Assembly (NCBI GenBank): GCA_902363455.1
Contig: CABJAC010000002.1
Coordinates: forward strand, 50,486 to 114,485
Reading direction: 5' to 3'
Length of the DNA stretch: 64,000 bases
DNA from: Caryophanales bacterium
GTDB lineage: Bacteria; Bacillota; Bacilli; Exiguobacteriales; Exiguobacteriaceae
Both the position numbers and the translations under genes were made by a program. The notes beneath the pieces are model-generated. The model made no database searches, was not told where the DNA came from, and worked only from the letters and a program-made list of their open reading frames with translations. This document shows, piece after piece, positions 1 through 64,000 of the stretch (within the stretch, counting starts at the first letter, position 1; each line of letters begins with the position of its first letter).

Positions 1-2
1 AA

Positions 3-56
3 AAGAGTCTACTTTTCGCCATTCCGTTTGGGGAGGGAATAGGAAAGCAGACTCTT
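3..56. repeat. imperfect inverted repeat at the left edge
   Basis: The arms begin AAGAGTCT and end AGACTCTT, and pairing continues imperfectly inward (CTTTTC against GGAAAG, ATTCC against GGAAT). It has the shape of an RNA hairpin or terminator belonging to a gene left of the window. A second small hairpin (GCGAGC/GCTCGC) lies at about 81-99. No T tract follows either, so the role is undetermined. Confidence 0.35.
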
Positions 57-114
57 ATACGTCTATGGGGCTTGATTGGCGCGAGCAGGGGTAGCTCGCA
101 AAATGCGCACCGGT

Positions 115-672
115 TTAGAAGTGCGTTAACTTGTCACGTGCAGCCGTTCGTTTTTTCAGCGGGGGAATCAGTGCAGGCCATCCGAACTGAATGACTCCTG
201 CGACACGTTCATTGTCGGAAGCACCGATCATAGCGGCGTAACCATCCGTAAACCAATGTTTTCCGCTTTTCCAACAACATCCTAAGCCGAGTTCTGTCGC
301 AAGGAGTTGCATGTTTTGAATCATGGCGGCGGTCGCGAGCAAATCTTCCATCTGCTGGTCGTCTGTGCCGTTCACTTCATACAAGACAGTCAGATAGACC
401 GGAACATCAGCAAATTTTTGACGCATCATCTGTCGTTGTTCATCTGTTTTTTGATCCAGTTGTCCCCGTTCAGTCAGCAAAGTCATCAATTGGTCGACAT
501 ACCGGACTTGGCTTTCTTCGTTTGCAAGGACAAATCGCCAAGGTTCACGCAGTTTATGTGTCGGAGCGTAAATGGCGGCTTCAAGAATTTCTTCGATCAT
601 CTCGTTTGGAACAGGCTGATCCGTATAGGCACGGACCGACCGGCGATCTAAAATCAGTTGTCGTGCGTTCAT
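115..672 (-). CDS. nitroreductase family protein
   Basis: A flavin-dependent nitroreductase-like protein of 185 residues, normal length for the compact single-domain members of the family. The N-terminus carries the family signature (RRSVRAYTDQPV, then an EAAIYAPTHKLREPWRF block that contacts FMN), and the C-terminal half has the GLGCCWKSG and VIQFGWP segments. Such enzymes reduce nitro, quinone or flavin substrates with NAD(P)H; the real substrate cannot be told. An ATG at 681 directly abuts the AGGAG site, whereas the ATG at 672 is 9 bases from it, so 672 is preferred. It is transcribed alone from a promoter containing a Fur box, which suggests iron-responsive expression. Confidence 0.85.
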   Translation of the reverse strand: MNARQLILDRRSVRAYTDQPVPNEMIEEILEAAIYAPTHKLREPWRFVLANEESQVRYVDQLMTLLTERGQLDQKTDEQRQMMRQKFADVPVYLTVLYEVNGTDDQQMEDLLATAAMIQNMQLLATELGLGCCWKSGKHWFTDGYAAMIGASDNERVAGVIQFGWPALIPPLKKRTAARDKLTHF

Positions 673-711
673 CGTGATCATCTCCTGACGTAAGTACTCT
701 TAGAATATAAT

Positions 712-726
712 TGATAACGATTATCA
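712..726. promoter_or_regulatory. Fur box
   Basis: TGATAACGATTATCA matches the 7-1-7 Fur consensus TGATAAT-N-ATTATCA with one mismatch. On the minus strand it lies between TTGACA (-35, 728-733) and an AT-rich -10 (TATATT, about 704-709), so bound Fur would block the promoter of the nitroreductase. Confidence 0.75.
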
Positions 727-742
727 TTGTCAATGGGTAATT

Positions 743-772
743 AAAAAACGCCGATTGGATTCAGCGTTTTTC
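743..772. terminator. bidirectional intrinsic terminator
   Basis: AAAAACGC and GCGTTTTT arms flank a short loop, with A and T tracts on both sides. It overlaps the stop codon of the membrane-protein gene at 761. Confidence 0.6.
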
Positions 773-1297
773 AGGGGTGGACGATAACTTTTTCTTCAGT
801 TGGTGAATCCGGAGCAAGGCAAACAAATAATGGGCAAAATAAAGTGTAAATCCGAAGAACAAAGCCATAACTGCGCTGATTTGAACACCGGGAACGACCG
901 TCAAATTGACATATAAGAGCAGAGCCATCGAACAAGAATAGAGCGCCGCCTCAAGTAACTGGGGCATCATTCGATTTTTTTTCAAGAAAAAGGAACGAAC
1001 GACGGGTAAGATGACCAGACTGACGAGCCGGTCGAGCAATCCGATTACAAGAATACTGATAATGATGGACAAGGGACCTTCAAAATACAACAAGGTAGGG
1101 AATAGAACATACGAAACGAGCAGCAGTGGTCCAATCAGCAGGAAAATAGACACCGAAGCCCGGAAAAAGATAAACAGACTGTTGATACTGGTTAAAAAGG
1201 CTTGAGCGACTTTTTGTGACCAAGATGAGGGGCGTCCAATTTGCCAAGCAAAACAACAGGCAAAGATGAAGGCGTAAAACTGTAGAAAGGCAACCAT
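761..1297 (-). CDS. multi-pass membrane protein of unknown function
   Basis: A 178-residue protein with about five strongly hydrophobic segments separated by short basic loops (for example FLKKNRMM, RIHQLKKK), so an integral membrane protein of the inner leaflet-positive type. No family was recognised. The reading frame is open further upstream, but the ATG at 1297 has a clear AAGGAGA site 8 bases away and the upstream extension runs into the terminator of the next gene, so the start is placed at 1297. It is a single gene flanked by terminators on both sides. Confidence 0.7.
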   Translation of the reverse strand: MVAFLQFYAFIFACCFAWQIGRPSSWSQKVAQAFLTSINSLFIFFRASVSIFLLIGPLLLVSYVLFPTLLYFEGPLSIIISILVIGLLDRLVSLVILPVVRSFFLKKNRMMPQLLEAALYSCSMALLLYVNLTVVPGVQISAVMALFFGFTLYFAHYLFALLRIHQLKKKLSSTPEKR

Positions 1298-1375
1298 AAA
1301 GCATCTCCTTTTGAATATGAAACTCAATGAACCTAGTGTAGCGATTTTATGAAAGAAGTGCAAAGCCGAATGACT

Positions 1376-1411
1376 AAAACCCCGCCGACGATGTGTCGTC
1401 AACGGGGTTTT
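1376..1411. terminator. bidirectional intrinsic terminator
   Basis: AAAACCCCG and CGGGGTTTT arms with inner pairing GACGA/TCGTC around a three-base loop. It ends the efflux operon transcribed on the minus strand. Confidence 0.8.
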
Positions 1412-1420
1412 AGGAAAGTC

Positions 1421-3103
1421 TTAATCCAGATTCGGTTCTTTTTTCCCGTGCAGGAAAAGTGACAAGAGTAGGGCGAGTGCAGATAAGACGGTCGCGACCC
1501 AAAAGGCATCTGTAATCCCGGTGATGGTCGCTTGTTTCGTCAATTGAGTCATCCAGCTGACAGAAGCAGCTTGTGGATTGCCTAATTGCTGACCGAGTTC
1601 ATTCAAATGTTGTGAAAGCGTCGGATCGAGTGTCGTGAACTGATTCGCATCATCGGCGAGATGAGCCGTCGTTTGACGTGTCATGACAGTGACGAGAATG
1701 GCTGTTCCGATCGAACCCGCAACTTGACGCAAGGTATTTTGTGTCGCATTTCCGTGTGGAATCATCTTCATCGGCAATGCGTTCATACCGGCTGTCATAA
1801 TCGGCATCATGATGAACGCCATACCAAATGACCGGAGCATATAAATACCCATGATGGAGTTATACGACGTATCCATATCCAGTTGAGTCAATTCCCACGT
1901 TCCGTATGTCATTAACGTTAATCCGAAAATGGCGAGTGGTCGAATACCGAATCGGTCAAACAATCGACCGGCAATCGGTCCTGTAATGCCCATGATGAGT
2001 GATCCTGGCAACAACAAGAGACCGGAATCAATCGGAGAGAACCCGCGAATGCTTTGCAGATAAATCGGGAGCAGGAGCATTCCGCCGAACAGAGCCATCG
2101 TAACAATGACGTTGATAAACAGAGTAAATGAAAATTCAGGAACTTTCAGAACACGAATGTTCAGCATCGGATCGTCCATTGACAGTTCGCGAAGTGCAAA
2201 TGCCGCAATGCCTAAAATTCCGATCAAAATGGTACTGATGACAAGCGGACTGTCCCAGCCGTCGTTGCCGGCTTCACTGAATCCGTACAGCAGACTTCCG
2301 AAACCGATCGTACTGAAGACGACGCCGAGCGCATCGAATTTAGGCTTCGACAACGGTTGGACCAGTTTGAACCAGGCAAGACCAAGTAAAAGTGTTAATA
2401 ATCCGAAGAAAGCCATGGCGTAAAACATGACATGCCAATCATAATTTTGAATGACGTATCCTGTAATCGTCGGACCGACTGCCGGAGCAAGAATCATTGC
2501 GATTCCGAGCATCCCCATCGCAGCTCCGCGTTTGTGAGGCGGAAACAGCGTCATGAAGACGTTTGATCCGAGCGGCATCAAAATACCGGCACCTGCAGCT
2601 TGGACGACTCGGCCGATCATCATGACCGGGAAGTTCGTGGCCATCGAACAAATGACGGAGCCGAAAAAGAACAAGCTCATCGAGACGAGGAACAGCTGAC
2701 GGAACGTATAACTCCGCATTAAAAAGGCGCTGATCGGAATCAAGATTCCGTTGACCAGCATAAAGCCGGTCGTCAACCATTGTGCCGTCGATGTCGAAAC
2801 ATTAAAATCGTTAATTAAGACCGGTAAAGCGACGTTAATCAACGTTTGATTTAAAATAGCAATGAACATCCCGATCAAGAGAACGGTCAAGACTTTTGGA
2901 ATGCTGATATGTGCTGTTACGAGCGGTGCGCGTTCTTGGACCGGTGGGCCCGCCGCCAAAACCGGTTCCGTGTCGTCAACCATGACGGCACCGGATGCAT
3001 CTGGTGCAAGCGGTACCGGACGCGAACGGCGGACGATCAGATTGACACCGATGATTGTGACAACCATGAACGCGATATATCCGAACAGAAAGGTCGTAGA
3101 CAT
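1421..3103 (-). CDS. MFS drug transporter, DHA2 (EmrB/QacA) family
   Basis: A 560-residue proton-coupled exporter of the 14-TM DHA2 class. Visible family marks are the first cytoplasmic-side helices with NQTLINVALPVLINDF, the WLTTGFMLVNGILIPISAFL stretch, GRVVQAAGAGILMPL and the motif C-like GIAMILAPAVGPTITGYV. An extra N-terminal hydrophobic segment of about 30 residues followed by a hydrophilic linker precedes the canonical first helix. It starts 13 bases after the HlyD-like gene with a GGGAGG site, so the two form an efflux operon. Drugs or amphiphiles are the usual substrates; the specific one is unknown. The divergent TetR gene is the likely regulator. Confidence 0.92.
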   Translation of the reverse strand: MSTTFLFGYIAFMVVTIIGVNLIVRRSRPVPLAPDASGAVMVDDTEPVLAAGPPVQERAPLVTAHISIPKVLTVLLIGMFIAILNQTLINVALPVLINDFNVSTSTAQWLTTGFMLVNGILIPISAFLMRSYTFRQLFLVSMSLFFFGSVICSMATNFPVMMIGRVVQAAGAGILMPLGSNVFMTLFPPHKRGAAMGMLGIAMILAPAVGPTITGYVIQNYDWHVMFYAMAFFGLLTLLLGLAWFKLVQPLSKPKFDALGVVFSTIGFGSLLYGFSEAGNDGWDSPLVISTILIGILGIAAFALRELSMDDPMLNIRVLKVPEFSFTLFINVIVTMALFGGMLLLPIYLQSIRGFSPIDSGLLLLPGSLIMGITGPIAGRLFDRFGIRPLAIFGLTLMTYGTWELTQLDMDTSYNSIMGIYMLRSFGMAFIMMPIMTAGMNALPMKMIPHGNATQNTLRQVAGSIGTAILVTVMTRQTTAHLADDANQFTTLDPTLSQHLNELGQQLGNPQAASVSWMTQLTKQATITGITDAFWVATVLSALALLLSLFLHGKKEPNLD

Positions 3104-3116
3104 AGATGTCCCTCCC

Positions 3117-3773
3117 TTAATCCTTATGAATGCGGACGGTCACATTCATACCAGGTCGAATGTCGAGTGATTTTTCTTGGGACAGAGAAACTTTGACAGG
3201 GATGACTTGAGCGACTTTCGTGTAGTTGGCATTCCCGTTTGAAGACGGCATCATCGAAAAAGTTCCAGCCGTCGTCATTCCGATTTGCTGAACTTCGCCG
3301 GATAATGTCGTATCCGGATAGCTGTCGACATAAACATCGACAGTTTGTCCGACTTTGACTTCGTCAATGTCTGTTTCTTCAATGTTGGCAGTCACCCACA
3401 GCTCATTTAAATTAAATCCGTAAGCAAGCGGCGTACCTGCACCAACAACACCGTTCTCTGTCGCCATCGACTGAACGACTGTCGCTTTTGCTGGCATCGA
3501 AATCGCTGTGCTGACCGGTTTTTGACCGGCTTGTGCCATCATGACATGACCGAGTGTCGCATCACTGTCGAGTGTTTGACCGGTCTTAGCTGTCCAGTCC
3601 GTCAATTTACCGGCACCCGGACTTGCGACCGTAATCATTTTACCGTCGATTTTGGCATTTTCTGTTTTGACGTAGCTTGTCGCTTGGTCGTAATAATAAT
3701 AGCCGACTGCGCCTCCACCGATTAAGACAACCAGCGTCAAAATGTTAATCAATACTATTTTCTTCATGTTCAT
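3117..3773 (-). CDS. HlyD/EmrA-type membrane fusion protein
   Basis: A 218-residue adaptor with one N-terminal membrane anchor (residues about 5-26) followed by a biotinyl-lipoyl-like half-motif (KIDGKMITVASPGAGKLTDW) and a beta-barrel part (VTANIEETDIDEVKVGQTVDVYVD). It is shorter than Gram-negative EmrA because it lacks the long coiled-coil hairpin, as is usual in Gram-positives. It is the first gene of the operon with the DHA2 transporter and probably docks on it at the outer membrane face. A terminator-like hairpin stands between the likely promoter and this gene. Confidence 0.85.
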   Translation of the reverse strand: MNMKKIVLINILTLVVLIGGGAVGYYYYDQATSYVKTENAKIDGKMITVASPGAGKLTDWTAKTGQTLDSDATLGHVMMAQAGQKPVSTAISMPAKATVVQSMATENGVVGAGTPLAYGFNLNELWVTANIEETDIDEVKVGQTVDVYVDSYPDTTLSGEVQQIGMTTAGTFSMMPSSNGNANYTKVAQVIPVKVSLSQEKSLDIRPGMNVTVRIHKD

Positions 3774-3811
3774 AATGTAACTTGCATCCTTTCTTTCTAT
3801 AAGCTTGGCAT

Positions 3812-3836
3812 AAAAAAGACTCCTCTGGAGAGGAGT
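3812..3836 (-). terminator. terminator-like hairpin in the leader of the efflux operon
   Basis: On the minus strand ACTCCTC-TCCA-GAGGAGT is followed by a run of six T. It lies 39 bases upstream of the HlyD start and downstream of a plausible promoter (TTGTTT, 16 bases, TATAAT at 3851-3856). It may attenuate the operon, cap its mRNA, or stop incoming antisense transcription. Confidence 0.6.
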
Positions 3837-3885
3837 AATTAATATAGTTAATTATATGGACGATGAATCAACAAACAACCGACAA

Positions 3886-3906
3886 TTTCCGACAAAGTGT
3901 TGGAAA
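3886..3906. promoter_or_regulatory. candidate TetR operator
   Basis: Arms TTTCCGACA and TGTTGGAAA around AAG form a 21-bp palindrome with one mispair. It covers the -35 element (TTGGAA, 3900-3905) of the tetR promoter, whose -10 is TACACT at 3923-3928, 17 bases on. The position fits autoregulation and control of the divergent efflux operon. Confidence 0.55.
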
Positions 3907-3951
3907 AGTCGATGAGAGCGGATACACTATGAAAAAAAGGGAGAATCAACC

Positions 3952-4569
3952 ATGAATCCAGAACGAGACCCAAGACCAAAACGGTCACGTGACCGTATCA
4001 CCAAAGAATTGTTTCGTTTACTTGATCATTATCCTTTTTCAGCGATTACGGTCAAAATGTTGACAGAAGGGGCAGCGGTCAATCGTTCGACCTTTTATGC
4101 CCACTTTACGGATAAGTACGACTTGATGGACAAAATCGTCGATGATCATATGGAAAAGTTGACGGAAGCGATCCGGATTCAAGGAATGGTCTCGCCGGAT
4201 TATCCTTCCGTTGAAAAGGTCAGCCGTTATTTTGAACGACTGTTTGTCCACATTGAACAAAATGAACATTTTTATCGGACGATGTTTTTACAAGGTCCCA
4301 TTAAAACGTTTATTTCTCGCTTTTTAGACACGTTAAAAGAAAACTACCAACGGGTATTCGAAGCGCAACCGGCGAATGAGGCACGGGTAGTCGATCAAGA
4401 CTTATTATTGAACTATGTGATCGGCGGACAATTGGGATTGTTGATTTCCTGGCTGCGGAACAATCGTCCGTACTCAGCCGCTTATATGGGCGATCAATTG
4501 AGCCGGATGATTGTTTTCGGAACTGTCGAAAGCATCGGTTTTCCGAATCGGCCGCAAGATTTCGGCTGA
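3952..4569 (+). CDS. TetR/AcrR family transcriptional regulator
   Basis: A 205-residue regulator. The N-terminal helix-turn-helix reads ITVKMLTEGAAVNRSTFYAHFTDKYDLMDKI, which is the typical TetR recognition region; the C-terminal helical ligand domain resembles the TetR_C_33 type found in Firmicutes. A GGGAG site stands 9 bases before the ATG. It is divergent from the HlyD/DHA2 efflux operon, and a 21-bp palindrome lies over its own promoter, so it probably represses both itself and the pump until an inducer binds. Confidence 0.9.
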   Translation: MNPERDPRPKRSRDRITKELFRLLDHYPFSAITVKMLTEGAAVNRSTFYAHFTDKYDLMDKIVDDHMEKLTEAIRIQGMVSPDYPSVEKVSRYFERLFVHIEQNEHFYRTMFLQGPIKTFISRFLDTLKENYQRVFEAQPANEARVVDQDLLLNYVIGGQLGLLISWLRNNRPYSAAYMGDQLSRMIVFGTVESIGFPNRPQDFG

Positions 4570-4607
4570 AAAAACCGCCCGATCCTTATAAAAAGGATGG
4601 ACGGTGG
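4569..4607 (-). terminator. intrinsic terminator of the GGDEF gene
   Basis: On the minus strand CCGTCCATCCTT pairs with AAGGATCGGGCGG, followed by six T. It may also weakly terminate tetR. Confidence 0.75.
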
Positions 4608-4609
4608 AA

Positions 4610-5701
4610 TCAGGCTTGTTCGAGTTCGAGTGTTTTCGTATAGACAGTACTCCGATTCCGTCCTGATTTTTTGGAATAGTACAGTGCCTTATCGGCTTGC
4701 TGCAAAGCCTCTAGAGAAGTATAAGAATCGCTGGAATGGGCAATTCCGAGCGAAATCGTGATTTGCAGTTCAGGAACACTTGTGGTCGGGAACAGATTCC
4801 GGGCCACCGTCATTCGAGCAAGTTCCGCTATTTTTTTCGTTTCTTCAGCTGAGGTATCCGGTAAGATGATTAAAAATTCTTCGCCGCCATATCTGCCGAC
4901 TAAATCATCCGGTCGGACAAGCGAGGCAAGAGTCGTACCGAGCTGTCGTAAGACGTCATCCCCGGCATCATGACCGTATGTATCATTTACGTGTTTGAAG
5001 AAGTCGATGTCAATCAAGATCAGTGAATAACCATCTTCAGCAGAACCGACAAGAGACAAGGAATCATCAAGACGACGGCGGTTGGCAAGACCAGTCAGTG
5101 CATCCGTCATCGCCAATTTTTGCTGGTATTGGATATTTTCGAAATGACGTCGAAGTTCCGCCAACAGCTGATAGGTCACATAACCTGCCAACAGATTAAA
5201 AAAGATATACGCGACCGATATTTTAAAGAACGTCGACCAACTATTCGTTAAAAGATAAATGGCCGGCAGAGAGTAAAAGATACCAATACCGATCATTAAC
5301 TCGAAGTTCCAAAACGTCATGCGGACGTAACGCCGGACGATGCCGATCGTTCCGATAAACAATCCGATGACGACCGTCGAGACGATGACTCCTTCCAACT
5401 GATCGGCAGGCGTTAACAAAAAGCGGGTTCCGATGATCATCAGACCGGTGATGATAGCACTCGGCAATCCACCGAACATCATGGCGATAGCAACCGGAAT
5501 AATCCGTAAGTCGATGCGGGCGACATCGATTTGAATGCTGTTGAACATGAGAAGGACTGAAATGAGTCCGGCTATGCCACCTAAAATCAAGCGAGTCTTC
5601 AAATGTGTTTTAGGGGTGATCCTTGGCTGATTCCGAAAAGGTAGGAATAAGAGAGTGATCGTTGTAAACAATAGACAAAAGTTAATGATGAAATTATTCA
5701 T
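4610..5701 (-). CDS. membrane diguanylate cyclase (5TM sensor plus GGDEF)
   Basis: A 363-residue protein making cyclic di-GMP from two GTP. The first 190 residues hold about six membrane helices resembling the 5TMR-LYT sensor domain also seen in LytS (GGLPSAIITGLMIIGTRFLL). The cytoplasmic GGDEF domain has an intact GGEEF active site at about residues 272-276, preceded at the right spacing by RPDD, the RxxD inhibitory site, so product feedback is likely. ATG at 5701 or a TTG at 5710 could be the start; the longer open frame upstream crosses the MarR terminator and is unlikely. No phosphodiesterase neighbour is present. Confidence 0.88.
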   Translation of the reverse strand: MNNFIINFCLLFTTITLLFLPFRNQPRITPKTHLKTRLILGGIAGLISVLLMFNSIQIDVARIDLRIIPVAIAMMFGGLPSAIITGLMIIGTRFLLTPADQLEGVIVSTVVIGLFIGTIGIVRRYVRMTFWNFELMIGIGIFYSLPAIYLLTNSWSTFFKISVAYIFFNLLAGYVTYQLLAELRRHFENIQYQQKLAMTDALTGLANRRRLDDSLSLVGSAEDGYSLILIDIDFFKHVNDTYGHDAGDDVLRQLGTTLASLVRPDDLVGRYGGEEFLIILPDTSAEETKKIAELARMTVARNLFPTTSVPELQITISLGIAHSSDSYTSLEALQQADKALYYSKKSGRNRSTVYTKTLELEQA

Positions 5702-5835
5702 GATGGACAACAAATCCTCCCAGCTCCTCTTAGCAACGTTTCTAATATACGCTATGTAATCATATGCACTATGTAATCTACTCCTCTTAATAACGGCAAG
5801 AAATGGAAAAATGTTTAGCCTGTCGAAAAAGCAAT

Positions 5836-5872
5836 AAAAAAAGGCAAAATTCACAGTCAAGTGAACTTTGCC
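5836..5872 (-). terminator. intrinsic terminator of the MarR gene
   Basis: On the minus strand GGCAAAGTTCAC pairs with GTGAATTTTGCC and is followed by seven T. Confidence 0.75.
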
Positions 5873-5907
5873 AAAAAATAAATCCATTATTTTTTAAAAA
5901 GCTTTTT

Positions 5908-6357
5908 TTAGGAAGAAACTGTCTCTTCATCCATGGTTAAAAGAATCTTATCGAACACATGAACCATGAGGTTCAGCTCTTCTTCCGTCAATGTACCGAA
6001 TCGTTCTTGCAGATACTTCCGGCGAACGATTTCGAGTTCGCGGAAAGCGGTTTCGCCTTGATCCGTCAACGCTAAAACAATCGATCGTCGATCGTCTGTT
6101 GAACGGGTCCGGGTAACGAATCCTGCTTTGTATAAGCGATCGGTCAAAGCCGTCACCTGACTTGTCGCAAGCTCAAACTGTTCTGCGAGTAGAGTCGGAC
6201 GCTGGGGGCCATTTTCGGACAGACTGCGTAAAATGAAAAACTCACTTCTTGTCGCGGTTCCTTCAAATAATCGGTTCAGTTCACGACGCAATGTCCGGAG
6301 AATGACACGCATTTGTTCCTCTAATCGGTAGGTCAGTTGATCACGTTCTTGTGGCAT
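5908..6357 (-). CDS. MarR family transcriptional regulator
   Basis: A 149-residue winged-helix regulator. The recognition region reads PTLLAEQFELATSQVTALTDRLYKAGFVTR and the wing TRSTDDRRSIVLALTDQG, both standard for MarR. Flanking helices form the dimer interface. The AAAGGA site lies about 10 bases from the ATG. A near-perfect palindrome (TTTAGT-GT-ACTAAA) directly downstream of its probable promoter suggests autorepression. It faces away from the lysine riboswitch region; no ligand or target can be named from the sequence. Confidence 0.9.
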   Translation of the reverse strand: MPQERDQLTYRLEEQMRVILRTLRRELNRLFEGTATRSEFFILRSLSENGPQRPTLLAEQFELATSQVTALTDRLYKAGFVTRTRSTDDRRSIVLALTDQGETAFRELEIVRRKYLQERFGTLTEEELNLMVHVFDKILLTMDEETVSS

Positions 6358-6394
6358 TCAAGCAACATCCTTTCTTTCAGTTAACTTCTATTGT

Positions 6395-6408
6395 TTAGTG
6401 TACTAAAA
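6395..6408. promoter_or_regulatory. candidate MarR operator
   Basis: TTTAGT and ACTAAA arms around GT, placed just after the likely minus-strand promoter of the MarR gene (TTGAAA, 16 bases, TAAATT). This is typical autoregulatory geometry, but no footprint is known. Confidence 0.45.
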
Positions 6409-6531
6409 AATACGGAATTTTACTATGTATAGGGGCTATTTCAAAAAAAGAATTGACAATTTAAAGACGTTTTGTGTAACATGACGAGGTAATCAAGAAA
6501 TTATAATCAATTTAATTAGTTCTCACTCAAC

Positions 6532-6716
6532 CAGTGGGATGGAGGTTGCAGTTCTTATGAGTACAGTCACGGATGTCGTCAAGCGGCAGATGAGGTGATT
6601 GAAAAGGAAGAATTGCCGAAATCAGTCATCGCTTTGAAGATGATCGATTGGGATTAGATCGAACAGGTCTAATACTGTCACAAGTCGGGTATGACTTGTG
6701 GGGAGCTATCTTTCAC
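6532..6716 (+). ncRNA. lysine riboswitch (L box) aptamer
   Basis: Conserved L-box blocks are in order: GGAGGTTGCAG, TATGAGTA, GATGAGGTGATTGAAAAGG, TTGCCGAA, a CTGTCA followed by a hairpin (CAAGTC/GACTTG), then GGGGAGCTATC. P1 pairs GATGG (6538-6542) with CTATC (6706-6710). It stands upstream of an amino-acid permease and is followed by a terminator, as expected for lysine-repressed transport genes. Possible promoters are TTGACA at 6453 or TATAAT at 6502. Confidence 0.9.
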
Positions 6717-6751
6717 GACGGTAGAATGGGGCGCATCCTTTTTACTATGTT

Positions 6752-6797
6752 GCGTTCTCATCTTCCTTCTGGAAGGTGAGGGCGCTTTTTGTTTTTT
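6752..6797 (+). terminator. expression-platform terminator of the lysine riboswitch
   Basis: GCGTTCTCATCTTCC pairs with GGAAGGTGAGGGCGC, followed by a T-rich tail. Lysine binding should favour this stem and shut off the permease gene. Confidence 0.85.
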
Positions 6798-6843
6798 CAA
6801 AAAGTGTCCTCTCAAAAAATTTAAGAAGAGAGAAGCGAATGAG

Positions 6844-8322
6844 ATGAATACTTTACAACCCAAAAGAAAACTGGATTCAACAGAAGAAGGATTAAAACGC
6901 GGCTTACAAGCCCGTCATATGTCAATGATTGCGATTGGTGGCGCCATCGGAACCGGTTTGTTTATTGCATCCGGTGCATCCGTTGCAGCTGCCGGTCCGG
7001 GCGGTGCCTTATTATCCTATGCCGTCGTCGGACTGATGGTGTACTTTTTAATGACGAGTCTTGGTGAGATGGCAGCCTATATGCCGGTCGCCGGTTCATT
7101 CTCGACGTACGGTGCGAAATTCGTTGATCCATCGTTTGGTTTTGCCTTAGGTTGGAACTACTGGTACAACTGGGCTGTCACGATTGCCGTCGAGCTTGTT
7201 GCAGCACAAATCGTCATGACGTACTGGTTCCCGGACGTACCTGGTTTCTATTTCAGTGCTATTTTCTTGTTGTTGATGATTGGTTTAAATTTCTTCTCCG
7301 TTAAAGGTTTCGGAGAAGCAGAATATTGGTTTGCGATGATCAAAGTCGTTACCGTCATCATTTTCTTGATTGTCGGTGTTGCAATGATTTTTGGTGTCTT
7401 CACATCGGAAGCACCGGTCGGCTTTAAAAACTTTGCGTTAGGTGATGCACCGTTCGTCGGTGGTATTCCGGCTGTGATCGGAATTATCCTCGTCGCCGGC
7501 TTCAGCTTCCAAGGAACCGAACTCGTCGGAATCGCGGCGGGAGAATCGGAAGATCCGAAAAAGAACGTTCCGAAAGCCGTCAAACAAGTTTTCTGGCGGA
7601 TCCTGTTGTTTTACGTCTTCGCGATTTTTGTCATCGGGATGTTGATTCCGTATACGAGTCCGAACTTAGTCTCGAATGATATTACGGATGTAGCCGTCAG
7701 CCCGTTTACACTTGTCTTTGAAAAAGCCGGACTCGCGTTCTCAGCAGCATTAATGAACGCTGTCATCTTGACGTCCGTCTTATCAGCCGGAAACTCGGGG
7801 ATGTATGCCTCGACACGGATGCTGTACACACTGGCACGTCAAGGCGACGCACCAAAAATGTTTGCCAAAGTCTCAAAAAACGGTGTACCACGTAATGCCT
7901 TGCTCGCAACCGGAGCCATCGGCGCACTCTGTTTCTTGACATCGATGTTCGGTGGTCAAGTGTATCTGTGGCTGTTGAATGCATCCGGTATGACCGGTTT
8001 CATTGCGTGGCTCGGTATCGCGATCAGCCATTACCGGTTCCGCAAAGGGTTCCTTGCGCAAGGTCATTCGTTGAGCGACTTGCCGTACGTTGCGCCAGCT
8101 TTCCCGTTTGGACCGCTCTTTGCCTTCGGACTTTGTTTCCTTGTCATCGTTGGTCAAAACTATGCTGCGTTCCTAGCGGATCAAATTGATTGGGTCGGAA
8201 TCGCGGCAACGTATGTCGGTATTCCGTTGTTCCTTGCCTTCTGGTTAGGTCATAAATTTAAAAACCGGACATCGGTTGTTCCTTATTCAGAAATGGAGTT
8301 CCCGGAACATCCGCGTCCATGA
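6844..8322 (+). CDS. lysP: lysine-specific APC family permease
   Basis: A 492-residue amino-acid permease of the APC superfamily with 12 expected helices. Helix 1 begins MSMIAIGGAIGTGLFIASGASVA, the substrate-binding signature of the family, and FSFQGTELVGIAAGESEDP is the conserved helix 6 region of the AAT/YAT subgroup that includes LysP. Substrate assignment to lysine rests mainly on the lysine riboswitch in its leader. The frame is open upstream through the terminator hairpin, so the start is set at ATG 6844, after the hairpin, with a modest AAGAGAG site. It is a single-gene transcript ending in a strong terminator. Confidence 0.9.
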   Translation: MNTLQPKRKLDSTEEGLKRGLQARHMSMIAIGGAIGTGLFIASGASVAAAGPGGALLSYAVVGLMVYFLMTSLGEMAAYMPVAGSFSTYGAKFVDPSFGFALGWNYWYNWAVTIAVELVAAQIVMTYWFPDVPGFYFSAIFLLLMIGLNFFSVKGFGEAEYWFAMIKVVTVIIFLIVGVAMIFGVFTSEAPVGFKNFALGDAPFVGGIPAVIGIILVAGFSFQGTELVGIAAGESEDPKKNVPKAVKQVFWRILLFYVFAIFVIGMLIPYTSPNLVSNDITDVAVSPFTLVFEKAGLAFSAALMNAVILTSVLSAGNSGMYASTRMLYTLARQGDAPKMFAKVSKNGVPRNALLATGAIGALCFLTSMFGGQVYLWLLNASGMTGFIAWLGIAISHYRFRKGFLAQGHSLSDLPYVAPAFPFGPLFAFGLCFLVIVGQNYAAFLADQIDWVGIAATYVGIPLFLAFWLGHKFKNRTSVVPYSEMEFPEHPRP

Positions 8323-8331
8323 TCAAATTGT

Positions 8332-8362
8332 CGATCCCATGTGTGAGTGGGATCGGCTTTTT
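8332..8362 (+). terminator. intrinsic terminator of lysP
   Basis: GATCCCA and TGGGATC arms followed by GGCTTTTTT. Confidence 0.85.
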
Positions 8363-8448
8363 TGTCGTATTGTTGTTAGAAAAATGTTGAAAAACATAAT
8401 CAAGGAGTAAGAAATCGATTAAGATAAAAGAAAACGGAGGCGACTACA

Positions 8449-8631
8449 GTGAATTATTGGTATCACTTTAAACGAGCATTCATTCCAATTGCGATTCTGC
8501 TTGTGACGTTAGCAATTTATCAGATGCTTTACCGGATGAACAATATCTGGTATTCGCTCGGTGGATTAATTTTAGTGTTTGCCGCGATTTATTTTGTCAT
8601 GCGGCGCTTAAAAGCGAATCCCGAAGATTGA
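8449..8631 (+). CDS. small two-helix membrane protein
   Basis: A 60-residue protein with a GTG start 8 bases after a clean CGGAGG site. Two hydrophobic stretches (about residues 11-28 and 34-51) are linked by a short RMNN turn, and the end is basic then acidic (RRLKANPED). No family was recognised. It lies about 70 bases before msrAB in the same direction and could share its transcript. Confidence 0.7.
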   Translation: MNYWYHFKRAFIPIAILLVTLAIYQMLYRMNNIWYSLGGLILVFAAIYFVMRRLKANPED

Positions 8632-8700
8632 CTGAGCAAGATAGTAGGGTGGCAGACCAGAACGCGCTAAAATAGACCTATACAGAGGAGGGGAAGCTAG

Positions 8701-9648
8701 ATGGCAAAAGCAATATTCGCAGGTGGCTGTTTTTGGTGCATGGTCAAGCCATTTCATAAATATGATGGTGTCGAACAAGTCATTTCCGGTTATACAGGTG
8801 GTCATACAGAAAACCCGACTTATAAAGAGGTCTGTTCTGAAACGACGGGACATTTAGAAGCCGTAGAAGTCACGTATGATCCATCAGTCATCACGTATGA
8901 AGAGTTACTTGAAATTTTTTGGCGCCAAATCGATCCGACGGACGGCGGCGGACAGTTTAACGACCGTGGTCAATCGTACGAACCGGCCATTTTTTATGTC
9001 GATGAAGAACAAAAACAAGCGGCAGAACGTTCGAAAGCGGCACTTGACGCATCCGGTCGTTTCGCACGACCAGTAGCAGTCGACATCCGTCCGGCAAAAC
9101 CGTTTTGGCCGGCAGAAGAATACCATCAAGATTATTACAAAAAAAATCCGTTCCGTTACCAAATGTATAGTGTCGGATCGGGACGTGCCAAGTTTGTTAA
9201 AGAAGCTTGGAAGGATCAGGGCAAGGAACAGGAATTAAAACAACGTCTGACGCCGATCCAGTATAAAGTCACGCAGGAAAATGGAACCGAACCGGCTTTC
9301 CGCAATGAGTATTGGGATGAGGAGAGACCAGGTCTTTATGTCGATATCGTCGATGGAACACCACTCTTTACGTCAAAAGACAAATTTAATTCCAATTGTG
9401 GATGGCCGAGTTTCGCAAAACCGATTTCTGAGGATAAAATGGAAGTCGAACTGGATACGACGCACGGCATGACGCGGACAGAAGTGCGTTCTGCCAATGC
9501 AGACAGCCATCTTGGTCATATCTTTGACGACGGTCCGACGGAACTCGGAGGTCTCCGTTACTGCATTAATTCGGCAGCACTCCGGTTTATTCCGGTAGAA
9601 GAGCTTGATTCGGCAGGATATGGGGAATATAAAAAACACTTCGAATGA
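8701..9648 (+). CDS. msrAB: peptide methionine sulfoxide reductase MsrA-MsrB fusion
   Basis: A 315-residue bifunctional repair enzyme reducing both S- and R-methionine sulfoxide. The MsrA half (about 1-155) has the catalytic Cys10 in GGCFWC, and the MsrB half (about 175-310) has [19 protein letters not shown] and the catalytic Cys288 in RYCINSA. The zinc-binding CxxC pairs of some MsrB proteins are absent. The order A then B matches the fused form common in Firmicutes. A GAGGAGGGG site precedes the ATG. It probably acts in the cytoplasm since no signal peptide is present. Confidence 0.95.
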
Positions 9649-9660
9649 AGGTAACAGGCA

Positions 9661-9694
9661 GACAGCAAAGCGGATTCGTTTTGCTGTCTTTTTT
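9661..9694 (+). terminator. intrinsic terminator of msrAB
   Basis: GACAGCAAA pairs with TTTGCTGTC, followed by TTTTTT. Confidence 0.85.
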
Positions 9695-9713
9695 CTAGAA
9701 AAGGAGGTATTTT

Positions 9714-11003
9714 ATGTTCACACGGGTCTATGAAGAAATTCGACAGTTAACGATTGCAAAGGTGCTCGATTTTTACGATCACGAAATTCGGGGACTGGAT
9801 GAAACAGCACGACAAGTGAAGTATCAAAAGATGAGCACCAGCCCGTTTCTTTTTTTCCGTGGCAGCTCCCATTTGTTTTATTATGATTTGACACGGATTC
9901 CGCTCGGGTTTGATACGCCGGCTGAGACACCAACCTGGATTCAAGGTGATCTCCACTTCGAAAATTTTGGGGTCCACGGCAATGCCAAGGGCGAAATCAT
10001 ATATGATGTCAATGACTTTGATGAAGGATATCTCGGTTCTTATCTGTACGATCTCATCCGGATGGCGGTCTCCGTTCAATTGTTCGCGAAAGAAGCAGGG
10101 TATGACGCAGAGCCGGCCATTGCAGCTTATATTCAATACTACTTAGATGACTTACGCCAATATGCTAAAGGAAAAAATCCAAGCAAGGTCTGTTTTACGA
10201 TTGATAATACAAAAGGACCAATCCGTAAACTGATCAAAAAAGCAGAGAAAAAGAAAGCCGAATTACTGGGAGAGCGGACGACTGTCGTCGACGGACAACG
10301 CCAGTTTGTCGACTTACCGGATATGAAGCGACTTGATGCCTCGACTTATGCAGCGATTGAAGCCGTTTGGCCGGAGTACATCGCATCGATTGACCCCGAA
10401 GATCGACAAGAGGATGGGTTCTACGATATTAAGGATATCGTTTCCAAACTCGACAGCGGAACAGCTTCGATCGGTCTTGAGCGTTACTATATTTTGGTCG
10501 AAGGAAAAGGCGGGGAGCATGAAGACTTGATTCTCGAGATGAAGCAGGCCCAATCTTCTGTCCCGTCCCTGTTTGTACCCGTCTATTTGCAGGAGGTGGA
10601 GACGGTTCACCAAGGTCGTCGCATCATCACCTCGCAAAAGGCGATGCAGGCACATGAAGATCCGTATCTCGGTTACGTGACGATGCAAGGAAAAGAATAT
10701 TATGTACGGGAACGTTCGCCATACAAAAAGAAATTGAAAGCAAAGCACATCAAAAGCCAAGATGACCTCGAAAACGTCCTTTCGATTCAAGGTCAAATTA
10801 CCGCCAAAATCCATGCACGGGCCGACATGGATGCAGGAATTGATATGAATGTCTTAAACCATCATGCGGACGTCGTCATCATCGAATCGATTGGTGTATC
10901 AGATGCGGAATTCACCCGACAAATTCAACGGTGGTCAAGTGCCTATGCAGCCCGGACAACGCTTGATTTTCAAGTGTTTTTAAGTTGGTTAGCAACTCGT
11001 TAA
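9714..11003 (+). CDS. DUF2252 family protein
   Basis: A 429-residue cytoplasmic protein of the DUF2252 family. The distinctive block GDLHFENFG followed by DVNDFDEGYLGSYLYDLIR resembles the catalytic and metal loops of aminoglycoside-phosphotransferase-like kinases (HxDxxxxN and DxD positions). Whether it phosphorylates anything is unknown. An AGGAGGT site lies 7 bases before the ATG. It is a single gene between two terminators, so the context gives no functional hint. Confidence 0.85.
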   Translation: MFTRVYEEIRQLTIAKVLDFYDHEIRGLDETARQVKYQKMSTSPFLFFRGSSHLFYYDLTRIPLGFDTPAETPTWIQGDLHFENFGVHGNAKGEIIYDVNDFDEGYLGSYLYDLIRMAVSVQLFAKEAGYDAEPAIAAYIQYYLDDLRQYAKGKNPSKVCFTIDNTKGPIRKLIKKAEKKKAELLGERTTVVDGQRQFVDLPDMKRLDASTYAAIEAVWPEYIASIDPEDRQEDGFYDIKDIVSKLDSGTASIGLERYYILVEGKGGEHEDLILEMKQAQSSVPSLFVPVYLQEVETVHQGRRIITSQKAMQAHEDPYLGYVTMQGKEYYVRERSPYKKKLKAKHIKSQDDLENVLSIQGQITAKIHARADMDAGIDMNVLNHHADVVIIESIGVSDAEFTRQIQRWSSAYAARTTLDFQVFLSWLATR

Positions 11004-11036
11004 ATACTATTTTCGAAGATCTTTTTTTAGACAAAG

Positions 11037-11084
11037 ATTCCCGATGAATACCAGTTCATACTGGTTGGAGAGGGAATTTTTTTT
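11037..11084 (+). terminator. intrinsic terminator of the DUF2252 gene
   Basis: ATTCCC and GGGAAT arms, an internal ACCAGT/ACTGGT stem, then eight T. Confidence 0.75.
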
Positions 11085-11143
11085 AGCTTTTCAAATTATG
11101 TAAGCGAAACGCAATTTATAAATGGGTCTAATGACCTATATCA

Positions 11144-11158
11144 ATTTATCTGAAAAAT
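11144..11158. promoter_or_regulatory. candidate CodY box
   Basis: ATTTATCTGAAAAAT matches the CodY consensus AATTTTCWGAAAATT at 12 of 15 positions and lies about 80 bases before an amino-acid permease. Boxes with three mismatches occur by chance in AT-rich DNA, so this is tentative. Confidence 0.35.
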
Positions 11159-11234
11159 TCGTAAATTTTGTGTTAAGTAATTGCAAAACATTTTTTGTAA
11201 TTCGAACTAAACACACAACAGGGGGAGTATCATC

Positions 11235-12668
11235 ATGAGTTTGACGCGGAAAAAAGATGTTTCCGCTATGATTGCTGCGAGTCAGCGCAACAGCGGACTT
11301 GCTCGAAATCTTGGCGCAATGGATTTAACGTTTTTAGGAATTGGCGCCATCATTGGTACGGGGATTTTCGTCTTAACCGGAACAGGAGCATTGACAGCAG
11401 GACCTGGTCTTATCGTTTCATTCATTTTATCTGCCATTGCTTGTGGGTTAGCAGCTCTCGCTTATGCGGAGTTCGCTTCAACGATTCCGGTCAGTGGCTC
11501 CGTCTACACATACACATATGCAACGATGGGTGAAATCTTTGCCTGGATCATCGGTTGGAACTTGATTTTGGAATACGGACTGGCCTCGAGTGCCGTTGCG
11601 GCAGGGTGGTCCGGTTACTTCCAGTCCTTACTCGGTGGATTCGGTATTCATATCCCGACAGCACTCTCAGCAGCTCCCGGCGCGGTAGAAGGCGCCAAAA
11701 CATTCTTCAACTTACCGGCCTTCCTGATTTTACTTGCGATCACAGGCTTGTTATCGATGGGAATCAAGGAAACAAAACGTGTCAACAACATCATGGTTGT
11801 CATTAAGCTCGCCGTCGTCGTCTTATTCATCGTCGTTGGTGTCGGCTATGTTGAACCGACGAACTGGGCACCGTTTACACCATTCGGTTGGGGTGGCGTC
11901 TTCTCAGGAGCAGCCATCGTCTTCTTCGCTTACATCGGCTTTGATGCCGTCACATCAGCAGCAGAGGAAGTACGTGACCCGCAGAAGAACTTACCACGCG
12001 GAATCATCGGTTCGTTGGCAGTTTGTACAGTACTTTACGTCATCGTTGCAGCAATCATGACAGGGATCGTTCCTTACCAACAGTTTGCTGGTGTCGATCA
12101 TCCGGTGTCACTCGCTATTCAAATGGCAGGTCAAAACTGGGTTGCCGGCTTCATCGATTTAGGTGCAATCCTCGGTATCACAACCGTCATCATCGTTATG
12201 ACATACGGGATGGTTCGCTTGGCATTCGCTATCTCACGTGACGGAATGTTCCCGAAAGTGTTCTCAGAAGTACACCCGAAATACCAAACACCGTTCAAAG
12301 CAACATGGATGATTGGTCTTGGCAGCGCGACAGTTGCTGGATTCGTTCCACTTGATGTCATCGCAAACCTCGTGAACATGGGAACTCTTGCAGCGTTCGT
12401 CTTGATCTCAGTCGCTGTTTTGATCCTTCGCAAAACACAACCGGATCTCCCACGGGCATTCAAATGTCCAGGTATGCCGTATGTGCCGATTGCAGCAATC
12501 GCTTCTTGTCTCTTCTTAATGTTCAACTTGAAACTCGAGACGTGGATTGCATTCCTCATCTGGCTTGCGATTGGACTTGTCCTGTACTTCGCGTTTGCTC
12601 GAAAGAATTCAAAATTGTCTCCAGAAAATATGCCGGCAGCTGAATTTGCAGCTTCGGACGATAAATAA
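11235..12668 (+). CDS. amino acid permease, APC family (YfnA/CAT type)
   Basis: A 477-residue transporter resembling the Bacillus YfnA and cationic amino acid transporter subgroup. Helix 1 carries FLGIGAIIGTGIFVLTGTGA, helix 6 has FFAYIGFDAVTSAAEEVRDPQKNLPRGI, a hallmark of the CAT branch, and FKCPGMPYVPIAAI marks the region near helix 10. Substrates in this branch range over branched-chain and cationic amino acids, so none is assigned. A GGGGGAG site precedes the ATG. It is monocistronic, with a candidate CodY box upstream. Confidence 0.9.
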   Translation: MSLTRKKDVSAMIAASQRNSGLARNLGAMDLTFLGIGAIIGTGIFVLTGTGALTAGPGLIVSFILSAIACGLAALAYAEFASTIPVSGSVYTYTYATMGEIFAWIIGWNLILEYGLASSAVAAGWSGYFQSLLGGFGIHIPTALSAAPGAVEGAKTFFNLPAFLILLAITGLLSMGIKETKRVNNIMVVIKLAVVVLFIVVGVGYVEPTNWAPFTPFGWGGVFSGAAIVFFAYIGFDAVTSAAEEVRDPQKNLPRGIIGSLAVCTVLYVIVAAIMTGIVPYQQFAGVDHPVSLAIQMAGQNWVAGFIDLGAILGITTVIIVMTYGMVRLAFAISRDGMFPKVFSEVHPKYQTPFKATWMIGLGSATVAGFVPLDVIANLVNMGTLAAFVLISVAVLILRKTQPDLPRAFKCPGMPYVPIAAIASCLFLMFNLKLETWIAFLIWLAIGLVLYFAFARKNSKLSPENMPAAEFAASDDK

Positions 12669-12701
12669 AAAAATGCGATCCCGAGAGGGGTCGCATTTTT
12701 T
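12667..12701. terminator. bidirectional terminator between the permease and glpD
   Basis: AAAATGCGA..CCC pairs with GGG..TCGCATTTT, with A and T runs on both sides. It serves both convergent genes. Confidence 0.9.
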
Positions 12702-12743
12702 CTGTAATGACTTCAACTAAAGAAGAATTTCGTCAATGATGCA

Positions 12744-14405
12744 TCAGAGTGCTGGAATCGAACTTTTAATTCGAACAGCATCAAATTCTCGCTTGATACT
12801 TTCGTTGGCTTTAGCTTCTTCTTCCGCTGACCAACCAAGTTCACTCCGCATCAAGGCGAGTACACCGTCGGCATGTTTTTCGGCATTCGGGAAATCAAAG
12901 AAGACGGCAGAAGCACGGCGGTTTAAGAAGTCGCCCGGTTGCATGACGAGTTCCGCTTCAAGTCCGTACAAGAGTCCGCCGAACCAGTGTAACGGCAACT
13001 GGTACCGTTCGGCTTCGCTGCCGCGCGAACGAATCAATTCAAAGACGCGTTCGACGTCGGTGCCGTAGCGTTGAATCAACCAAGTTGCTTCTTTCGGCGA
13101 GAGTCCAAGGGCTTCGCCTTTTGGCTGCTGTTCTTTTAAATAACGGGCAAATCCTTTACTGCCGTCGGGATGGCCACCACCGAGTAAGATATCGTGGGTC
13201 CGCGAGGCCAGATAAATCCGATTTTCTTCATCTTTGAACTGATCAGCGACCATGTCGATGATCCGCTCGGCCATCTTCCGGTAACCGGTCAATTTACCGC
13301 CGGCGATAGACATCAATCCGGATTTTGAGACGAAGATTTCGTCTTTCCGTGATAATTCACTCGGGTCTTTTCCGTCTTCGTGAATCAGAGGCCGTAATCC
13401 GGACCACGTCGATTCCACATGTTCCGCCCGAAGTTCGACATTAAACATTTGATTCGTCGCATCCAAAATATAGTCCCGGTCTTCTTCTGTGACACCCGGC
13501 TCAAGGATATCCCCTTTATAGTTCGTATCCGTCGTACCAACATACGTCTTGCCTTCACGTGGAATAGCGAAGATCATCCGTCCGTCCGCTACGTCAAAAT
13601 AGACCGCTTGTTGCAACGGGAAGTGGGCTTGATCGATGACGAGGTGAATCCCTTTTGTCAGGTGAAGTGATTTCCCGGCTTTTGAACCGTCTTTTTCACG
13701 CAACTCGTCGACCCATGGACCGGTCGCATTGATGATTTTTTTCGCACGGATCGTGTACGTCTTCCCGCTTAAGACGTCCTGGACTTCGACCCCGACGACT
13801 TTGCCGTTATGGTAGACAAGCGACTCCGCTTTCGTGTAGTTGACGGCACGTCCGGCGTATCCGACCGCTGCTTTTAAGACCTCGACCGTCAGTCGGGCAT
13901 CGTCCGTTTTGTATTCGACATAACGACCACCCCCGACGAGATGTTCTGACCGTAAAAGCGGTTCATACCGAAGCGTTTCTTCTTTAGACAACATCGTCCG
14001 CCGTTCATGGCGTCGGACGCCTGCCAATTGATCATAGACTCGTAAACCGATTGACGTTGAAAAACTGCCGAACGTGCCGCCTTCGACAAGTGGCAACATC
14101 ATCCACTCGGGTGTCGTGACGTGCGGGGCGTTCTCATACACGATCGCCCGTTCTTTTCCGACCTCTGCGACCAACTTGATTTCAAATTGTTTCAGGTAAC
14201 GTAAGCCACCATGGACGAGTTTCGTCGAACGGCTTGATGTCCCTTCTGCGAAATCCTGCATCTCAATCAACCCGGTCCGCATGCCCCGGCTTTGAGCGTC
14301 CAGTAAAATCCCGGCCCCGGTGATTCCACCGCCAATGACTAACACATCAAGCAGTTCCTGTCCCATCTCTTCTAGCCATGCTGTTCGTTCCGTACTTGAA
14401 AACAT
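12744..14405 (-). CDS. glpD: aerobic glycerol-3-phosphate dehydrogenase
   Basis: A 553-residue FAD enzyme oxidising glycerol-3-phosphate to dihydroxyacetone phosphate and passing electrons to quinone at the membrane. The Rossmann FAD motif is VIGGGITGAGILLDAQSRG, followed by the family block GTSSRSTKLVHGGLRYL; TKGIHLVI and LMSIAGGKLTGYRKMAE mark the substrate and C-terminal regions. Length is normal. It starts with a GGGGGAA site only 35 bases after the stop of the upstream dehydrogenase gene. No GlpP-type antiterminated leader is visible, so expression probably depends on read-through from that gene. Confidence 0.95.
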   Translation of the reverse strand: MFSSTERTAWLEEMGQELLDVLVIGGGITGAGILLDAQSRGMRTGLIEMQDFAEGTSSRSTKLVHGGLRYLKQFEIKLVAEVGKERAIVYENAPHVTTPEWMMLPLVEGGTFGSFSTSIGLRVYDQLAGVRRHERRTMLSKEETLRYEPLLRSEHLVGGGRYVEYKTDDARLTVEVLKAAVGYAGRAVNYTKAESLVYHNGKVVGVEVQDVLSGKTYTIRAKKIINATGPWVDELREKDGSKAGKSLHLTKGIHLVIDQAHFPLQQAVYFDVADGRMIFAIPREGKTYVGTTDTNYKGDILEPGVTEEDRDYILDATNQMFNVELRAEHVESTWSGLRPLIHEDGKDPSELSRKDEIFVSKSGLMSIAGGKLTGYRKMAERIIDMVADQFKDEENRIYLASRTHDILLGGGHPDGSKGFARYLKEQQPKGEALGLSPKEATWLIQRYGTDVERVFELIRSRGSEAERYQLPLHWFGGLLYGLEAELVMQPGDFLNRRASAVFFDFPNAEKHADGVLALMRSELGWSAEEEAKANESIKREFDAVRIKSSIPAL

Positions 14406-14440
14406 GCATATTTCCCCCTGTTCATCTGAAATGGATTATT

Positions 14441-15409
14441 TTAATCTACTTCTATCCATGTACCCTCTTTTACACTTTTTTGAGCACAATCGATAATTTT
14501 CATGACGAGCAGAGCTTGTTCTGTCGTAACAGCCAGAGGTGCCTCGTTTCGGAGTGCTGTTGCGAGATCAAGATAATAGTTTTTGAAGCCGGATTCAAGG
14601 AAAGGACGGGCTTCGAGCGGTTGTTCCGGTCTGCCCCACATGTATGTCTCTTGTTTCGTATCGACGTGATCGACGAAATAACTGGCTTTTGTTCCATGAA
14701 CGGCAAGCGAAGGACCAGGAGCCGGCACAAGCGATCCGATGTGCAGGATGGCACGACGTGTTCCGAAGGTCAGGATCAGATGCGTGTAATCTTCGACCTG
14801 ACCATCCGGACGTTGAATCGTCTGGTCACAAAAGACGCGGTCGGGTCGCTCGCCAAACAGCATTAAAGCTTGGTCGATTAAATGCGAGCCTAAATCGTAA
14901 AGCAGACCGGCACCCGGGACATCCTGTTCCCGCCAACGTGCCCGGACGGTCGGACGATAACGGTCATAGTGTGCTTCGAATGTCTGGACACGTCCGAGTT
15001 CACCGTCTTCGACCAGTTGGAGTAAGGTCCGGAAGTCTTTTGTATAACGGCGGTTATGGTAAACTGTCAGTAATCGATTTTGCTGACGCGCAAGATCCGT
15101 CAACTGTTCGGCTTCAGTCAGAGTGACGGTAAAGGGCTTTTCGACCAAGACGTGACACCCTGCCAAGAGTGCCGTGTTGGCGAGGGGATAATGTTCGGCG
15201 TTTGGTGTGGCGATGACGACAAGATCAATCGTTTCTGACGCCAATAAGTCTTCGAGTGAAGAATAGACCGGCACATCCGGATAACTTCCGGCAACGGCTT
15301 CCGGACGACTTGATTGGACGGCAACGAGCTGATAATCAGGAGCAGTGATGTACGGAGCATGCAGATGTTCGCCCGCAAGTCCAAAACCAATTAAAGCAGT
15401 ACGAATCAT
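14441..15409 (-). CDS. Gfo/Idh/MocA family oxidoreductase, IolW/YdgJ-like
   Basis: A 322-residue NAD(P)-dependent dehydrogenase. The N-terminal Rossmann fold opens TALIGFGLAGEHLHAPY, and HVLVEKPFTVTLTEAE carries the family EKP motif whose lysine is catalytic; DLGSHLIDQALMLFG supplies the conserved histidine region. It most resembles scyllo-inositol dehydrogenases (IolW) and E. coli YdgJ, but the sugar or inositol substrate is uncertain. Upstream open codons lack a ribosome site; ATG 15409 has AAGGAAG 8 bases away. It probably shares a transcript with glpD. Confidence 0.88.
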   Translation of the reverse strand: MIRTALIGFGLAGEHLHAPYITAPDYQLVAVQSSRPEAVAGSYPDVPVYSSLEDLLASETIDLVVIATPNAEHYPLANTALLAGCHVLVEKPFTVTLTEAEQLTDLARQQNRLLTVYHNRRYTKDFRTLLQLVEDGELGRVQTFEAHYDRYRPTVRARWREQDVPGAGLLYDLGSHLIDQALMLFGERPDRVFCDQTIQRPDGQVEDYTHLILTFGTRRAILHIGSLVPAPGPSLAVHGTKASYFVDHVDTKQETYMWGRPEQPLEARPFLESGFKNYYLDLATALRNEAPLAVTTEQALLVMKIIDCAQKSVKEGTWIEVD

Positions 15410-15464
15410 GGAGGACACTTCCTTTTCGGTTAATACATTCAATCTATCATATGAGGTGAGCAAG

Positions 15465-15734
15465 ATGATTACAGAACAACAAGTCATTGAAAAAATGCGA
15501 CAGACGATGTCAAAAATTGAACAAACGACCGGCAAGATACAGAGTGAGCACATTGCAGCCATGAAAGCGTATTGTGAGCTGCTGCTCGATCAACCAATGG
15601 TAGAATCGGCGACCCGTTCAGTTATAACTCCGGTAACGGAGAAAAAAACACCGGAAGTTGATCCGATGCTTGCCCGATTCATGGGAGTTGCTCAGGAAAA
15701 AGAAGAAAAAGGACCATCTTTACTCGATTTTTGA
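15465..15734 (+). CDS. ywdI: YwdI family protein (DUF5327)
   Basis: An 89-residue hydrophilic protein, mostly helical, ending in a short LLDF tail after an EEKG linker. It resembles B. subtilis YwdI (DUF5327): a helical N-terminal half with EHIAAMKAYCELLLDQ and a charged C-terminus. Function is unknown. The ATG at 15465 follows GAGGTGAG; the open frame further upstream overlaps the divergent dehydrogenase start and is not used. Confidence 0.7.
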   Translation: MITEQQVIEKMRQTMSKIEQTTGKIQSEHIAAMKAYCELLLDQPMVESATRSVITPVTEKKTPEVDPMLARFMGVAQEKEEKGPSLLDF

Positions 15735-15791
15735 GTAAATCAAATCGATTTTGGGAATAGAGTAGAAGGAAAAAACAAGGGGGAACAAATC

Positions 15792-16442
15792 ATGAAAACA
15801 GTTATCGTCATCGGAGCCGGTCCGGGAAATGGGACCGAAATCAGTAAACGGTTCGGAAAAGAAGGGTTTCAAGTCGTCTGTGCCGCACGAACGCAGGAAA
15901 CACTGGCTGCCGTCATCACAGAACTGAAAGAAAAAGGGATTGAAGCGGTTGGCGTCGAATGTGATGCGTCACGCCGCGCAGATCTCGAATCACTTGTCGA
16001 ATGGACAAAAGAGCAGTATGGACAGGTGGACGTTCTCGTCTATAATGCGTCAATCCTGCATCAAGCATCTGTACTTGAGGTATCGGCGGATCAGATTACG
16101 AAAGAATTTGAAATTGATGTTCTCGGGGCGTTACATGCTGCCCAAATCGTTGCACCGGACATGGTAGAACGAAAAGACGGCGCTATTTTGATTACGGGTG
16201 GAGGAGCAGCATTGAATGCCATCAAATCCTTACCGGGTCTCTCAATCGGAAAAGCCGGTGTCCGTCAATTGACGCATATGCTGCATGATACGTTGAAAGA
16301 CGACAATGTCTACGTCGGGACAGTGACGATTGCCGGTGAAGTCAAACGTGGAACGGCATTGGATCCGAAAAATGTTGCGGAAGCCTTCTATACGCTATAT
16401 ACGAATCGCACGGATGTCGAAAAGGTACTCGAAGCAAAGTAA
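15792..16442 (+). CDS. atypical SDR family protein lacking the catalytic tyrosine
   Basis: A 216-residue short-chain dehydrogenase-fold protein. The nucleotide-binding turn is GAGPGNG and VYNAS replaces the usual NNAG. At the YxxxK site the sequence is GLSIGKAG: the lysine is present but the tyrosine position is leucine, and the serine that normally precedes it lies in a GGGAA stretch. It may bind NAD(P) without classical SDR chemistry, or act on an unusual substrate. A GGGGGAAC site precedes the ATG. A terminator follows, so it is monocistronic. Confidence 0.8.
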   Translation: MKTVIVIGAGPGNGTEISKRFGKEGFQVVCAARTQETLAAVITELKEKGIEAVGVECDASRRADLESLVEWTKEQYGQVDVLVYNASILHQASVLEVSADQITKEFEIDVLGALHAAQIVAPDMVERKDGAILITGGGAALNAIKSLPGLSIGKAGVRQLTHMLHDTLKDDNVYVGTVTIAGEVKRGTALDPKNVAEAFYTLYTNRTDVEKVLEAK

Positions 16443-16485
16443 CCGGGAATCAGCACAAGTAACATGAGATACGATTTAGACTGGA

Positions 16486-16518
16486 AAGCGTCGACGCGTC
16501 TGATGTCGGCGCTTTTTT
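16486..16518 (+). terminator. intrinsic terminator of the SDR gene
   Basis: AGCG-CGAC pairs with GTCG-CGCT, followed by TTTTTT. Confidence 0.8.
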
Positions 16519-16542
16519 GAATCCAATGAGAGGGGAAAACCT

Positions 16543-17283
16543 ATGAGACGGGTGTTATCTCAACTGTTTTTAGTAATGACTATCCTATTTTTGAGCGGAT
16601 GCGCACTGGATTCAGAACCGGGTGATCAACAGACAGGCATCACACAACCGGATGAAGAAAAAGTGACGGAAGCCACCGTTGAACGTGTCATTGACGGGGA
16701 TACGGTGAAAGTCCGGCTGCAAAACGGTCAAACGGAAGATGTCCGTTTTTTATTGGTCGATACACCGGAGACCGTAAATCCGGAAAAGCCGGTTCAACCG
16801 TATGGTCCGGAAGCCTCCCGTTTTACGAAAGAGGCATTACCGACAGGGAGCGACATCTTGCTTGAACGGGATCAGTCAAAGACAGACCGCTATGGGCGAT
16901 GGCTTGCTTATGTCTGGTCAGACGGAAAGATGATTAATCAAGAGCTGTTGCGAAAGGGCTTGGCACGAGTCGCCTACATCTATGAGCCGGATACTCGGTA
17001 TGTCGAGACATTTCAAGAAATTGAAGATGAAGCAAAAGGGAAACAGTTAGGAATCTGGCAGACGAAAGGATACGCGACCGATCGTGGATTCGATACTTCG
17101 GTCATAAATGGAATATCTGAGGAGTCAAGCGACTGTGCCAACATAAAAGGGAACATTAACCGCCAAGGGGAAAAAATCTATCACATTGAAGGCGGACGTT
17201 CGTACGACGAAGTGAACCCGGAAGAGATGTTTTGCAGTGAACAGGAAGCGAAAGAAGCCGGATTCGTCCGAGCGGCTAAGTAA
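16543..17283 (+). CDS. secreted lipoprotein thermonuclease (SNase family)
   Basis: A 246-residue exported nuclease. The signal peptide ends in the lipobox LSGC (Cys20), so the protein is probably lipid-anchored outside the cell. The SNase domain (about 44-170) keeps the catalytic set: DVRFLLVDTPE holds the first arginine, aspartate and glutamate, and DRYGRWLAYV holds the second arginine. The C-terminal 50 residues (KGNINRQGEKIYH ... FCSEQEAKEAGFVRA) form the small Cys-containing domain often appended to Firmicute SNases. It hydrolyses DNA and RNA; a role in nucleic-acid scavenging is inferred. Confidence 0.93.
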   Translation: MRRVLSQLFLVMTILFLSGCALDSEPGDQQTGITQPDEEKVTEATVERVIDGDTVKVRLQNGQTEDVRFLLVDTPETVNPEKPVQPYGPEASRFTKEALPTGSDILLERDQSKTDRYGRWLAYVWSDGKMINQELLRKGLARVAYIYEPDTRYVETFQEIEDEAKGKQLGIWQTKGYATDRGFDTSVINGISEESSDCANIKGNINRQGEKIYHIEGGRSYDEVNPEEMFCSEQEAKEAGFVRAAK

Positions 17284-17292
17284 CAGAACATC

Positions 17293-17330
17293 AAACAGGT
17301 ACCCCGATATCAAATCGAAGGTACCTGTTT
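17293..17330. terminator. strong hairpin between convergent genes
   Basis: AAACAGGTACC pairs with GGTACCTGTTT, with an inner CGAT/ATCG stem. T tracts are weak on both sides, but the position between convergent nuclease and CDF genes fits a shared terminator. Confidence 0.6.
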
Positions 17331-17347
17331 GTGAATTCTTTAAATGA

Positions 17348-18319
17348 TCATGGTTGTGTCGGTGGTTGGTAATGTTGAATTTTATCATCTTCATCAAATG
17401 AAATCGTAACATCGGTGATACCTTTTAAAATTCGGATTTGCAGTTCAAGCCGATCCTTGATATCGTCTGCCTGTGCAATCGTCAGGCCTGGATCCACTTC
17501 AATCTCAATTTCGACGTGGAAGTGGTCTCCTTCTTTGATGACTTCGAGTTTTTCGATATCACGGACTTCCGGATCGCGCATCAGGATTTCGCCGATTTTC
17601 GCCGTCAAGACTTCATCAATCTCACCAAGCGCACCGGCCGCATTTTGGATGAAGACGTTATACACGACATAAAACATCATTAATCCGATCAAAATTGAAG
17701 CGATTCCTTCTGCTTGATAAAACGACGTGTAATGCGAAATTAAGACTGCGATGATAGCGATGATACCACCGAGTGTCGCTACTAAATCTTCCATAAAGAC
17801 GAGGCGTGTCGCAGGTTTTGCCTGCGACAAGTTCGCAAAACTTTGACCGACCAGCGTCAGACCCCGGGATTTTAAACCGGTCTCGTGGGCGATCTCAATC
17901 ATCGCTTTATAGAAGACGCCGATTTCAAGGACCACACCGATCCCGAGAGCAGTCAAAATGATCCAAAGACCACTTGTCTTGTCGCCTGGAGCATGAAGGA
18001 TATGCAAGATACCTTCACGAATCGTTTCGTAGGCAAGGATCGCGACGACGAGAATCGCTGCGAGCAGGACAAGGTTAACGAGGCGGCCGAAGCCGTTCGG
18101 AAAGCGTTTGGTCGGTGCTTTTTTACTCAAAGCTGATCCGACGTACACGAAAAATTGGTTGGCTGCGTCACCAATCGTATGCATCATTTCCGCAAACATG
18201 GCGATGTTCCCGGTCAAGATGTAAGCGACGAATTTTATGATGGCAATAATGGTGTTAACGATGGCAGCAGCGAGAGCGGATTTATTTCCGCGCCTTAACA
18301 GCGTAAAAAAATTCGACAT
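17348..18319 (-). CDS. cation diffusion facilitator family transporter
   Basis: A 323-residue metal/proton antiporter of the CDF family. Helix 2 has EMMHTIGDAANQ, where the HxxxD pair normally coordinates Zn, Mn or Fe, and the C-terminal cytoplasmic domain (about 230-310, ending in VEIEIEVDPGLTIAQADDI) has the ferredoxin-like metallochaperone fold. The metal cannot be assigned. It begins 36 bases after gdh with a GGGAGG site and has no visible promoter of its own, so it is likely the third gene of the glcU-gdh transcript. Confidence 0.9.
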   Translation of the reverse strand: MSNFFTLLRRGNKSALAAAIVNTIIAIIKFVAYILTGNIAMFAEMMHTIGDAANQFFVYVGSALSKKAPTKRFPNGFGRLVNLVLLAAILVVAILAYETIREGILHILHAPGDKTSGLWIILTALGIGVVLEIGVFYKAMIEIAHETGLKSRGLTLVGQSFANLSQAKPATRLVFMEDLVATLGGIIAIIAVLISHYTSFYQAEGIASILIGLMMFYVVYNVFIQNAAGALGEIDEVLTAKIGEILMRDPEVRDIEKLEVIKEGDHFHVEIEIEVDPGLTIAQADDIKDRLELQIRILKGITDVTISFDEDDKIQHYQPPTQP

Positions 18320-18347
18320 GAGGATTCCTCCCTTTAGAGAGCAGAAA

Positions 18348-19156
<809 letters not shown>

Positions 19157-19159
19157 TTA

Positions 19160-20023
19160 TTATTGTTTCGTGAATCCAATCATGATGCCACCAACGACGA
19201 CTAAGATACAGCCGATGATAACAAACGTCATTTCTTTTTTTGTTTTTGCTTCTTTTAAAAGTACAACACCACCGATCGTCGAGATGACGACCCCGGTTTG
19301 TGATAATGAGAAGCTGGTCGCAACACCGACTTTAGCTGTTGCAAACAATAAGGCGATGTTCCCGACGGCCCACATCAGACCACCAATCGTATTGCCGGCT
19401 GTTTTCTTCGTGAACAGGTTGCCTTTACGAAGTGACAGCAGAAGGGCACTGATGACCATCCCGATTGCTTGCGGTAACACCGCTTCCCAACCGTTGATGT
19501 TGAACCAACGGGCGATGACGACATACCCGACATATCCGACCGTCGAGATCAACAGCAGGAGTAACCCTTTTCCGATGTTTTCATCCTGTTTGCTCTTATC
19601 TTCTTTATAGGAAGTAAAAGCAGCTCCGGCAACAATCAGGACGAGTGCACTGATGCCGAGGATCAAAGCGGTCCGATTCGACCATTCACCGAAAGCGAGA
19701 ACACCAAACAAAGAAGTTCCGACAAGTTGCATTCCGGTTGAGATTGGCATCGTTTTTGAGACACCCATCTGTTTGAAGGCTGCGAACTGATTCATTTGTC
19801 CGAGCGCCCAAAAAGCACCGGAGAAGAATCCGGCGATCCAAGCCGTTGTCGACAACTCAGGACTGACAAAAAAGAAGGTGATGATGGCGAAAATCAATGC
19901 ACCAAGTGTCGTTCCGATAATTTGTTGCTCCGTCGAACCACCGATTTTAGAGACGACTAACGGAAGTGTCCCCCACATCAAGGCGGGTACGAGCGCAATT
20001 AAGATATCAATCAAGTGTTTCAC
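19160..20023 (-). CDS. glcU: glucose uptake protein GlcU
   Basis: A 287-residue ten-helix sugar transporter of the GRP/DMT superfamily. Diagnostic segments are [18 protein letters not shown] at the start, [41 protein letters not shown] in the middle and [20 protein letters not shown] near the end. It imports glucose by proton symport. It heads an operon with gdh, so imported unphosphorylated glucose can be oxidised directly. A GAGGTGA site precedes the ATG. Confidence 0.93.
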
Positions 20024-20056
20024 CTCTTCTGGTTTTGTATCTATCTATTTGAAGAT

Positions 20057-20082
20057 GTACCCGCAGAGCAGGCTTAAAAAAC
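20057..20082 (-). promoter_or_regulatory. candidate SigB promoter of glcU-gdh
   Basis: On the minus strand GTTTTT, 14 bases, GGGTAC. The SigB consensus is GTTTAA, 12-15 bases, GGGWAW, so there is one mismatch in the -10 and two in the -35. It sits about 34 bases before glcU. Confidence 0.45.
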
Positions 20083-20112
20083 ATATTGGATGGAAAGAAT
20101 GTTATTTGAATA

Positions 20113-20140
20113 TAAAAAAACGTCCTGTTGAAAGGACGTT
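20113..20140 (-). terminator. intrinsic terminator of the UbiB-like gene
   Basis: On the minus strand AACGTCC and GGACGTT arms, followed by seven T. Confidence 0.85.
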
Positions 20141-20147
20141 GTGGCGG

Positions 20148-21776
20148 TTATTTAAACGGTTCATCGGCAATCCGGACAATCTGACGTCCGATGCGCCGGG
20201 CATTCCATAAAGCAATAATAGCAATGGTGAGCGATGCGCCCATTAAATCATAGTGGGCCAAGAAGTAACCGGTATAACTGACCGGTAAACTGACGATCCC
20301 GACGAGAGAGCTGGTCCACTGACGAATTTTCAATGATTCCATATTGGCGACCCGAGAAAACTTCTGTTGCTCAAACAGCCGCCATCTTGTTGGTTCACTT
20401 AAGGCATCATTGACGAGACGCGGAAAGGCGAGTAATCGTGCCCCATAGGAGCCGGCAATCTGTAAGTAACGGTTTTGATTTTTTCCTTCGTCGTCGAGCC
20501 ATCTCCGGACCATCGGTTTTGCAAGCTCCAGTAAATTGATTTTCGGTGATAAGATTTGCAGGATCCCAAGAATCGTTGAAGCGGCACGACCGAAAAACGC
20601 AAACTCGGCCGGCAGTTGAATCGGTTCGTTTCGAACGAGTAATTCAATATCGGATAATACTTTTTCAATCAACTTCGTATCGACGTTCTCCATGTCACTT
20701 TCAAGATAGAAGGTGACCGCTTTTTCAATCGCTTGTCGAATGTTTTGTTTATTGGCATTTGGCAATAAAAAGCGTAAATCTTCGAGTCCGTCGACGATCG
20801 CATCATAATCGAGCGTAACAAACGACTGGAGAATGCGTTGAATGGCCCGCATATCATCAGCGGTCGTCGCCCCGATCATTCCGAAATCCAGCAAAACGAT
20901 TCGACCGTCACTTTGAACGAGCACGTTGCCGGGATGAGGATCGGCATGGAATTTCCCGCCGAACAACAGCTGTTCACCGGCATTTAAAAACAAGTTACGG
21001 GCCAGTTCATCCCGATCGATGTTGTGCTTCGCCAAGAAATCGAGATCCGTGATCCGGGTACCTTCGATCCACTCCATGACAAGCACACGGTTCGTACAAT
21101 GTCCTTCAAAGTAATCCGGAATATAAATGACAGGATTCGTCTCGTACATTTTCTTGAAGTACAGACCGTTTTTTAACTCTGTCCGGTAATTCAATTCATC
21201 TCCGATGACGAACACCATCTGACGGTACAGACTCTGTAAATCGGTTGATTTATTGAGGGACGTCCGGCGGAGCATCGCAATGACGAGGCGCATTGCCCGG
21301 AAATCGGTTTTGATGATTTGTTCGATATTCGGCCGTTGGACTTTAATGGCCACTTTGCGACCGTTTGATTTGAGGGTCGCACTGTAGACCTCACCAATCG
21401 AGGCAGAGGCAATCGGTCGGGGGGAAATATCATCGACGATGTCTTCGATCGTCGTTCCCCAGTCCTCTTCGATGATTTTACGGGATTCGCCGAGTTTGCT
21501 TGATGGGACCTTATCCACGAGCTCCGTCAGTTCCATTAAGACAGACGGAGGAAACAGGTCGGCCCGAATCGAGAGAAACTGTCCGAGTTTAATGAGAAGA
21601 CCTTCGAGACGAAGGGCTTTTTTCTTATAGTCACGCGCAATCGTAATCATAATGCGCTCAAATTCTTCATTATTCGTACCGGGTCGGTTCTTCCGGGTGA
21701 ATCGATAAATCGTCCAAATGTAACGAGCGAACATCGTTACAATGATGAAAATCCGATAAAGCGCCCAACGTTTCAT
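20148..21776 (-). CDS. ABC1/UbiB/ADCK-type atypical kinase
   Basis: A 542-residue protein with the UbiB-like kinase core and two C-terminal membrane segments. The KxGQ motif is in LEGLLIKLGQFLSIRADLFP, the alanine-rich nucleotide loop in RPIASASIGEVYSA, the VAIKVQRP lysine follows, and HADPHPGNVLV plus LLDFGMIG are the catalytic and metal loops. Relatives support quinone biosynthesis or lipid homeostasis in the membrane, probably as ATPases rather than protein kinases. It is monocistronic, with GGTGA before the ATG. Confidence 0.9.
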   Translation of the reverse strand: MKRWALYRIFIIVTMFARYIWTIYRFTRKNRPGTNNEEFERIMITIARDYKKKALRLEGLLIKLGQFLSIRADLFPPSVLMELTELVDKVPSSKLGESRKIIEEDWGTTIEDIVDDISPRPIASASIGEVYSATLKSNGRKVAIKVQRPNIEQIIKTDFRAMRLVIAMLRRTSLNKSTDLQSLYRQMVFVIGDELNYRTELKNGLYFKKMYETNPVIYIPDYFEGHCTNRVLVMEWIEGTRITDLDFLAKHNIDRDELARNLFLNAGEQLLFGGKFHADPHPGNVLVQSDGRIVLLDFGMIGATTADDMRAIQRILQSFVTLDYDAIVDGLEDLRFLLPNANKQNIRQAIEKAVTFYLESDMENVDTKLIEKVLSDIELLVRNEPIQLPAEFAFFGRAASTILGILQILSPKINLLELAKPMVRRWLDDEGKNQNRYLQIAGSYGARLLAFPRLVNDALSEPTRWRLFEQQKFSRVANMESLKIRQWTSSLVGIVSLPVSYTGYFLAHYDLMGASLTIAIIALWNARRIGRQIVRIADEPFK

Positions 21777-21941
21777 ACGTTCACCTAGCTTCCTCTACAG
21801 TTTGTTTCAGTATAGGTTACTTTACCTAAAAACGACACTTACAAACGGTCGAATCGGTGACAGAAAAAATAAGCTTGCCGGAATTGAAAAAGAGCGTATA
21901 GTAAGTATTGGAATTTCTATTGAGAAAGGTGAAATGTGCGT

Positions 21942-22553
21942 ATGTCCTGGGACTTATTAAATATCATTGGAACGGTAGCATTTGCGATGAGTGGCGCAAT
22001 TGTCGCGATGGAAGAAAAGTATGATTTGTTTGGCGTTTGGCTGCTCGCGTTAATCACGGCCTTTGGTGGCGGTGCCATCCGTAATCTCTTGATCGGAGTC
22101 CCGGTTTCTGCGCTTTGGTCGCAAGGCGGACTGTTTTTAATTGCGATTTTAGTCGCTTTGTTGATTTTCATTTTACCGCAGTTATTTTTACCACATTGGA
22201 CACGATGGGGCGTTCTTGCTGATGCACTCGGTTTATCGGCATTTGCGATTCAAGGTGCGTTGATGGCTTCCGCCAAAGGATTGCCGTTATCGGCAACGAT
22301 TTCTGCAGCCGTCTTGACGGGAGTCGGCGGTGGGGTCATCCGCGACTTACTCGCAGGACGTAAGCCGCTTGTTTTGCATAAAGAAATCTATGCGATGTGG
22401 GCCGTCATGGCGGCACTCGTCATCGACCGGTTTGAATTGACGAATCCGCTTCATTTGTTCACATTACTGGGACTGATTACGATTTTACGTATGCTATCCT
22501 ATTATTATGAATGGAATTTACCAGCACGACGTTTAGGGGGAGAAAAAGAATGA
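21942..22553 (+). CDS. TRIC channel family (UPF0126) membrane protein
   Basis: A 203-residue seven-helix protein built of two similar halves, each carrying the glycine-rich signature: TAFGGGAIRNLLIG and LTGVGGGVIRDLLAG. These belong to the TRIC family of monovalent cation channels, called YvgT-like in Bacillus. ATG 21942 lies 9 bases after AAAGGTGA; a GTG at 21936 is also possible. The stop overlaps the start of the DUF423 gene by 4 bases (ATGA), indicating translational coupling. Confidence 0.88.
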   Translation: MSWDLLNIIGTVAFAMSGAIVAMEEKYDLFGVWLLALITAFGGGAIRNLLIGVPVSALWSQGGLFLIAILVALLIFILPQLFLPHWTRWGVLADALGLSAFAIQGALMASAKGLPLSATISAAVLTGVGGGVIRDLLAGRKPLVLHKEIYAMWAVMAALVIDRFELTNPLHLFTLLGLITILRMLSYYYEWNLPARRLGGEKE

Positions 22554-22918
22554 AAATCTTAATCATGATTGGTGCGCTGTCGATGATGATGGCAGTGGCA
22601 CTCGGGGCGTTTGGCGCTCACGCGCTAAAAGATATGTTGTCCGAGCGGATGCTCGCGAACTGGCAAACCGGTGTCCTTTATCAGATGGTTCACTCGCTTG
22701 GCATTTTGGCACTGGGCGGGATGTTATTAAAAGTGTCGATTTCACAATTTTCACTGGCCGGCTGGTTGATGCTCGCCGGGATCGTCTTCTTCTCCGGCAG
22801 CCTGTACGTGATGGCGTTGACAGGAGTGACGAAGCTGGGGGCGATTACACCAATTGGTGGTGTCCTGTTCATCGCGGCTTGGATTTTTGTCGCCATCGGG
22901 GCGTATAAAGGATTGTAA
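22550..22918 (+). CDS. DUF423 membrane protein (YwdK-like)
   Basis: A 122-residue protein with four hydrophobic helices. GALSMMMAVALGAFGAHALKD and MVHSLGILALGG are the conserved DUF423 blocks, and GAITPIGGVLFIAAW the C-terminal one. Function is unknown. ATG at 22550 follows AGGGGGAG and overlaps the upstream stop codon, so it is translated together with the TRIC-family gene. Confidence 0.85.
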   Translation: MKILIMIGALSMMMAVALGAFGAHALKDMLSERMLANWQTGVLYQMVHSLGILALGGMLLKVSISQFSLAGWLMLAGIVFFSGSLYVMALTGVTKLGAITPIGGVLFIAAWIFVAIGAYKGL

Positions 22919-22922
22919 CAGT

Positions 22923-22985
22923 AAGGATCTACTCGCTTCACGTGACTCGAACAGAGAAACGGATGAAGCGGATAGATCCTTTTTT
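22923..22985 (+). terminator. terminator of the TRIC-DUF423 operon
   Basis: AAGGATCTA...CGCTTCA pairs with TGAAGCG...TAGATCCTT around a 20-base loop, then six T. Confidence 0.7.
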
Positions 22986-22994
22986 GATAAACGC

Positions 22995-23032
22995 AAAAAA
23001 ACCGGCAAACAGAACATCGTCTGTTCACCGGT
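22995..23032 (-). terminator. terminator of the 49-residue ORF
   Basis: On the minus strand ACCGG-GAACAG pairs with CTGTTT-CCGGT, followed by seven T. It supports a real transcript ending after the small ORF. Confidence 0.8.
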
Positions 23033-23060
23033 ACGATATAGAGCGATGGAAGCAAGTGCT

Positions 23061-23210
23061 TCAGCGCTTTGCAGGTTGTGTTTTATTTAGCTTCGATAAT
23101 GCTTGCTCATAGCGATCCAGCACACGTTCCGCGACTGGTTTTAGCTCTTTTGAAAGCACAGCGAATTGCAATTCACGCGATCGGGTTGATCGGTTCATAG
23201 CATTCCCCAT
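23061..23210 (-). CDS. small basic protein, 49 residues
   Basis: A short open frame preceded at 7 bases by GGAGG and followed by an intrinsic terminator on the same strand. The product begins MGNAMNRSTRSRELQF and is helical and basic, with VAERVLDRYEQALSKL resembling an amphipathic helix. No membrane segment is present. It lies 93 bases after hemQ and may be co-transcribed with it, since no terminator separates them. The family was not recognised. Confidence 0.65.
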   Translation of the reverse strand: MGNAMNRSTRSRELQFAVLSKELKPVAERVLDRYEQALSKLNKTQPAKR

Positions 23211-23303
23211 GGTAATTCCTCCTTCAGGTACAAATCTAACAGTTTTTGTGGCCGCAAAGAGTATATTCCCGTAGGGTTTTCCTATGAAACGTGATTTAGC
23301 AGA

Positions 23304-24080
23304 TTAAAGTGCGAAATGTGCTTCGAGATCTGCTGACTCCAGACGGTTCCCGATGAAGAACTCACCGAATTCGCCATATTTCGCGCTGACTTCGTCAAAC
23401 CGCATTTCATAGACGATTTTCTTGAACTGGAGAATATCGTTGGCGAAGAGCGTGACGCCCCATTCCCAATCGTCAAATCCGGTTGATCCGCCGATGATTT
23501 GTTGAATCTTGCCGGCATAGCTTCGACCGATCATCCCATGACGATACATCAGCTCTTTCCTTTTCTCCATCGAAAGCGTATACCAGTTATCGCCGTCGCG
23601 GCGTGATTTGCTCATCGGATAGAAACAGATATGCTTCGATTTTGGCAGGATCGGATAGAGACGGTCGCGGACATACGGATTTTCGTAGGGATTGCCTTCT
23701 CCTGAACCGCGGTACGTTCCAAGTTCGACAACGGACACATACGAATAAGTTGGAATCAAATAGTCGTATAAATCAAGTTTCTGCATTTTGACTTCGACGT
23801 CTTGAATGTCTTCCATCGTCGGACGAAGCACCATCAAGACGAGATCCGCTTTTTGACCGATGATTGTATAGAGGGCATGACTGCCTTCTTTTTGTTCTTC
23901 GACTTGTGCGAGTTCTGCCAAGAAAGCCTGAAATTCTTGCACCATCTTGCTCCGGACAGAAGCGTCGACTTGTTTCAAACGCGCCCAGTCAATTCGGCGG
24001 AAATCATGGAATGTATACCAGCCGTCGAGTGTTTCGGCAGCTTGTTGCGTAACGGTTGGTTCGGATGATTGATGTTGCAT
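23304..24080 (-). CDS. hemQ: coproheme decarboxylase HemQ
   Basis: A 258-residue enzyme of the chlorite-dismutase fold performing the last step of Gram-positive heme synthesis: two oxidative decarboxylations of coproheme to heme b. Signature segments are LDGWYTFHDFRRIDW, CFYPMSKSRR with the reactive tyrosine, ELMYRHGMIGRSYAGKI with the proximal histidine and DDWEWGVTLFANDILQFKKIVYEMRFDEVSAKYGEFG. Its presence implies the coproporphyrin-dependent pathway. It is divergent from pta, as in B. subtilis. AGGAGG precedes the ATG. Confidence 0.96.
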   Translation of the reverse strand: MQHQSSEPTVTQQAAETLDGWYTFHDFRRIDWARLKQVDASVRSKMVQEFQAFLAELAQVEEQKEGSHALYTIIGQKADLVLMVLRPTMEDIQDVEVKMQKLDLYDYLIPTYSYVSVVELGTYRGSGEGNPYENPYVRDRLYPILPKSKHICFYPMSKSRRDGDNWYTLSMEKRKELMYRHGMIGRSYAGKIQQIIGGSTGFDDWEWGVTLFANDILQFKKIVYEMRFDEVSAKYGEFGEFFIGNRLESADLEAHFAL

Positions 24081-24425
24081 AAAAAAACCTCCTGAATCTG
24101 TAATAGTAAACGTGTTAATCCATGTTCAATCTTACCATATCTTTTTGTCTTCCCCGTAAGAAAACGGGTTCTATTTTAAGCCGGGACCGACATACAAAAA
24201 TGGAAAGCGGGGTATGAGTTAAAAGGGTGTGATGAACCGGTTCGCTTTTTGTCTGTACTATATTGAAAAAAATACTGTAATAGTATTCAAAAAGTCAGTC
24301 GTAAGAATGAAAAACACACTTTTTTGCAAATTGTTTTAACAACGAAACAGAACTGTGTATAATGAACAATGGAATGGAATAACAACAGAAACCGACACTT
24401 ATTCGCCACAAAAGGAGCTAATACC
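24081..24425. other. hemQ-pta divergent intergenic region
   Basis: It carries a TATAAT (24354-24359) for pta with only a poor -35, a palindrome with GAACCGGTTC at 24234-24243 and an inverted repeat AATACT-GTAAT-AGTATT at 24271-24287 upstream of it. No small ORF or riboswitch was seen. Confidence 0.4.
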
Positions 24426-25412
24426 ATGCAATTATTCGAAATGCTTGAGACAAAAGTCAAAGCCCATCAACCAACGATCGTTTTCCCTGAAGGAATCGAT
24501 GCCCGTGTTCTTGGTGCAGCTGTACGTTTGAAAAAAGACGGTTTGGTCACACCAATCGTCATCGGACCACGTGCTCAAATCGAAGAGACAGCAGCAACGA
24601 ATAACATCGACGTTGCGGATCTCGAAACGATTGATCCGGCTTCATATGAAGGAATCGAAGAATTAGTTGCCTCATTCGTCGAGCGTCGTAAAGGAAAAGC
24701 AACAGCCGAGCAAGCACGCGCGCTCATTCTTAAAGACGTCAACACGTTCGGTACGATGCTCGTTCATACGGGAAAAGCAGAAGGTCTTGTTTCAGGCGCG
24801 ATGCACGCAACAGGTGATACGGTTCGTCCAGCACTTCAAATCATCAAAATGCAAGAGGGTTATAAAAAGACATCAGGTGTCTTTATTATGGTACGTGACG
24901 ACGAGCAATATGTGTTCGCTGACTGTGCGATCAACATTGCACCGGACGCAAACGATTTAGCAGAAAACGCGATCGCTTCTGCGAAAACAGCAAAAACATT
25001 CGGTATTGATCCGAAAGTTGCTTTGCTCAGCTTCTCGACAAAAGGTTCAGCAAAATCACCGGAAACAGAACGTGTCGTCGAAGCAACACGTCTTGCAAAA
25101 GAACGGGCGCCAGAACTCGCAATCGACGGAGAATTACAATTTGATGCAGCATTCGTCCCGAGTGTCGCGAAATCAAAAGCACCGGAGTCGGATGTTGCCG
25201 GTCAAGCGAACGTCTTCATCTTCCCAAGCCTTGAGTCTGGAAACATCGGCTACAAAATCGCACAACGTCTCGGTGGTTTTGAAGCCATCGGACCAATCCT
25301 CCAAGGACTTAACAAACCGGTTAACGATCTCTCGCGCGGATGTAACGAAGAAGACGTCTACAAATTGGCAATCATTACGGCAGCACAAGCTGTTGAAGAA
25401 CGCCAAGCATAA
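24426..25412 (+). CDS. pta: phosphate acetyltransferase
   Basis: A 328-residue enzyme interconverting acetyl-CoA and acetyl phosphate in overflow metabolism. It is the short, single-domain form. Conserved blocks include IVFPEGIDARVLGAA, GLVSGAMHATGDTVRPALQI, SFSTKGSAKSPETERV and PSLESGNIGYKIAQRLGG. ATG 24426 follows AAAGGAG at 8 bases. The nearest terminator downstream is the riboswitch stem before xpt, so pta transcripts may run into the purine-salvage operon. Confidence 0.96.
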   Translation: MQLFEMLETKVKAHQPTIVFPEGIDARVLGAAVRLKKDGLVTPIVIGPRAQIEETAATNNIDVADLETIDPASYEGIEELVASFVERRKGKATAEQARALILKDVNTFGTMLVHTGKAEGLVSGAMHATGDTVRPALQIIKMQEGYKKTSGVFIMVRDDEQYVFADCAINIAPDANDLAENAIASAKTAKTFGIDPKVALLSFSTKGSAKSPETERVVEATRLAKERAPELAIDGELQFDAAFVPSVAKSKAPESDVAGQANVFIFPSLESGNIGYKIAQRLGGFEAIGPILQGLNKPVNDLSRGCNEEDVYKLAIITAAQAVEERQA

Positions 25413-25495
25413 GCCATTTTCGAAAAAGACTTTACTTTTTCAGCGAACTCCGTAAAATGGAACACATCACGCATCAACGAATAAACGTATAGCAA

Positions 25496-25564
25496 CGCTC
25501 GTATAATAGTGGGGATTGGCCCACGAGTCTCTACCGGATCGCCGTAACGATCCGACTACGGGTG
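25496..25564 (+). ncRNA. guanine-type purine riboswitch aptamer
   Basis: The three-way junction is clear: GTATAATAGTGG, the P2 hairpin loop GATTGGC, TCTCTACC in J2/3, P3 GGATC/GATCC with CCGTAA loop, then GACTACGGG. The specificity base in GACTA is C (25556), meaning guanine or hypoxanthine rather than adenine. A weak promoter TTTACT, 16 bases, TAAAAT lies at 25431-25458. Confidence 0.93.
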
Positions 25565-25568
25565 GTGA

Positions 25569-27541
<1,973 letters not shown>

Positions 27542-27561
27542 GATTTGTAACTTCTAAGAGG

Positions 27562-27604
27562 GGAGCAGTCCGCTATACTATTTCGTATAGACGGTTGCTC
27601 CTTT
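27562..27604 (+). terminator. terminator of xpt-pbuX
   Basis: GGAGCA and TGCTCC outer arms, a TATAC/GTATA inner stem, then TTT. Confidence 0.7.
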
Positions 27605-27664
27605 CATGTTACGTTACATAAATCAGAATATTTCGAGTATCTGTGTTTGAACAAAAATATCACG

Positions 27665-27678
27665 TGAAAACGTTTACA
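27665..27678. promoter_or_regulatory. cre site (CcpA operator)
   Basis: TGAAAACGTTTACA matches TGWAANCGNTNWCA at every position. It overlaps the -35 (TTTACA) of a promoter whose -10 is TATACT at 27697-27702, 18 bases on, so CcpA should repress the following permease when preferred sugars are present. Confidence 0.8.
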
Positions 27679-27764
27679 AAACGGACACAATTTCATTATA
27701 CTGACAACGTAGCGGTTAGGGGAACTGCTAGGAAACAAACAGAGACGGGAAGGACGTCGTACAG

Positions 27765-29141
27765 ATGAAACAACAGACAGAACTGAATCGGGGATTGGAA
27801 GAACGTCACATTACATTGATGTCGCTGGGGGCGGCAATTGGTGTCGGGTTGTTCTTGGGATCGGCCAAGGCGATTCAATTGGCAGGTCCGGGAATACTGA
27901 TCGGCTACTTAATCGGTGGTCTTATTATCTTCATCATCATGCGAGCACTTGGGGAGCTTGCAGTCCGGGAACCGGTATCCGGCAGTTTTGCCGAGTACGC
28001 CCGGAAATATGTCAGTCCGTTAGCCGGATTCCTGACAGGATGGAATTATTGGTTGCTCTGGATTTTCACATGTATGGCTGAAATTACGGCAGTCGGGATT
28101 TATATGCAAGAATGGTTCCCGAACTCGCCGACCTGGATGTGGGCACTTGGTGCGCTCATCTTAATGACGAGCATCAATTTCATTGCCGTTAAATTTTATG
28201 GGGAATTTGAATTTTGGTTTGCGTTGATTAAAATCGTCGCCATCGTCGCAATGATCATTCTTGGTATGCTAACTATTATCATCGGCTTCGGGAACGACGG
28301 TACACCGGTCGGGATTTCAAACCTCTGGTCGAATGGTGGGTTCTTACCAAACGGCTTTGGTGGTGTCTTGCTTGCGATGCAAATGGTCATGTTTGCGTTC
28401 TTAGGAATTGAAGTGATTGGGGTCACAGCAGGGGAAGCAAAAAATCCGAAGAAAACGATTCGTAAGGCGGTCAACAACGTCTTCTTGCGGATTCTCGTGT
28501 TCTATATCGGAGCATTGTTCGTCATTCTGTCGATTTATCCATGGAATCAAGTCGGTCAGAATAACAGTAGTCCGTTTGTATTATTGTTTGAATCACTTGG
28601 TATTCCGGCAGCGGCCGGTATCATCAACTTTGTCGTCTTGACGGCCGCGTTGTCGTCATGTAACTCAGGGATTTTCTCGACGGCACGGATGATGATGAAC
28701 TTGTCGCAAAACCAGGAAGCGCCAAAACGATTCGCGAAGATTTCAAAAAATGGTGTTCCGGCACTGGCAACGATTCTCTCGGGCGTCGCGTTGTTAGTCG
28801 GCGTGGCCTTGAACTACTTCTTGCCGGAAGATGTGTTTGCGATCGTCACAAGTATCGCGACATTCGGAGCCGTCTGGACATGGGCGATGATCTTGATTGC
28901 TCAAATGCGGGCACGAAAAGTGCATGGTACGGCTGAATTCGCTGTTCCGTTTTTCCCGATTGCGAACTATCTTGCGTTAGCCGCACTCGCAGGTGTCATC
29001 GTCTTGATGGCGTTTGATGCGGATACGCGGATCGCACTTGTCGTTGGACCACTCTGGTACGTGATTTTGATTGCCGTCTATTATGCACGGGGAATGCATA
29101 AACAAAAGCGTCAACCACTCGATCAAGCGTCCGGGGAATAA
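27765..29141 (+). CDS. amino acid permease, APC family (AapA/ProY-like)
   Basis: A 458-residue permease of the AAT branch with 12 helices. Helix 1 reads MSLGAAIGVGLFLGSAKAIQLAGPG, helix 3 region FLTGWNYWLLWIFTCMAEITAVGIYMQEW, and FAFLGIEVIGVTAGEAKNPKKTI marks helix 6. It resembles AapA, ProY and AnsP type transporters for small neutral amino acids, without a certain substrate. A perfect cre site over its promoter shows that the amino acid probably serves as a carbon or energy source. A terminator follows directly. Confidence 0.9.
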   Translation: MKQQTELNRGLEERHITLMSLGAAIGVGLFLGSAKAIQLAGPGILIGYLIGGLIIFIIMRALGELAVREPVSGSFAEYARKYVSPLAGFLTGWNYWLLWIFTCMAEITAVGIYMQEWFPNSPTWMWALGALILMTSINFIAVKFYGEFEFWFALIKIVAIVAMIILGMLTIIIGFGNDGTPVGISNLWSNGGFLPNGFGGVLLAMQMVMFAFLGIEVIGVTAGEAKNPKKTIRKAVNNVFLRILVFYIGALFVILSIYPWNQVGQNNSSPFVLLFESLGIPAAAGIINFVVLTAALSSCNSGIFSTARMMMNLSQNQEAPKRFAKISKNGVPALATILSGVALLVGVALNYFLPEDVFAIVTSIATFGAVWTWAMILIAQMRARKVHGTAEFAVPFFPIANYLALAALAGVIVLMAFDADTRIALVVGPLWYVILIAVYYARGMHKQKRQPLDQASGE

Positions 29142-29149
29142 TAATAGGA

Positions 29150-29175
29150 GAGATCAGTTGCGGCTGGTCTCTTTT
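29150..29175 (+). terminator. terminator of the cre-controlled permease
   Basis: GAGATCAG pairs with CTGGTCTC, followed by TTTTG. Confidence 0.75.
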
Positions 29176-29235
29176 GTTCTGTTTCAGCGTCAGTTTTGCT
29201 ACACTGGACACAGATACGTCAGAGGAGGAATAATC

Positions 29236-29535
29236 ATGAAAACGATTCATGTCGATGAGTTACAAGAAAAGCTTGAAGCTGGTGAGGCTTTACACGTTGT
29301 GGATGTCCGGGAACAAGACGAATACGATGCTGGTCATATTCCGAATGTCCGCTTTCTGCCGATGTCTGAGATTGGAGAACGATATACAGAGCTGCAGGAA
29401 GGTGAAACATATTACCTGATTTGTAAAGCGGGTGGACGAAGCGAGAATGTCGGACGATTCCTTGAACAGTATGGGTATGACGTCGTCAATGTCGAAGGCG
29501 GCATGATGAACTGGCAAGGTGATCAAGAAGCGTAA
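29236..29535 (+). CDS. single-domain rhodanese-like sulfurtransferase
   Basis: A 99-residue protein with one complete rhodanese domain. VVDVREQDEYDAGHIPN and the active loop ICKAGGRS, with the persulfide-bearing cysteine, are intact. Such small proteins move sulfane sulfur in tRNA thiolation, cofactor synthesis or sulfide detoxification; the partner is unknown. ATG 29236 follows GAGGAGGAA; a longer frame upstream is an artefact crossing the terminator. Confidence 0.9.
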   Translation: MKTIHVDELQEKLEAGEALHVVDVREQDEYDAGHIPNVRFLPMSEIGERYTELQEGETYYLICKAGGRSENVGRFLEQYGYDVVNVEGGMMNWQGDQEA

Positions 29536-29602
29536 GATCTTCAATCACCGAGATGTCAGATGAACAAAAAGCAAACATATGAATTATATTGATATGTATA
29601 CG

Positions 29603-29649
29603 AAGAGCCTGTTCTTTTGGAGTATTTATTGCCGAAAGGATGGGCTTTT
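29603..29649 (+). terminator. terminator of the rhodanese gene
   Basis: AAGAGCC..TTCTTTTGG pairs with CCGAAAGGA..GGGCTTTT. The downstream stretch to 29828 is very AT-rich and holds no other recognisable element. Confidence 0.6.
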
Positions 29650-29828
29650 CGAGTTGTATACTATTCAAACAGAATAAGTAAGAAATAGTGCTTTAAAATT
29701 TTATGAATAGGTAAATAAGACTATTTAAGTAGTATAAATGTTTTATTTATAGTGTTTTCTGATGAAAAAATACATAATTTGAATTAATATGGGTAATAAT
29801 AACAAATTCAAAAAAATAGGAGGGAAAT

Positions 29829-30569
29829 ATGATTAAAATTAAAGATATTACCAAATTGTTAGTGTGTGCGAGTGTTGTAAGTATGGGGCTGGGCAACCAT
29901 GCTTTAGATGCATCAGCCAGTGAAAGTAGTTACCTCAATAAGATAGTAAAGATGGAGCCTTTAACGAAGAAAGAGGAATTGATGAGCCAAGTAAAAGAAC
30001 TTGCTAAAAAAGAGAAGAAATCAAATGAATTCATTTTAAAAAGTATGTACTTAGAATTAAAAAAAGATGAAGTAAAAGCACAGCAAGAAAATAAAAAAAT
30101 GAAAGGAATGGGGGGGAACTCTGTAGGTATTAAACTTGGATCAAGTAAAAAAGGGAATTTTTATTATACGGCTTCCGAGACTGCATATATGAACCACGGT
30201 CATGTCGGGTTATTTATGACAAACGATAAAATCGTTGAGTCTGTTCCTAAAAAAGGCGTCAGAATCATTTCAGCATCTAAACGAAAAGTCGATGAAGGGA
30301 AAGCAGTCATAAAATCAATTTCAACATCAAAGAAAAAACGCGATGCTGCTATAAAATGGGCAGTAAGTAGAGTGAATAAAGACGACTATTCTTATAACTT
30401 TGCAAGCAATAGACATTCGAGTCATACCGGTGATAAAAACTGTTCGAAATTAATCTGGTCTGCCTATAAATTAAAAGCCAAAATAGACTTAGATGTGGAC
30501 CGTGGTATGGGGGTATATCCTAGAGATGTTCGCGATGCTAAAAACACAAAAGTTGTGAAAAAACTTTAA
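29829..30569 (+). CDS. secreted YycO/YiiX-like permuted papain-fold protein
   Basis: A 246-residue exported protein. A signal peptide ends near ALDASASE (about residue 30), followed by a charged helical linker with many Lys and Glu. The C-terminal domain shows the permuted NlpC/P60-like triad order: His125 in NHGHVGLF, Glu137 in KIVES and Cys205 in KNCSKLIWSAYK. Families with this order (YiiX/YycO, DUF830) are predicted amide or thioester hydrolases. The gene is markedly AT-rich relative to its neighbours and sits with an unknown exported protein, suggesting recent acquisition. AGGAGG precedes the ATG. Confidence 0.75.
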   Translation: MIKIKDITKLLVCASVVSMGLGNHALDASASESSYLNKIVKMEPLTKKEELMSQVKELAKKEKKSNEFILKSMYLELKKDEVKAQQENKKMKGMGGNSVGIKLGSSKKGNFYYTASETAYMNHGHVGLFMTNDKIVESVPKKGVRIISASKRKVDEGKAVIKSISTSKKKRDAAIKWAVSRVNKDDYSYNFASNRHSSHTGDKNCSKLIWSAYKLKAKIDLDVDRGMGVYPRDVRDAKNTKVVKKL

Positions 30570-30594
30570 TTTTAAAAAATAGAAGGAGGATACG

Positions 30595-31809
30595 ATGAGA
30601 AAAAAAATATATCTTATACTTATACCCGTCCTCATCGTAATGTGTGGAAGTGTCTTTTATTACGCATACGAGTATCTGAAACCTGTACCATATAATATTT
30701 CTCAAGACACCATTGAAGAACAAAACTTTATGAAAAAACAAAAAGCTGCTTTATATTTTTCAACGACATCGGATCAAGATGTAGGAGGGGATGGTCTCGG
30801 ATTAACCGTCTTTATAGACCGTAATAATCAGGCGAAGTCATTTTCTTCTAAAGGATTGGAATTAAATAATTTAGCTGTTTCCCCGCAAAAGGATCTTTTG
30901 CTTGTCGATTCAGAAAAAATGAGGTTAATCGGTTCTTCCTACAAGGAATTTAATTTGAAAAAAACACAGTACATGGGAGAACAAGCAGGTTACATTCAAA
31001 AAGAAAAGTTATTTTTCTCACTGTTCAATACAGGTTTTAATGAAGATGAAAAATACAGCTATACGATCAGCTTTGGTGACCGGACAGGATTCAAGGAAGA
31101 AAGTATCCCGTTTTACATCAACGCTACAGGAATCACACAAGACCGTCTGCTGTTATTGTCCACAAAAAACATTCAAGAAGAAAATTCTCCGATGCTGCTT
31201 CAGGAAGTGACGTTTCCTTCGGGAAAAATGAAGCTGAACACTAAGACAAAGCTTGAAGTTGAAGGTGAAAATGAAATAGAAGCATTCTCGTCTATTATGA
31301 GCGATGCAGACTACTATTATGTCATTTTAAAAGTTACTGAGTTGGATCATGAAGAGAAAAGCAAACTGGTCATGCAACGCATCGATAAAAACTCATTGAA
31401 GCAAAAAACATTTTTGATGGACGCTTATCAGAAGGATGAAAATCTGACAGCCTTGATCCCGTATAACATCAAACATTCCTCTCATCTATACAAAGGGATA
31501 GTGTATTACGTGGACGGCCGCGGAAGCGTCATGACGTTCAATACGAAAACGACAGACATCAAAACAAGTTTCCAATTAGAAGAAGCTAATCCGAAAGGTA
31601 AGCGACACCATAAAGAAAATTTCTTTGATGGGAACTTTTTATACACGCTGCAGTATGATCAAAAAAGTAAGGATAAATATTTAATTGAAACATATGATTT
31701 GTCGAGCGGTAAGAAGACCGAAGAAAGTAAAATAAAAGGATTGTCCGAGATACTGGAATCCAATCAGGCACGTCATGTCTTTTCATATGATTTCCTCATG
31801 TTTGATTGA
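30595..31809 (+). CDS. membrane-anchored extracellular protein of unknown function
   Basis: A 404-residue protein with a single N-terminal hydrophobic segment (about 5-27) and a long hydrophilic remainder, so probably anchored outside the cell. The sequence alternates short strands with recurring phrases such as NLAVSPQKDLLLVDSE, GITQDRLLLLSTKN and YYYVILKV, suggestive of a beta-propeller, but no named family was recognised. It starts 25 bases after the papain-fold gene with AAGGAGG, so the two form an operon and may cooperate. Confidence 0.7.
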   Translation: MRKKIYLILIPVLIVMCGSVFYYAYEYLKPVPYNISQDTIEEQNFMKKQKAALYFSTTSDQDVGGDGLGLTVFIDRNNQAKSFSSKGLELNNLAVSPQKDLLLVDSEKMRLIGSSYKEFNLKKTQYMGEQAGYIQKEKLFFSLFNTGFNEDEKYSYTISFGDRTGFKEESIPFYINATGITQDRLLLLSTKNIQEENSPMLLQEVTFPSGKMKLNTKTKLEVEGENEIEAFSSIMSDADYYYVILKVTELDHEEKSKLVMQRIDKNSLKQKTFLMDAYQKDENLTALIPYNIKHSSHLYKGIVYYVDGRGSVMTFNTKTTDIKTSFQLEEANPKGKRHHKENFFDGNFLYTLQYDQKSKDKYLIETYDLSSGKKTEESKIKGLSEILESNQARHVFSYDFLMFD

Positions 31810-31889
31810 GAGAGGGCAATTCAACGCCTATTCAAATGTTTAACTTACATTAAATAATTTAAAATACACGTACGATTGATAAGTCCACT

Positions 31890-31929
31890 GAAGAAAGCGC
31901 CTTCTAAAAAGGAATTTTCTTCTTTTTTT
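31890..31929 (+). terminator. terminator of the 29.8-31.8 kb operon
   Basis: GAAGAAA and TTTCTTC arms with inner CCTT/AAGG, then seven T. Confidence 0.7.
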
Positions 31930-31937
31930 ATTTCCTG

Positions 31938-31964
31938 TGAAAAAACACACATTCTAGCCGATAT
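31938..31964 (+). promoter_or_regulatory. SigD-type motility promoter
   Basis: The -10 GCCGATAT at 31957-31964 equals the SigD consensus; the -35 is TGAA (consensus TAAA) 15 bases upstream. It lies 44 bases before a chemoreceptor gene, a classical SigD target. Confidence 0.75.
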
Positions 31965-32008
31965 AAAGGATAGAACAACGAGTACGTACTCGGGAACAGG
32001 AGATCGCT

Positions 32009-33988
32009 ATGAAAGAAAAGAAAAAACGCACGTTAAGCATCAAACAGAAATTGATTATCACTTCTATGCTCTTATTATTGATTCCTTCTCTATTGATTGG
32101 CTTTGTTTCTTACAACCAATCAAAACAAAAAATTACAAATGAAATCTTGAAGTCCGCTCACGCGGGTGTCGACCGGATGAATGATGAAGTCATGAATATC
32201 GTCGATCCGATGCGACGCGATGTCGCCTTTTTTGCGGACCGGATTGACGGAACACTTTATCAATCAGGGAAACAGAACCTCGACTTAAAAGAAAAAATGA
32301 CTGAATACTTAGATACCCATCCACAAGCCGCAAACATTTATTATGCGACAGCGAAGGGAGAAATGACGATTTATCCGGAGCAGTCGATGCCGGAAGACTA
32401 TGATCCACGGGAACGCCCGTGGTACCAGGCAGCAGAAGACGCAGGTGGAAAAGTAGTCATCACAGACCCGTATGTGGATGCAGCATCAGGCAAAATGATG
32501 GTGACGTTATCGCAGACGGGCGGAAACGGACGAGGTGTCGTCGCAGTTGACGTCGATGTCGACCGGATCGCGGAGATTGCGAAAAAGATCAAAATCGGAA
32601 AAGAAGGATATGTGACAATTTTAGACCGGAATAAAAATTTCGTAACCCATCCGACGCTGAAAGCAGGTGAAACCGCTTCAGGAAACTGGGTGAAACCACT
32701 TTTCTCAGGAAAAGAAGGACGTTTCTCTTATATGTTTGAGGATGAAAATAAACAAATGGACTTTATGACCAATAGCTTGACCGGTTGGAAAGTCGCCGGG
32801 ACATTGTACGATCATGAAATTACGGATGAGACGGCAAGTATTTTGTGGACAACACTCGGTGTCATTGCCGCAACATGCGTGTTGGCAGCGATTCTCTTGT
32901 TCTTCATTTTACGTTCCATCATCAGTCCGTTGAGCCGTTTGACAAAGAGTGCTGAACGGATTCAAGAAGGTGATTTGACGGAAGAGGTTGTTGTCGAGTC
33001 AAATGATGAAATTGGGAAAGTGGCTGAAAGCTTTAACACCATGATTCTGTCATTACGCGGTATCATCTCAAATCTCGATCAATCAATCGGACAAGTCGCC
33101 GCCTCTTCAGAAGAATTAATGGCAAATGCTGCACAAACAACGGCAGCATCTGAACAAATTGCCGGTTCGATTCAAGAGATGGCAGCAGGCGCCGGTCAAT
33201 CGAAACGTCAATTGGACGGCAATGCCGTATCGCTTCAAGCCATCACGTCAGGTGTCATGCGGATTGCCGAGAGCTCAACGAATGTCTCGGAACTCTCTCG
33301 TGCGACTGCTTCAGAGGCAGAAGACGGCACCGCAGCTGTTACTAAAAATGTTGAGCAGATGAAAGCAATCGATGCATCAGTCGAGAATTTTGGTGGAGTG
33401 ATCCAGTCTCTTGCGCATCGTTCAAATGAAATTGGGAAGATTGTTGATGTCATCAATGGCATTGCCACACAGACGAATTTACTCGCGTTAAATGCAGCGA
33501 TCGAAGCGGCGCGAGCAGGTGAAAACGGAAAAGGATTTGCGGTCGTTGCCAGTGAGGTGCGTAAGCTTGCTGAACAATCACAGGAATCGACGAAACAAAT
33601 CTCGCATTTGATTCAAAATATCAAGCAGGAAACGGAACGTTCCGTCACTTTGATGAAAGAAGTATCACATCATACGAAGGCAGGACTCGAAACAACCGAG
33701 GACTCGGCTGTCCGATTTAAACAAATTATGTTGCGGACACAAGAAATGACACCGCGAATCGAGGATGTCACAGCGACAGTTGAAGAAATCGCGGCCAACG
33801 TACAAGAGGTTTCAGCGTCAGCAACAGAAATCGCTCATATCGCAGATGAAAATTCTGCTGCATCAGAGCGCGTCGCAGCGACAACGGAAGAACAACTTGT
33901 TTCAATGGAAGATATCTCGCAATCGGCCAAGACCTTATCGGATATGGCAGAAGAGTTACACGTTCTGGTTTCACGTTTCAAAGTCTGA
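32009..33988 (+). CDS. methyl-accepting chemotaxis protein with dCache sensor
   Basis: A 659-residue chemoreceptor. The first transmembrane helix is at about 15-34; the extracellular part has the double Cache signature [15 protein letters not shown] followed by [17 protein letters not shown]; a second helix (about 280-302) leads into HAMP (to about 355) and the cytoplasmic signalling domain with the invariant hairpin tip [31 protein letters not shown]. The ligand is unknown, though this Cache type often binds amino acids. No C-terminal CheR-docking pentapeptide is present. It is monocistronic behind a SigD promoter. Confidence 0.94.
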
Positions 33989-33995
33989 TTCATTA

Positions 33996-34026
33996 ACGAT
34001 CGTCACGCAGCGTGACGGTCGTTTTT
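33996..34026 (+). terminator. terminator of the chemoreceptor gene
   Basis: ACGATCGTCACG pairs with CGTGACGGTCGT, followed by TTTTT. Confidence 0.85.
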
Positions 34027-34139
34027 ATGTCTGAAATGCTATGGAACCGGACTGTGATTTCATCGATTTTTGCTTGAATCGGAAGGTAATCGGGAAAATA
34101 TAAACATAGACCAGTATTCCTCATCAGGAGGTGTTGATG

Positions 34140-35333
34140 ATGGCACGACAGACGAAGTTAACAGAGTGGCAACAAGCGGGTTTGATTGATGCAGAGACGG
34201 TTGAGCGAATCAAAGACTATGAGGGCCACCGTCAAAAAAAGAAACGCGTTCCGTTATTGTTGATTGTCGGTCTGACATTTGTTGGACTGGCCTTACTCAG
34301 CTTTTTGGCTGCCAACTGGCAGGCGATTCCGGTCCTCATTAAAATAGGCTTAGTCTTAGTCATCATGGTCTGTTGCTATGTCTTGGCCGATGTATCAGAA
34401 CGACGCACGATTTGGAATCCCGTCGCTTTTCGGATTCTTGGACTCATCGCCTTTGCCGGAGCACTCATCGTCACCGTTCAAAGCTTCCATATGTCCATGC
34501 AAGGTTCCTTCATCGGTTGGGCAGTCTTTCTCGCTGCACTTGCCCACTTCTTTACGTGGCGCCATCCGGCCTATGCTATTCTCGCCTTCCTCTCAGGGTT
34601 GAATATCTTTACCGGAGTGGGCGGATTCGGAAGTGAGTACGCCACGTTTCTCGACTGGACATCGATTGTTTTCGTCGTGATGGTTTCGCTGGCATGGTTC
34701 TATTTCAGTCAGTCTTTCCCGTCACTCATTCTCAGTTGGCTGTTCCTCTATCTAGCAGGACTTGAATTATTTGCCCTGATTTCTTACGACGGTGTTTTGT
34801 GGCCGATTTGGACCCTGTTCGCCCTTGTACCGCTGTTGCTCGTCGTCAAACAGGATCAGGACCGTCACTTTTTATACCGTCTTTATTTGATTGTCGGCGC
34901 CATCAATTCCCTGATTTATTTAACAGTTCGTGCGGAAACAACAGATTCTGTCATTCCTTTAGGAGAAGCAGTCGCATTGGCTGTTTTTGGTCTTGCGATC
35001 GGTTATTTGATGTATCACAAATTTCGTCCGCTTCTTTGGATTTTGCCGCTCTGTTTGTTCGGATTCCTTTGGTTTGACGAACAAGCCATCTTGATTGCTG
35101 CGCTCGTCGAGATCATTGCCTTTGTCTATTTGATTGAGCAAGAACGCCAAGGTCGTCGCCTGACGATTCCATTCATCTATTTCATTGCGGTTCAACTGAC
35201 AATCTATTTCATCTATGCCTGGGATCGCCTCGATATGTCGTTATTCTTCCTTGTCGGTGCACTGCTCGTCTTCTTGATTGCCGGTGTCTTGTGGTGGATT
35301 CGAAAACGTCGTGAAGGAGGGATTCCGTCATGA
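34140..35333 (+). CDS. DUF2157 multi-pass membrane protein
   Basis: A 397-residue protein. The N-terminal soluble part (WQQAGLIDAETVERIKDYE) followed by KRVPLLLIVGLTFVGLALLSFLAANW is the DUF2157 signature; about 11 further membrane helices follow. GTG 34131, ATG 34137 and ATG 34140 are all in frame near one AGGAGGTG site; 34140 has the best spacing. The stop overlaps the next gene by 4 bases. DUF2157 and GDYXXLXY proteins are regularly paired, but their role is not known. Confidence 0.85.
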   Translation: MARQTKLTEWQQAGLIDAETVERIKDYEGHRQKKKRVPLLLIVGLTFVGLALLSFLAANWQAIPVLIKIGLVLVIMVCCYVLADVSERRTIWNPVAFRILGLIAFAGALIVTVQSFHMSMQGSFIGWAVFLAALAHFFTWRHPAYAILAFLSGLNIFTGVGGFGSEYATFLDWTSIVFVVMVSLAWFYFSQSFPSLILSWLFLYLAGLELFALISYDGVLWPIWTLFALVPLLLVVKQDQDRHFLYRLYLIVGAINSLIYLTVRAETTDSVIPLGEAVALAVFGLAIGYLMYHKFRPLLWILPLCLFGFLWFDEQAILIAALVEIIAFVYLIEQERQGRRLTIPFIYFIAVQLTIYFIYAWDRLDMSLFFLVGALLVFLIAGVLWWIRKRREGGIPS

Positions 35334-35773
35334 AGCGATATCTGTTTCCAGTTCTGCAAATCATTGTTGTCCTCGGTGTGATCCTCAGTTTTTATTCCAT
35401 TTCCTGGTTCGGTGACAGCTATCGTTTTCGGGCAGAACCGTATGACCCGTTCAGCCCGGTTTACGGCGAATATGTCATGTTGCAGTATCCTGACTTGAAG
35501 CCGGCGGATTCCGTCAAAAAAGGAGTGGTCTACGTTACATTTACTGAGGATTCTGATGGTTATGCCAAGATCGACCGCATCTCGAATGAACGCTTTTTCG
35601 GTTCAGTTACGGGAGATTATTACGATAAATATGTCACGATTCCCCAATTAGATCAGTATTATGTGGAGCAAGGAACAGGAAAAGGATACGAGGATGCAAA
35701 AAAATTGGAAGTCAAAGCCGATGTTTCGCCGTGGGGAACAGTCCGGGCGACTGAATTGTTGGTTCGAAAGTAG
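35330..35773 (+). CDS. GDYXXLXY domain protein
   Basis: A 147-residue protein with one N-terminal membrane helix and an external domain. The diagnostic motif is present as GEYVMLQY (GDYXXLXY with Asp replaced by Glu), preceded by RAEPYDPFSPV. It starts inside the DUF2157 stop codon (ATGA), so the two are translationally coupled and presumably form a complex. Function is unknown. Confidence 0.85.
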   Translation: MKRYLFPVLQIIVVLGVILSFYSISWFGDSYRFRAEPYDPFSPVYGEYVMLQYPDLKPADSVKKGVVYVTFTEDSDGYAKIDRISNERFFGSVTGDYYDKYVTIPQLDQYYVEQGTGKGYEDAKKLEVKADVSPWGTVRATELLVRK

Positions 35774-35796
35774 TTGAATGAACTCAGAAAAACAAC

Positions 35797-35848
35797 AAAA
35801 ACCGTTTGGACCTATCACCTTTAAACGTGATGATCCAAGCGGTTTTAT
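35797..35848. terminator. bidirectional terminator between GDYXXLXY gene and cstA
   Basis: AAAACCG.TTGGA..TATCAC pairs with GTGATGATCCAA.CGGTTTT, with T-rich ends on the minus side. Confidence 0.8.
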
Positions 35849-35850
35849 GA

Positions 35851-37644
35851 TTACGCCGATTTTTTAACTTTTTCCCAACGCGGTGAATGGAGCAACTCAA
35901 TCCATTTGCGGACAGCAGAGATTGTGATGACAATAGCCAGTATCCCCATCGTGACAGAAAGAACCGTATTGAGGATGCTGAAGCCGGCAGATGCCGGATT
36001 GGCATAGACGTTTGCCACCATCCAGATGTCGGCGAACGTCACCGTCACGAGCAAGTAGACGAGCGGAATGAATGTCGTTAAGGCATACACCTTTTTGTCG
36101 GCAATCTTCAGGATGATCGTCGTTCCGATGATTAAGCCGATTGAAGCCATCAATTGATTCGAGACACCGAACAATGCCCAAATCGATCCGATGTCACCGG
36201 AGAAGAGCAGATAGCCCCAGAAGAACGTACCGAGTGCACTGGCAAAAATCGCACCGGGAATCCAGTCCACCCGTTTCAACGGTTTGTAGAATTCACCGAA
36301 GAAGTCTTGAATCAAGTAACGGGCAACCCGTGTTCCGGCATCAATCGCCGTTAAGATGAAGACGGCTTCGAACAGAATCACGAATTGGAAGAAGAAGCCG
36401 GCAATTTCACGGAACCATGGAATCGCTCGGAAGATGAACGTCATTCCGACGGCAAGTGAAACCGCTCCGCCGGTCCGTCCGGCGAGATCTAGGCCGATTT
36501 CCCGCGACAATTCATCAAGGTAGACCGTACTCATACCAAGTGTCGCGAACACTTCAGGTGTCGAGTTGATGGCGAAATAATCACCGACTTCAAGAGAAGT
36601 CGCGGCAATCAACGCCATGACAGCGACGAGACACTCGACGAGCATCGCACCGAAGGCAACCGGTTTGATATCGCTCCAACGATTGATCATCTTGGGTGTC
36701 GTACCGGAACCGACAAAGGCGTGGAAACCGGAAATCGCACCACAGGCAATCGTGATGGAAATGAACGGCCAAACCGGACCGGCAATGATTGGACCACCAC
36801 CATCCACGAATTTCGTGAAGGCCGGGAAACGGATGTCCGGATTGATGATGAAGACACCGACGATCAAGGCCAGGAAAACACCGATTTTCATGAAGCTGGA
36901 TAAGTAATCACGCGGTGCAAGCAACAACCAGACCGGCAGTGCCGCAGCAAAGAAAGCATAGATCGGTAAAGCGATTGCCAGTTGACGCGACGATAGGTCG
37001 AACCATGTTCCGATGAACGTGTCAGTCAACTGGGGACCGAAACCAATCGCAGCAAGAATCAACAAGAAACCGACGACTGAAGCAAAGGCGAGGTTGCCGC
37101 CTTTTCGTAAGTAGATTCCGACACCCATTGCAATCGGAATAGTGGAGAAGACAGCAAATGTTCCCCATGGGTTATGCTCAAGGGCGTGCAGGACCACCAT
37201 GGATAGTCCGGCCATTGTAATCGTGATGATGAAGAGCATCGCAAGGCCAGCGCAAAAACCGGCGACCGGTCCCAGTTCTTTTTTAGCGACTTCCGATAAC
37301 GATTGACCGTCTTGACGCATCGAAGCGAACAGGACGACCATATCGTGAACGGCACCACCGATGACGGCTCCAATCAAGAGCCAAAGCAAACCAGGTAAGT
37401 AGCCGAACTGAGCAGCGAGGACAGGACCGACGAGCGGACCGGCCGCTGCAATCGCTGCGAAATGGTGACCAAACGATACCCATTTATTCGTCGGTACATA
37501 ATCTTTTCCATCCGCAAATTTATGGGCCGGTGTTTCCCGGTCCTCTTTGATTTTTAGGACCTTAACGGCCATGAATGTGCCATAAAGACGATAGACGATT
37601 AATAAAATACAAATGACAGCAATAACAATCGGGGTAGCGCTCAT
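35851..37644 (-). CDS. cstA: CstA family carbon-starvation / pyruvate transporter
   Basis: A 597-residue membrane protein with about 16 helices. FGHHFAAIAAAGPLVGPVLAAQFGYLPGLLWLLIGAVIGGAVHDMVVLF is present in full order and is the CstA hallmark, as is AIACGAISGFHAFVGSGTTPKMI-like sequence in the middle. E. coli relatives BtsT and CstA import pyruvate; peptides have also been proposed. It lies just after a LytR/LytS-type gene pair transcribed the same way, like the BtsSR-BtsT arrangement in enterics. A cre site spans its likely -35. GAGGAGG precedes the ATG. Confidence 0.92.
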   Translation of the reverse strand: MSATPIVIAVICILLIVYRLYGTFMAVKVLKIKEDRETPAHKFADGKDYVPTNKWVSFGHHFAAIAAAGPLVGPVLAAQFGYLPGLLWLLIGAVIGGAVHDMVVLFASMRQDGQSLSEVAKKELGPVAGFCAGLAMLFIITITMAGLSMVVLHALEHNPWGTFAVFSTIPIAMGVGIYLRKGGNLAFASVVGFLLILAAIGFGPQLTDTFIGTWFDLSSRQLAIALPIYAFFAAALPVWLLLAPRDYLSSFMKIGVFLALIVGVFIINPDIRFPAFTKFVDGGGPIIAGPVWPFISITIACGAISGFHAFVGSGTTPKMINRWSDIKPVAFGAMLVECLVAVMALIAATSLEVGDYFAINSTPEVFATLGMSTVYLDELSREIGLDLAGRTGGAVSLAVGMTFIFRAIPWFREIAGFFFQFVILFEAVFILTAIDAGTRVARYLIQDFFGEFYKPLKRVDWIPGAIFASALGTFFWGYLLFSGDIGSIWALFGVSNQLMASIGLIIGTTIILKIADKKVYALTTFIPLVYLLVTVTFADIWMVANVYANPASAGFSILNTVLSVTMGILAIVITISAVRKWIELLHSPRWEKVKKSA

Positions 37645-37690
37645 TCGTTAGACCTCCTCGTAAATTGGTATAAAGAAAGTGTATGCTAAA

Positions 37691-37704
37691 TGAAAACGCT
37701 TTCT
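37691..37704. promoter_or_regulatory. cre site upstream of cstA
   Basis: TGAAAACGCTTTCT matches TGWAANCGNTNWCA except for the last base and fully fits the looser WTGNAANCGNWNNCW. On the minus strand it overlaps TTTTCA, a possible -35 with TTATAC 17 bases on. Confidence 0.7.
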
Positions 37705-37765
37705 TTTGTTTTGAGGACAAGTGGTTGTTTTTGAAGGATGACACGTTGGAAAGGGGCGATGAACG

Positions 37766-37803
37766 GAAAAAAAGGAAGCACTCAGATCCCGAGTGCTTCC
37801 TTT
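37766..37803 (-). terminator. terminator of the lytS-lytR operon
   Basis: On the minus strand AAGGAAGCACTCGG pairs with GAGTGCTTCCTT, followed by T. It overlaps the end of lytR and separates it from cstA. Confidence 0.85.
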
Positions 37804-38477
37804 AAGATTTTGACATACGTCCGACTGACCGGAACATCAATTTGTTGGATTTTAATCGTATAGGCACCGTTGAACCAAGGTTCGATTGCTTCGATGGCGG
37901 CTAAATTGACGAGATAAGACCGGTGGACCCGCAAGAAACGGTGGTCGACTAATTTTTTTTCGAGTTCTTGTAACGTATCATTCGACGAATAGGCGTCAGA
38001 GCGAGTGACGATTTTGGTTTTACCGTTTTCCGCTACGATGTAATCGACCTCTCGCGGGGAGAGCAGTTTTAACTGATCCCCGGATTCGACGGCCAATCGT
38101 TCAATCCGCGGTGTTTTAAGCACCGGTTTCCGCATAATTTTTTCAATGGCCCGGACAATCCGTGACGGATCATACGGTTTTAAGATGTAATCATACGCAT
38201 TCAGTTCGAAGGCTTCGAGTGCGTGGGCATCATAAGCCGTCACGAATAAAATCGCAGGCGGATGCGGCATCGATTGTAATCGTTTCGCGACGTCCAGACC
38301 ACTTCCGTCAGTCAGTTCGACATCTAAAAAAACGAGATCCGGCTGTAATGTCCGAACGAATTGCTCGGCTTCACCGACGTGTCCGGTCTCGGCGATGACT
38401 TCGAGTCCAGCTCGGACGACATGATAACGCAGTTCGTCGCGGGCGAGCGGTTCATCTTCAATTAAGATTGTGCGCAT
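37782..38477 (-). CDS. lytR: LytTR-type response regulator
   Basis: A 231-residue regulator. The receiver domain has the phospho-acceptor in LVFLDVELTDGSG, the acidic pair in LIEDEP and the KPYDPSRI switch lysine. The C-terminal LytTR DNA-binding domain reads DYIVAENGKTKIVTRSDAYSSNDTLQELEKKL and HRFLRVHRSYLVNL. ATG 38477 has AAAGGAGG 6 bases away and overlaps the lytS end by 20 bases, so the pair is coupled. The adjacent cstA gene is the likely target by analogy with pyruvate-sensing LytSR and BtsSR systems. Confidence 0.92.
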   Translation of the reverse strand: MRTILIEDEPLARDELRYHVVRAGLEVIAETGHVGEAEQFVRTLQPDLVFLDVELTDGSGLDVAKRLQSMPHPPAILFVTAYDAHALEAFELNAYDYILKPYDPSRIVRAIEKIMRKPVLKTPRIERLAVESGDQLKLLSPREVDYIVAENGKTKIVTRSDAYSSNDTLQELEKKLVDHRFLRVHRSYLVNLAAIEAIEPWFNGAYTIKIQQIDVPVSRTYVKILKEALGI

Positions 38478-40224
38478 GCGGCGCCTCCTTTCCCGTTTCA
38501 ATCGGCAGATGGATGGTAATGCTTGTACCTTCTCCAGGTTGACTGGTCAATCGGAAAGAACCATTTTCGGCATACAGGCTTTTAATTCGTTCCGCTGTAT
38601 TGAAAAGAGCGGTTCCGGTACCACTGGATTCAATGACTTCCCGGCCGAGGCGTGCGAGCCGCTCCTCTTCAATCCCCTGTCCATTATCGACGACTTCCAA
38701 CACCAATTGATCCGCGGTCAACCAGACCGTGACGCCGACGTATCCGGTCTGCCCGGGACGGAACGCATGCTGGAAGGCATTTTCGATTAACGGTTGGAGA
38801 ACAAAGGGGGGAACGAGTAGTTGTTCCGTGCCTTCCTCTAAATCAATATCAACGAACGGGCGGCTGGGGAACCGGGCAGCTTCAAGCGAGATATAAGCTT
38901 CGATATGTTCCAGTTCCTTTTGCAACGGAATTTTCGTCGACCGGGCACCCTGCAGATTGCTGCGGAAAAATGTCGACAGTTCAAGCAGTAACGTGCGAGC
39001 TTGTTCGACATCGGTCCGGCACGAAGCATAAATCGTGTTGATGGCATTAAACAAAAAGTGTGGGTGGATTTGTGCTTCAAGGGCGCGGATTTCCGCATCC
39101 TTCAGCAACCCTGCCTGTCGCTCCGCATTACCGAGTGCGAGTTGCGTCGAAAATAATTTCGCTAACCCTTCAATCAGTTCGACTTCGACCGCGTCCAGTA
39201 CATCAGGGTGCGGATAATAGACTTTCAGTGTTCCGACGGTTGTTCCGCCGATTGTCAACGGAGCAATGATTCCGGCTTGAAGCGGACAATCTGATTTCGG
39301 ACAGCCGATGTCATCGCGGTCGGTGACGAGCCGGAGTTGTCCGTCCATCAAGACATGTTCGGTCGGACGCGTCGTCCATTGACCACCCGCTTGATGATGG
39401 TCGCTGCCGACACCAAGATGCGCCAGGATGACGGATTGATCGGTCAAGGAGACCGCGTCCGCACGTGTTTGTTGCAACAGGATGTCCGCGACGGCTTCGG
39501 CCGTTTGGATATTCAAGCCGCGTGTTAAGTACGGTAATGTTAAGTCGGCGATATGAAGCGAGCGCTCCGCTTCCCGTGCCCGGACATGTTCTTCCTCCCG
39601 CGCCGCTAATCGAATGATCGACAGAAACAGCCAGACGCCAAGAACATTGACAATCGTCATCGGGATGAAGATGAACTGGACGAGTTCGATTGCAGCCGGA
39701 AAGGGATTAGACAACAGAAGAATCAGTGACATTTCAAAAATCATTAAAAATCCGGTTAAACAAATCGGGAGCAGCGCACGGCTGCCCAAGCGATCACGCC
39801 AATAAGCGCGTAAGCACCCGCTGACACCACCCGCGATTACGGTCGCGAGGGCACAGGCGAAGGCGGTAAAACCACCGAGTGTATACCGGTGGATTCCGAC
39901 AAGCAGTCCCGTAATCGTGCCGCCGACGGGACCGGCAAGCAAGCCGCTGATGACGACAATCATCGTCCGTGTATTTGCGATGGCAGACGTTCCGTTTACT
40001 TCATCAAGCCAGGTATGCGGTAAAAACTTGGCCAAATCGACTTTGACACCGGTGTAGTTGCTGAGTATGCCGTATGTGGCGAAAAATAAAATCAGTAAGC
40101 CGAATTGCCAACCGGCTTCCGGTTGTTTCAGCACACGACGTGTTGGTCCCCACTGGGCGAGAATAAACGCTAAAATGATCATGATTCCGAGTCGTTCCAG
40201 TAAAAAGGGTATGAGTTCAAACAT
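38458..40224 (-). CDS. lytS: LytS-type sensor histidine kinase
   Basis: A 588-residue sensor kinase. The N-terminal third is the 5TM-5TMR_LYT membrane domain (TRTMIVVISGLLAGPVGGTITGLLVGIHRYTLGG), then a GAF-like domain (about 225-360), and the kinase core with the phosphorylated histidine in LEAQIHPHFLFNAINTI and ATP lid residues NAFQHAF and DNGQGI. Members of this class sense pyruvate or membrane state. GGAGGGATGTC precedes the ATG. A partial cre match lies in its leader. Confidence 0.93.
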   Translation of the reverse strand: MFELIPFLLERLGIMIILAFILAQWGPTRRVLKQPEAGWQFGLLILFFATYGILSNYTGVKVDLAKFLPHTWLDEVNGTSAIANTRTMIVVISGLLAGPVGGTITGLLVGIHRYTLGGFTAFACALATVIAGGVSGCLRAYWRDRLGSRALLPICLTGFLMIFEMSLILLLSNPFPAAIELVQFIFIPMTIVNVLGVWLFLSIIRLAAREEEHVRAREAERSLHIADLTLPYLTRGLNIQTAEAVADILLQQTRADAVSLTDQSVILAHLGVGSDHHQAGGQWTTRPTEHVLMDGQLRLVTDRDDIGCPKSDCPLQAGIIAPLTIGGTTVGTLKVYYPHPDVLDAVEVELIEGLAKLFSTQLALGNAERQAGLLKDAEIRALEAQIHPHFLFNAINTIYASCRTDVEQARTLLLELSTFFRSNLQGARSTKIPLQKELEHIEAYISLEAARFPSRPFVDIDLEEGTEQLLVPPFVLQPLIENAFQHAFRPGQTGYVGVTVWLTADQLVLEVVDNGQGIEEERLARLGREVIESSGTGTALFNTAERIKSLYAENGSFRLTSQPGEGTSITIHLPIETGKEAPHAHNLN

Positions 40225-40247
40225 GACATCCCTCCATTCGTCCTAAG

Positions 40248-40261
40248 TGTAAACGTTACCG
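40248..40261. promoter_or_regulatory. weak cre-like site before lytS
   Basis: TGTAAACGTTACCG agrees with TGWAANCGNTNWCA at 12 of 14 positions and lies 24 bases before the lytS start. Confidence 0.35.
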
Positions 40262-40275
40262 AAAAGGAGAACAAC

Positions 40276-40315
40276 GAAAAAAAACTCCAGCCGACCCGAA
40301 GATCGTTTGGAGTTC
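40276..40315 (-). terminator. terminator of folE2
   Basis: On the minus strand ACTCCA..CGA.CTTCGGGTCG..TGGAGT followed by eight T. Confidence 0.85.
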
Positions 40316-40325
40316 CATTGCCGTA

Positions 40326-41231
40326 TTATTGAGCGTCTTTATCAAACGTTATCCGAGCAATCGCATCGTGTTGGTGAATCGTTTCCTCATTGCGGCATTC
40401 AACGAAGAAGGACGCGATTGGATCCATTTCGTAAAGATCGGCAGCAATTAAGCGCACCATGTCTTCGACGAAACGTGGGTTTTCGTACGCCATTTCTGTG
40501 ACACGTTTTTCATCCGGACGTTTGAGGACCGGGTGAAGCGGTGCTGAAGCATTTGATTCTGCTGCGTCGAGGAGCTCTTGTTTCCAGTTGAAGTCATCCG
40601 CTTCGTCACGTAAAGCAGCTTCCATCGTGACGTAACCACGCTGGTTATGGGCACTGTATTCACTGATTTCTTTTGAACATGGGCAAAGTGTCGTCACATT
40701 GATCGTCAAACCGACCGACAATGTGGCTTCGTTTGTTTCGGTGTTGACACTGACGGTTTGCCATACTTCGGCATTCATCAAGCCACTGAGTCCCGTTGCC
40801 GGCGCTTTACGTGTGAAGAACCACGGGTAACGGATTGTTAATTGTCCTTCTGTTTGCTCCATCCGCTCAGCGAGATCACGAGCGAATTGAATGAGAGATT
40901 CATTTGTGACGACCCAGCCTTCGTTATGGTACTGGTCGAGTTGTTCTGTCAAACGACTCATATTGATCCCTTTACGGTCTTGTACGAGCGAAGTCGACAG
41001 TTCAAACGTCGCGATGGTTGCTTGTGTCGTCTCGCCATCTTGAATGACAACCGGATGTTTGACGTTTGAGATCCCTACTGCATCAAGCGCGAATAAGAAA
41101 TTCTTTGGTGTATTTTGCAGATCGATCATTTTATCTTTTTCAGTCGGTTTTGTTCCTTTAATAGGGGGAACAGAACCAAAAAGCTTGTGACGCTCTTCTT
41201 TGGTTGGCAGTGTAATCGGGTAGGTAGACAT
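40326..41231 (-). CDS. folE2: GTP cyclohydrolase FolE2 (type IB)
   Basis: A 301-residue enzyme converting GTP to 7,8-dihydroneopterin triphosphate for folate (and queuosine) synthesis. The FolE2/MptA signature TTLCPCSKEISEYSAHNQRG holds the metal-binding cysteine; the N-terminal SNVKHPVVI and C-terminal FFVECRNEETIHQHDAIARI regions match. In several bacteria this isozyme, which does not need zinc, replaces FolE when zinc is scarce; no Zur box was seen here. A minus-strand promoter TTGTTT, 16 bases, TAAAAT near 41360 leaves an untranslated leader of about 120 bases with no recognised riboswitch. Confidence 0.95.
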   Translation of the reverse strand: MSTYPITLPTKEERHKLFGSVPPIKGTKPTEKDKMIDLQNTPKNFLFALDAVGISNVKHPVVIQDGETTQATIATFELSTSLVQDRKGINMSRLTEQLDQYHNEGWVVTNESLIQFARDLAERMEQTEGQLTIRYPWFFTRKAPATGLSGLMNAEVWQTVSVNTETNEATLSVGLTINVTTLCPCSKEISEYSAHNQRGYVTMEAALRDEADDFNWKQELLDAAESNASAPLHPVLKRPDEKRVTEMAYENPRFVEDMVRLIAADLYEMDPIASFFVECRNEETIHQHDAIARITFDKDAQ

Positions 41232-41538
41232 TCAGATCGGCCCCTTTGTCCTTTTGTAGTAGTGCAAGTAGTAATAACATGACAGGAATGCTAGAGACGA
41301 GCAAGTCTGATGATTCCGTGAATGTGCTTCGCGACATATTGTTGCTATGAATTTTATCATGAACTTCTATAAAAACAAAACTGACAAGACTCGGAAGAAA
41401 CAGTTTGCTTATTCACAAGCATAACTTTCTTGCAATCGGGTATATTATCGTATACTATATGTTCATGTGAACGTGTAAAAGTCGTGTCATTAGAAAGCAT
41501 ATCTCCGTTTGAATTGAAATCAGGAAGGAATGAAGTAG
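41232..41538. other. divergent folE2-TerC intergenic region
   Basis: It holds the folE2 promoter and long leader on the minus strand, and on the plus strand TTGCAA (41430-41435), 17 bases, TACTAT (41453-41458). A GTTCA-TG-TGAAC palindrome at 41461-41472 lies just after the plus start point and may be an operator. No gene was seen. Confidence 0.4.
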
Positions 41539-42396
41539 ATGGATTGGCAGTTAGTACTTCAGTATGCCTGGGTTGTCCTTGTCTTAATCGCATTAGAAGG
41601 ACTCCTTTCGGCAGACAACGCGCTCGTATTAGCGGTAATGGTTAAACATTTGCCGGGCGAGCAACAGAAAAAAGCTTTATTTTACGGATTGGCAGGAGCA
41701 TTTGTGCTTCGATTTGCGGCATTATTCGCAATTTCATTCCTCGTTGATATTTGGCAGATCCAAGCACTTGGTGCTGCTTACCTCCTGATCATGGGACTGC
41801 GGCATATTTACAAAACCGTTAAAGCCCGGCGGATTGGGGAGAATCATGGAGCGGAAAACGAACTCGATGCAGAACCTAAATTAGACGAACCGGTTTCTAA
41901 AGCCGAGTTTTGGAAAACCGTCGCTAAGATTGAATTCGCTGACCTCGCGTTTGCGGTCGATTCGATTTTGGCAGCCGTCGCACTCGCCGTTGCTCTCCCG
42001 AACTGGGGAACCGGTGAAATCGGTGGATTGAATACCGGTCATTTCGTCGTCATCTTGACGGGTGGACTGATGGGCGTCGTCTTGATGCGTTTCGCAGCCC
42101 GCGTTTTCGTCAAGTTACTAGCAGAGCGTCCGGGTCTTGAAACGGCAGCCTTTGCCATCGTTGCCTGGGTCGGGGTAAAACTTGCGGTTCTTGCGCTTGA
42201 ACACCCGAAATACCATGCTTCAATCGAAGGTACAATTTTCGAAGTGTTAAAACTTCCGGAAGGATTCGCGCACAGTACACCGTGGCAAATCTTCTTCTGG
42301 ACAGTCATGGTGGGTCTCGCACTTTGGGGTTGGTTCTCATCTCCAAAAACGAAATCTAATCCGGATGCCGAAAAGAAAGTCGAAAAAAATCTATAA
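41539..42396 (+). CDS. TerC family membrane protein (paralogue 1)
   Basis: A 285-residue seven-helix protein. EGLLSADNALVLAVMVKHLP and FADLAFAVDSILAAVAL are the TerC metal-site motifs, with aspartates buried in helices; PGLETAAFAIVAWVGVKL is the third conserved block. Bacillus homologues (YkoY, YceF/MeeF) export manganese or load it onto secreted enzymes. No Mn riboswitch (yybP-ykoY) precedes it. AGGAAGGAA lies before the ATG. A second TerC gene follows. Confidence 0.9.
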   Translation: MDWQLVLQYAWVVLVLIALEGLLSADNALVLAVMVKHLPGEQQKKALFYGLAGAFVLRFAALFAISFLVDIWQIQALGAAYLLIMGLRHIYKTVKARRIGENHGAENELDAEPKLDEPVSKAEFWKTVAKIEFADLAFAVDSILAAVALAVALPNWGTGEIGGLNTGHFVVILTGGLMGVVLMRFAARVFVKLLAERPGLETAAFAIVAWVGVKLAVLALEHPKYHASIEGTIFEVLKLPEGFAHSTPWQIFFWTVMVGLALWGWFSSPKTKSNPDAEKKVEKNL

Positions 42397-42404
42397 CACC
42401 GATT

Positions 42405-42433
42405 AGGCTCTCCTTCATGGAGAGTCTTTTTTT
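42405..42433 (+). terminator. terminator of TerC paralogue 1
   Basis: GGCTCTCC and GGAGAGTC arms followed by seven T. Confidence 0.85.
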
Positions 42434-42549
42434 GTCTGAAAATCAAGAAGATCGGGTAAAAAGAACAATCGGATTCAAGCCTTCAGTCTTTTTCTTTTAG
42501 GTAAGCGGCCTTATAATAAACTTACTGAACAAAAAGGGGATTCGTTTTT

Positions 42550-43305
42550 ATGGATATTGGATTAATTACGCAGTATGCGACCGTTGGACTCGTCTTAATC
42601 ATCTTGCAAGGGCTGTTATCTGCGGATAACGCGATGGTCATGGCTGTCCTCGTTCGTCCGTTACCGGATGAGCAACGGAAAAAAGCTTTGTTTTATGGAT
42701 TGATCGGAGCCCTTGTCTTACGCTTCGTCGCGATTTTCTTCGCGTCTTACTTGGCGACGGTTTGGGAACTGCAGGCACTTGGAGCGATTTATCTGTTTTA
42801 TGTCGCCTTCAAAGGGATTGTGGAGGCACGCTCGAATAAACATCAAGTGCCGGACGCGATGGCGTCACAAAAAGCGTCCCCTAATTTTTGGTGGACGGTC
42901 GTCAAAGTCGAGTTTTCGGATTTAGCCTTTGCCGTCGATTCGACGCTGGCAGCAGTTGCGATGGCGACTACATTACCGATGATCGGCGGAACGATTGGTG
43001 GCTTGAACACCGGACAATTCTGGGTCGTCTTCTTCAGTGGAATCATCGGACTGGTCATCATGCGTTACTTCGCCAGCTGGTTCGTTGTCTTGTTACAGAA
43101 ACGACCGGGAATCGAAGAAGCCGCCTTTTGGCTTGTCGCCTGGGTTGGCGTGAAGCTTGTCGTCATGACACTGGCGCATCCATCGATTGACGTCTTACCG
43201 CATGAATTTCCGGAGAGTACACTCTGGCAATCGATTTTCTGGGTTGTCCTCGCACTGATTTTGGTGTTAGGTTGGTTTAGAAGTGGTACGAAATCAGACA
43301 AATAA
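42550..43305 (+). CDS. TerC family membrane protein (paralogue 2)
   Basis: A 251-residue TerC protein closely similar to its upstream neighbour: LQGLLSADNAMVMAVLVRPLP, FSDLAFAVDSTLAAVAM and PGIEEAAFWLVAWVGVKL align block for block. It lacks the acidic cytoplasmic insert of about 25 residues found after the third helix in the first copy. Tandem duplication followed by divergence is the likely origin. It has its own promoter region and terminator, so the two copies can be expressed separately. Confidence 0.9.
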   Translation: MDIGLITQYATVGLVLIILQGLLSADNAMVMAVLVRPLPDEQRKKALFYGLIGALVLRFVAIFFASYLATVWELQALGAIYLFYVAFKGIVEARSNKHQVPDAMASQKASPNFWWTVVKVEFSDLAFAVDSTLAAVAMATTLPMIGGTIGGLNTGQFWVVFFSGIIGLVIMRYFASWFVVLLQKRPGIEEAAFWLVAWVGVKLVVMTLAHPSIDVLPHEFPESTLWQSIFWVVLALILVLGWFRSGTKSDK

Positions 43306-43315
43306 TAAAGAAGAG

Positions 43316-43347
43316 CGGGCAGGGTCATCATTCCCCTGTCCGTTTTT
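43316..43347 (+). terminator. terminator of TerC paralogue 2
   Basis: CGGGCAGGG pairs with CCCTGTCCG, followed by TTTTT. Confidence 0.8.
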
Positions 43348-43365
43348 GAATGAGGAGAGATGACG

Positions 43366-44499
43366 ATGCAAAACGGTAATTTCATTCGGATGTTGACACG
43401 GATGCAAAATGTTCCGCGCTGGGACGAGTACGCTCCGCGTTTTCCGGATAATGCGGCGAGTCACAGCTTTCGGGTCGCGTTATTCAGCTTGATGGCGAGT
43501 TATATCGAAGAGGAGGCGACCGGCGTCAAACTGGATCGTCTGTCGTTACTCGGAAAAGCTTTGTTTCACGATATGAACGAAGTCATCACAGGACCCATCA
43601 AACACCGGACGAAAAAAGAACCGACGCTGCATGCGCATATTCAGGCGATGGAACAACAAGCGAGTGAAAAACTCGTCGCCTTGCTGTCTAAATCGTTGCA
43701 ACCGGATTTTACGAACTATCTCGTCTTTGCGGAAGATGATTCGCCGGAAGGACAGATGGTCGAGGCGGTGGATACGTTTGATGCGATGTTGTTTGCGAAA
43801 CGGGAAGCCGACATGACCGGGTCGACGTTCTTTAAAGCCAAAACGGCGGAATTAAAGACGGTGCTTTTAGACCATCCTTTACATGCGATCCGGACGTTGA
43901 CCCATTCTGTTTTTGCGGAAGATGCGATGTCGCGTTTCATCGATAACGTCCTGATGATGGATACGATCCGGCGCTGGAAAGGCCGTTTTAATACGATTGA
44001 CGATAATGATGCGACGCATGCGTTCCGTGCTGCATCGCTTGGATTATTCAACGGCTTGATTGAATCGAAGAAGTACGGCGTGGAGATCGATACGGCGGAA
44101 GTCGTATCGCGTCTGCTTTGTCATGATTTGGTCGAAGGAACGACAGGCGATGTCCTCGGTCCCGTCAAACATGCCACGCCCGTCACGGCAGCGGCTTTTG
44201 AAGCGTATGAGCGGACGGAAGGGGAAGCGTTGATTCATCTGCTTCCGGCATCGATGCAGCGGGAGTTTCACCGGTTTGTCGTCGAAGCCAAAGATGAAAC
44301 GTATGAAGGACAGATGGTTGATGTCGTCGATAAACTCGATGCGTTGATTAAGATGAACATGGAGCGGAAACTGAACGGCGTCGAATACGAGACGGGTTAC
44401 CGGGCACAATTAAAGAAAGTCCAAACGGCCTATGAAAATCCATCGGTTGTCTTTTTCCTTGCCTATGTCTTACATGACTTGGATTACGTGACATCTTGA
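43366..44499 (+). CDS. tandem YfbR-type HD-domain phosphohydrolase
   Basis: A 377-residue protein made of two YfbR-like HD domains in series. Domain 1 (about 1-185) has His33, His68-Asp69 and Asp136, the same positions as the metal ligands of E. coli YfbR 5-prime-deoxynucleotidase; domain 2 (about 195-377) repeats them as His218, His253-Asp254 and Asp322 within THAFRAA, CHDLVEG and VDKLDAL. Both sets look intact, so the protein probably dephosphorylates nucleoside monophosphates. Single-domain YfbR proteins are about 200 residues and act as dimers; this is a covalent pseudo-dimer. ATG 43366 is better spaced from GAGGAG than ATG 43360. Confidence 0.85.
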   Translation: MQNGNFIRMLTRMQNVPRWDEYAPRFPDNAASHSFRVALFSLMASYIEEEATGVKLDRLSLLGKALFHDMNEVITGPIKHRTKKEPTLHAHIQAMEQQASEKLVALLSKSLQPDFTNYLVFAEDDSPEGQMVEAVDTFDAMLFAKREADMTGSTFFKAKTAELKTVLLDHPLHAIRTLTHSVFAEDAMSRFIDNVLMMDTIRRWKGRFNTIDDNDATHAFRAASLGLFNGLIESKKYGVEIDTAEVVSRLLCHDLVEGTTGDVLGPVKHATPVTAAAFEAYERTEGEALIHLLPASMQREFHRFVVEAKDETYEGQMVDVVDKLDALIKMNMERKLNGVEYETGYRAQLKKVQTAYENPSVVFFLAYVLHDLDYVTS

Positions 44500-44512
44500 A
44501 AGGAGGAAGACG

Positions 44513-45712
44513 ATGACAAACGCCTCACCGATTCAAACGAAACGATTGACGCTCATTTTAATTTTAGGATCACTGGCGGCACTGGGTCCGCTGTCGATTG
44601 ACATGTATTTACCGGCGTTTCCCGACATGTCGCGCTCGTTTGGCACCAGTGCCTCGTCGATTCAACTGAGCTTAACGGCCTGTATGCTCGGGATGGCACT
44701 CGGACAGATTATCGTTGGACCGCTCAGTGACGTACGCGGACGAAAACGCCCTTTATTGATGGCGTTGTTCGCCTATTTGCTCGCCTCACTCGCCTGTGCC
44801 TTTGCACCGACGATTGAAGTCTTGATTGCCTTGCGGTTTGTTCAAGGGGCGGCAGGTGCATCGGGGATCGTCATTTCGCGAGCGATTGTCCGCGATTTAT
44901 TTGAAGGACCCGAACTGACGAAATTTTTTGCGGCGTTGTCGCTCGTCAACGGAACGGCACCGATTTTGGCACCGATCATCGGTGGGCAGATCTTACGGTT
45001 CGGAGACTGGCGGGTTGTCTTTTACCTTCTTGCCATTCTCAGTACACTGATGCTGATTGCCGTCGCCTTCCGGTTACCGGAAACACTCCTGGTTCATCAT
45101 CGGGTGGAGGGGAACTTAAAAACGACGTTCCAGACATTCGGACGGTTGTTATCGGACCGGACGTTCCTCGGGTACGCGTTCGCCCAAGCGTTTGTCATGG
45201 GAGCGATGTTCGCCTATATTTCCGGCTCGCCGTTTGTCTTACAAAATATTTATGGCGCCAGTCCACAACAGTTCAGCTTTTTGTTTGGGATCAACGGAAT
45301 CGGAATCATCATCGCGGCGCAAACTGCGGGACGACTGGCCGGACGGGTCGACAGTGAGAAGATGATGCGGATTGCGTTAACGGTCGTTGCGCTTGCGGGT
45401 ATCGGTCTCTTCCTTGCCTTGACCTTGTCGAGTTCCTTGATTCTTGTCATGATTCCATTATTCTTTGTCGTCTCGAGTGTCGGGATGATTTCGACGCTTG
45501 GTTTCACCTTGGCCATGCAAAATTATGGTTCGACGGCAGGAAGCGCTTCGGCGTTGCTCGGTTTATTGCCGATGCTTGTCGGTTCACTCGTCTCTCCACT
45601 TGTAGGTGTGATGGGCGAAGACTCAGCCTTACCGATGGGATTGATCATCATGACGCTTGACTGTTTGGCACTGCTCGTTTACATGTTGCTGATCGTTCGA
45701 AAAAAAGGATAA
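44513..45712 (+). CDS. MFS multidrug exporter, Bcr/CflA family
   Basis: A 399-residue 12-helix drug/proton antiporter. LGPLSIDMYLPAFPDMSRSFGTS is the Bcr/CflA N-terminal signature, GQIIVGPLSDVRGRKRPLL is MFS motif A, and RFVQGAAGASGIVISRAIVRDLF follows. Substrates in the family include chloramphenicol, bicyclomycin and sulfonamides; none is assigned. It starts 13 bases after the HD-domain gene with AAAGGAGG, so the two are likely co-transcribed. Confidence 0.93.
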   Translation: MTNASPIQTKRLTLILILGSLAALGPLSIDMYLPAFPDMSRSFGTSASSIQLSLTACMLGMALGQIIVGPLSDVRGRKRPLLMALFAYLLASLACAFAPTIEVLIALRFVQGAAGASGIVISRAIVRDLFEGPELTKFFAALSLVNGTAPILAPIIGGQILRFGDWRVVFYLLAILSTLMLIAVAFRLPETLLVHHRVEGNLKTTFQTFGRLLSDRTFLGYAFAQAFVMGAMFAYISGSPFVLQNIYGASPQQFSFLFGINGIGIIIAAQTAGRLAGRVDSEKMMRIALTVVALAGIGLFLALTLSSSLILVMIPLFFVVSSVGMISTLGFTLAMQNYGSTAGSASALLGLLPMLVGSLVSPLVGVMGEDSALPMGLIIMTLDCLALLVYMLLIVRKKG

Positions 45713-45730
45713 GAAGATCATGATAACGAA

Positions 45731-45757
45731 GCCGATTTCTTTTGAATCGGCTTTTTT
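45731..45757 (+). terminator. terminator of the Bcr/CflA gene
   Basis: GCCGATT and AATCGGC arms followed by six T. Confidence 0.9.
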
Positions 45758-45876
45758 GTTGCGGATACATTCAGATTCCAGAAAAAAGTCAAAAAGGATT
45801 CCGTGGATTTTGAAACTATTTCCAAAAAGGGACCGTAAATAAAAGTGAGCTCAGCACGCAGGAAAGGAGCAGGCGG

Positions 45877-46128
45877 ATGAAAAAACGACACTTGTCAGGT
45901 ACACGGCCGGTACCTGAAATTCGTGATCAACGGACACTTGAAAGTCTGCTGGCACGGCATTATGCGGCACAAAAAAAGTATGACAGGCGGCGCCGCGAAG
46001 CGGACAGTCCTCGGGAACGGGAACTGGCCGGATTGTTATATGAAGAAAACCGGTATGCCTATCTTCAAGCTTACCGCCAACTCTACGGATCGAGTCCGTT
46101 CGTCGAGGTGACCGAAGATGGACGTTAG
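45877..46128 (+). CDS. small charged protein upstream of yuaF
   Basis: An 83-residue, strongly basic and acidic protein (KKYDRRRREADSPRERELAG) without membrane segments, probably helical. No family was recognised. GGAAAGGAG lies before the ATG. Its end overlaps the yuaF start by 11 bases, so it is the first gene of the flotillin operon in this organism. Confidence 0.7.
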   Translation: MKKRHLSGTRPVPEIRDQRTLESLLARHYAAQKKYDRRRREADSPRERELAGLLYEENRYAYLQAYRQLYGSSPFVEVTEDGR

Positions 46129-46639
46129 TACACTGTATCTTTACGCACTGGCAGCCGCTGCTTGCGGCGTCTTATTGTCCGTTGTTTTTTCTGATTTGAT
46201 TCCAGGTATCGATCAAATCTTTCATCCGACGTTGATTTTGTCCTTTGTGATCGTGACGTCAGCTTTCGGCTTTGCTTTGGAGCATCTGACCGCAATTGGT
46301 TCACTCGTTATTTTGCTGATCAGTGCCGGAATCAGTCTGATTGTCACTTCCTTGTTGCACTTATTTATTTTTGTTCCCTTGGCAAAGGCGGAGCAATCGA
46401 TCAGTTTTTCAGAACAGACATTAGAAGGACGCAGTGCGATCGTCATCGTCCCGATTCCGGAAGCGGGGTACGGGGAAATTCTCGTCGATGATGTATCAGG
46501 GCGAATTGCCAAATCAGCGGTTCTTTTTGAAGGTCCTGCTTTAGAACAAGGTACAAAAGTCATCATTATTGAAATTAAACAAGGCGTGGCGCATGTCATG
46601 ACCTATCCTATCCAGTGGAAAGAGGAGATGTTTTCATGA
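46118..46639 (+). CDS. yuaF: NfeD-family protein YuaF
   Basis: A 173-residue protein with three to four membrane helices (about 7-27, 38-58, 61-85) and a C-terminal OB-fold domain (LEGRSAIVIVPIPEAGYGEILVDD ... GTKVIIIEIKQGVAHV). This is the short NfeD form, which in Bacillus partners flotillin FloT in functional membrane microdomains. It overlaps both its upstream neighbour and, by 4 bases, the start of floT. GAGGTGA precedes the ATG. Confidence 0.88.
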   Translation: MDVSTLYLYALAAAACGVLLSVVFSDLIPGIDQIFHPTLILSFVIVTSAFGFALEHLTAIGSLVILLISAGISLIVTSLLHLFIFVPLAKAEQSISFSEQTLEGRSAIVIVPIPEAGYGEILVDDVSGRIAKSAVLFEGPALEQGTKVIIIEIKQGVAHVMTYPIQWKEEMFS

Positions 46640-48159
46640 ATCCTGTTATTATCGTGGCCATCATTGCCGGTGCTCTGATTTTGGCGCTGATTGCCTTATT
46701 CGTAACGAAATACCGGACAGTTGGACCGGAAGAAGCTTTAATCGTATCCGGGAGTTACCTCGGAAGCAGTCCAAGTGTCAACACGGATGAATCCGGCAAC
46801 CGGGTCAAGATCATTCGCGGCGGCGGAGCATTTATCCTACCGGTCTTTCAACAAGCATCACCACTCAGTTTACTGTCGAGCAAACTCGAAGTGACAACGC
46901 CCGAAGTCTACACGGAGCAAGGGGTTCCGGTCATGGCGGACGGGACAGCCATCATTAAAATCGGCAGCTCGATTTCTGAAATTGCGACGGCGGCTGAACA
47001 ATTCCTCGGTAAGTCAAAGGAAGACCGGGAAGGCGAAGCCCGTGAAGTCCTCGAAGGTCACTTGCGTTCGATCCTCGGTTCGATGACGGTCGAAGAAATC
47101 TATAAGAACCGCGATAAATTCTCGCAAGAAGTCCAACGTGTCGCGTCTCAGGATTTAGCGAAGATGGGACTGGTCATCGTATCGTTTACGATCAAAGATG
47201 TCCGGGATAAAAACGGTTATTTGGAGTCACTCGGGAAACCGCGGATTGCCCAGGTTCGCCGTGATGCGGATATCGCAACGGCCGATGCAGAAAAAGAAAC
47301 ACGGATCAAACGGGCGGAAGCCTCAAAAGATGCCAAAAAGGCAGAGCTCGAACGGGCGACGGAAATTGCGGAAGCGGAAAAAGAAAATCAGCTGAAGATG
47401 GCCGATTACCGCCGCGAGCAGGACATCGCGAAAGCGAAAGCCGACCAAGCGTATGATCTCGAAAATGCGCGTGCCCAACAGGAAGTTACGGAACAACAAA
47501 TGCAGATCAAAATCATCGAACGTCAGAAGCAAATCGAGCTGGAAGAACGTGAGATTCTCCGCCGCGAGAAACAATACGATGCGGAAGTCAAAAAACGGGC
47601 GGACGCCGACCGGTACTCGATTGAACAGGCGGCACAAGCCGACCGCGCGAAACAATATGCGGAAGCAGATGCCACGAAATACCGGATTGAAGCGTCCGCG
47701 AAAGCCGACGCTGAACGGATTCGTCTCGATGGTCTGGCCAAAGCGGAAGCGGAGCGGGCACAAGGGGAAACCGAAGCCGATATCATCCGTCTGAAAGGTC
47801 TTGCAGAAGCCGAAGCGAAAGAAAAAATCGCTCAAGCGTTCGAACAATTTGGACAAGCGGCGATTCTCGATATGGTTGTCCGGATGATGCCGGAATATGC
47901 GAAACAAGTTGCGACACCGCTCAGCAACATCGACAAGATCACGGTCGTCGATACAGGAAGCGGGGAAGGTGGCGGAGCAAATCGGGTGACTGGATACGCC
48001 ACTGACTTGATGGCATCGTTGCAGGAAACACTTAAAGCATCATCCGGCATCGATGTAAAAGACTTGATCGAAAACTTCTCGGGCAAAGGCACGACGAAAC
48101 CATTGACGGTCAACTTGAACCAAGGGGAACCGGTCGCTTCGGGAACGAAGTCTGAATGA
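46636..48159 (+). CDS. floT: flotillin-like protein FloT
   Basis: A 507-residue scaffold protein of membrane microdomains. An N-terminal hydrophobic hairpin (about 4-25) inserts into the membrane, followed by the SPFH/PHB domain (to about 200, with ILPVFQQASPLSLLSSKLEV), and a long coiled coil rich in Ala, Glu and Lys (about 210-400) typical of flotillins. It organises signalling and transport proteins and affects membrane fluidity. ATG 46636 follows GAGGAG; it is coupled to yuaF upstream and to a membrane protein downstream. Confidence 0.95.
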   Translation: MNPVIIVAIIAGALILALIALFVTKYRTVGPEEALIVSGSYLGSSPSVNTDESGNRVKIIRGGGAFILPVFQQASPLSLLSSKLEVTTPEVYTEQGVPVMADGTAIIKIGSSISEIATAAEQFLGKSKEDREGEAREVLEGHLRSILGSMTVEEIYKNRDKFSQEVQRVASQDLAKMGLVIVSFTIKDVRDKNGYLESLGKPRIAQVRRDADIATADAEKETRIKRAEASKDAKKAELERATEIAEAEKENQLKMADYRREQDIAKAKADQAYDLENARAQQEVTEQQMQIKIIERQKQIELEEREILRREKQYDAEVKKRADADRYSIEQAAQADRAKQYAEADATKYRIEASAKADAERIRLDGLAKAEAERAQGETEADIIRLKGLAEAEAKEKIAQAFEQFGQAAILDMVVRMMPEYAKQVATPLSNIDKITVVDTGSGEGGGANRVTGYATDLMASLQETLKASSGIDVKDLIENFSGKGTTKPLTVNLNQGEPVASGTKSE

Positions 48160-48566
48160 AACCGAACGTTGTCTTGACGATGCTGTTCCTGCTAGTCGTC
48201 GTAAATCTCGTCGCCCCGCTTTCGCTACTTTTCCTCGTAGCAATCGCTTCGGCGTTCGGGCTGTATAAAGGTTATACATCAGAGGACGGAATCCAGAACA
48301 TCTTTAACGTCAAGCGCGTTTCCTATTCGCTTCGTCATCCGCTGACGCGGGCGGAAGCGCTGGCTGCCGGTCTAATCGGTCTGTTGACGATAGATCTTCC
48401 CTACTTGTGGAACGGAATCCGGACAGGACTGTCCTTGCAAGACGTCGGCTATTTGTTATTTGAACTAGTGACGTTGCTCTTGTTTGTCTATGTATTGTTC
48501 CGCTTTTTGTTGCTCGGGCTTTTTGAACCGGGAACAGAGCGGACACCGTATGCATCGAGACGATAA
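48156..48566 (+). CDS. membrane protein coupled to floT
   Basis: A 136-residue protein with about four hydrophobic helices and two basic loops (VKRVSYSLRHPLTRAEAL, RTPYASRR). It begins inside the floT stop codon (ATGA), so it is translated with flotillin. The B. subtilis operon instead ends with an acetyltransferase (YuaI), so this partner is different; family not recognised. A role in microdomain assembly is only inferred from coupling. Confidence 0.72.
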   Translation: MKPNVVLTMLFLLVVVNLVAPLSLLFLVAIASAFGLYKGYTSEDGIQNIFNVKRVSYSLRHPLTRAEALAAGLIGLLTIDLPYLWNGIRTGLSLQDVGYLLFELVTLLLFVYVLFRFLLLGLFEPGTERTPYASRR

Positions 48567-48592
48567 AACAGTGAAATAACAGATTAAAAAAC

Positions 48593-48652
48593 AAAAAATC
48601 CGGATGATCCAACCTTTCCTGATAAAGAAGAGGGGGATCATTCGGATTTTTT
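48593..48652. terminator. bidirectional terminator after the flotillin operon
   Basis: AAAAAATCCG.ATGATCC pairs with GGATCAT.CGGATTTTTT around a 26-base loop; it serves the convergent degV-like gene too. Confidence 0.8.
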
Positions 48653-48676
48653 AGTACGGATAAAATCAAGCAACTG

Positions 48677-49525
48677 TCAGGCCGGCAAATCATAGCCGAT
48701 GACAAGCAGTCCTGGTCCGGTGTGCGAACCGATGGCCGCTCCGGCAATCGTAATCAAGACTTCGCTTGGAGAGAAGTGGGCTTCAATCAATTGTTTTAAT
48801 TGTTCCGCCCGTTCGAGCGAGTCGCCGTGACCGATGATGATCCGGTGGCCGTCGATGGCGGGACGTGCTTCTTCCATCCATTCGACAATCCGGTTCATGA
48901 CTTTTTTCTGACCACGGATCTTTTCTTTTGGAATCAGTTTCCCGTCTTCGACCGTCAACAGTGGAAGAATCGACAACAGACCGCCGATGAAGGCACTTGC
49001 CCGCGAGACACGCCCGCCGCGCATCAGGTATTCGAGCGATTCGACCGTAAATAAGTGTCGGACGGTACTGATTTTTTGTTCCGTATACGTCTTCGTTTCC
49101 TCAAACGAATGCGTTTTTGCATATTCAGCGACGTCTAAGACGAACAGTCCTTGACCGGTCGAAGCAGTTTTCGTGTCGATGATCGCATACGGGACATCGG
49201 GATAGGTTTCAGCGAGTTCTGCTGCAAGCATCGTCGCGGTTTGGTAAGTACCGGACAGTTCGCTGGAAAACGCCAGATAGATAAACGGGTCACCTTGTTT
49301 AAAGTGCGCCGTAAAGACCTCGACCATCCGTGACACCTCGACTTGGAACGTTTTAGGTGCGGCACCTTCCCGCATTTTGGCGTAGAGTTCGAGCGGCGAA
49401 ATGGATTCCCCGTCAAAAAACGTATCTTCTCCAATCAACACGCCAAACGGCATGACGGTAAAGTCATAGGCGTTCAATAATTCTTTTGGTGCATCGGCAC
49501 CACTGTCTGTAATAAAACGTATCAT
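48677..49525 (-). CDS. DegV family fatty-acid-binding protein
   Basis: A 282-residue protein of the DegV/FakB fold. ITDSGADAP at the N-terminus, FSSELSGTYQTA, and LEYLMRGGRVSRASAFIG in the middle are the family motifs; the C-terminus has GAAIGSHTGPGLL. FakB relatives hand fatty acids to the kinase FakA for phosphorylation. No fakA is adjacent. AAAGGAGAG precedes the ATG. Confidence 0.92.
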   Translation of the reverse strand: MIRFITDSGADAPKELLNAYDFTVMPFGVLIGEDTFFDGESISPLELYAKMREGAAPKTFQVEVSRMVEVFTAHFKQGDPFIYLAFSSELSGTYQTATMLAAELAETYPDVPYAIIDTKTASTGQGLFVLDVAEYAKTHSFEETKTYTEQKISTVRHLFTVESLEYLMRGGRVSRASAFIGGLLSILPLLTVEDGKLIPKEKIRGQKKVMNRIVEWMEEARPAIDGHRIIIGHGDSLERAEQLKQLIEAHFSPSEVLITIAGAAIGSHTGPGLLVIGYDLPA

Positions 49526-49539
49526 GTTCGTTCTCTCCT

Positions 49540-50364
49540 TTATTCACCTAGGACTTTTTCATTTCGATCCAACATCCGACCCAGGTTTACACCGAAGCGT
49601 TCGTTCTCGATTTCGCTCAAGACGGACGGTGTGAGTGTCGCGCCGAGTTCCATCAAGGAGCGATAGACACGCAAGAGACATGATTCGACCGTTAACGGAA
49701 GCTGCAGTAACTCTTCAAGGGAAGCCATCGTTTCCGGGACGACGGTCGGATACACGAATTTAGTTGTTTCTCCTTGTAAGGCGGCAGCGTAAAAATCACG
49801 GACAAGTTGCGCTCGGGCACTGCCACTGCCGTTCACGCAGAGATAAATTTGGACAGCGACGCCTCCGCGGACACGTCGTTGTGAGATGCCGGCAAACTTT
49901 TTACCGGCAATCGATAAGTCATACGATCCGGGACAATACGAACCAACGACCTCTCCGGCGACGATCGCATCAGTTTCTTCGGCGAACATACGGCGGACAA
50001 GAGCAAGCATCGCTTCATATCCGCTGTCGATATCAATCCCGCCGCGTTCCGGAAGAACAAGCGAGACGTTGAGGACGCCGGCATCGAGGACGACGGCAAG
50101 GCCGCCGGAATTCCGAATGACCGGCTGGAAACCATGGGCGTGCAAAACGTCAATTCCTTGATCGAGATAAGGAAGACGCGCATCTTGGATTCCGAGGACA
50201 ACGGTTTCGTGGTGGACCCACGAACGGATGGCTGCACCTTCTGTAGCGACGGAGGCGCATAATGTATCGTCCATCGCAAACGATTGTGTCGCATGAAAGG
50301 CGTTTCCGAGTGACGTTTGATCAAAAATACGATAATGTTCTTGTTTTAAGAGTTCGATTCCCAT
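49540..50364 (-). CDS. lipL: octanoyl-[GcvH]:protein N-octanoyltransferase LipL
   Basis: A 274-residue lipoyl-synthesis enzyme moving octanoate from GcvH to E2 subunits. The catalytic cysteine lies in GSYCPGSYDLSIAGKKFAGISQRR, which separates LipL from lipoate ligases; RNSGGLAVVLDAGVLNVSL is the substrate pocket. ATG 50364 has AAGGAA at 8 bases; the open frame upstream has no ribosome site. It is divergent from ywfO, an arrangement resembling B. subtilis ywfL-ywfO. Confidence 0.93.
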   Translation of the reverse strand: MGIELLKQEHYRIFDQTSLGNAFHATQSFAMDDTLCASVATEGAAIRSWVHHETVVLGIQDARLPYLDQGIDVLHAHGFQPVIRNSGGLAVVLDAGVLNVSLVLPERGGIDIDSGYEAMLALVRRMFAEETDAIVAGEVVGSYCPGSYDLSIAGKKFAGISQRRVRGGVAVQIYLCVNGSGSARAQLVRDFYAAALQGETTKFVYPTVVPETMASLEELLQLPLTVESCLLRVYRSLMELGATLTPSVLSEIENERFGVNLGRMLDRNEKVLGE

Positions 50365-50511
50365 AGGCTCGTTCCTTTTTTTCTGGATTTGCGACATCAT
50401 TATAGCATAAGGCGATGTAAACTTTCTGTAAGAAGCAAGTGAAGGAACAGGAACAAACCGTTTCAGACCGAAATAGAACGATAGAGAACGAACCATTAAA
50501 GGAGAGAGTGT

Positions 50512-51816
50512 ATGTATCAGTCACTGGGGCAACTAAAAGAAACAAAGGTATTTAAGGATCCCGTTCATCGTTACATCTACGTCAGTGACCAATTGATCTG
50601 GCAATTGATCGGAACAAAGGAATTTCAACGCTTGCGCCGGATCAAACAACTCGGAACATCGTTTTTGACGTTCCATGGAGCCGAGCACACCCGTTTCCAC
50701 CATTCACTCGGCGTATATGAGATTACGCGGCAGTTGATTGATGTCTTTAACGGTCGGGCTGATTGGGACGATCAGTCCCGTGAATTGACGCTTGTCGCGG
50801 CACTGCTGCATGATGTCGGACACGGACCCTTTTCGCATGCTTTTGAGAACGTCTTTGGCGTCGATCACGAAGAATGGACGGAACGAATCATTTTGGGGGA
50901 TACAGAAATCAAGCAGGTCCTGGATCAAGTCGGCGAAGGATTTGCGGAAGAAGTGGCATCGATCATCAATAAAACCCACCCGAATCAATTGCTCGTGACG
51001 ATGATCAGTTCCCAGCTCGATGTCGACCGGATGGATTATCTGTTGCGGGATGCGCACTTTGCCGGTGTCAGTTACGGAAAATTCGATCTTGAGCGGATGC
51101 TGCGTGTCCTGCGTCCGGCACCGAATCAGATGGTCGTCAAGCAGTCCGGCATGCACTCGATTGAAGATTACATCATGAGGCGTTATCAGATGTACTGGCA
51201 AGTCTACCTGCATCCCGTCACGCGATCGAGTGATTATTTATTAAAAGCGATTCTTGAACGAGCCAAAGAACTGTATACGGGCGATTACGAATTTGCGATT
51301 GATCCGGTTCATTTAAGTCCACTCTTTACACAACAGATGTCCTTAAAAAACTATTTGGCACTCGACGAGACAATCGTCTACTTCTATTTCCAACAATGGG
51401 CAGAAGAGGAAGACATAGTATTAAGTGATCTAGCCCGTCGGTTCGTCGACCGAAAATTATTTAAATACGTTGATTATCCGGCAGAAAAACGGGCCCGTGT
51501 CCATGAGAAACTTTGTATCTTGTTTAAAAAAATCGGACTCAATCCAACGTATTATCTGCTTGAAGACAAGCTCAGCCGCTTACCGTATGACTTATATGGA
51601 GATAACGGTGAAATCAGCAAACAACCAATCATGCTCCAGATGAAAAATGGTCAGACGAAAGAGATCTCACAAGTCTCGCCCCTCGTTCAAGCGATTGCCA
51701 ATTCGCGTCAGACAGATGAAAAGCTGTTTTATCCCCAAGAAATCCTGCACGACTTACGCGAGTTTGCGAATGAGAAGATGCAAATCGATCAATTGTTACT
51801 CGGAGAAGAGTCATGA
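50512..51816 (+). CDS. ywfO: HD-domain phosphohydrolase YwfO
   Basis: A 434-residue protein with an N-terminal HD domain: FHHSLGVYEITRQL, LLHDVGHGPFSHAFE and SSQLDVDRMDYLLRD give the full metal-binding set. The C-terminal half is the YwfO/SAMHD1-like helical extension. Homologues hydrolyse dNTPs or related nucleotides; B. subtilis YwfO has been linked to dNTP control. AAAGGAGAG precedes the ATG. It overlaps the next gene by 4 bases. Confidence 0.9.
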   Translation: MYQSLGQLKETKVFKDPVHRYIYVSDQLIWQLIGTKEFQRLRRIKQLGTSFLTFHGAEHTRFHHSLGVYEITRQLIDVFNGRADWDDQSRELTLVAALLHDVGHGPFSHAFENVFGVDHEEWTERIILGDTEIKQVLDQVGEGFAEEVASIINKTHPNQLLVTMISSQLDVDRMDYLLRDAHFAGVSYGKFDLERMLRVLRPAPNQMVVKQSGMHSIEDYIMRRYQMYWQVYLHPVTRSSDYLLKAILERAKELYTGDYEFAIDPVHLSPLFTQQMSLKNYLALDETIVYFYFQQWAEEEDIVLSDLARRFVDRKLFKYVDYPAEKRARVHEKLCILFKKIGLNPTYYLLEDKLSRLPYDLYGDNGEISKQPIMLQMKNGQTKEISQVSPLVQAIANSRQTDEKLFYPQEILHDLREFANEKMQIDQLLLGEES

Positions 51817-52673
51817 ACGACATCATCGCAACTATCTTACAGCGTGCCGGATTAGAACAGGAACCGATTGAACCGTTAAAAGGCGCCACGTCCTCGTATG
51901 TGTTCCGGGCGGGGAAGAGTGTTTTTCGGATTCATACAAACGCTGCATGGCTCAAACAGGAACCGGACCTCGTCGCGCACGAGGTTTTTGCGTTGCAGGC
52001 GGCAGGTCATCTTGGACCGGATGTTGAGAATTATCAATTGACGCGGGAGGGTGACATTCCGCCGTGGATTCAAATGACGTATCTGCCGGGAACCATTCGA
52101 CTCGAGCCGCTCGATCGTTCCTATCTCAGACAACTGGCCAAGACGTTAGTGAGGATTCATCAACTGCCGATCCCGGAACGCCGGTATCAGTATGCCCCGT
52201 ATGCGACGCAACGAATGGTTCCGTCTTGGGCGAAACGAACTGAAATATGGCAAAGAGCCGCAGAAGAACCGCCGGCAATGAGCCGTCAAATTCGATTCAT
52301 TCATCGTGATTTCCATCCGGTCAATGTGTTATACGGTTCAGAACAACAGTATAACGTAGTCGATTGGATCAATGCCTGTGTGGGTCCGATTGAAGCCGAC
52401 GTCGCTCATTGCCGATTGAATCTTGCGCTGCTCGAATCGCTCGAGGCAGCAGATCAATTTTTAGCTGAATATATCGAGTTGAGCGGATTGAGCGGATTTT
52501 CGTATGATCGAAAATGGGATTTAACGGCCGTTTTTGATTTTGAACCTGAGACCATTGATGTTTATCCCGGTTGGAAAGCATATGGGAAGGCGAACATCAG
52601 TCGGGCCAATGTTCGGGAACGGATGGAAAACATTGTATTGAAAGTTTATGAAAATGACGAAAGCGGTTACTAA
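51813..52673 (+). CDS. aminoglycoside phosphotransferase-like kinase
   Basis: A 286-residue APH-fold kinase. The N-terminal lobe is short with FRIHTN supplying the probable ATP lysine region, and the catalytic loop is FIHRDFHPVNVLY, followed by metal-binding VVDWINACVGPIEADVAHCRLNL. Relatives phosphorylate aminoglycosides, choline, homoserine or thiamine; no substrate is assigned. It is translationally coupled to ywfO through ATGA. No resistance-island features surround it, so a housekeeping substrate is more likely than a drug. Confidence 0.85.
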   Translation: MNDIIATILQRAGLEQEPIEPLKGATSSYVFRAGKSVFRIHTNAAWLKQEPDLVAHEVFALQAAGHLGPDVENYQLTREGDIPPWIQMTYLPGTIRLEPLDRSYLRQLAKTLVRIHQLPIPERRYQYAPYATQRMVPSWAKRTEIWQRAAEEPPAMSRQIRFIHRDFHPVNVLYGSEQQYNVVDWINACVGPIEADVAHCRLNLALLESLEAADQFLAEYIELSGLSGFSYDRKWDLTAVFDFEPETIDVYPGWKAYGKANISRANVRERMENIVLKVYENDESGY

Positions 52674-52797
52674 ATGAACTTTACCCCTTGCAGTTCTTCC
52701 GAATGTTGATTATTCTAGTACTTGGGAAAGAGATTGAACGTCAGACCTCGTACTTATGTACAACTGATAAAATAAACTATGGATTGAGGGATAGTTC

Positions 52798-53976
52798 GTG
52801 AAATATTTAATCGCAATACTTGGACTTGTCGTCGTGTTTGGCTTGGCATTCCTTGTCAGTAGCAACCGTAAAGGCATCAAATTGAAACCGCTTGCGGTCA
52901 TGCTAGTGCTTCAGCTTGTTCTTGGATTCATCCTGTTGAATACGTCGTTCGGTTTTATCATCATTAAGGGAATCGCAAAGATCTTTGATAAATTGCTCAG
53001 TTATGCAGCAATCGGTATCAACTTCGTCTTCGGTGGATTAGCGAACGAAGGGGCACAACCATTCTTCATCAACGTTCTGTTACCAATCGTTTTCATCTCG
53101 GCTTTGATCGGGATTTTACAGTTCACGAAAATTTTACCGCTCCTCATGCGCGGGATCGGCTTAGTCCTTTCAAAAATCAACGGCATGGGACAACTTGAGT
53201 CATACAATGCCGTAGCGTCAGCTGCAATCGGTCAGTCAGAAGTTTTCATCACGGTTAAAAAACAAATCGGTAAATTACCGCCCAACCGTCTATATACGTT
53301 ATGTGCGTCTGCGATGTCGACGGTGTCGATGTCAATCGTCGGAGCGTACATGACAATGGTTGAACCGAAATATGTCGTCACAGCCATCGTCTTGAACCTG
53401 TTTGGTGGATTCATGATCGTTTCAATCATCAATCCGTATACGGTTGATCCAAAAGAAGATATTTTGGAAATCGTTGAAGAAAAACAAACGTTCTTCGAAA
53501 TGCTCGGCGAATACATCCTGGACGGATTCAAAGTTGCGATCATCGTCGGAGCGATGTTGATCGGATACAATGCCTTGATCGGAATGGTCAATGACATCTT
53601 CTTGATGGTACTCGGCATCTCATTCCAAGACATCCTCGGTTACATCTTCGCACCGTTCGCCTTCATCATGGGGATTCCATGGGCAGAAGCGGTCAGTGCA
53701 GGTAGTATCATGGCAACTAAATTGATCACAAACGAATTCGTCGCGATGCTCAGCTTGCCTGAATACGCAAAAGAATTCTCAGAGCGGACACTCGGAATCG
53801 TTTCCGTCTTCTTGATTTCGTTCGCGAACTTCTCTTCAATCGGAATCATTGCTGGTGCTGTCAAAGGACTTGACGATCGTCAAGGAAGTGTCGCAGCAAG
53901 CTTTGGTCTGAAGTTACTCTACGGAGCAACACTGGTCAGCGTCTTGACGGCAATCGTCGTCAGTGTGTTACTGTAA
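52798..53976 (+). CDS. nupC: NupC-type concentrative nucleoside transporter
   Basis: A 392-residue nucleoside/proton symporter of the CNT family. FGGLANEGAQPFFINVLLPIVFISALIGILQ, GQLESYNAVASAAIGQSEVF and CASAMSTVSMSIVGAYMTMV are the diagnostic nucleoside-binding regions. GTG start at 52798, 7 bases after GAGGG. Monocistronic. Substrate range (pyrimidine or broad nucleosides) cannot be decided. Confidence 0.94.
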   Translation: MKYLIAILGLVVVFGLAFLVSSNRKGIKLKPLAVMLVLQLVLGFILLNTSFGFIIIKGIAKIFDKLLSYAAIGINFVFGGLANEGAQPFFINVLLPIVFISALIGILQFTKILPLLMRGIGLVLSKINGMGQLESYNAVASAAIGQSEVFITVKKQIGKLPPNRLYTLCASAMSTVSMSIVGAYMTMVEPKYVVTAIVLNLFGGFMIVSIINPYTVDPKEDILEIVEEKQTFFEMLGEYILDGFKVAIIVGAMLIGYNALIGMVNDIFLMVLGISFQDILGYIFAPFAFIMGIPWAEAVSAGSIMATKLITNEFVAMLSLPEYAKEFSERTLGIVSVFLISFANFSSIGIIAGAVKGLDDRQGSVAASFGLKLLYGATLVSVLTAIVVSVLL

Positions 53977-54010
53977 TTTAAATTGGGGTGACGATCCGGT
54001 CGCTCAATCA

Positions 54011-54049
54011 AAGAAGGACCCGATTTTTAAAATCAGGTCCTTCTTTTTT
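54011..54049. terminator. bidirectional terminator after nupC
   Basis: AAGAAGGACC.GATT pairs with AATC.GGTCCTTCTT, then T run. Confidence 0.9.
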
Positions 54050-54068
54050 GTTCTGTAAAATCATTGTT

Positions 54069-54698
54069 TTAGCCGCGCGAAGCAATCCCGACCCGTTCGT
54101 GGTGGAACAAGCCGTCCTTGTAAACTTCGTAGGCGAAGCGGGCGACGTTGATTCGGGGAATCGGACCGGTTTCGTGGGTGAATCGGTTCGATTCGATCAA
54201 GACATCCTCAATCGCTTCATCTTCGGTGAGCTGTGTCGGGCAGATGATCGTATAATCGACGTCGGCATCTTTCAGCGTCAGATAGGCTTTGAGATGATCT
54301 TCGGCCGCGACAGTCGAACGACGACGGGATTCGCTCGACTGGAACCGGTATTTGCCGGGTTCATCCGAAGCATCAAGAATGCCAGCCGTGCTGACAAAAA
54401 CGATGCGGTCAATCTGTTGTTCTTTCATTTTTGTGACGAGGTGGGGAATCGCTACCGAAAGAATTTGTTTTTGATCGGTCCCGAGACAGCTGAAGACAGC
54501 CGAAGTCCCTTGAACGACGCGTTCGAGATCATCCGCGTCGGTGGCGTCACCCTGGATGACTGTCAGATGGGGATGATCAGGCAAACTGTGTTGCTCAGAA
54601 CGAACGAGTGCGCGCACCTCGTGTCCTTCTTGCAGCAGTAAGTCGAGTAATGGTCGTCCCGTTCTCCCGGTTGCGCCGAGTAAGCTGAATGTGGCCAT
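54069..54698 (-). CDS. NAD(P)-binding NmrA/YwnB-like protein
   Basis: A 209-residue atypical SDR. The cofactor loop is LLGATGRTGRPLLDLLL, followed by VIQGDATDADDLERVVQG, VFSCLG and IVFVSTAGI. Such proteins bind NAD(P)H and act as reductases or redox sensors; B. subtilis YwnB is similar in size. AAAGGA precedes the ATG. Confidence 0.85.
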   Translation of the reverse strand: MATFSLLGATGRTGRPLLDLLLQEGHEVRALVRSEQHSLPDHPHLTVIQGDATDADDLERVVQGTSAVFSCLGTDQKQILSVAIPHLVTKMKEQQIDRIVFVSTAGILDASDEPGKYRFQSSESRRRSTVAAEDHLKAYLTLKDADVDYTIICPTQLTEDEAIEDVLIESNRFTHETGPIPRINVARFAYEVYKDGLFHHERVGIASRG

Positions 54699-54733
54699 GA
54701 TAATTCATCCTTTCTCTGGTAAGTATATGGAAC

Positions 54734-54764
54734 AGGAGGAACGATACGGTAGAATCGTTCCTCC
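54734..54764. repeat. perfect hairpin between 4-OT and NmrA-like genes
   Basis: AGGAGGAACGAT and ATCGTTCCTCCT arms around CGGTAGA or so. No T run on either side, so it may act as a processing or weak termination site. Confidence 0.5.
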
Positions 54765-54774
54765 TGAGAAGTGT

Positions 54775-54960
54775 TTATTTGTCAGCGAACATCACGCCAG
54801 CTTGACCATAATCGGTTTTCTCCATCTCTTCGATGAAGACAGTGACGTTTTCTTTTGGAGCATCAACAGATTCGGACACGGCTGCTGTGACTTTTTCGAT
54901 TAAAGCACGTTTTTGTTCAACGGTGCGTCCGGCTAACATTTTGACTGTAACGTAAGGCAT
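54775..54960 (-). CDS. ywhB: 4-oxalocrotonate tautomerase family enzyme
   Basis: A 61-residue tautomerase. After removal of the initiator Met the N-terminal Pro (MPYVTVKMLAGR) is the catalytic base; Arg in AGRT and the C-terminal region are conserved. It forms hexamers and converts 2-hydroxymuconate-type enols to enones; the physiological substrate in Bacillales is unknown. GGAGGAA precedes the ATG. It lies near ywhD and speEB as in B. subtilis. Confidence 0.9.
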   Translation of the reverse strand: MPYVTVKMLAGRTVEQKRALIEKVTAAVSESVDAPKENVTVFIEEMEKTDYGQAGVMFADK

Positions 54961-55128
54961 TTCTATTCCTCCTTCTGTTATAAGTTCAACACGCCATCAG
55001 TATACCGTACGTCACCCGGGTTGCGTCAAACCGCACATGGAAATCGAAAAAGAAGGGTATAAGACAGGAGTAGACTGTCGTAAGCAAGAAATACTTATAT
55101 TAACAAATGATGAGGATGAGGTGAAGGC

Positions 55129-55656
55129 ATGGAGATGGAACCTGTGATTCGTAAAAAAATCCATACGCTACTGATTTTTGACCGCGCTTTACCAGAAGAT
55201 GACACGTATCCCCTGTCAGGAGCAAAAGGTCTCGAGGTGGCGGAAGTGTTGTTCGGACAAAACATTCCGTTTGGACGGCTCGTGACGGACAAGGAACTGG
55301 CTGTACTGGTCGGCAACGAGGAAGCCAAACGATACGGGATGTTGACGTTGTTACGTGACGATATCCGTTTTAAGCCGATTTTTCAAAATCGGAAACCAAC
55401 GCCGGAAATTGAAGAAGAAATTTCGGAGCGTGTTCGGGAGCTGGCCAAACAATTGCGGGCCATCCGCTCAAGATGTTCGTCACTCGAGCGGGTCATCTTG
55501 TTTGGACGTGGTGCGCAAACGCTGTATGACCAAGCCTTAGTGCAGTTAGAAGAGCTCAATCCTCCTGCTCACGAAGAGCTGACGTCCCTGGAGTGTCATC
55601 GCTTACCGACGATTCGTCGTGTCACACGTGACCAGCTAGAGACGCTGAGACGATAA
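55129..55656 (+). CDS. hypothetical cytoplasmic protein, 175 residues
   Basis: A charged soluble protein with no signal or membrane segment. A middle helical region (EISERVRELAKQLRAIRSRC) links two more conserved-looking parts: FGRLVTDKELAVLVGNEEAKRYGML and RVILFGRGAQTLYDQALVQLEEL. No family was recognised. GAGGTGA precedes ATG 55129 closely; ATG 55135 is also possible. It lies where B. subtilis has the peptidase gene ywhC, between ywhB and ywhD. Confidence 0.7.
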   Translation: MEMEPVIRKKIHTLLIFDRALPEDDTYPLSGAKGLEVAEVLFGQNIPFGRLVTDKELAVLVGNEEAKRYGMLTLLRDDIRFKPIFQNRKPTPEIEEEISERVRELAKQLRAIRSRCSSLERVILFGRGAQTLYDQALVQLEELNPPAHEELTSLECHRLPTIRRVTRDQLETLRR

Positions 55657-55726
55657 ACGAAGACTTGCGCCGACTGTTGGATGCGGTATGATAGAAGCAA
55701 CAGCGGTAAAAGGGGACGAGTAAACG

Positions 55727-56221
55727 ATGGAAAAGAAAATTAACTTTAATATCATTTCAGATAACTCAACAGACGGACACGGTGGATTTGGTGTCGGGAC
55801 GTTAAGCCTAAACAGTATGTCACCGGTCATCATTTCACCGGAAGATGGTGAAGCCTATATCGATATGGGCGCTATGCATGCCAAGGCGGCAATCGAAAAA
55901 CGGATTAAGTTCACGACGGACAAAGCGGATACACCAAACGGGAAACCGTACTGGATTGTCTGGGTGACGGTCGGTCGGAAACCGGAAGGCTTTTATTACG
56001 GCGGCGTCGCAGCGTGTGACCTGTTAGTCGATGTCGAAGCGAGACGCGGCTTTAAGATTTTGGCGGATCACGTCAACAAGATGGACAAATCGTTAAAAGG
56101 ACGGATCGTCGTCAGTCATATGGATGAGACATCGAAACGATTGTTGCGTGAATTCCTGAAAACACATAAACCGGAGATGTGGGAGAATGCAGAACCGGAA
56201 TTACATGAAGCATTGGCTTAA
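55727..56221 (+). CDS. ywhD: YwhD family protein
   Basis: A 164-residue protein. NIISDNSTDGHGGFGVGTLSLNSMSPVII at the start and GEAYIDMGAMHAKAAIEKRIKF are strongly typical of YwhD, a conserved Bacillales family without known function. The C-terminal part is helical (DETSKRLLREFLKTHKPEMW). It is followed at once by the 56.2-kb palindrome that supplies its terminator. Confidence 0.9.
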   Translation: MEKKINFNIISDNSTDGHGGFGVGTLSLNSMSPVIISPEDGEAYIDMGAMHAKAAIEKRIKFTTDKADTPNGKPYWIVWVTVGRKPEGFYYGGVAACDLLVDVEARRGFKILADHVNKMDKSLKGRIVVSHMDETSKRLLREFLKTHKPEMWENAEPELHEALA

Positions 56222-56223
56222 AA

Positions 56224-56316
56224 CAAAGGTGCTGACTCAAAAGTAAGTCTCTACAAAGATAAGGGTGGCAGAATGAGAATCTGCCACCCTTATCTTTTTT
56301 GAGTCAGCCCCTTTTG
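56224..56316. repeat. MITE-like palindrome doubling as bidirectional terminator
   Basis: Outer arms CAAAGGTGCTGACTCAAAA and TTTTTGAGTCAGCCCCTTTTG; inner arms AAGATAAGGGTGGCAGA and TCTGCCACCCTTATCTT, perfect, around ATGAGAA. The left arm holds 12 extra bases. T runs make it a terminator for both convergent genes. Ends reading CTGACTCAAAAGT resemble insertion-sequence termini. Confidence 0.6.
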
Positions 56317-56321
56317 ATGGA

Positions 56322-57164
56322 TCACGTGCGTAATGTCACGACAATCAGCTCGGGATGATTGAAAATCCGAAATGGAAACAGGCTGTTGCCAAGTCCACGG
56401 CTGATGATCATTTTTGTCTGCTCGATGGTATGTTGTCCCGCTGTCAGTTCCGGGAAGAATCCTTGACCCGGTGCATACATGCCGTCGGTCAACGGAAGTC
56501 GGATTTGCCCGCCGTGAGCATGCCCGGACAGGACGAGATCCATGTTTCGTTCGGCATACAACGGCAAGTATTCCGGACGGTGTGCCATCAACAGTTGGAA
56601 GGCGCGAGTGTCGGCAGTCGACTGGGCTTGATCGAGACTTTGACGGATCCCGTCCGGCTCTTGCAACCCTTCACTCCAGCGGGTCGTCGTCGGATCGTCG
56701 ATTCCGAGCAACTCAATAAACTGTCCTTCCCGCTCAAGCGGAACGGATGTATTTCGAAGAACCGTTACGCCGAGCTGTTCAAGCTTCGGTAAAATCGTGA
56801 AATTACGCCGGACTTCATGATTGCCGGTGACAAAATAGACAGGATAGTCTGCCGTCAATTTTTCCATCAACAGAAGAGCATCTGCCTCACCATCACGTCG
56901 TGAGTCAATCAAGTCACCCGTCATTAAAATGAGATCGGGCTGGAGCTTGTCAATTTTTTTCAAAAGATGCTTCTGACGGGAACCAAACGATTTTCCGTGC
57001 AAATCGGCAATCTGTAAGATTTTATAGTCGTTAAACGCGGCAGGCAATTTATCCGACTGAACGGTTACTGCCGTCGTGTCGATTTGATTGTTTTCCCGGT
57101 ACAAAAACCAGCTGCTGAGAGCGAGAATCCCGAGTGGAATGAACCATTTTTTTTTGAGACGCAA
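56322..57164 (-). CDS. membrane-anchored metallophosphoesterase
   Basis: A 280-residue calcineurin-like phosphoesterase of the YkuE/YaeI type. One N-terminal membrane helix (about 8-22) is followed by the five metal motifs: IADLHGKSFG, TGDLIDSR, VTGNHEVRR, LLMAHRPEY and LSGHAHGGQIRLP. YkuE relatives act at the wall or membrane, some on UDP-diacylglucosamine-like lipids. A TTG start at 57164, 7 bases after AGAGG, is preferred because the upstream ATG at 57218 lies inside the terminator hairpin of the BCCT gene. Confidence 0.88.
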   Translation of the reverse strand: MRLKKKWFIPLGILALSSWFLYRENNQIDTTAVTVQSDKLPAAFNDYKILQIADLHGKSFGSRQKHLLKKIDKLQPDLILMTGDLIDSRRDGEADALLLMEKLTADYPVYFVTGNHEVRRNFTILPKLEQLGVTVLRNTSVPLEREGQFIELLGIDDPTTTRWSEGLQEPDGIRQSLDQAQSTADTRAFQLLMAHRPEYLPLYAERNMDLVLSGHAHGGQIRLPLTDGMYAPGQGFFPELTAGQHTIEQTKMIISRGLGNSLFPFRIFNHPELIVVTLRT

Positions 57165-57196
57165 GTCCCCACCTCTTTTCTTGTCTTCAGCATACC

Positions 57197-57235
57197 AAAA
57201 AGACCCTGTCTTCCGCATGAGGGAGACAGGGTCTG
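57197..57235 (-). terminator. terminator of the BCCT gene
   Basis: On the minus strand AGACCCTGTC and GACAGGGTCT arms followed by TTTTT. Confidence 0.88.
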
Positions 57236-57242
57236 ACTACAG

Positions 57243-58799
57243 TTACGCTTCTTTTTTCAAATCGTCTGTTGCTTTGGCAGCATCCGGTTCGTTGGAAAGA
57301 TCCATGAACAGGGCAATGACCATCATCCCGACGACAAAGATGAACGGGAAGGCTGCAAGAACGGCGGCTGCCTGCAAGGCACTGAGCCCACCGGCATACA
57401 GGAGAACGGCAGCGATGGACGACTGGATGATTCCCCATGTCAACTTGATGCGCAGACTTGGAAGCAGACTACCACCGGAAGACAACATCCCGAGGACGTA
57501 AGTCGCCGAATCGGCAGACGTGATGAAGAACGTCGTAATCAAGAAGACGGCAATGATGCTGAGGAATGTTCCGAGACCACCAAACGTCTCGAACAAAGCA
57601 AACATACCGGTTTCAACACCTTTATCGTTGACCGTTGAAATAAGATCAACGTTGTTGAACAATTCATTCCAGATCGCAGACCCACCGAAGACGGAGAACC
57701 ACAGCAAACCGAAAATCGTTGGCACGAGCATGATACCAAGCACGAACTCACGAATCGTCCGTCCCTTTGAAACACGGGCGATGAACGTTCCGACGAATGG
57801 CGACCAGGAAATCCACCACGCCCAGTAGAAGATCGTCCACGCATTAATCCAACCGCGTTCATCCGGATTAAAAGCAGATGCCCGGAAACTCATGACGGGC
57901 AGGTTTTGCAAGTAAGCGCCTGTCGTTTGGACAAACAAATCCATGATGAAGCTGAATGGTCCAAGCAATAGGACACCAATCATCAAGAGTGTCGCGAGGA
58001 CGATGTTGGCGTTACTTAGACGAACGATTCCTTTATCGAGACCGGAAGCAGCACTCATCATATAGAGGACCGATACGACCAAGATGATGATCAATTGCGT
58101 CAAGAATGAGTTCGGAATACTATCGACGAGGAAATGAAGCCCCCCGGAAATTTGTTGAGCACCAAGACCAAGTGATGTCGCGACACCAAACGCAGTGGCA
58201 ACGATGGCGAGTACTTCAACCGTTCCTTTACCTGCTGCTTCGTACTTCGGTTTCATCAGCGAGGCGACCGTGTCGCCGATTGTTGCCGGACGCCCTTTAC
58301 GGAATGTCGAGTAGGCGATGGCAAGACCAACGATCGCATAAAGCGCCCATGGGTGAAGACCCCAGTGGAAGAACGAGTAGCGCATGGCGAGCGGAGCAGC
58401 CTCCGTTGGATCGCTTGTTGCGACCGGTGGTGTGTGGAAGTGGGTCAGTGGTTCCGAGACACCCCAGAACACAAGACCGATTCCCATACCGGCGCTGAAT
58501 AACATCGCGAACCAGGAAATGAGTCCGTACTCCGGACGATCGGAGTCCTTACCGAGTCGGATCGAACCGAAACGGGAAAAAATTAAGAAAATAGCAATTA
58601 ATAAAAAGGCACTCATCCCAATGAGGTAAAGCCAGCCGAAGCCGTTTGAGACAAAGTTTTGAGCTTTTCCTGTAACATTACCAAGATTTGCGGCACCAAT
58701 GAGTGATTCAGGCAAGATTCCCCATATGGTAAAGAGCACACAGAAAATGACAGATACAATAAAGACGTTCGTGATCTTGCTTTTTCGTTTATTTTCCAT
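57243..58799 (-). CDS. opuD: BCCT family glycine-betaine/choline/carnitine transporter
   Basis: A 518-residue sodium-coupled osmoprotectant importer with 12 helices. The BCCT core is clear: FSAGMGIGLVFWGVSEPLTHF, SFFHWGLHPWALYAIVGLAIAY and the tryptophan-rich box in WTIFYWAWWISWSPFVGTFIARVSKGRTIREF. It is most like OpuD. The C-terminal tail is short and acidic, without the long regulatory extension of BetP. ATG 58799 is preferred to a GTG 12 bases upstream that overlaps the ribosome site. A SigB-like promoter lies 68 bases upstream. Confidence 0.92.
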   Translation of the reverse strand: MENKRKSKITNVFIVSVIFCVLFTIWGILPESLIGAANLGNVTGKAQNFVSNGFGWLYLIGMSAFLLIAIFLIFSRFGSIRLGKDSDRPEYGLISWFAMLFSAGMGIGLVFWGVSEPLTHFHTPPVATSDPTEAAPLAMRYSFFHWGLHPWALYAIVGLAIAYSTFRKGRPATIGDTVASLMKPKYEAAGKGTVEVLAIVATAFGVATSLGLGAQQISGGLHFLVDSIPNSFLTQLIIILVVSVLYMMSAASGLDKGIVRLSNANIVLATLLMIGVLLLGPFSFIMDLFVQTTGAYLQNLPVMSFRASAFNPDERGWINAWTIFYWAWWISWSPFVGTFIARVSKGRTIREFVLGIMLVPTIFGLLWFSVFGGSAIWNELFNNVDLISTVNDKGVETGMFALFETFGGLGTFLSIIAVFLITTFFITSADSATYVLGMLSSGGSLLPSLRIKLTWGIIQSSIAAVLLYAGGLSALQAAAVLAAFPFIFVVGMMVIALFMDLSNEPDAAKATDDLKKEA

Positions 58800-58866
58800 C
58801 GTGATCAACACCTTCTTTCGAATTTTACATGTAGTTTTGTATTCCTTTTAGACAACGACATTAATA

Positions 58867-58892
58867 ATTCCCGCGTTCTTTAAAAACAAAAC
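58867..58892 (-). promoter_or_regulatory. candidate SigB promoter of the BCCT gene
   Basis: On the minus strand GTTTTG, 14 bases, GGGAAT: the -10 fits GGGWAW exactly and the -35 matches GTTT. B. subtilis osmoprotectant transporters are known SigB targets, which supports the reading. Confidence 0.5.
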
Positions 58893-59178
58893 CTTGTCAC
58901 GCAAGTTCTTACCGTAACAAACTTTGGAGGTGACTGGCAAATCACAATGGGTAATGACTAAAAGTGGAAGGGCTTCAATTACATTGAGTATTTTCAGTGG
59001 GAATCCCTTGATGGCGAGGTTCAGGCTTCCTGTTGTTAAGGGCGAAAATAACAGGAATATTTATTATTTCCCGGTTCTGCTTTTTTGTAACACACATCAA
59101 CGAAGCAAAATAACAGACGTGCCGAAAAGGGTTTGATATCGTATCAAGTAGTCATCACATCATTAGGAGGAATCAACC
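58893..59178. other. intergenic region with hairpin and operator-like palindrome
   Basis: A hairpin TTCCTGTT/AACAGGAA at 59027-59057 is followed by an AT-rich run and CTGCTTTTTT. A perfect 15-bp palindrome TTGATA-TCG-TATCAA at 59133-59147 lies 31 bases before the nitroreductase start and is a likely regulator site. No ORF or known riboswitch was seen. Confidence 0.45.
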
Positions 59179-59853
59179 ATGCATCACGAGCAAACGAAAC
59201 AACAGATTTTAGAAGCATTTCAGTTCCGCCATGCAACCAAGTCATTTGATCCAACGAAAAAAATAACATCAGAAGATTTTTCATTTATTTTGGAGACGGC
59301 ACGTCTTTCACCAAGCTCATTTGGCTATGAGCCGTGGAATCTGCTTGTCATTCAAAACGAAGCGCTCCGCAACGACATCCGGGATGTCGCCTGGGGGGCA
59401 CAAGGTCAATTGCCGACCGCGAGCCACTATGTCATCTTCCTTGCCCGGACAGGTGGACAGATGCAGCCAGACGGGGCGCATGTACAACATATGATGGATG
59501 TGCTCGGTTTATCGGACGAAGCAAAAGCGGGTCGGACGAAACGATATGGCTTGTTCCTCGAAGAAGACTTTCAGATTGGTCGCAATGAAAAAGCGATGGC
59601 AGATTGGTCAGCAAAACAGGCGTACATTGCGCTCGGAAACATGATGTCGACGGCAGCACAAATCGGGATTGATTCCTGTCCAATCGAAGGATTTGATCAG
59701 CAGGCGGTCGAACAACTTTTGGAACAACATGATTTGCTGGATCGATCTGTTTTTGCCGTCCCGGTCATGGTCGCCTTCGGTTATCGGTCGGATGAGCCAA
59801 AACGTGAAAAACAACGGCGTTGCCTAGATGAAATCGTCACATTCGTCGACTAA
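59179..59853 (+). CDS. NAD(P)H-dependent nitroreductase (NfsB/YfkO-like)
   Basis: A 224-residue oxygen-insensitive type nitroreductase binding FMN as a dimer. FQFRHATKSFDPTKKIT at the N-terminus, LSPSSFGYEPWNLLVIQN for FMN, and IGIDSCPIEGFDQQAVEQLL plus VMVAFGYRSDEPKREKQRR at the end are characteristic; size matches YfkO and NfsB. It reduces nitroaromatics and quinones. AGGAGGAA lies 8 bases from the ATG. A palindrome just upstream suggests control by a redox or electrophile-responsive repressor. Confidence 0.92.
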   Translation: MHHEQTKQQILEAFQFRHATKSFDPTKKITSEDFSFILETARLSPSSFGYEPWNLLVIQNEALRNDIRDVAWGAQGQLPTASHYVIFLARTGGQMQPDGAHVQHMMDVLGLSDEAKAGRTKRYGLFLEEDFQIGRNEKAMADWSAKQAYIALGNMMSTAAQIGIDSCPIEGFDQQAVEQLLEQHDLLDRSVFAVPVMVAFGYRSDEPKREKQRRCLDEIVTFVD

Positions 59854-59995
59854 AAAACAGCTGGAAATTTTCGAATTATATAGAAGTTTCTTTCAAAGTC
59901 CGGTATACTCGCATTTGTATGATTAAGAAGCGCCGTAAACGCCACTCGCATACGAACAACTTTTGTCTTGATGAAAGAAAGGGGTTCTATCGCAA

Positions 59996-60835
59996 ATGGA
60001 ACAAAAATTAAAGTTATGGTTCACGGAACACCAAACGGAAGATTACGGTATCACATTCCGTGTCAACCACGTTTATGAGAGCGAACAAACGGAGTTTCAA
60101 CGCCTAGAGATGGTTGAGACGGACGAGTTCGGTACGATGTTGTTACTTGACGGAATGGTCATGACGACAGATCGAGATGAGTTTGTATATCACGAAATGG
60201 TCGCACACGTTCCACTGTTCACACACCCGAATCCAAAATCGGTTCTGGTTGTTGGTGGAGGAGACGGTGGCGTCATCCGCGAAGTGTTAAAACACCCATC
60301 AGTCGAAAAGGCTGTTCTTGTCGAAATCGACGGAAAAGTCATCGAATACTCGAAGAAATATCTACCAAACATCGCAGGTGGTCTCGACGACGCACGTGTT
60401 GAAGTCATCGTGGGAGACGGCTTCATGCATATCGCAGAAGCAGTCAATGAATATGATGTCATCATGGTTGACTCGACAGAACCTGTTGGTCCTGCCGTTA
60501 ACCTGTTTACAAAAGGTTTCTACTCAGGAATCTCAAAAGCGTTAAAAGAAGACGGCATCTTCGTCGCACAGTCGGATAACCCATGGTTCACACCAGACTT
60601 AATCCGTGATGTCCAACGCGATGTCAAAGAGATCTTCCCGATCACGAAACTCTACATTGCCAACGTTCCGACTTATCCGAGCGGTCTGTGGACATTCACG
60701 ATTGGATCGAAAAAACATGATCCTCTCGCTGTCGCACCAGAGCGTTTCCACGAGATCGAAACGAAGTACTATACACCGGAACTTCATACAGCAGCATTCG
60801 CGCTACCGAAGTTCGTCAAAGATTTAACGATTTAA
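59996..60835 (+). CDS. speE: spermidine synthase
   Basis: A 279-residue aminopropyltransferase making spermidine from putrescine and decarboxylated S-adenosylmethionine. [40 protein letters not shown] and the catalytic aspartate region [20 protein letters not shown] are all present. AAAGGGG precedes the ATG; a TATACT -10 lies about 90 bases upstream. It heads the speE-speB operon, as in B. subtilis. Confidence 0.96.
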
Positions 60836-60844
60836 TTGTACGTC

Positions 60845-60874
60845 AGGAGTGTTCCGTTTTTAGGGGCACTCCTT
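60845..60874 (+). terminator. hairpin between speE and speB
   Basis: AGGAGTG and CACTCCT arms followed by TTCT. It could partly terminate or process the transcript between the two genes. Confidence 0.45.
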
Positions 60875-60895
60875 TCTATGACTGGAGGAATAATG

Positions 60896-61768
60896 ATGCG
60901 TTTTGATGAAGCTTATTCAGGTAAAGTGTTTATCGCGAGTCAACCGACTCACGAAGATGCAAAAGGTGTATTGTACGGTATGCCGATGGACTGGACGGTC
61001 AGTTTCCGTCCCGGTTCACGGTTTGGTCCAGCCCGGATCCGTGAAGTGTCACTCGGACTCGAAGAATACAGTCCGTATCTTGACGGTGACATTGCGGATG
61101 CCAAATTGTTTGATGCCGGTGATATCCCATTGCCATTCGGTAATGCCCAAAAGTCACTCGACATGATCGAAGAATACGTCGATTCGTTGTTGACGGCAGG
61201 AAAGTTCCCGCTTGGTATGGGGGGCGAACACCTCGTCACATGGCCGGTCGTCAAAGCCTTTGACAAACATTATGATGATTTTGTTGTCCTGCACTTTGAT
61301 GCACATACGGACTTACGCGATTCATATGAAGGAGAGCCGTTGTCGCACTCGACACCACTCAAAAAAATCGCAAACTTGATTGGACCGGAAAACTGCTATT
61401 CGTTCGGCATTCGTTCAGGGATGAAAGAAGAGTTTGAATGGGCGAAGACGTCCGGTTACAACTTGTTTAAATACGAAATCGTCGAACCGTTAAAAGCCGT
61501 TTTACCGAAGCTTGCCGGTAAAAAGGTCTACGTGACGATCGATATCGATGTGCTCGACCCTTCAGCGGCACCCGGAACCGGGACGCAGGAAATCGGCGGC
61601 GTGACAACAAAAGAATTACTTGAAGTTGTTCATATGATTGCACGTGCGGATGTCGACGTCATTGGAGCCGATTTGGTTGAGGTCTGTCCGGCGTATGATC
61701 AGTCTGACATGACGGCAATCGCGGCTGCCAAAGTCTTACGTGAAATGATGATTGGATTTATCAAGTAA
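60896..61768 (+). CDS. speB: agmatinase
   Basis: A 290-residue ureohydrolase splitting agmatine into putrescine and urea. The two-Mn site is complete: GGEH, VLHFDAHTDLRDSYEG, and TIDIDVLDPSAAPGTGT. Length equals B. subtilis SpeB. Of two adjacent ATG codons 60896 has the better spacing (7) from GGAGG. With SpeE it makes spermidine from agmatine; a speA decarboxylase is not in the window. Confidence 0.96.
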   Translation: MRFDEAYSGKVFIASQPTHEDAKGVLYGMPMDWTVSFRPGSRFGPARIREVSLGLEEYSPYLDGDIADAKLFDAGDIPLPFGNAQKSLDMIEEYVDSLLTAGKFPLGMGGEHLVTWPVVKAFDKHYDDFVVLHFDAHTDLRDSYEGEPLSHSTPLKKIANLIGPENCYSFGIRSGMKEEFEWAKTSGYNLFKYEIVEPLKAVLPKLAGKKVYVTIDIDVLDPSAAPGTGTQEIGGVTTKELLEVVHMIARADVDVIGADLVEVCPAYDQSDMTAIAAAKVLREMMIGFIK

Positions 61769-61773
61769 AAACG

Positions 61774-61810
61774 AAAAGGTCAGATCCGTTTTTCGGGATC
61801 TGACCTTTTT
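61774..61810 (+). terminator. terminator of speE-speB
   Basis: AAAAGGTCAGATC and GATCTGACCTTTT arms around a short loop, T run following. Confidence 0.92.
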
Positions 61811-61815
61811 GTTGT

Positions 61816-61900
61816 CAGAGAATCAGTTCATACAAACTGAAGCCGTCGTAGCCGAACAGCAACAGTGCGGATGCACAATAAAATGAACGCGATCATGCGA
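61816..61900 (-). pseudogene. possible decayed or frameshifted small membrane ORF
   Basis: One frame starts MIAFIL and another continues CASALLLFGYDGFSLYELIL to a stop; dropping one base would join them into a protein of about 26 residues with a hydrophobic middle. No convincing ribosome site is present. This may be chance. Confidence 0.2.
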
Positions 61901-61993
61901 AAAAAATCATCTCATTTCTTTGGAAAACGCAATGTGTTTTTTCGGACAAAAAAAGCACACTCAAACATTTACAGGTTCGAACCATTACTTTAA

Positions 61994-62018
61994 GTTTAAG
62001 ATGTCACCACAAGGGAAA
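61994..62018 (+). promoter_or_regulatory. SigB general-stress promoter
   Basis: GTTTAA (61994-61999), 13 bases, GGGAAA (62013-62018): a full match to the SigB consensus GTTTAA, 12-15 bases, GGGWAW. It lies about 65 bases before the DUF4397 gene. Confidence 0.75.
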
Positions 62019-62088
62019 TATTTTAAGTGTAAAACGAAATGTTGGTTTGAGAGCGGAATACATCATAATATGAGAGGTGGAAAAAAAG

Positions 62089-62883
62089 ATGAAGAAATTC
62101 TTATCTTTTGTCACAGCTACACTATTGTTCGCACTTTTTGTGCTCCCAGTAGGCGCAGCGGATGACGCAATGGTTCGTGTAATTCATGCTTCACCGGATG
62201 CTCCAGCAGTGGACATCGCCGTTGATGGCAAAACAGCGGTATCAGGAGCAAAATTCAAAGATGTTACGGATTATCTCACTCTCCCAGCCGGAGAACATAA
62301 AGTAGAAGTCTTCGCAGCAGGTACAACAAAAGATCCTGTACTTTCTCAAACACTCAACATTGAAGCCGGGAAATTCTATTCTGTTGCGGCAATCGGTAAA
62401 TTAGCAGACATCAAACTTGCTGTCATGGAAGATAACGGCAAAGGGGAAGACGGCAAATCAATGGTCCGTGTCGCTCACTTTGCACCAGATGCACCAGCAG
62501 TTGACGTCGCTCCAAAAGGTGGAGACCCACTCTTCAGCGATCTTGAATTCTCGAAAGTCTCAGATTACGGCACACTGGATGCCGGCACGTACGATCTTGA
62601 AGTACGCCCAGCCGGTGCGACAGATGTCGTCAAAGCATTAGATGGTATCAAACTCGACAGTGGCAAAAACTATACAGCACTTGCAATTGGTTTACTTGAA
62701 GGAGAACCAGCATTTGACGTCCTCTTGATTCCAGATGGCGGCGAAATGGCAGCAATGCCGGACACTGGTCTCGGCGGAACAACGGAAAACTCTTCAATGG
62801 CAACAACTTGGGCACTCGTAGCACTTGCTGGAGCAGCACTTGTTGGGACAGCCTATGTCGTCCGTCGTAAAGAAAACGCGTAA
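62089..62883 (+). CDS. two-repeat DUF4397 surface protein with sorting signal
   Basis: A 264-residue exported protein. Signal peptide ends near VGAADD (about 23); two DUF4397 repeats follow (about 27-105 and 120-200), each opening with the same phrase, MVRVIHASPDAPAVDIAV and MVRVAHFAPDAPAVDVAP. The end has MPDTG at 223-227, a hydrophobic helix (ATTWALVALAGAALVGTAYV) and a RRKENA tail, the layout of a sortase sorting signal with Met in place of Leu. The next gene, overlapping by 29 bases, is a sortase, so this is probably its substrate. ATG 62089 has GAGGTGG at 8 bases; a GTG at 62077 overlaps that site. Confidence 0.88.
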   Translation: MKKFLSFVTATLLFALFVLPVGAADDAMVRVIHASPDAPAVDIAVDGKTAVSGAKFKDVTDYLTLPAGEHKVEVFAAGTTKDPVLSQTLNIEAGKFYSVAAIGKLADIKLAVMEDNGKGEDGKSMVRVAHFAPDAPAVDVAPKGGDPLFSDLEFSKVSDYGTLDAGTYDLEVRPAGATDVVKALDGIKLDSGKNYTALAIGLLEGEPAFDVLLIPDGGEMAAMPDTGLGGTTENSSMATTWALVALAGAALVGTAYVVRRKENA

Positions 62884-63466
62884 TCTTCTTTTACTCTGTA
62901 CCGTGATGCTTGCTGGGTGTGGAGGAGCAGAGAAACCGGCTGCTCCGTCCGTACCACAGTCAGAGGAACCGGCATCACCTGTCGTCGAGCAACCGAAGCC
63001 AAAATCAACTGAGAAACAGACGGAACCATTTGTTCCGGCACGTTTACGTATTCCGACCATCGACGTGGATACGAAAGTAGAAGTCGTCGGGAAGGATACG
63101 AAAGGGCGAATGGACGTACCAAAACAGACGGATCAAGTCGGGTGGTACCAGTATGGGGCGAAAGCCAACCAGACCGGCAATGTCATTTTGGCGGGTCATT
63201 TAGATGATGCAGATGGACCGGCAGTTTTTTATGATTTGGCGAAGGTCAAGCAGGGACAGCGGATTGAAGTGAGTTCAAAAACGGGTGAAAAAGTCTCATA
63301 CGTGGTGACAAACGTGAAGTCTTATCCCGTTGATCAAGCACCTGTCGGATCGATTTTTGGTGCGACACTTGCACAACGTTTAACCTTGATTACTTGTGTC
63401 GGAACGTTCACCCAATCGAAAGGGTACGATGAACGATTGGTCGTGACGGCGGAACAGGAGAAATAG
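62855..63466 (+). CDS. srtF: class F-like sortase with lipoprotein signal
   Basis: A 203-residue transpeptidase. The catalytic triad is His115 in VILAGHLDD, Cys181 in LTLITCVGTF and Arg194 in YDERLVV, and the DGPAVFYDLAKVKQGQRIEV stretch after the histidine is class F-like. The N-terminus reads LLLLCTVMLAGC: a lipobox with Cys22, so the enzyme may be lipid-anchored rather than held by a transmembrane helix. A Pro/Glu/Lys linker (about 28-60) spans the wall. ATG 62855 lies within the DUF4397 gene with only a weak ribosome site, implying coupling. Confidence 0.88.
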   Translation: MSSVVKKTRNLLLLCTVMLAGCGGAEKPAAPSVPQSEEPASPVVEQPKPKSTEKQTEPFVPARLRIPTIDVDTKVEVVGKDTKGRMDVPKQTDQVGWYQYGAKANQTGNVILAGHLDDADGPAVFYDLAKVKQGQRIEVSSKTGEKVSYVVTNVKSYPVDQAPVGSIFGATLAQRLTLITCVGTFTQSKGYDERLVVTAEQEK

Positions 63467-63515
63467 CAAAAGGACCGATCCGTAATGGATTGGTCCTCAG
63501 ACTGAAGACAAAGTA

Positions 63516-63551
63516 GTGGTTTTTCTCTTGATTGAGAAGAACCGCTTTTTT
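63516..63551 (+). terminator. terminator of the DUF4397-sortase operon
   Basis: GTGGTTTTTCTC and GAGAAGAACCGC arms followed by TTTTTT. Confidence 0.85.
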
Positions 63552-63655
63552 GTTCGCTTCGAATCGTTTTCCTGGGACAAGCATCGCGCCGCATCGCTTC
63601 GCTGCTGGGTCGCTCCTGCTTGTTTTTCCCTAGGAAACGATTACGAGCGAACAAA
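63549..63655. repeat. long imperfect palindrome before the transposase
   Basis: Left arm TTTGTTCGCT..AATCGTTTTCC..AAGC and right arm GCTTG..GGAAACGATT..AGCGAACAAA enclose 35 bases of GCATCGC/GCTTCGC-rich sequence. Size and arms suggest a mobile palindromic repeat or an insertion-sequence-associated structure. Confidence 0.55.
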
Positions 63656-63719
63656 CGCTTTTTCTTTCATACTTCCGGGTATAAAACTAGCATAGACATT
63701 CGAAAGAGGAGGACTCATT

Positions 63720-64000
63720 ATGATGGGAAAAAGAGACCAACATCATCGTTCTGAGAACATCACCATCACATTGGAACAATTGGTCCCGCAGGACCATCTC
63801 GTTCGAAAAGTGGACCAGGTCATGGACTTTGAATTCATCTATCCTTTAGTAGAGAAACTGTATTGTGAAAATAACGGAAGACCTAGTATCGATCCTGTTC
63901 TATTGATTAAGATGGCACTTCTCCAATACCTGTTTGGTATTCCATCGATGCGTCGGACCATCAAGGAGATTGAGACGAACGTCGCGTATCGGTGGTTTCT
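63720..64000 (+). mobile_element. IS1182-family transposase, 5-prime part
   Basis: The first 93 codons of a transposase running off the window. TLEQLVPQDHLVRKVDQVMDF, YPLVEKLYCENNGRPSIDP and MRRTIKEIETNVAYRWF are the N-terminal DUF772-type region of IS1182-family transposases. GAGGAGG precedes ATG 63720 at 7 bases. The left terminal inverted repeat of the element was not identified with confidence. Confidence 0.85.

Follow-up and report, generated by a model that had tools for sequence, protein, structure and literature searches.

The locus described here raises the question of whether two overlapping genes, one for a secreted DUF4397 protein and one for a sortase, encode a substrate and the enzyme that attaches it to the cell surface. 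They lie in a stretch of 64,000 nucleotides, referred to as the window. From the comparison of related loci we consider it quite probable that the two form such a substrate-enzyme pair, in which a lipid-tethered sortase attaches the DUF4397 protein to the surface via MPDTGLGG. An earlier, sequence-only reading had seen in this locus a stress-induced module, driven by a full-consensus SigB promoter and serving one dedicated substrate. That interpretation is partly borne out by the comparison: what emerges is a conserved pairing of a lipoprotein-type sortase with its probable substrate, which is neither a conserved SigB module nor demonstrated to be exclusive. The features are collected in the table.

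Features of the DUF4397-sortase locus, with groups of related loci referred to in the text
Feature	Position or loci	Strand	Basis
Conserved upstream element TTTACA-N16-TTAAGTTTAAGATGTCACC, probable promoter/operator (inferred)	61968..62008	+	pattern in 30/33 upstream regions; alignment
SigB-like string GTTTAA-N13-GGGAAA	61994..62018	+	sequence; strict match in 5/33 upstream regions, window included
Shine-Dalgarno-like GAGGTGG before DUF4397 gene	62074..62080	+	sequence
DUF4397 protein, 264 aa, presumed sortase substrate	62089..62883	+	Pfam PF14344, 2e-47, two stretches
SPase I-type signal peptide (residues 1-23, the last three VGA)	62089..62157	+	by eye
Best DUF4397 match, residues 27-141	62167..62511	+	profile match; structure model
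Second beta-sandwich repeat, about residues 121-216	62449..62736	+	structure model, structural matches
Sorting motif MPDTGLGG, residues 223-230	62755..62778	+	no variation at P, T, G or the later GG across 13 aligned sequences, one of them the window
Hydrophobic stretch and basic tail RRKENA	62797..62880	+	sequence; model helix 236-263, low confidence
Class F-like sortase, 203 aa	62855..63466	+	Pfam PF04203, 2.5e-23; NCBIfam class F best, below cut-off; model with sortase fold
Lipobox LAGC, Cys22	62909..62920	+	pattern in 19/19 g1 rows (window included), 0/11 g2 rows
Catalytic His115 codon	63197..63199	+	invariant in 115/115 class F-like sortases
Catalytic Cys181 codon	63395..63397	+	invariant in 115/115 class F-like sortases
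Catalytic Arg194 codon	63434..63436	+	invariant in 115/115 class F-like sortases
Helix-free partner loci	L058, L059, L132-L135, L138, L140, L142, L143, L145, L148, L149		
Helix-free partner loci, continued	L151, L154, L156, L158-L163, L165		
Start-lacking f3 DUF4397-sortase pairs	L202-L206, L208, L210, L219		

Throughout, g1 denotes the genus of the window (Exiguobacterium) and g2 its sister genus, while L, G and P numbers denote loci, genomes and database homologues; SUB2 is the partner protein of the second class F-like sortase. Most counts refer to 115 class F-like rows, drawn from the matches listed rather than from full tables, which comprise the window, L001-L030, five second-sortase loci of the family (L045, L048, L060, L062 and L064), L051, L054, L058, L059, L095-L165 (L102 twice), L171, L176 and L188. 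The set does not take in L065-L094, the majority of the family's second sortases or the duplicate rows L047, L050, L055 and L061; L056, whose frame is short but whose neighbour bears a motif, was removed by a length filter. Signal peptides were judged by eye.

The first gene encodes the two-repeat DUF4397 protein that had been recognised earlier, scoring 161.1 bits against a Pfam cut-off of 30.6 bits. Its end reads as a cell wall sorting signal, with the MPDTG pentapeptide, a hydrophobic stretch and a C-terminal RRK. The fold is shared with the extracellular domain of PepT1/PepT2 and with AlgF, at sequence identities of 17% and 14%, respectively; these are likenesses of fold only, from which function cannot be derived, and comparison of DUF4397 with solved structures by sequence gave no match at an E-value of 1. 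Going by the fold alone, we would guess that the DUF4397 part is a beta-sandwich module that probably serves in adhesion or as an adaptor.

The second gene starts with an ATG inside the DUF4397 ORF, overlapping it by 29 nt, and no strong Shine-Dalgarno sequence was seen by eye at this ATG. That it encodes a sortase with intact His, Cys and Arg, as previously read, was confirmed by the Pfam domain, by the invariance of the three residues and by a predicted structure (pLDDT 83.6) that matches solved sortases of several classes, the best being 5k9a (E-value 8e-10). Its assignment to class F stands in part: NCBIfam NF033748 (class F) is the best-scoring class model, at 131.9 bits against a cut-off of 166, a threshold that was passed, among the matches listed, by none of the 398 Bacilli genomes searched. 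We call the enzyme class F-like because its score stays below that cut-off while class F remains the best class and database sources label relatives “class F sortase”. Sortases, including class F, are well known; the first class F example came from Propionibacterium acnes, and Actinoplanes missouriensis has four. The His, Cys and Arg residues and the sortase fold are common to class F sortases and the window enzyme, while many Bacilli members differ from the known ones in bearing a lipobox pattern. Four class F-like sortases (L045, L051, L060 and L062) are long, about 300-325 aa, and have an extra C-terminal part which by eye resembles fibronectin type III, a candidate assignment.

Sortase matches were found in 44 of the 61 genomes searched, including all 37 of the same family, and 36 of these 37 also have DUF4397, each time adjoining a sortase by coordinates. 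In the nearest relative, G001, the sortase copy is 99% identical to that of the window. G017 is the exception: the DUF4397 gene is missing and the sortase (L055) has lost its signal sequence, its catalytic part remaining open; downstream of this locus lies what we take to be a transposase-like ORF. Beyond the family, the pair occurs in four others (f3, f15, f33 and f58), of which f3 is perhaps Planococcus-like, a guess from the named matches P0242 and P0247, and a helix-free version of the DUF4397 protein is encoded near a sortase in two more, f52 (L176) and f54 (L188). The claim that pair and tail would be conserved together thus holds within and beyond Exiguobacterium. Further DUF4397 loci agree with it. 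Thirty-six were present among the matches listed, with tails judged by eye over the last 55 residues; 33 had neither sortase nor motif and 3 had both. A further locus, L057 of G051, again had neither, so that all three sortase-bearing loci are tagged while 34 of 37 lack both. In 49 of 50 pairs the sortase frame is offset from DUF4397 in the same way; relative to their sortases, SUB2 and the helix-free partners occur in all three frame offsets.

Some smaller observations concern the same genes and their surroundings. P0263, one of 23 matches and 506 aa long, joins a DUF4397 and a sortase domain in a single frame, with GGVETGAGG in its middle portion. It was considered as a natural DUF4397-sortase fusion and set aside: by eye this portion seems to be out of frame, and the protein is therefore not counted as proof of fusion. 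DNA similarity of the window to L047 stops near 63497, and 63720-64000 presumably holds the start of a transposase-like gene.

Evidence for pairing also comes from the tag. A same-strand neighbour with the strict motif (M/A/L)PxTGxG is present at 108 of the 115 class F-like loci, and in 95 the neighbour carries the form with GG. Under a loose pattern, which takes in three deviating rows (L100, L139 and L188), a motif-bearing ORF on the same strand ends at most 700 nt from the start of the sortase frame at 111 of the 115 loci; the same pattern was found at 5 of 115 in a control of same-strand ORFs ending up to 1400 nt after the sortase, and at 22 of 115 for opposite-strand ORFs. Among the 111 tags, P is present in 111, T in 109, G in 111, the second G in 110 and the third in 98, and the first residue is M in 94, A in 11 and L in 6. 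Four of the 115 rows are partnerless, namely L018 (in G017), L124, L127 and L129, the last three of which have SUB2 genes elsewhere in the same locus. The other Exiguobacterium loci listed have tails of the form [MA]P[DE]TGxGG, with the sortase frame overlapping DUF4397 there also, and MP[KQ]TG[ML]GG tails occur in homologues named as Priestia koreensis, Metabacillus, Bacillus mangrovi, Peribacillus, Ectobacillus and Alkalihalobacillus. Judged from these sequences, the tag is (M/A/L)PxTGxG(G), so the MPDTG tail described earlier is conserved but was drawn too narrowly.

Existing profiles cover this tail incompletely. The best model for the window is NCBIfam NF058571, a GVDTG sorting domain, at 24.1 bits with a cut-off of 29; 42 of the 61 genomes match it at an E-value of 0.01 or better and 8 exceed the cut-off, yet that family reads GVDTG where the window protein reads MPDTG. 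PF00746 (Gram_pos_anchor) did not match the window protein at an E-value of 0.001, nor was there a match in G001 or G010; the tail of the relative in G027 passed its cut-off (22.7 bits). Motif, helix and basic tail are shared with classical LPxTG signals. The differences are M in place of L, a conserved GG two residues past TG, and, in one sortase clade, partners that have no helix.

This clade (SH-aLRT 98) comprises 23 loci with small upstream proteins in frames of 65-142 codons; it was recovered in a quick tree of 143 columns with many open forks, from which 19 near-copies of the family were omitted. The small partners are often His/Lys-rich and apparently secreted, and end 3-6 residues past PxTGxGG, typically as MPKTGMGGASN, with no membrane helix. 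As the DUF4397 proteins of L176 and L188 likewise end shortly past the tag, the feature common to the partners is the tag and not the helix. A different peculiarity was found in f3, where 8 of 20 pairs have no ATG, GTG or TTG before the hydrophobic core of the sortase lipobox signal, unlike the window sortase, which has its ATG. TTT CA(A/G) stands at the end of 18 of the 20 DUF4397 genes, with no more than one further codon before the stop, and the other 2 have GTT CAA and one codon more. The missing starts would be accounted for by non-standard initiation or by a +1 shift at TTT-C. Tentatively, and as something possible rather than probable, we suggest that many Bacilli class F-like sortases are lipoprotein transpeptidases that recognise a (M/A/L)PxTGxG(G) tag for which a helix is dispensable, with freely secreted substrates in one clade and perhaps a frameshift fusion in f3.

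The window sortase begins MSSVVKKTRNLLLLCTVMLAGC, with a basic n-region (KKTR), a hydrophobic core that at about 10 residues is, by eye, short for a membrane anchor, and the lipobox at Cys22; by pattern this resembles the start of a bacterial lipoprotein. Lipoproteins made by the Lgt/Lsp pathway have the same basic n-region, short hydrophobic core and LAGC. Counted by a regular expression that includes weak forms such as VARC and AAAC, a lipobox is present at 68 of the 115 class F-like loci of Bacilli, as LAGC in 34 of the 68. The frequency of the pattern means that it is not peculiar to the window, so that the earlier description of a lipobox sortase is upheld except as a specific trait of this locus. 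By partner, it accompanies 36 of 48 DUF4397 proteins with a helix tail, 11 of 38 SUB2 proteins, 18 of 23 helix-free proteins, neither of the 2 DUF4397 proteins with a helix-free tail, and 3 of the 4 partnerless sortases. All 20 f3 pairs, read from the rows listed, have it (the 48 already include 12 of these genomes), as do 44 of the nearest 46 database homologues, the exceptions P0016 and P0045 being shorter; some more distant homologues (e.g. P0070) have lipobox-like starts, which are absent from many others.

Both genes, the motif, the lipobox pattern, the catalytic residues, the conserved overlap and the co-occurrence can be read directly from the sequences. For lipidation, cleavage, acceptor, coupling and specificity we infer the following sequence of events. 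The DUF4397 protein would be exported and held briefly in the membrane by its C-terminal helix, while the sortase, exported as a lipoprotein, would be tethered through a lipid on Cys22. It would recognise MPDTGLGG, or more widely (M/A/L)PxTGxG(G), Cys181 would cut between T and G, and the DUF4397 protein would be transferred to a surface amine acceptor, probably peptidoglycan. The overlap, being conserved, points to translational coupling as the way in which the sortase is made, at a level below that of its substrate.

Of the alternatives to this scheme, one concerns the tether. The Cys of the window sortase might be incidental, its N-terminus being an ordinary cleaved signal or a short anchor that is not lipidated. 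The g2 counterpart, whose N-terminus resembles an SPase I-type cleavable signal or an anchor without this Cys, argues that the enzyme works without it, and the lipobox is missing in all 11 g2 rows, in 27 of the 38 SUB2-paired loci and in both helix-free DUF4397 loci, so lipidation is not essential to this type of pair. For the window itself we nevertheless regard a non-lipidated enzyme as unlikely, as the pattern recurs across many families, the core is so short, and the lipobox is kept in every g1 row (the truncated G017 row being excluded from the 19). Substrate choice leaves more room for a different reading, since the idea of one dedicated substrate was not borne out: two class F-like sortase matches each were found in 36 of the 37 family genomes, and there are further TGxGG-tailed proteins. 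In five loci (L045, L048, L060, L062 and L064) the second sortase adjoins SUB2, a protein of about 446-456 aa without a Pfam or NCBIfam match over cut-off, whose tail is of the same kind as that of the DUF4397 protein. G001 has four sortase-domain matches in all, and any of the three other sortases could act on the DUF4397 substrate, which speaks against the pairing; the same genome has the PxTGxGG DNA pattern at five places (control: one), and of three inspected one is an unpaired SUB2 copy. These observations would fit a DUF4397 protein processed mainly by the second sortase, or a short sortase that serves several TGxGG substrates. We think this somewhat unlikely, given that the overlap is constant, that DUF4397 and the short sortase are present or decayed jointly, and that g2 genomes hold just two or three PxTGxGG pattern matches each. 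Ahead of the TGxGG-tailed SUB2-like genes in L048 and L052 stands what is presumably an anti-sigma-factor-like gene.

At 61994-62018 there is a SigB-like string, which is not a confirmed SigB promoter. Only 0.08 matches to GTTTAA-N12to15-GGGWAW would be expected by chance in the window, and the strict string is also present in four near relatives (L001-L004), so one could suppose a SigB stress operon in the window's own species, the -10 part having drifted in relatives; eight g1 rows (L010-L017) do show AGGAAA or CGGAAA in place of GGGAAA, as read from the rows listed. Membership of the SigB regulon calls for a consensus conserved in relatives, however, and the strict match is confined to those 5 of the 33 upstream regions, relatives have not kept the -10 part, and g2 rows have neither a strict nor a loose match. 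The 33 regions are those of the window and of 32 family genomes; DUF4397 is present in 36, from which the duplicates L032, L033, L035 and L036 were removed. What is conserved in 30 of them is another element, TTTAC[AG]-N16to18-TTAA[AG]TT[TAC]AA[GT][AG]TGTCA[CT]C (TTAA[AG]TT..AAGATGTCACC, with small variations), the miss of L021 being artificial (a misplaced start). The GTTTAA half of the SigB-like string sits within this element, which explains its retention. SigB control as a conserved trait was accordingly rejected, and even for the window's own species it seems to us very doubtful; the promoter claimed earlier is present as a string of full consensus and fails as a shared feature. The conserved element appears from its sequence to be a promoter of the housekeeping type, overlapped by an inverted repeat; a consensus scan listed no sigma-70 site there. 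Of 25 Exiguobacterium genomes in which its 3' half was sought, 23 have it at the DUF4397 locus, and elsewhere in the 25 there are six one-mismatch sites, compared with four for a reversed control pattern, so that no other copy is convincing and a regulon is not defined. At 19 of 20 upstream loci chosen for pairs from other families (all but L188, and some with misplaced starts), there was no copy of the palindrome, and two loose SigB-like matches were noted.

The enzyme-substrate pair that we propose bears on a class of sortases whose role is unsettled: PMC13251363 states that it is unknown what class F enzymes do physiologically, while the review PMC12445088 assigns sortase F to pilin assembly. 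According to PMC13251363, two class F genes of A. missouriensis also adjoin genes for proteins with a signal peptide, membrane helix and basic tail; these neighbours are reported to have no recognisable pentapeptide, whereas the Bacilli partners have MPxTGxGG. A neighbour with a clear motif is a direct candidate substrate for a class F role. Literature searches for DUF4397 with sortase, for MPKTG with sortase and for a natural lipoprotein sortase, most subscription journals being outside their scope, found nothing among the titles listed; phrase matches for the last, in PMC1586193 and PMC9928477, concern other things, and the 12 titles listed, of 13, for the tag motif string were unrelated. 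As far as these searches reach, recurrent lipobox sortases, the extended tag and helix-free tags are new. If lipid-tethered sortases and helix-free tags prove real, neither the sortase transmembrane helix nor the membrane-held substrate, both textbook features, is general, and a short C-terminal tag on soluble proteins is potentially useful for protein labelling.

Two further observations were made upstream of the pair. A string AGCACA(C/T)TC occurs 5' of the DUF4397 genes at L114, L122, L130, L164 and L171 and, in the window, near 61955; it may be a shared regulatory site. On the minus strand, part of a gene for a LysE-type transporter survives at 61818-61955 (tblastn 2e-4), and at the same place in G001 there is what we take to be a complete pair of Lrp/AsnC-type and LysE-type genes, divergent from the DUF4397 gene.
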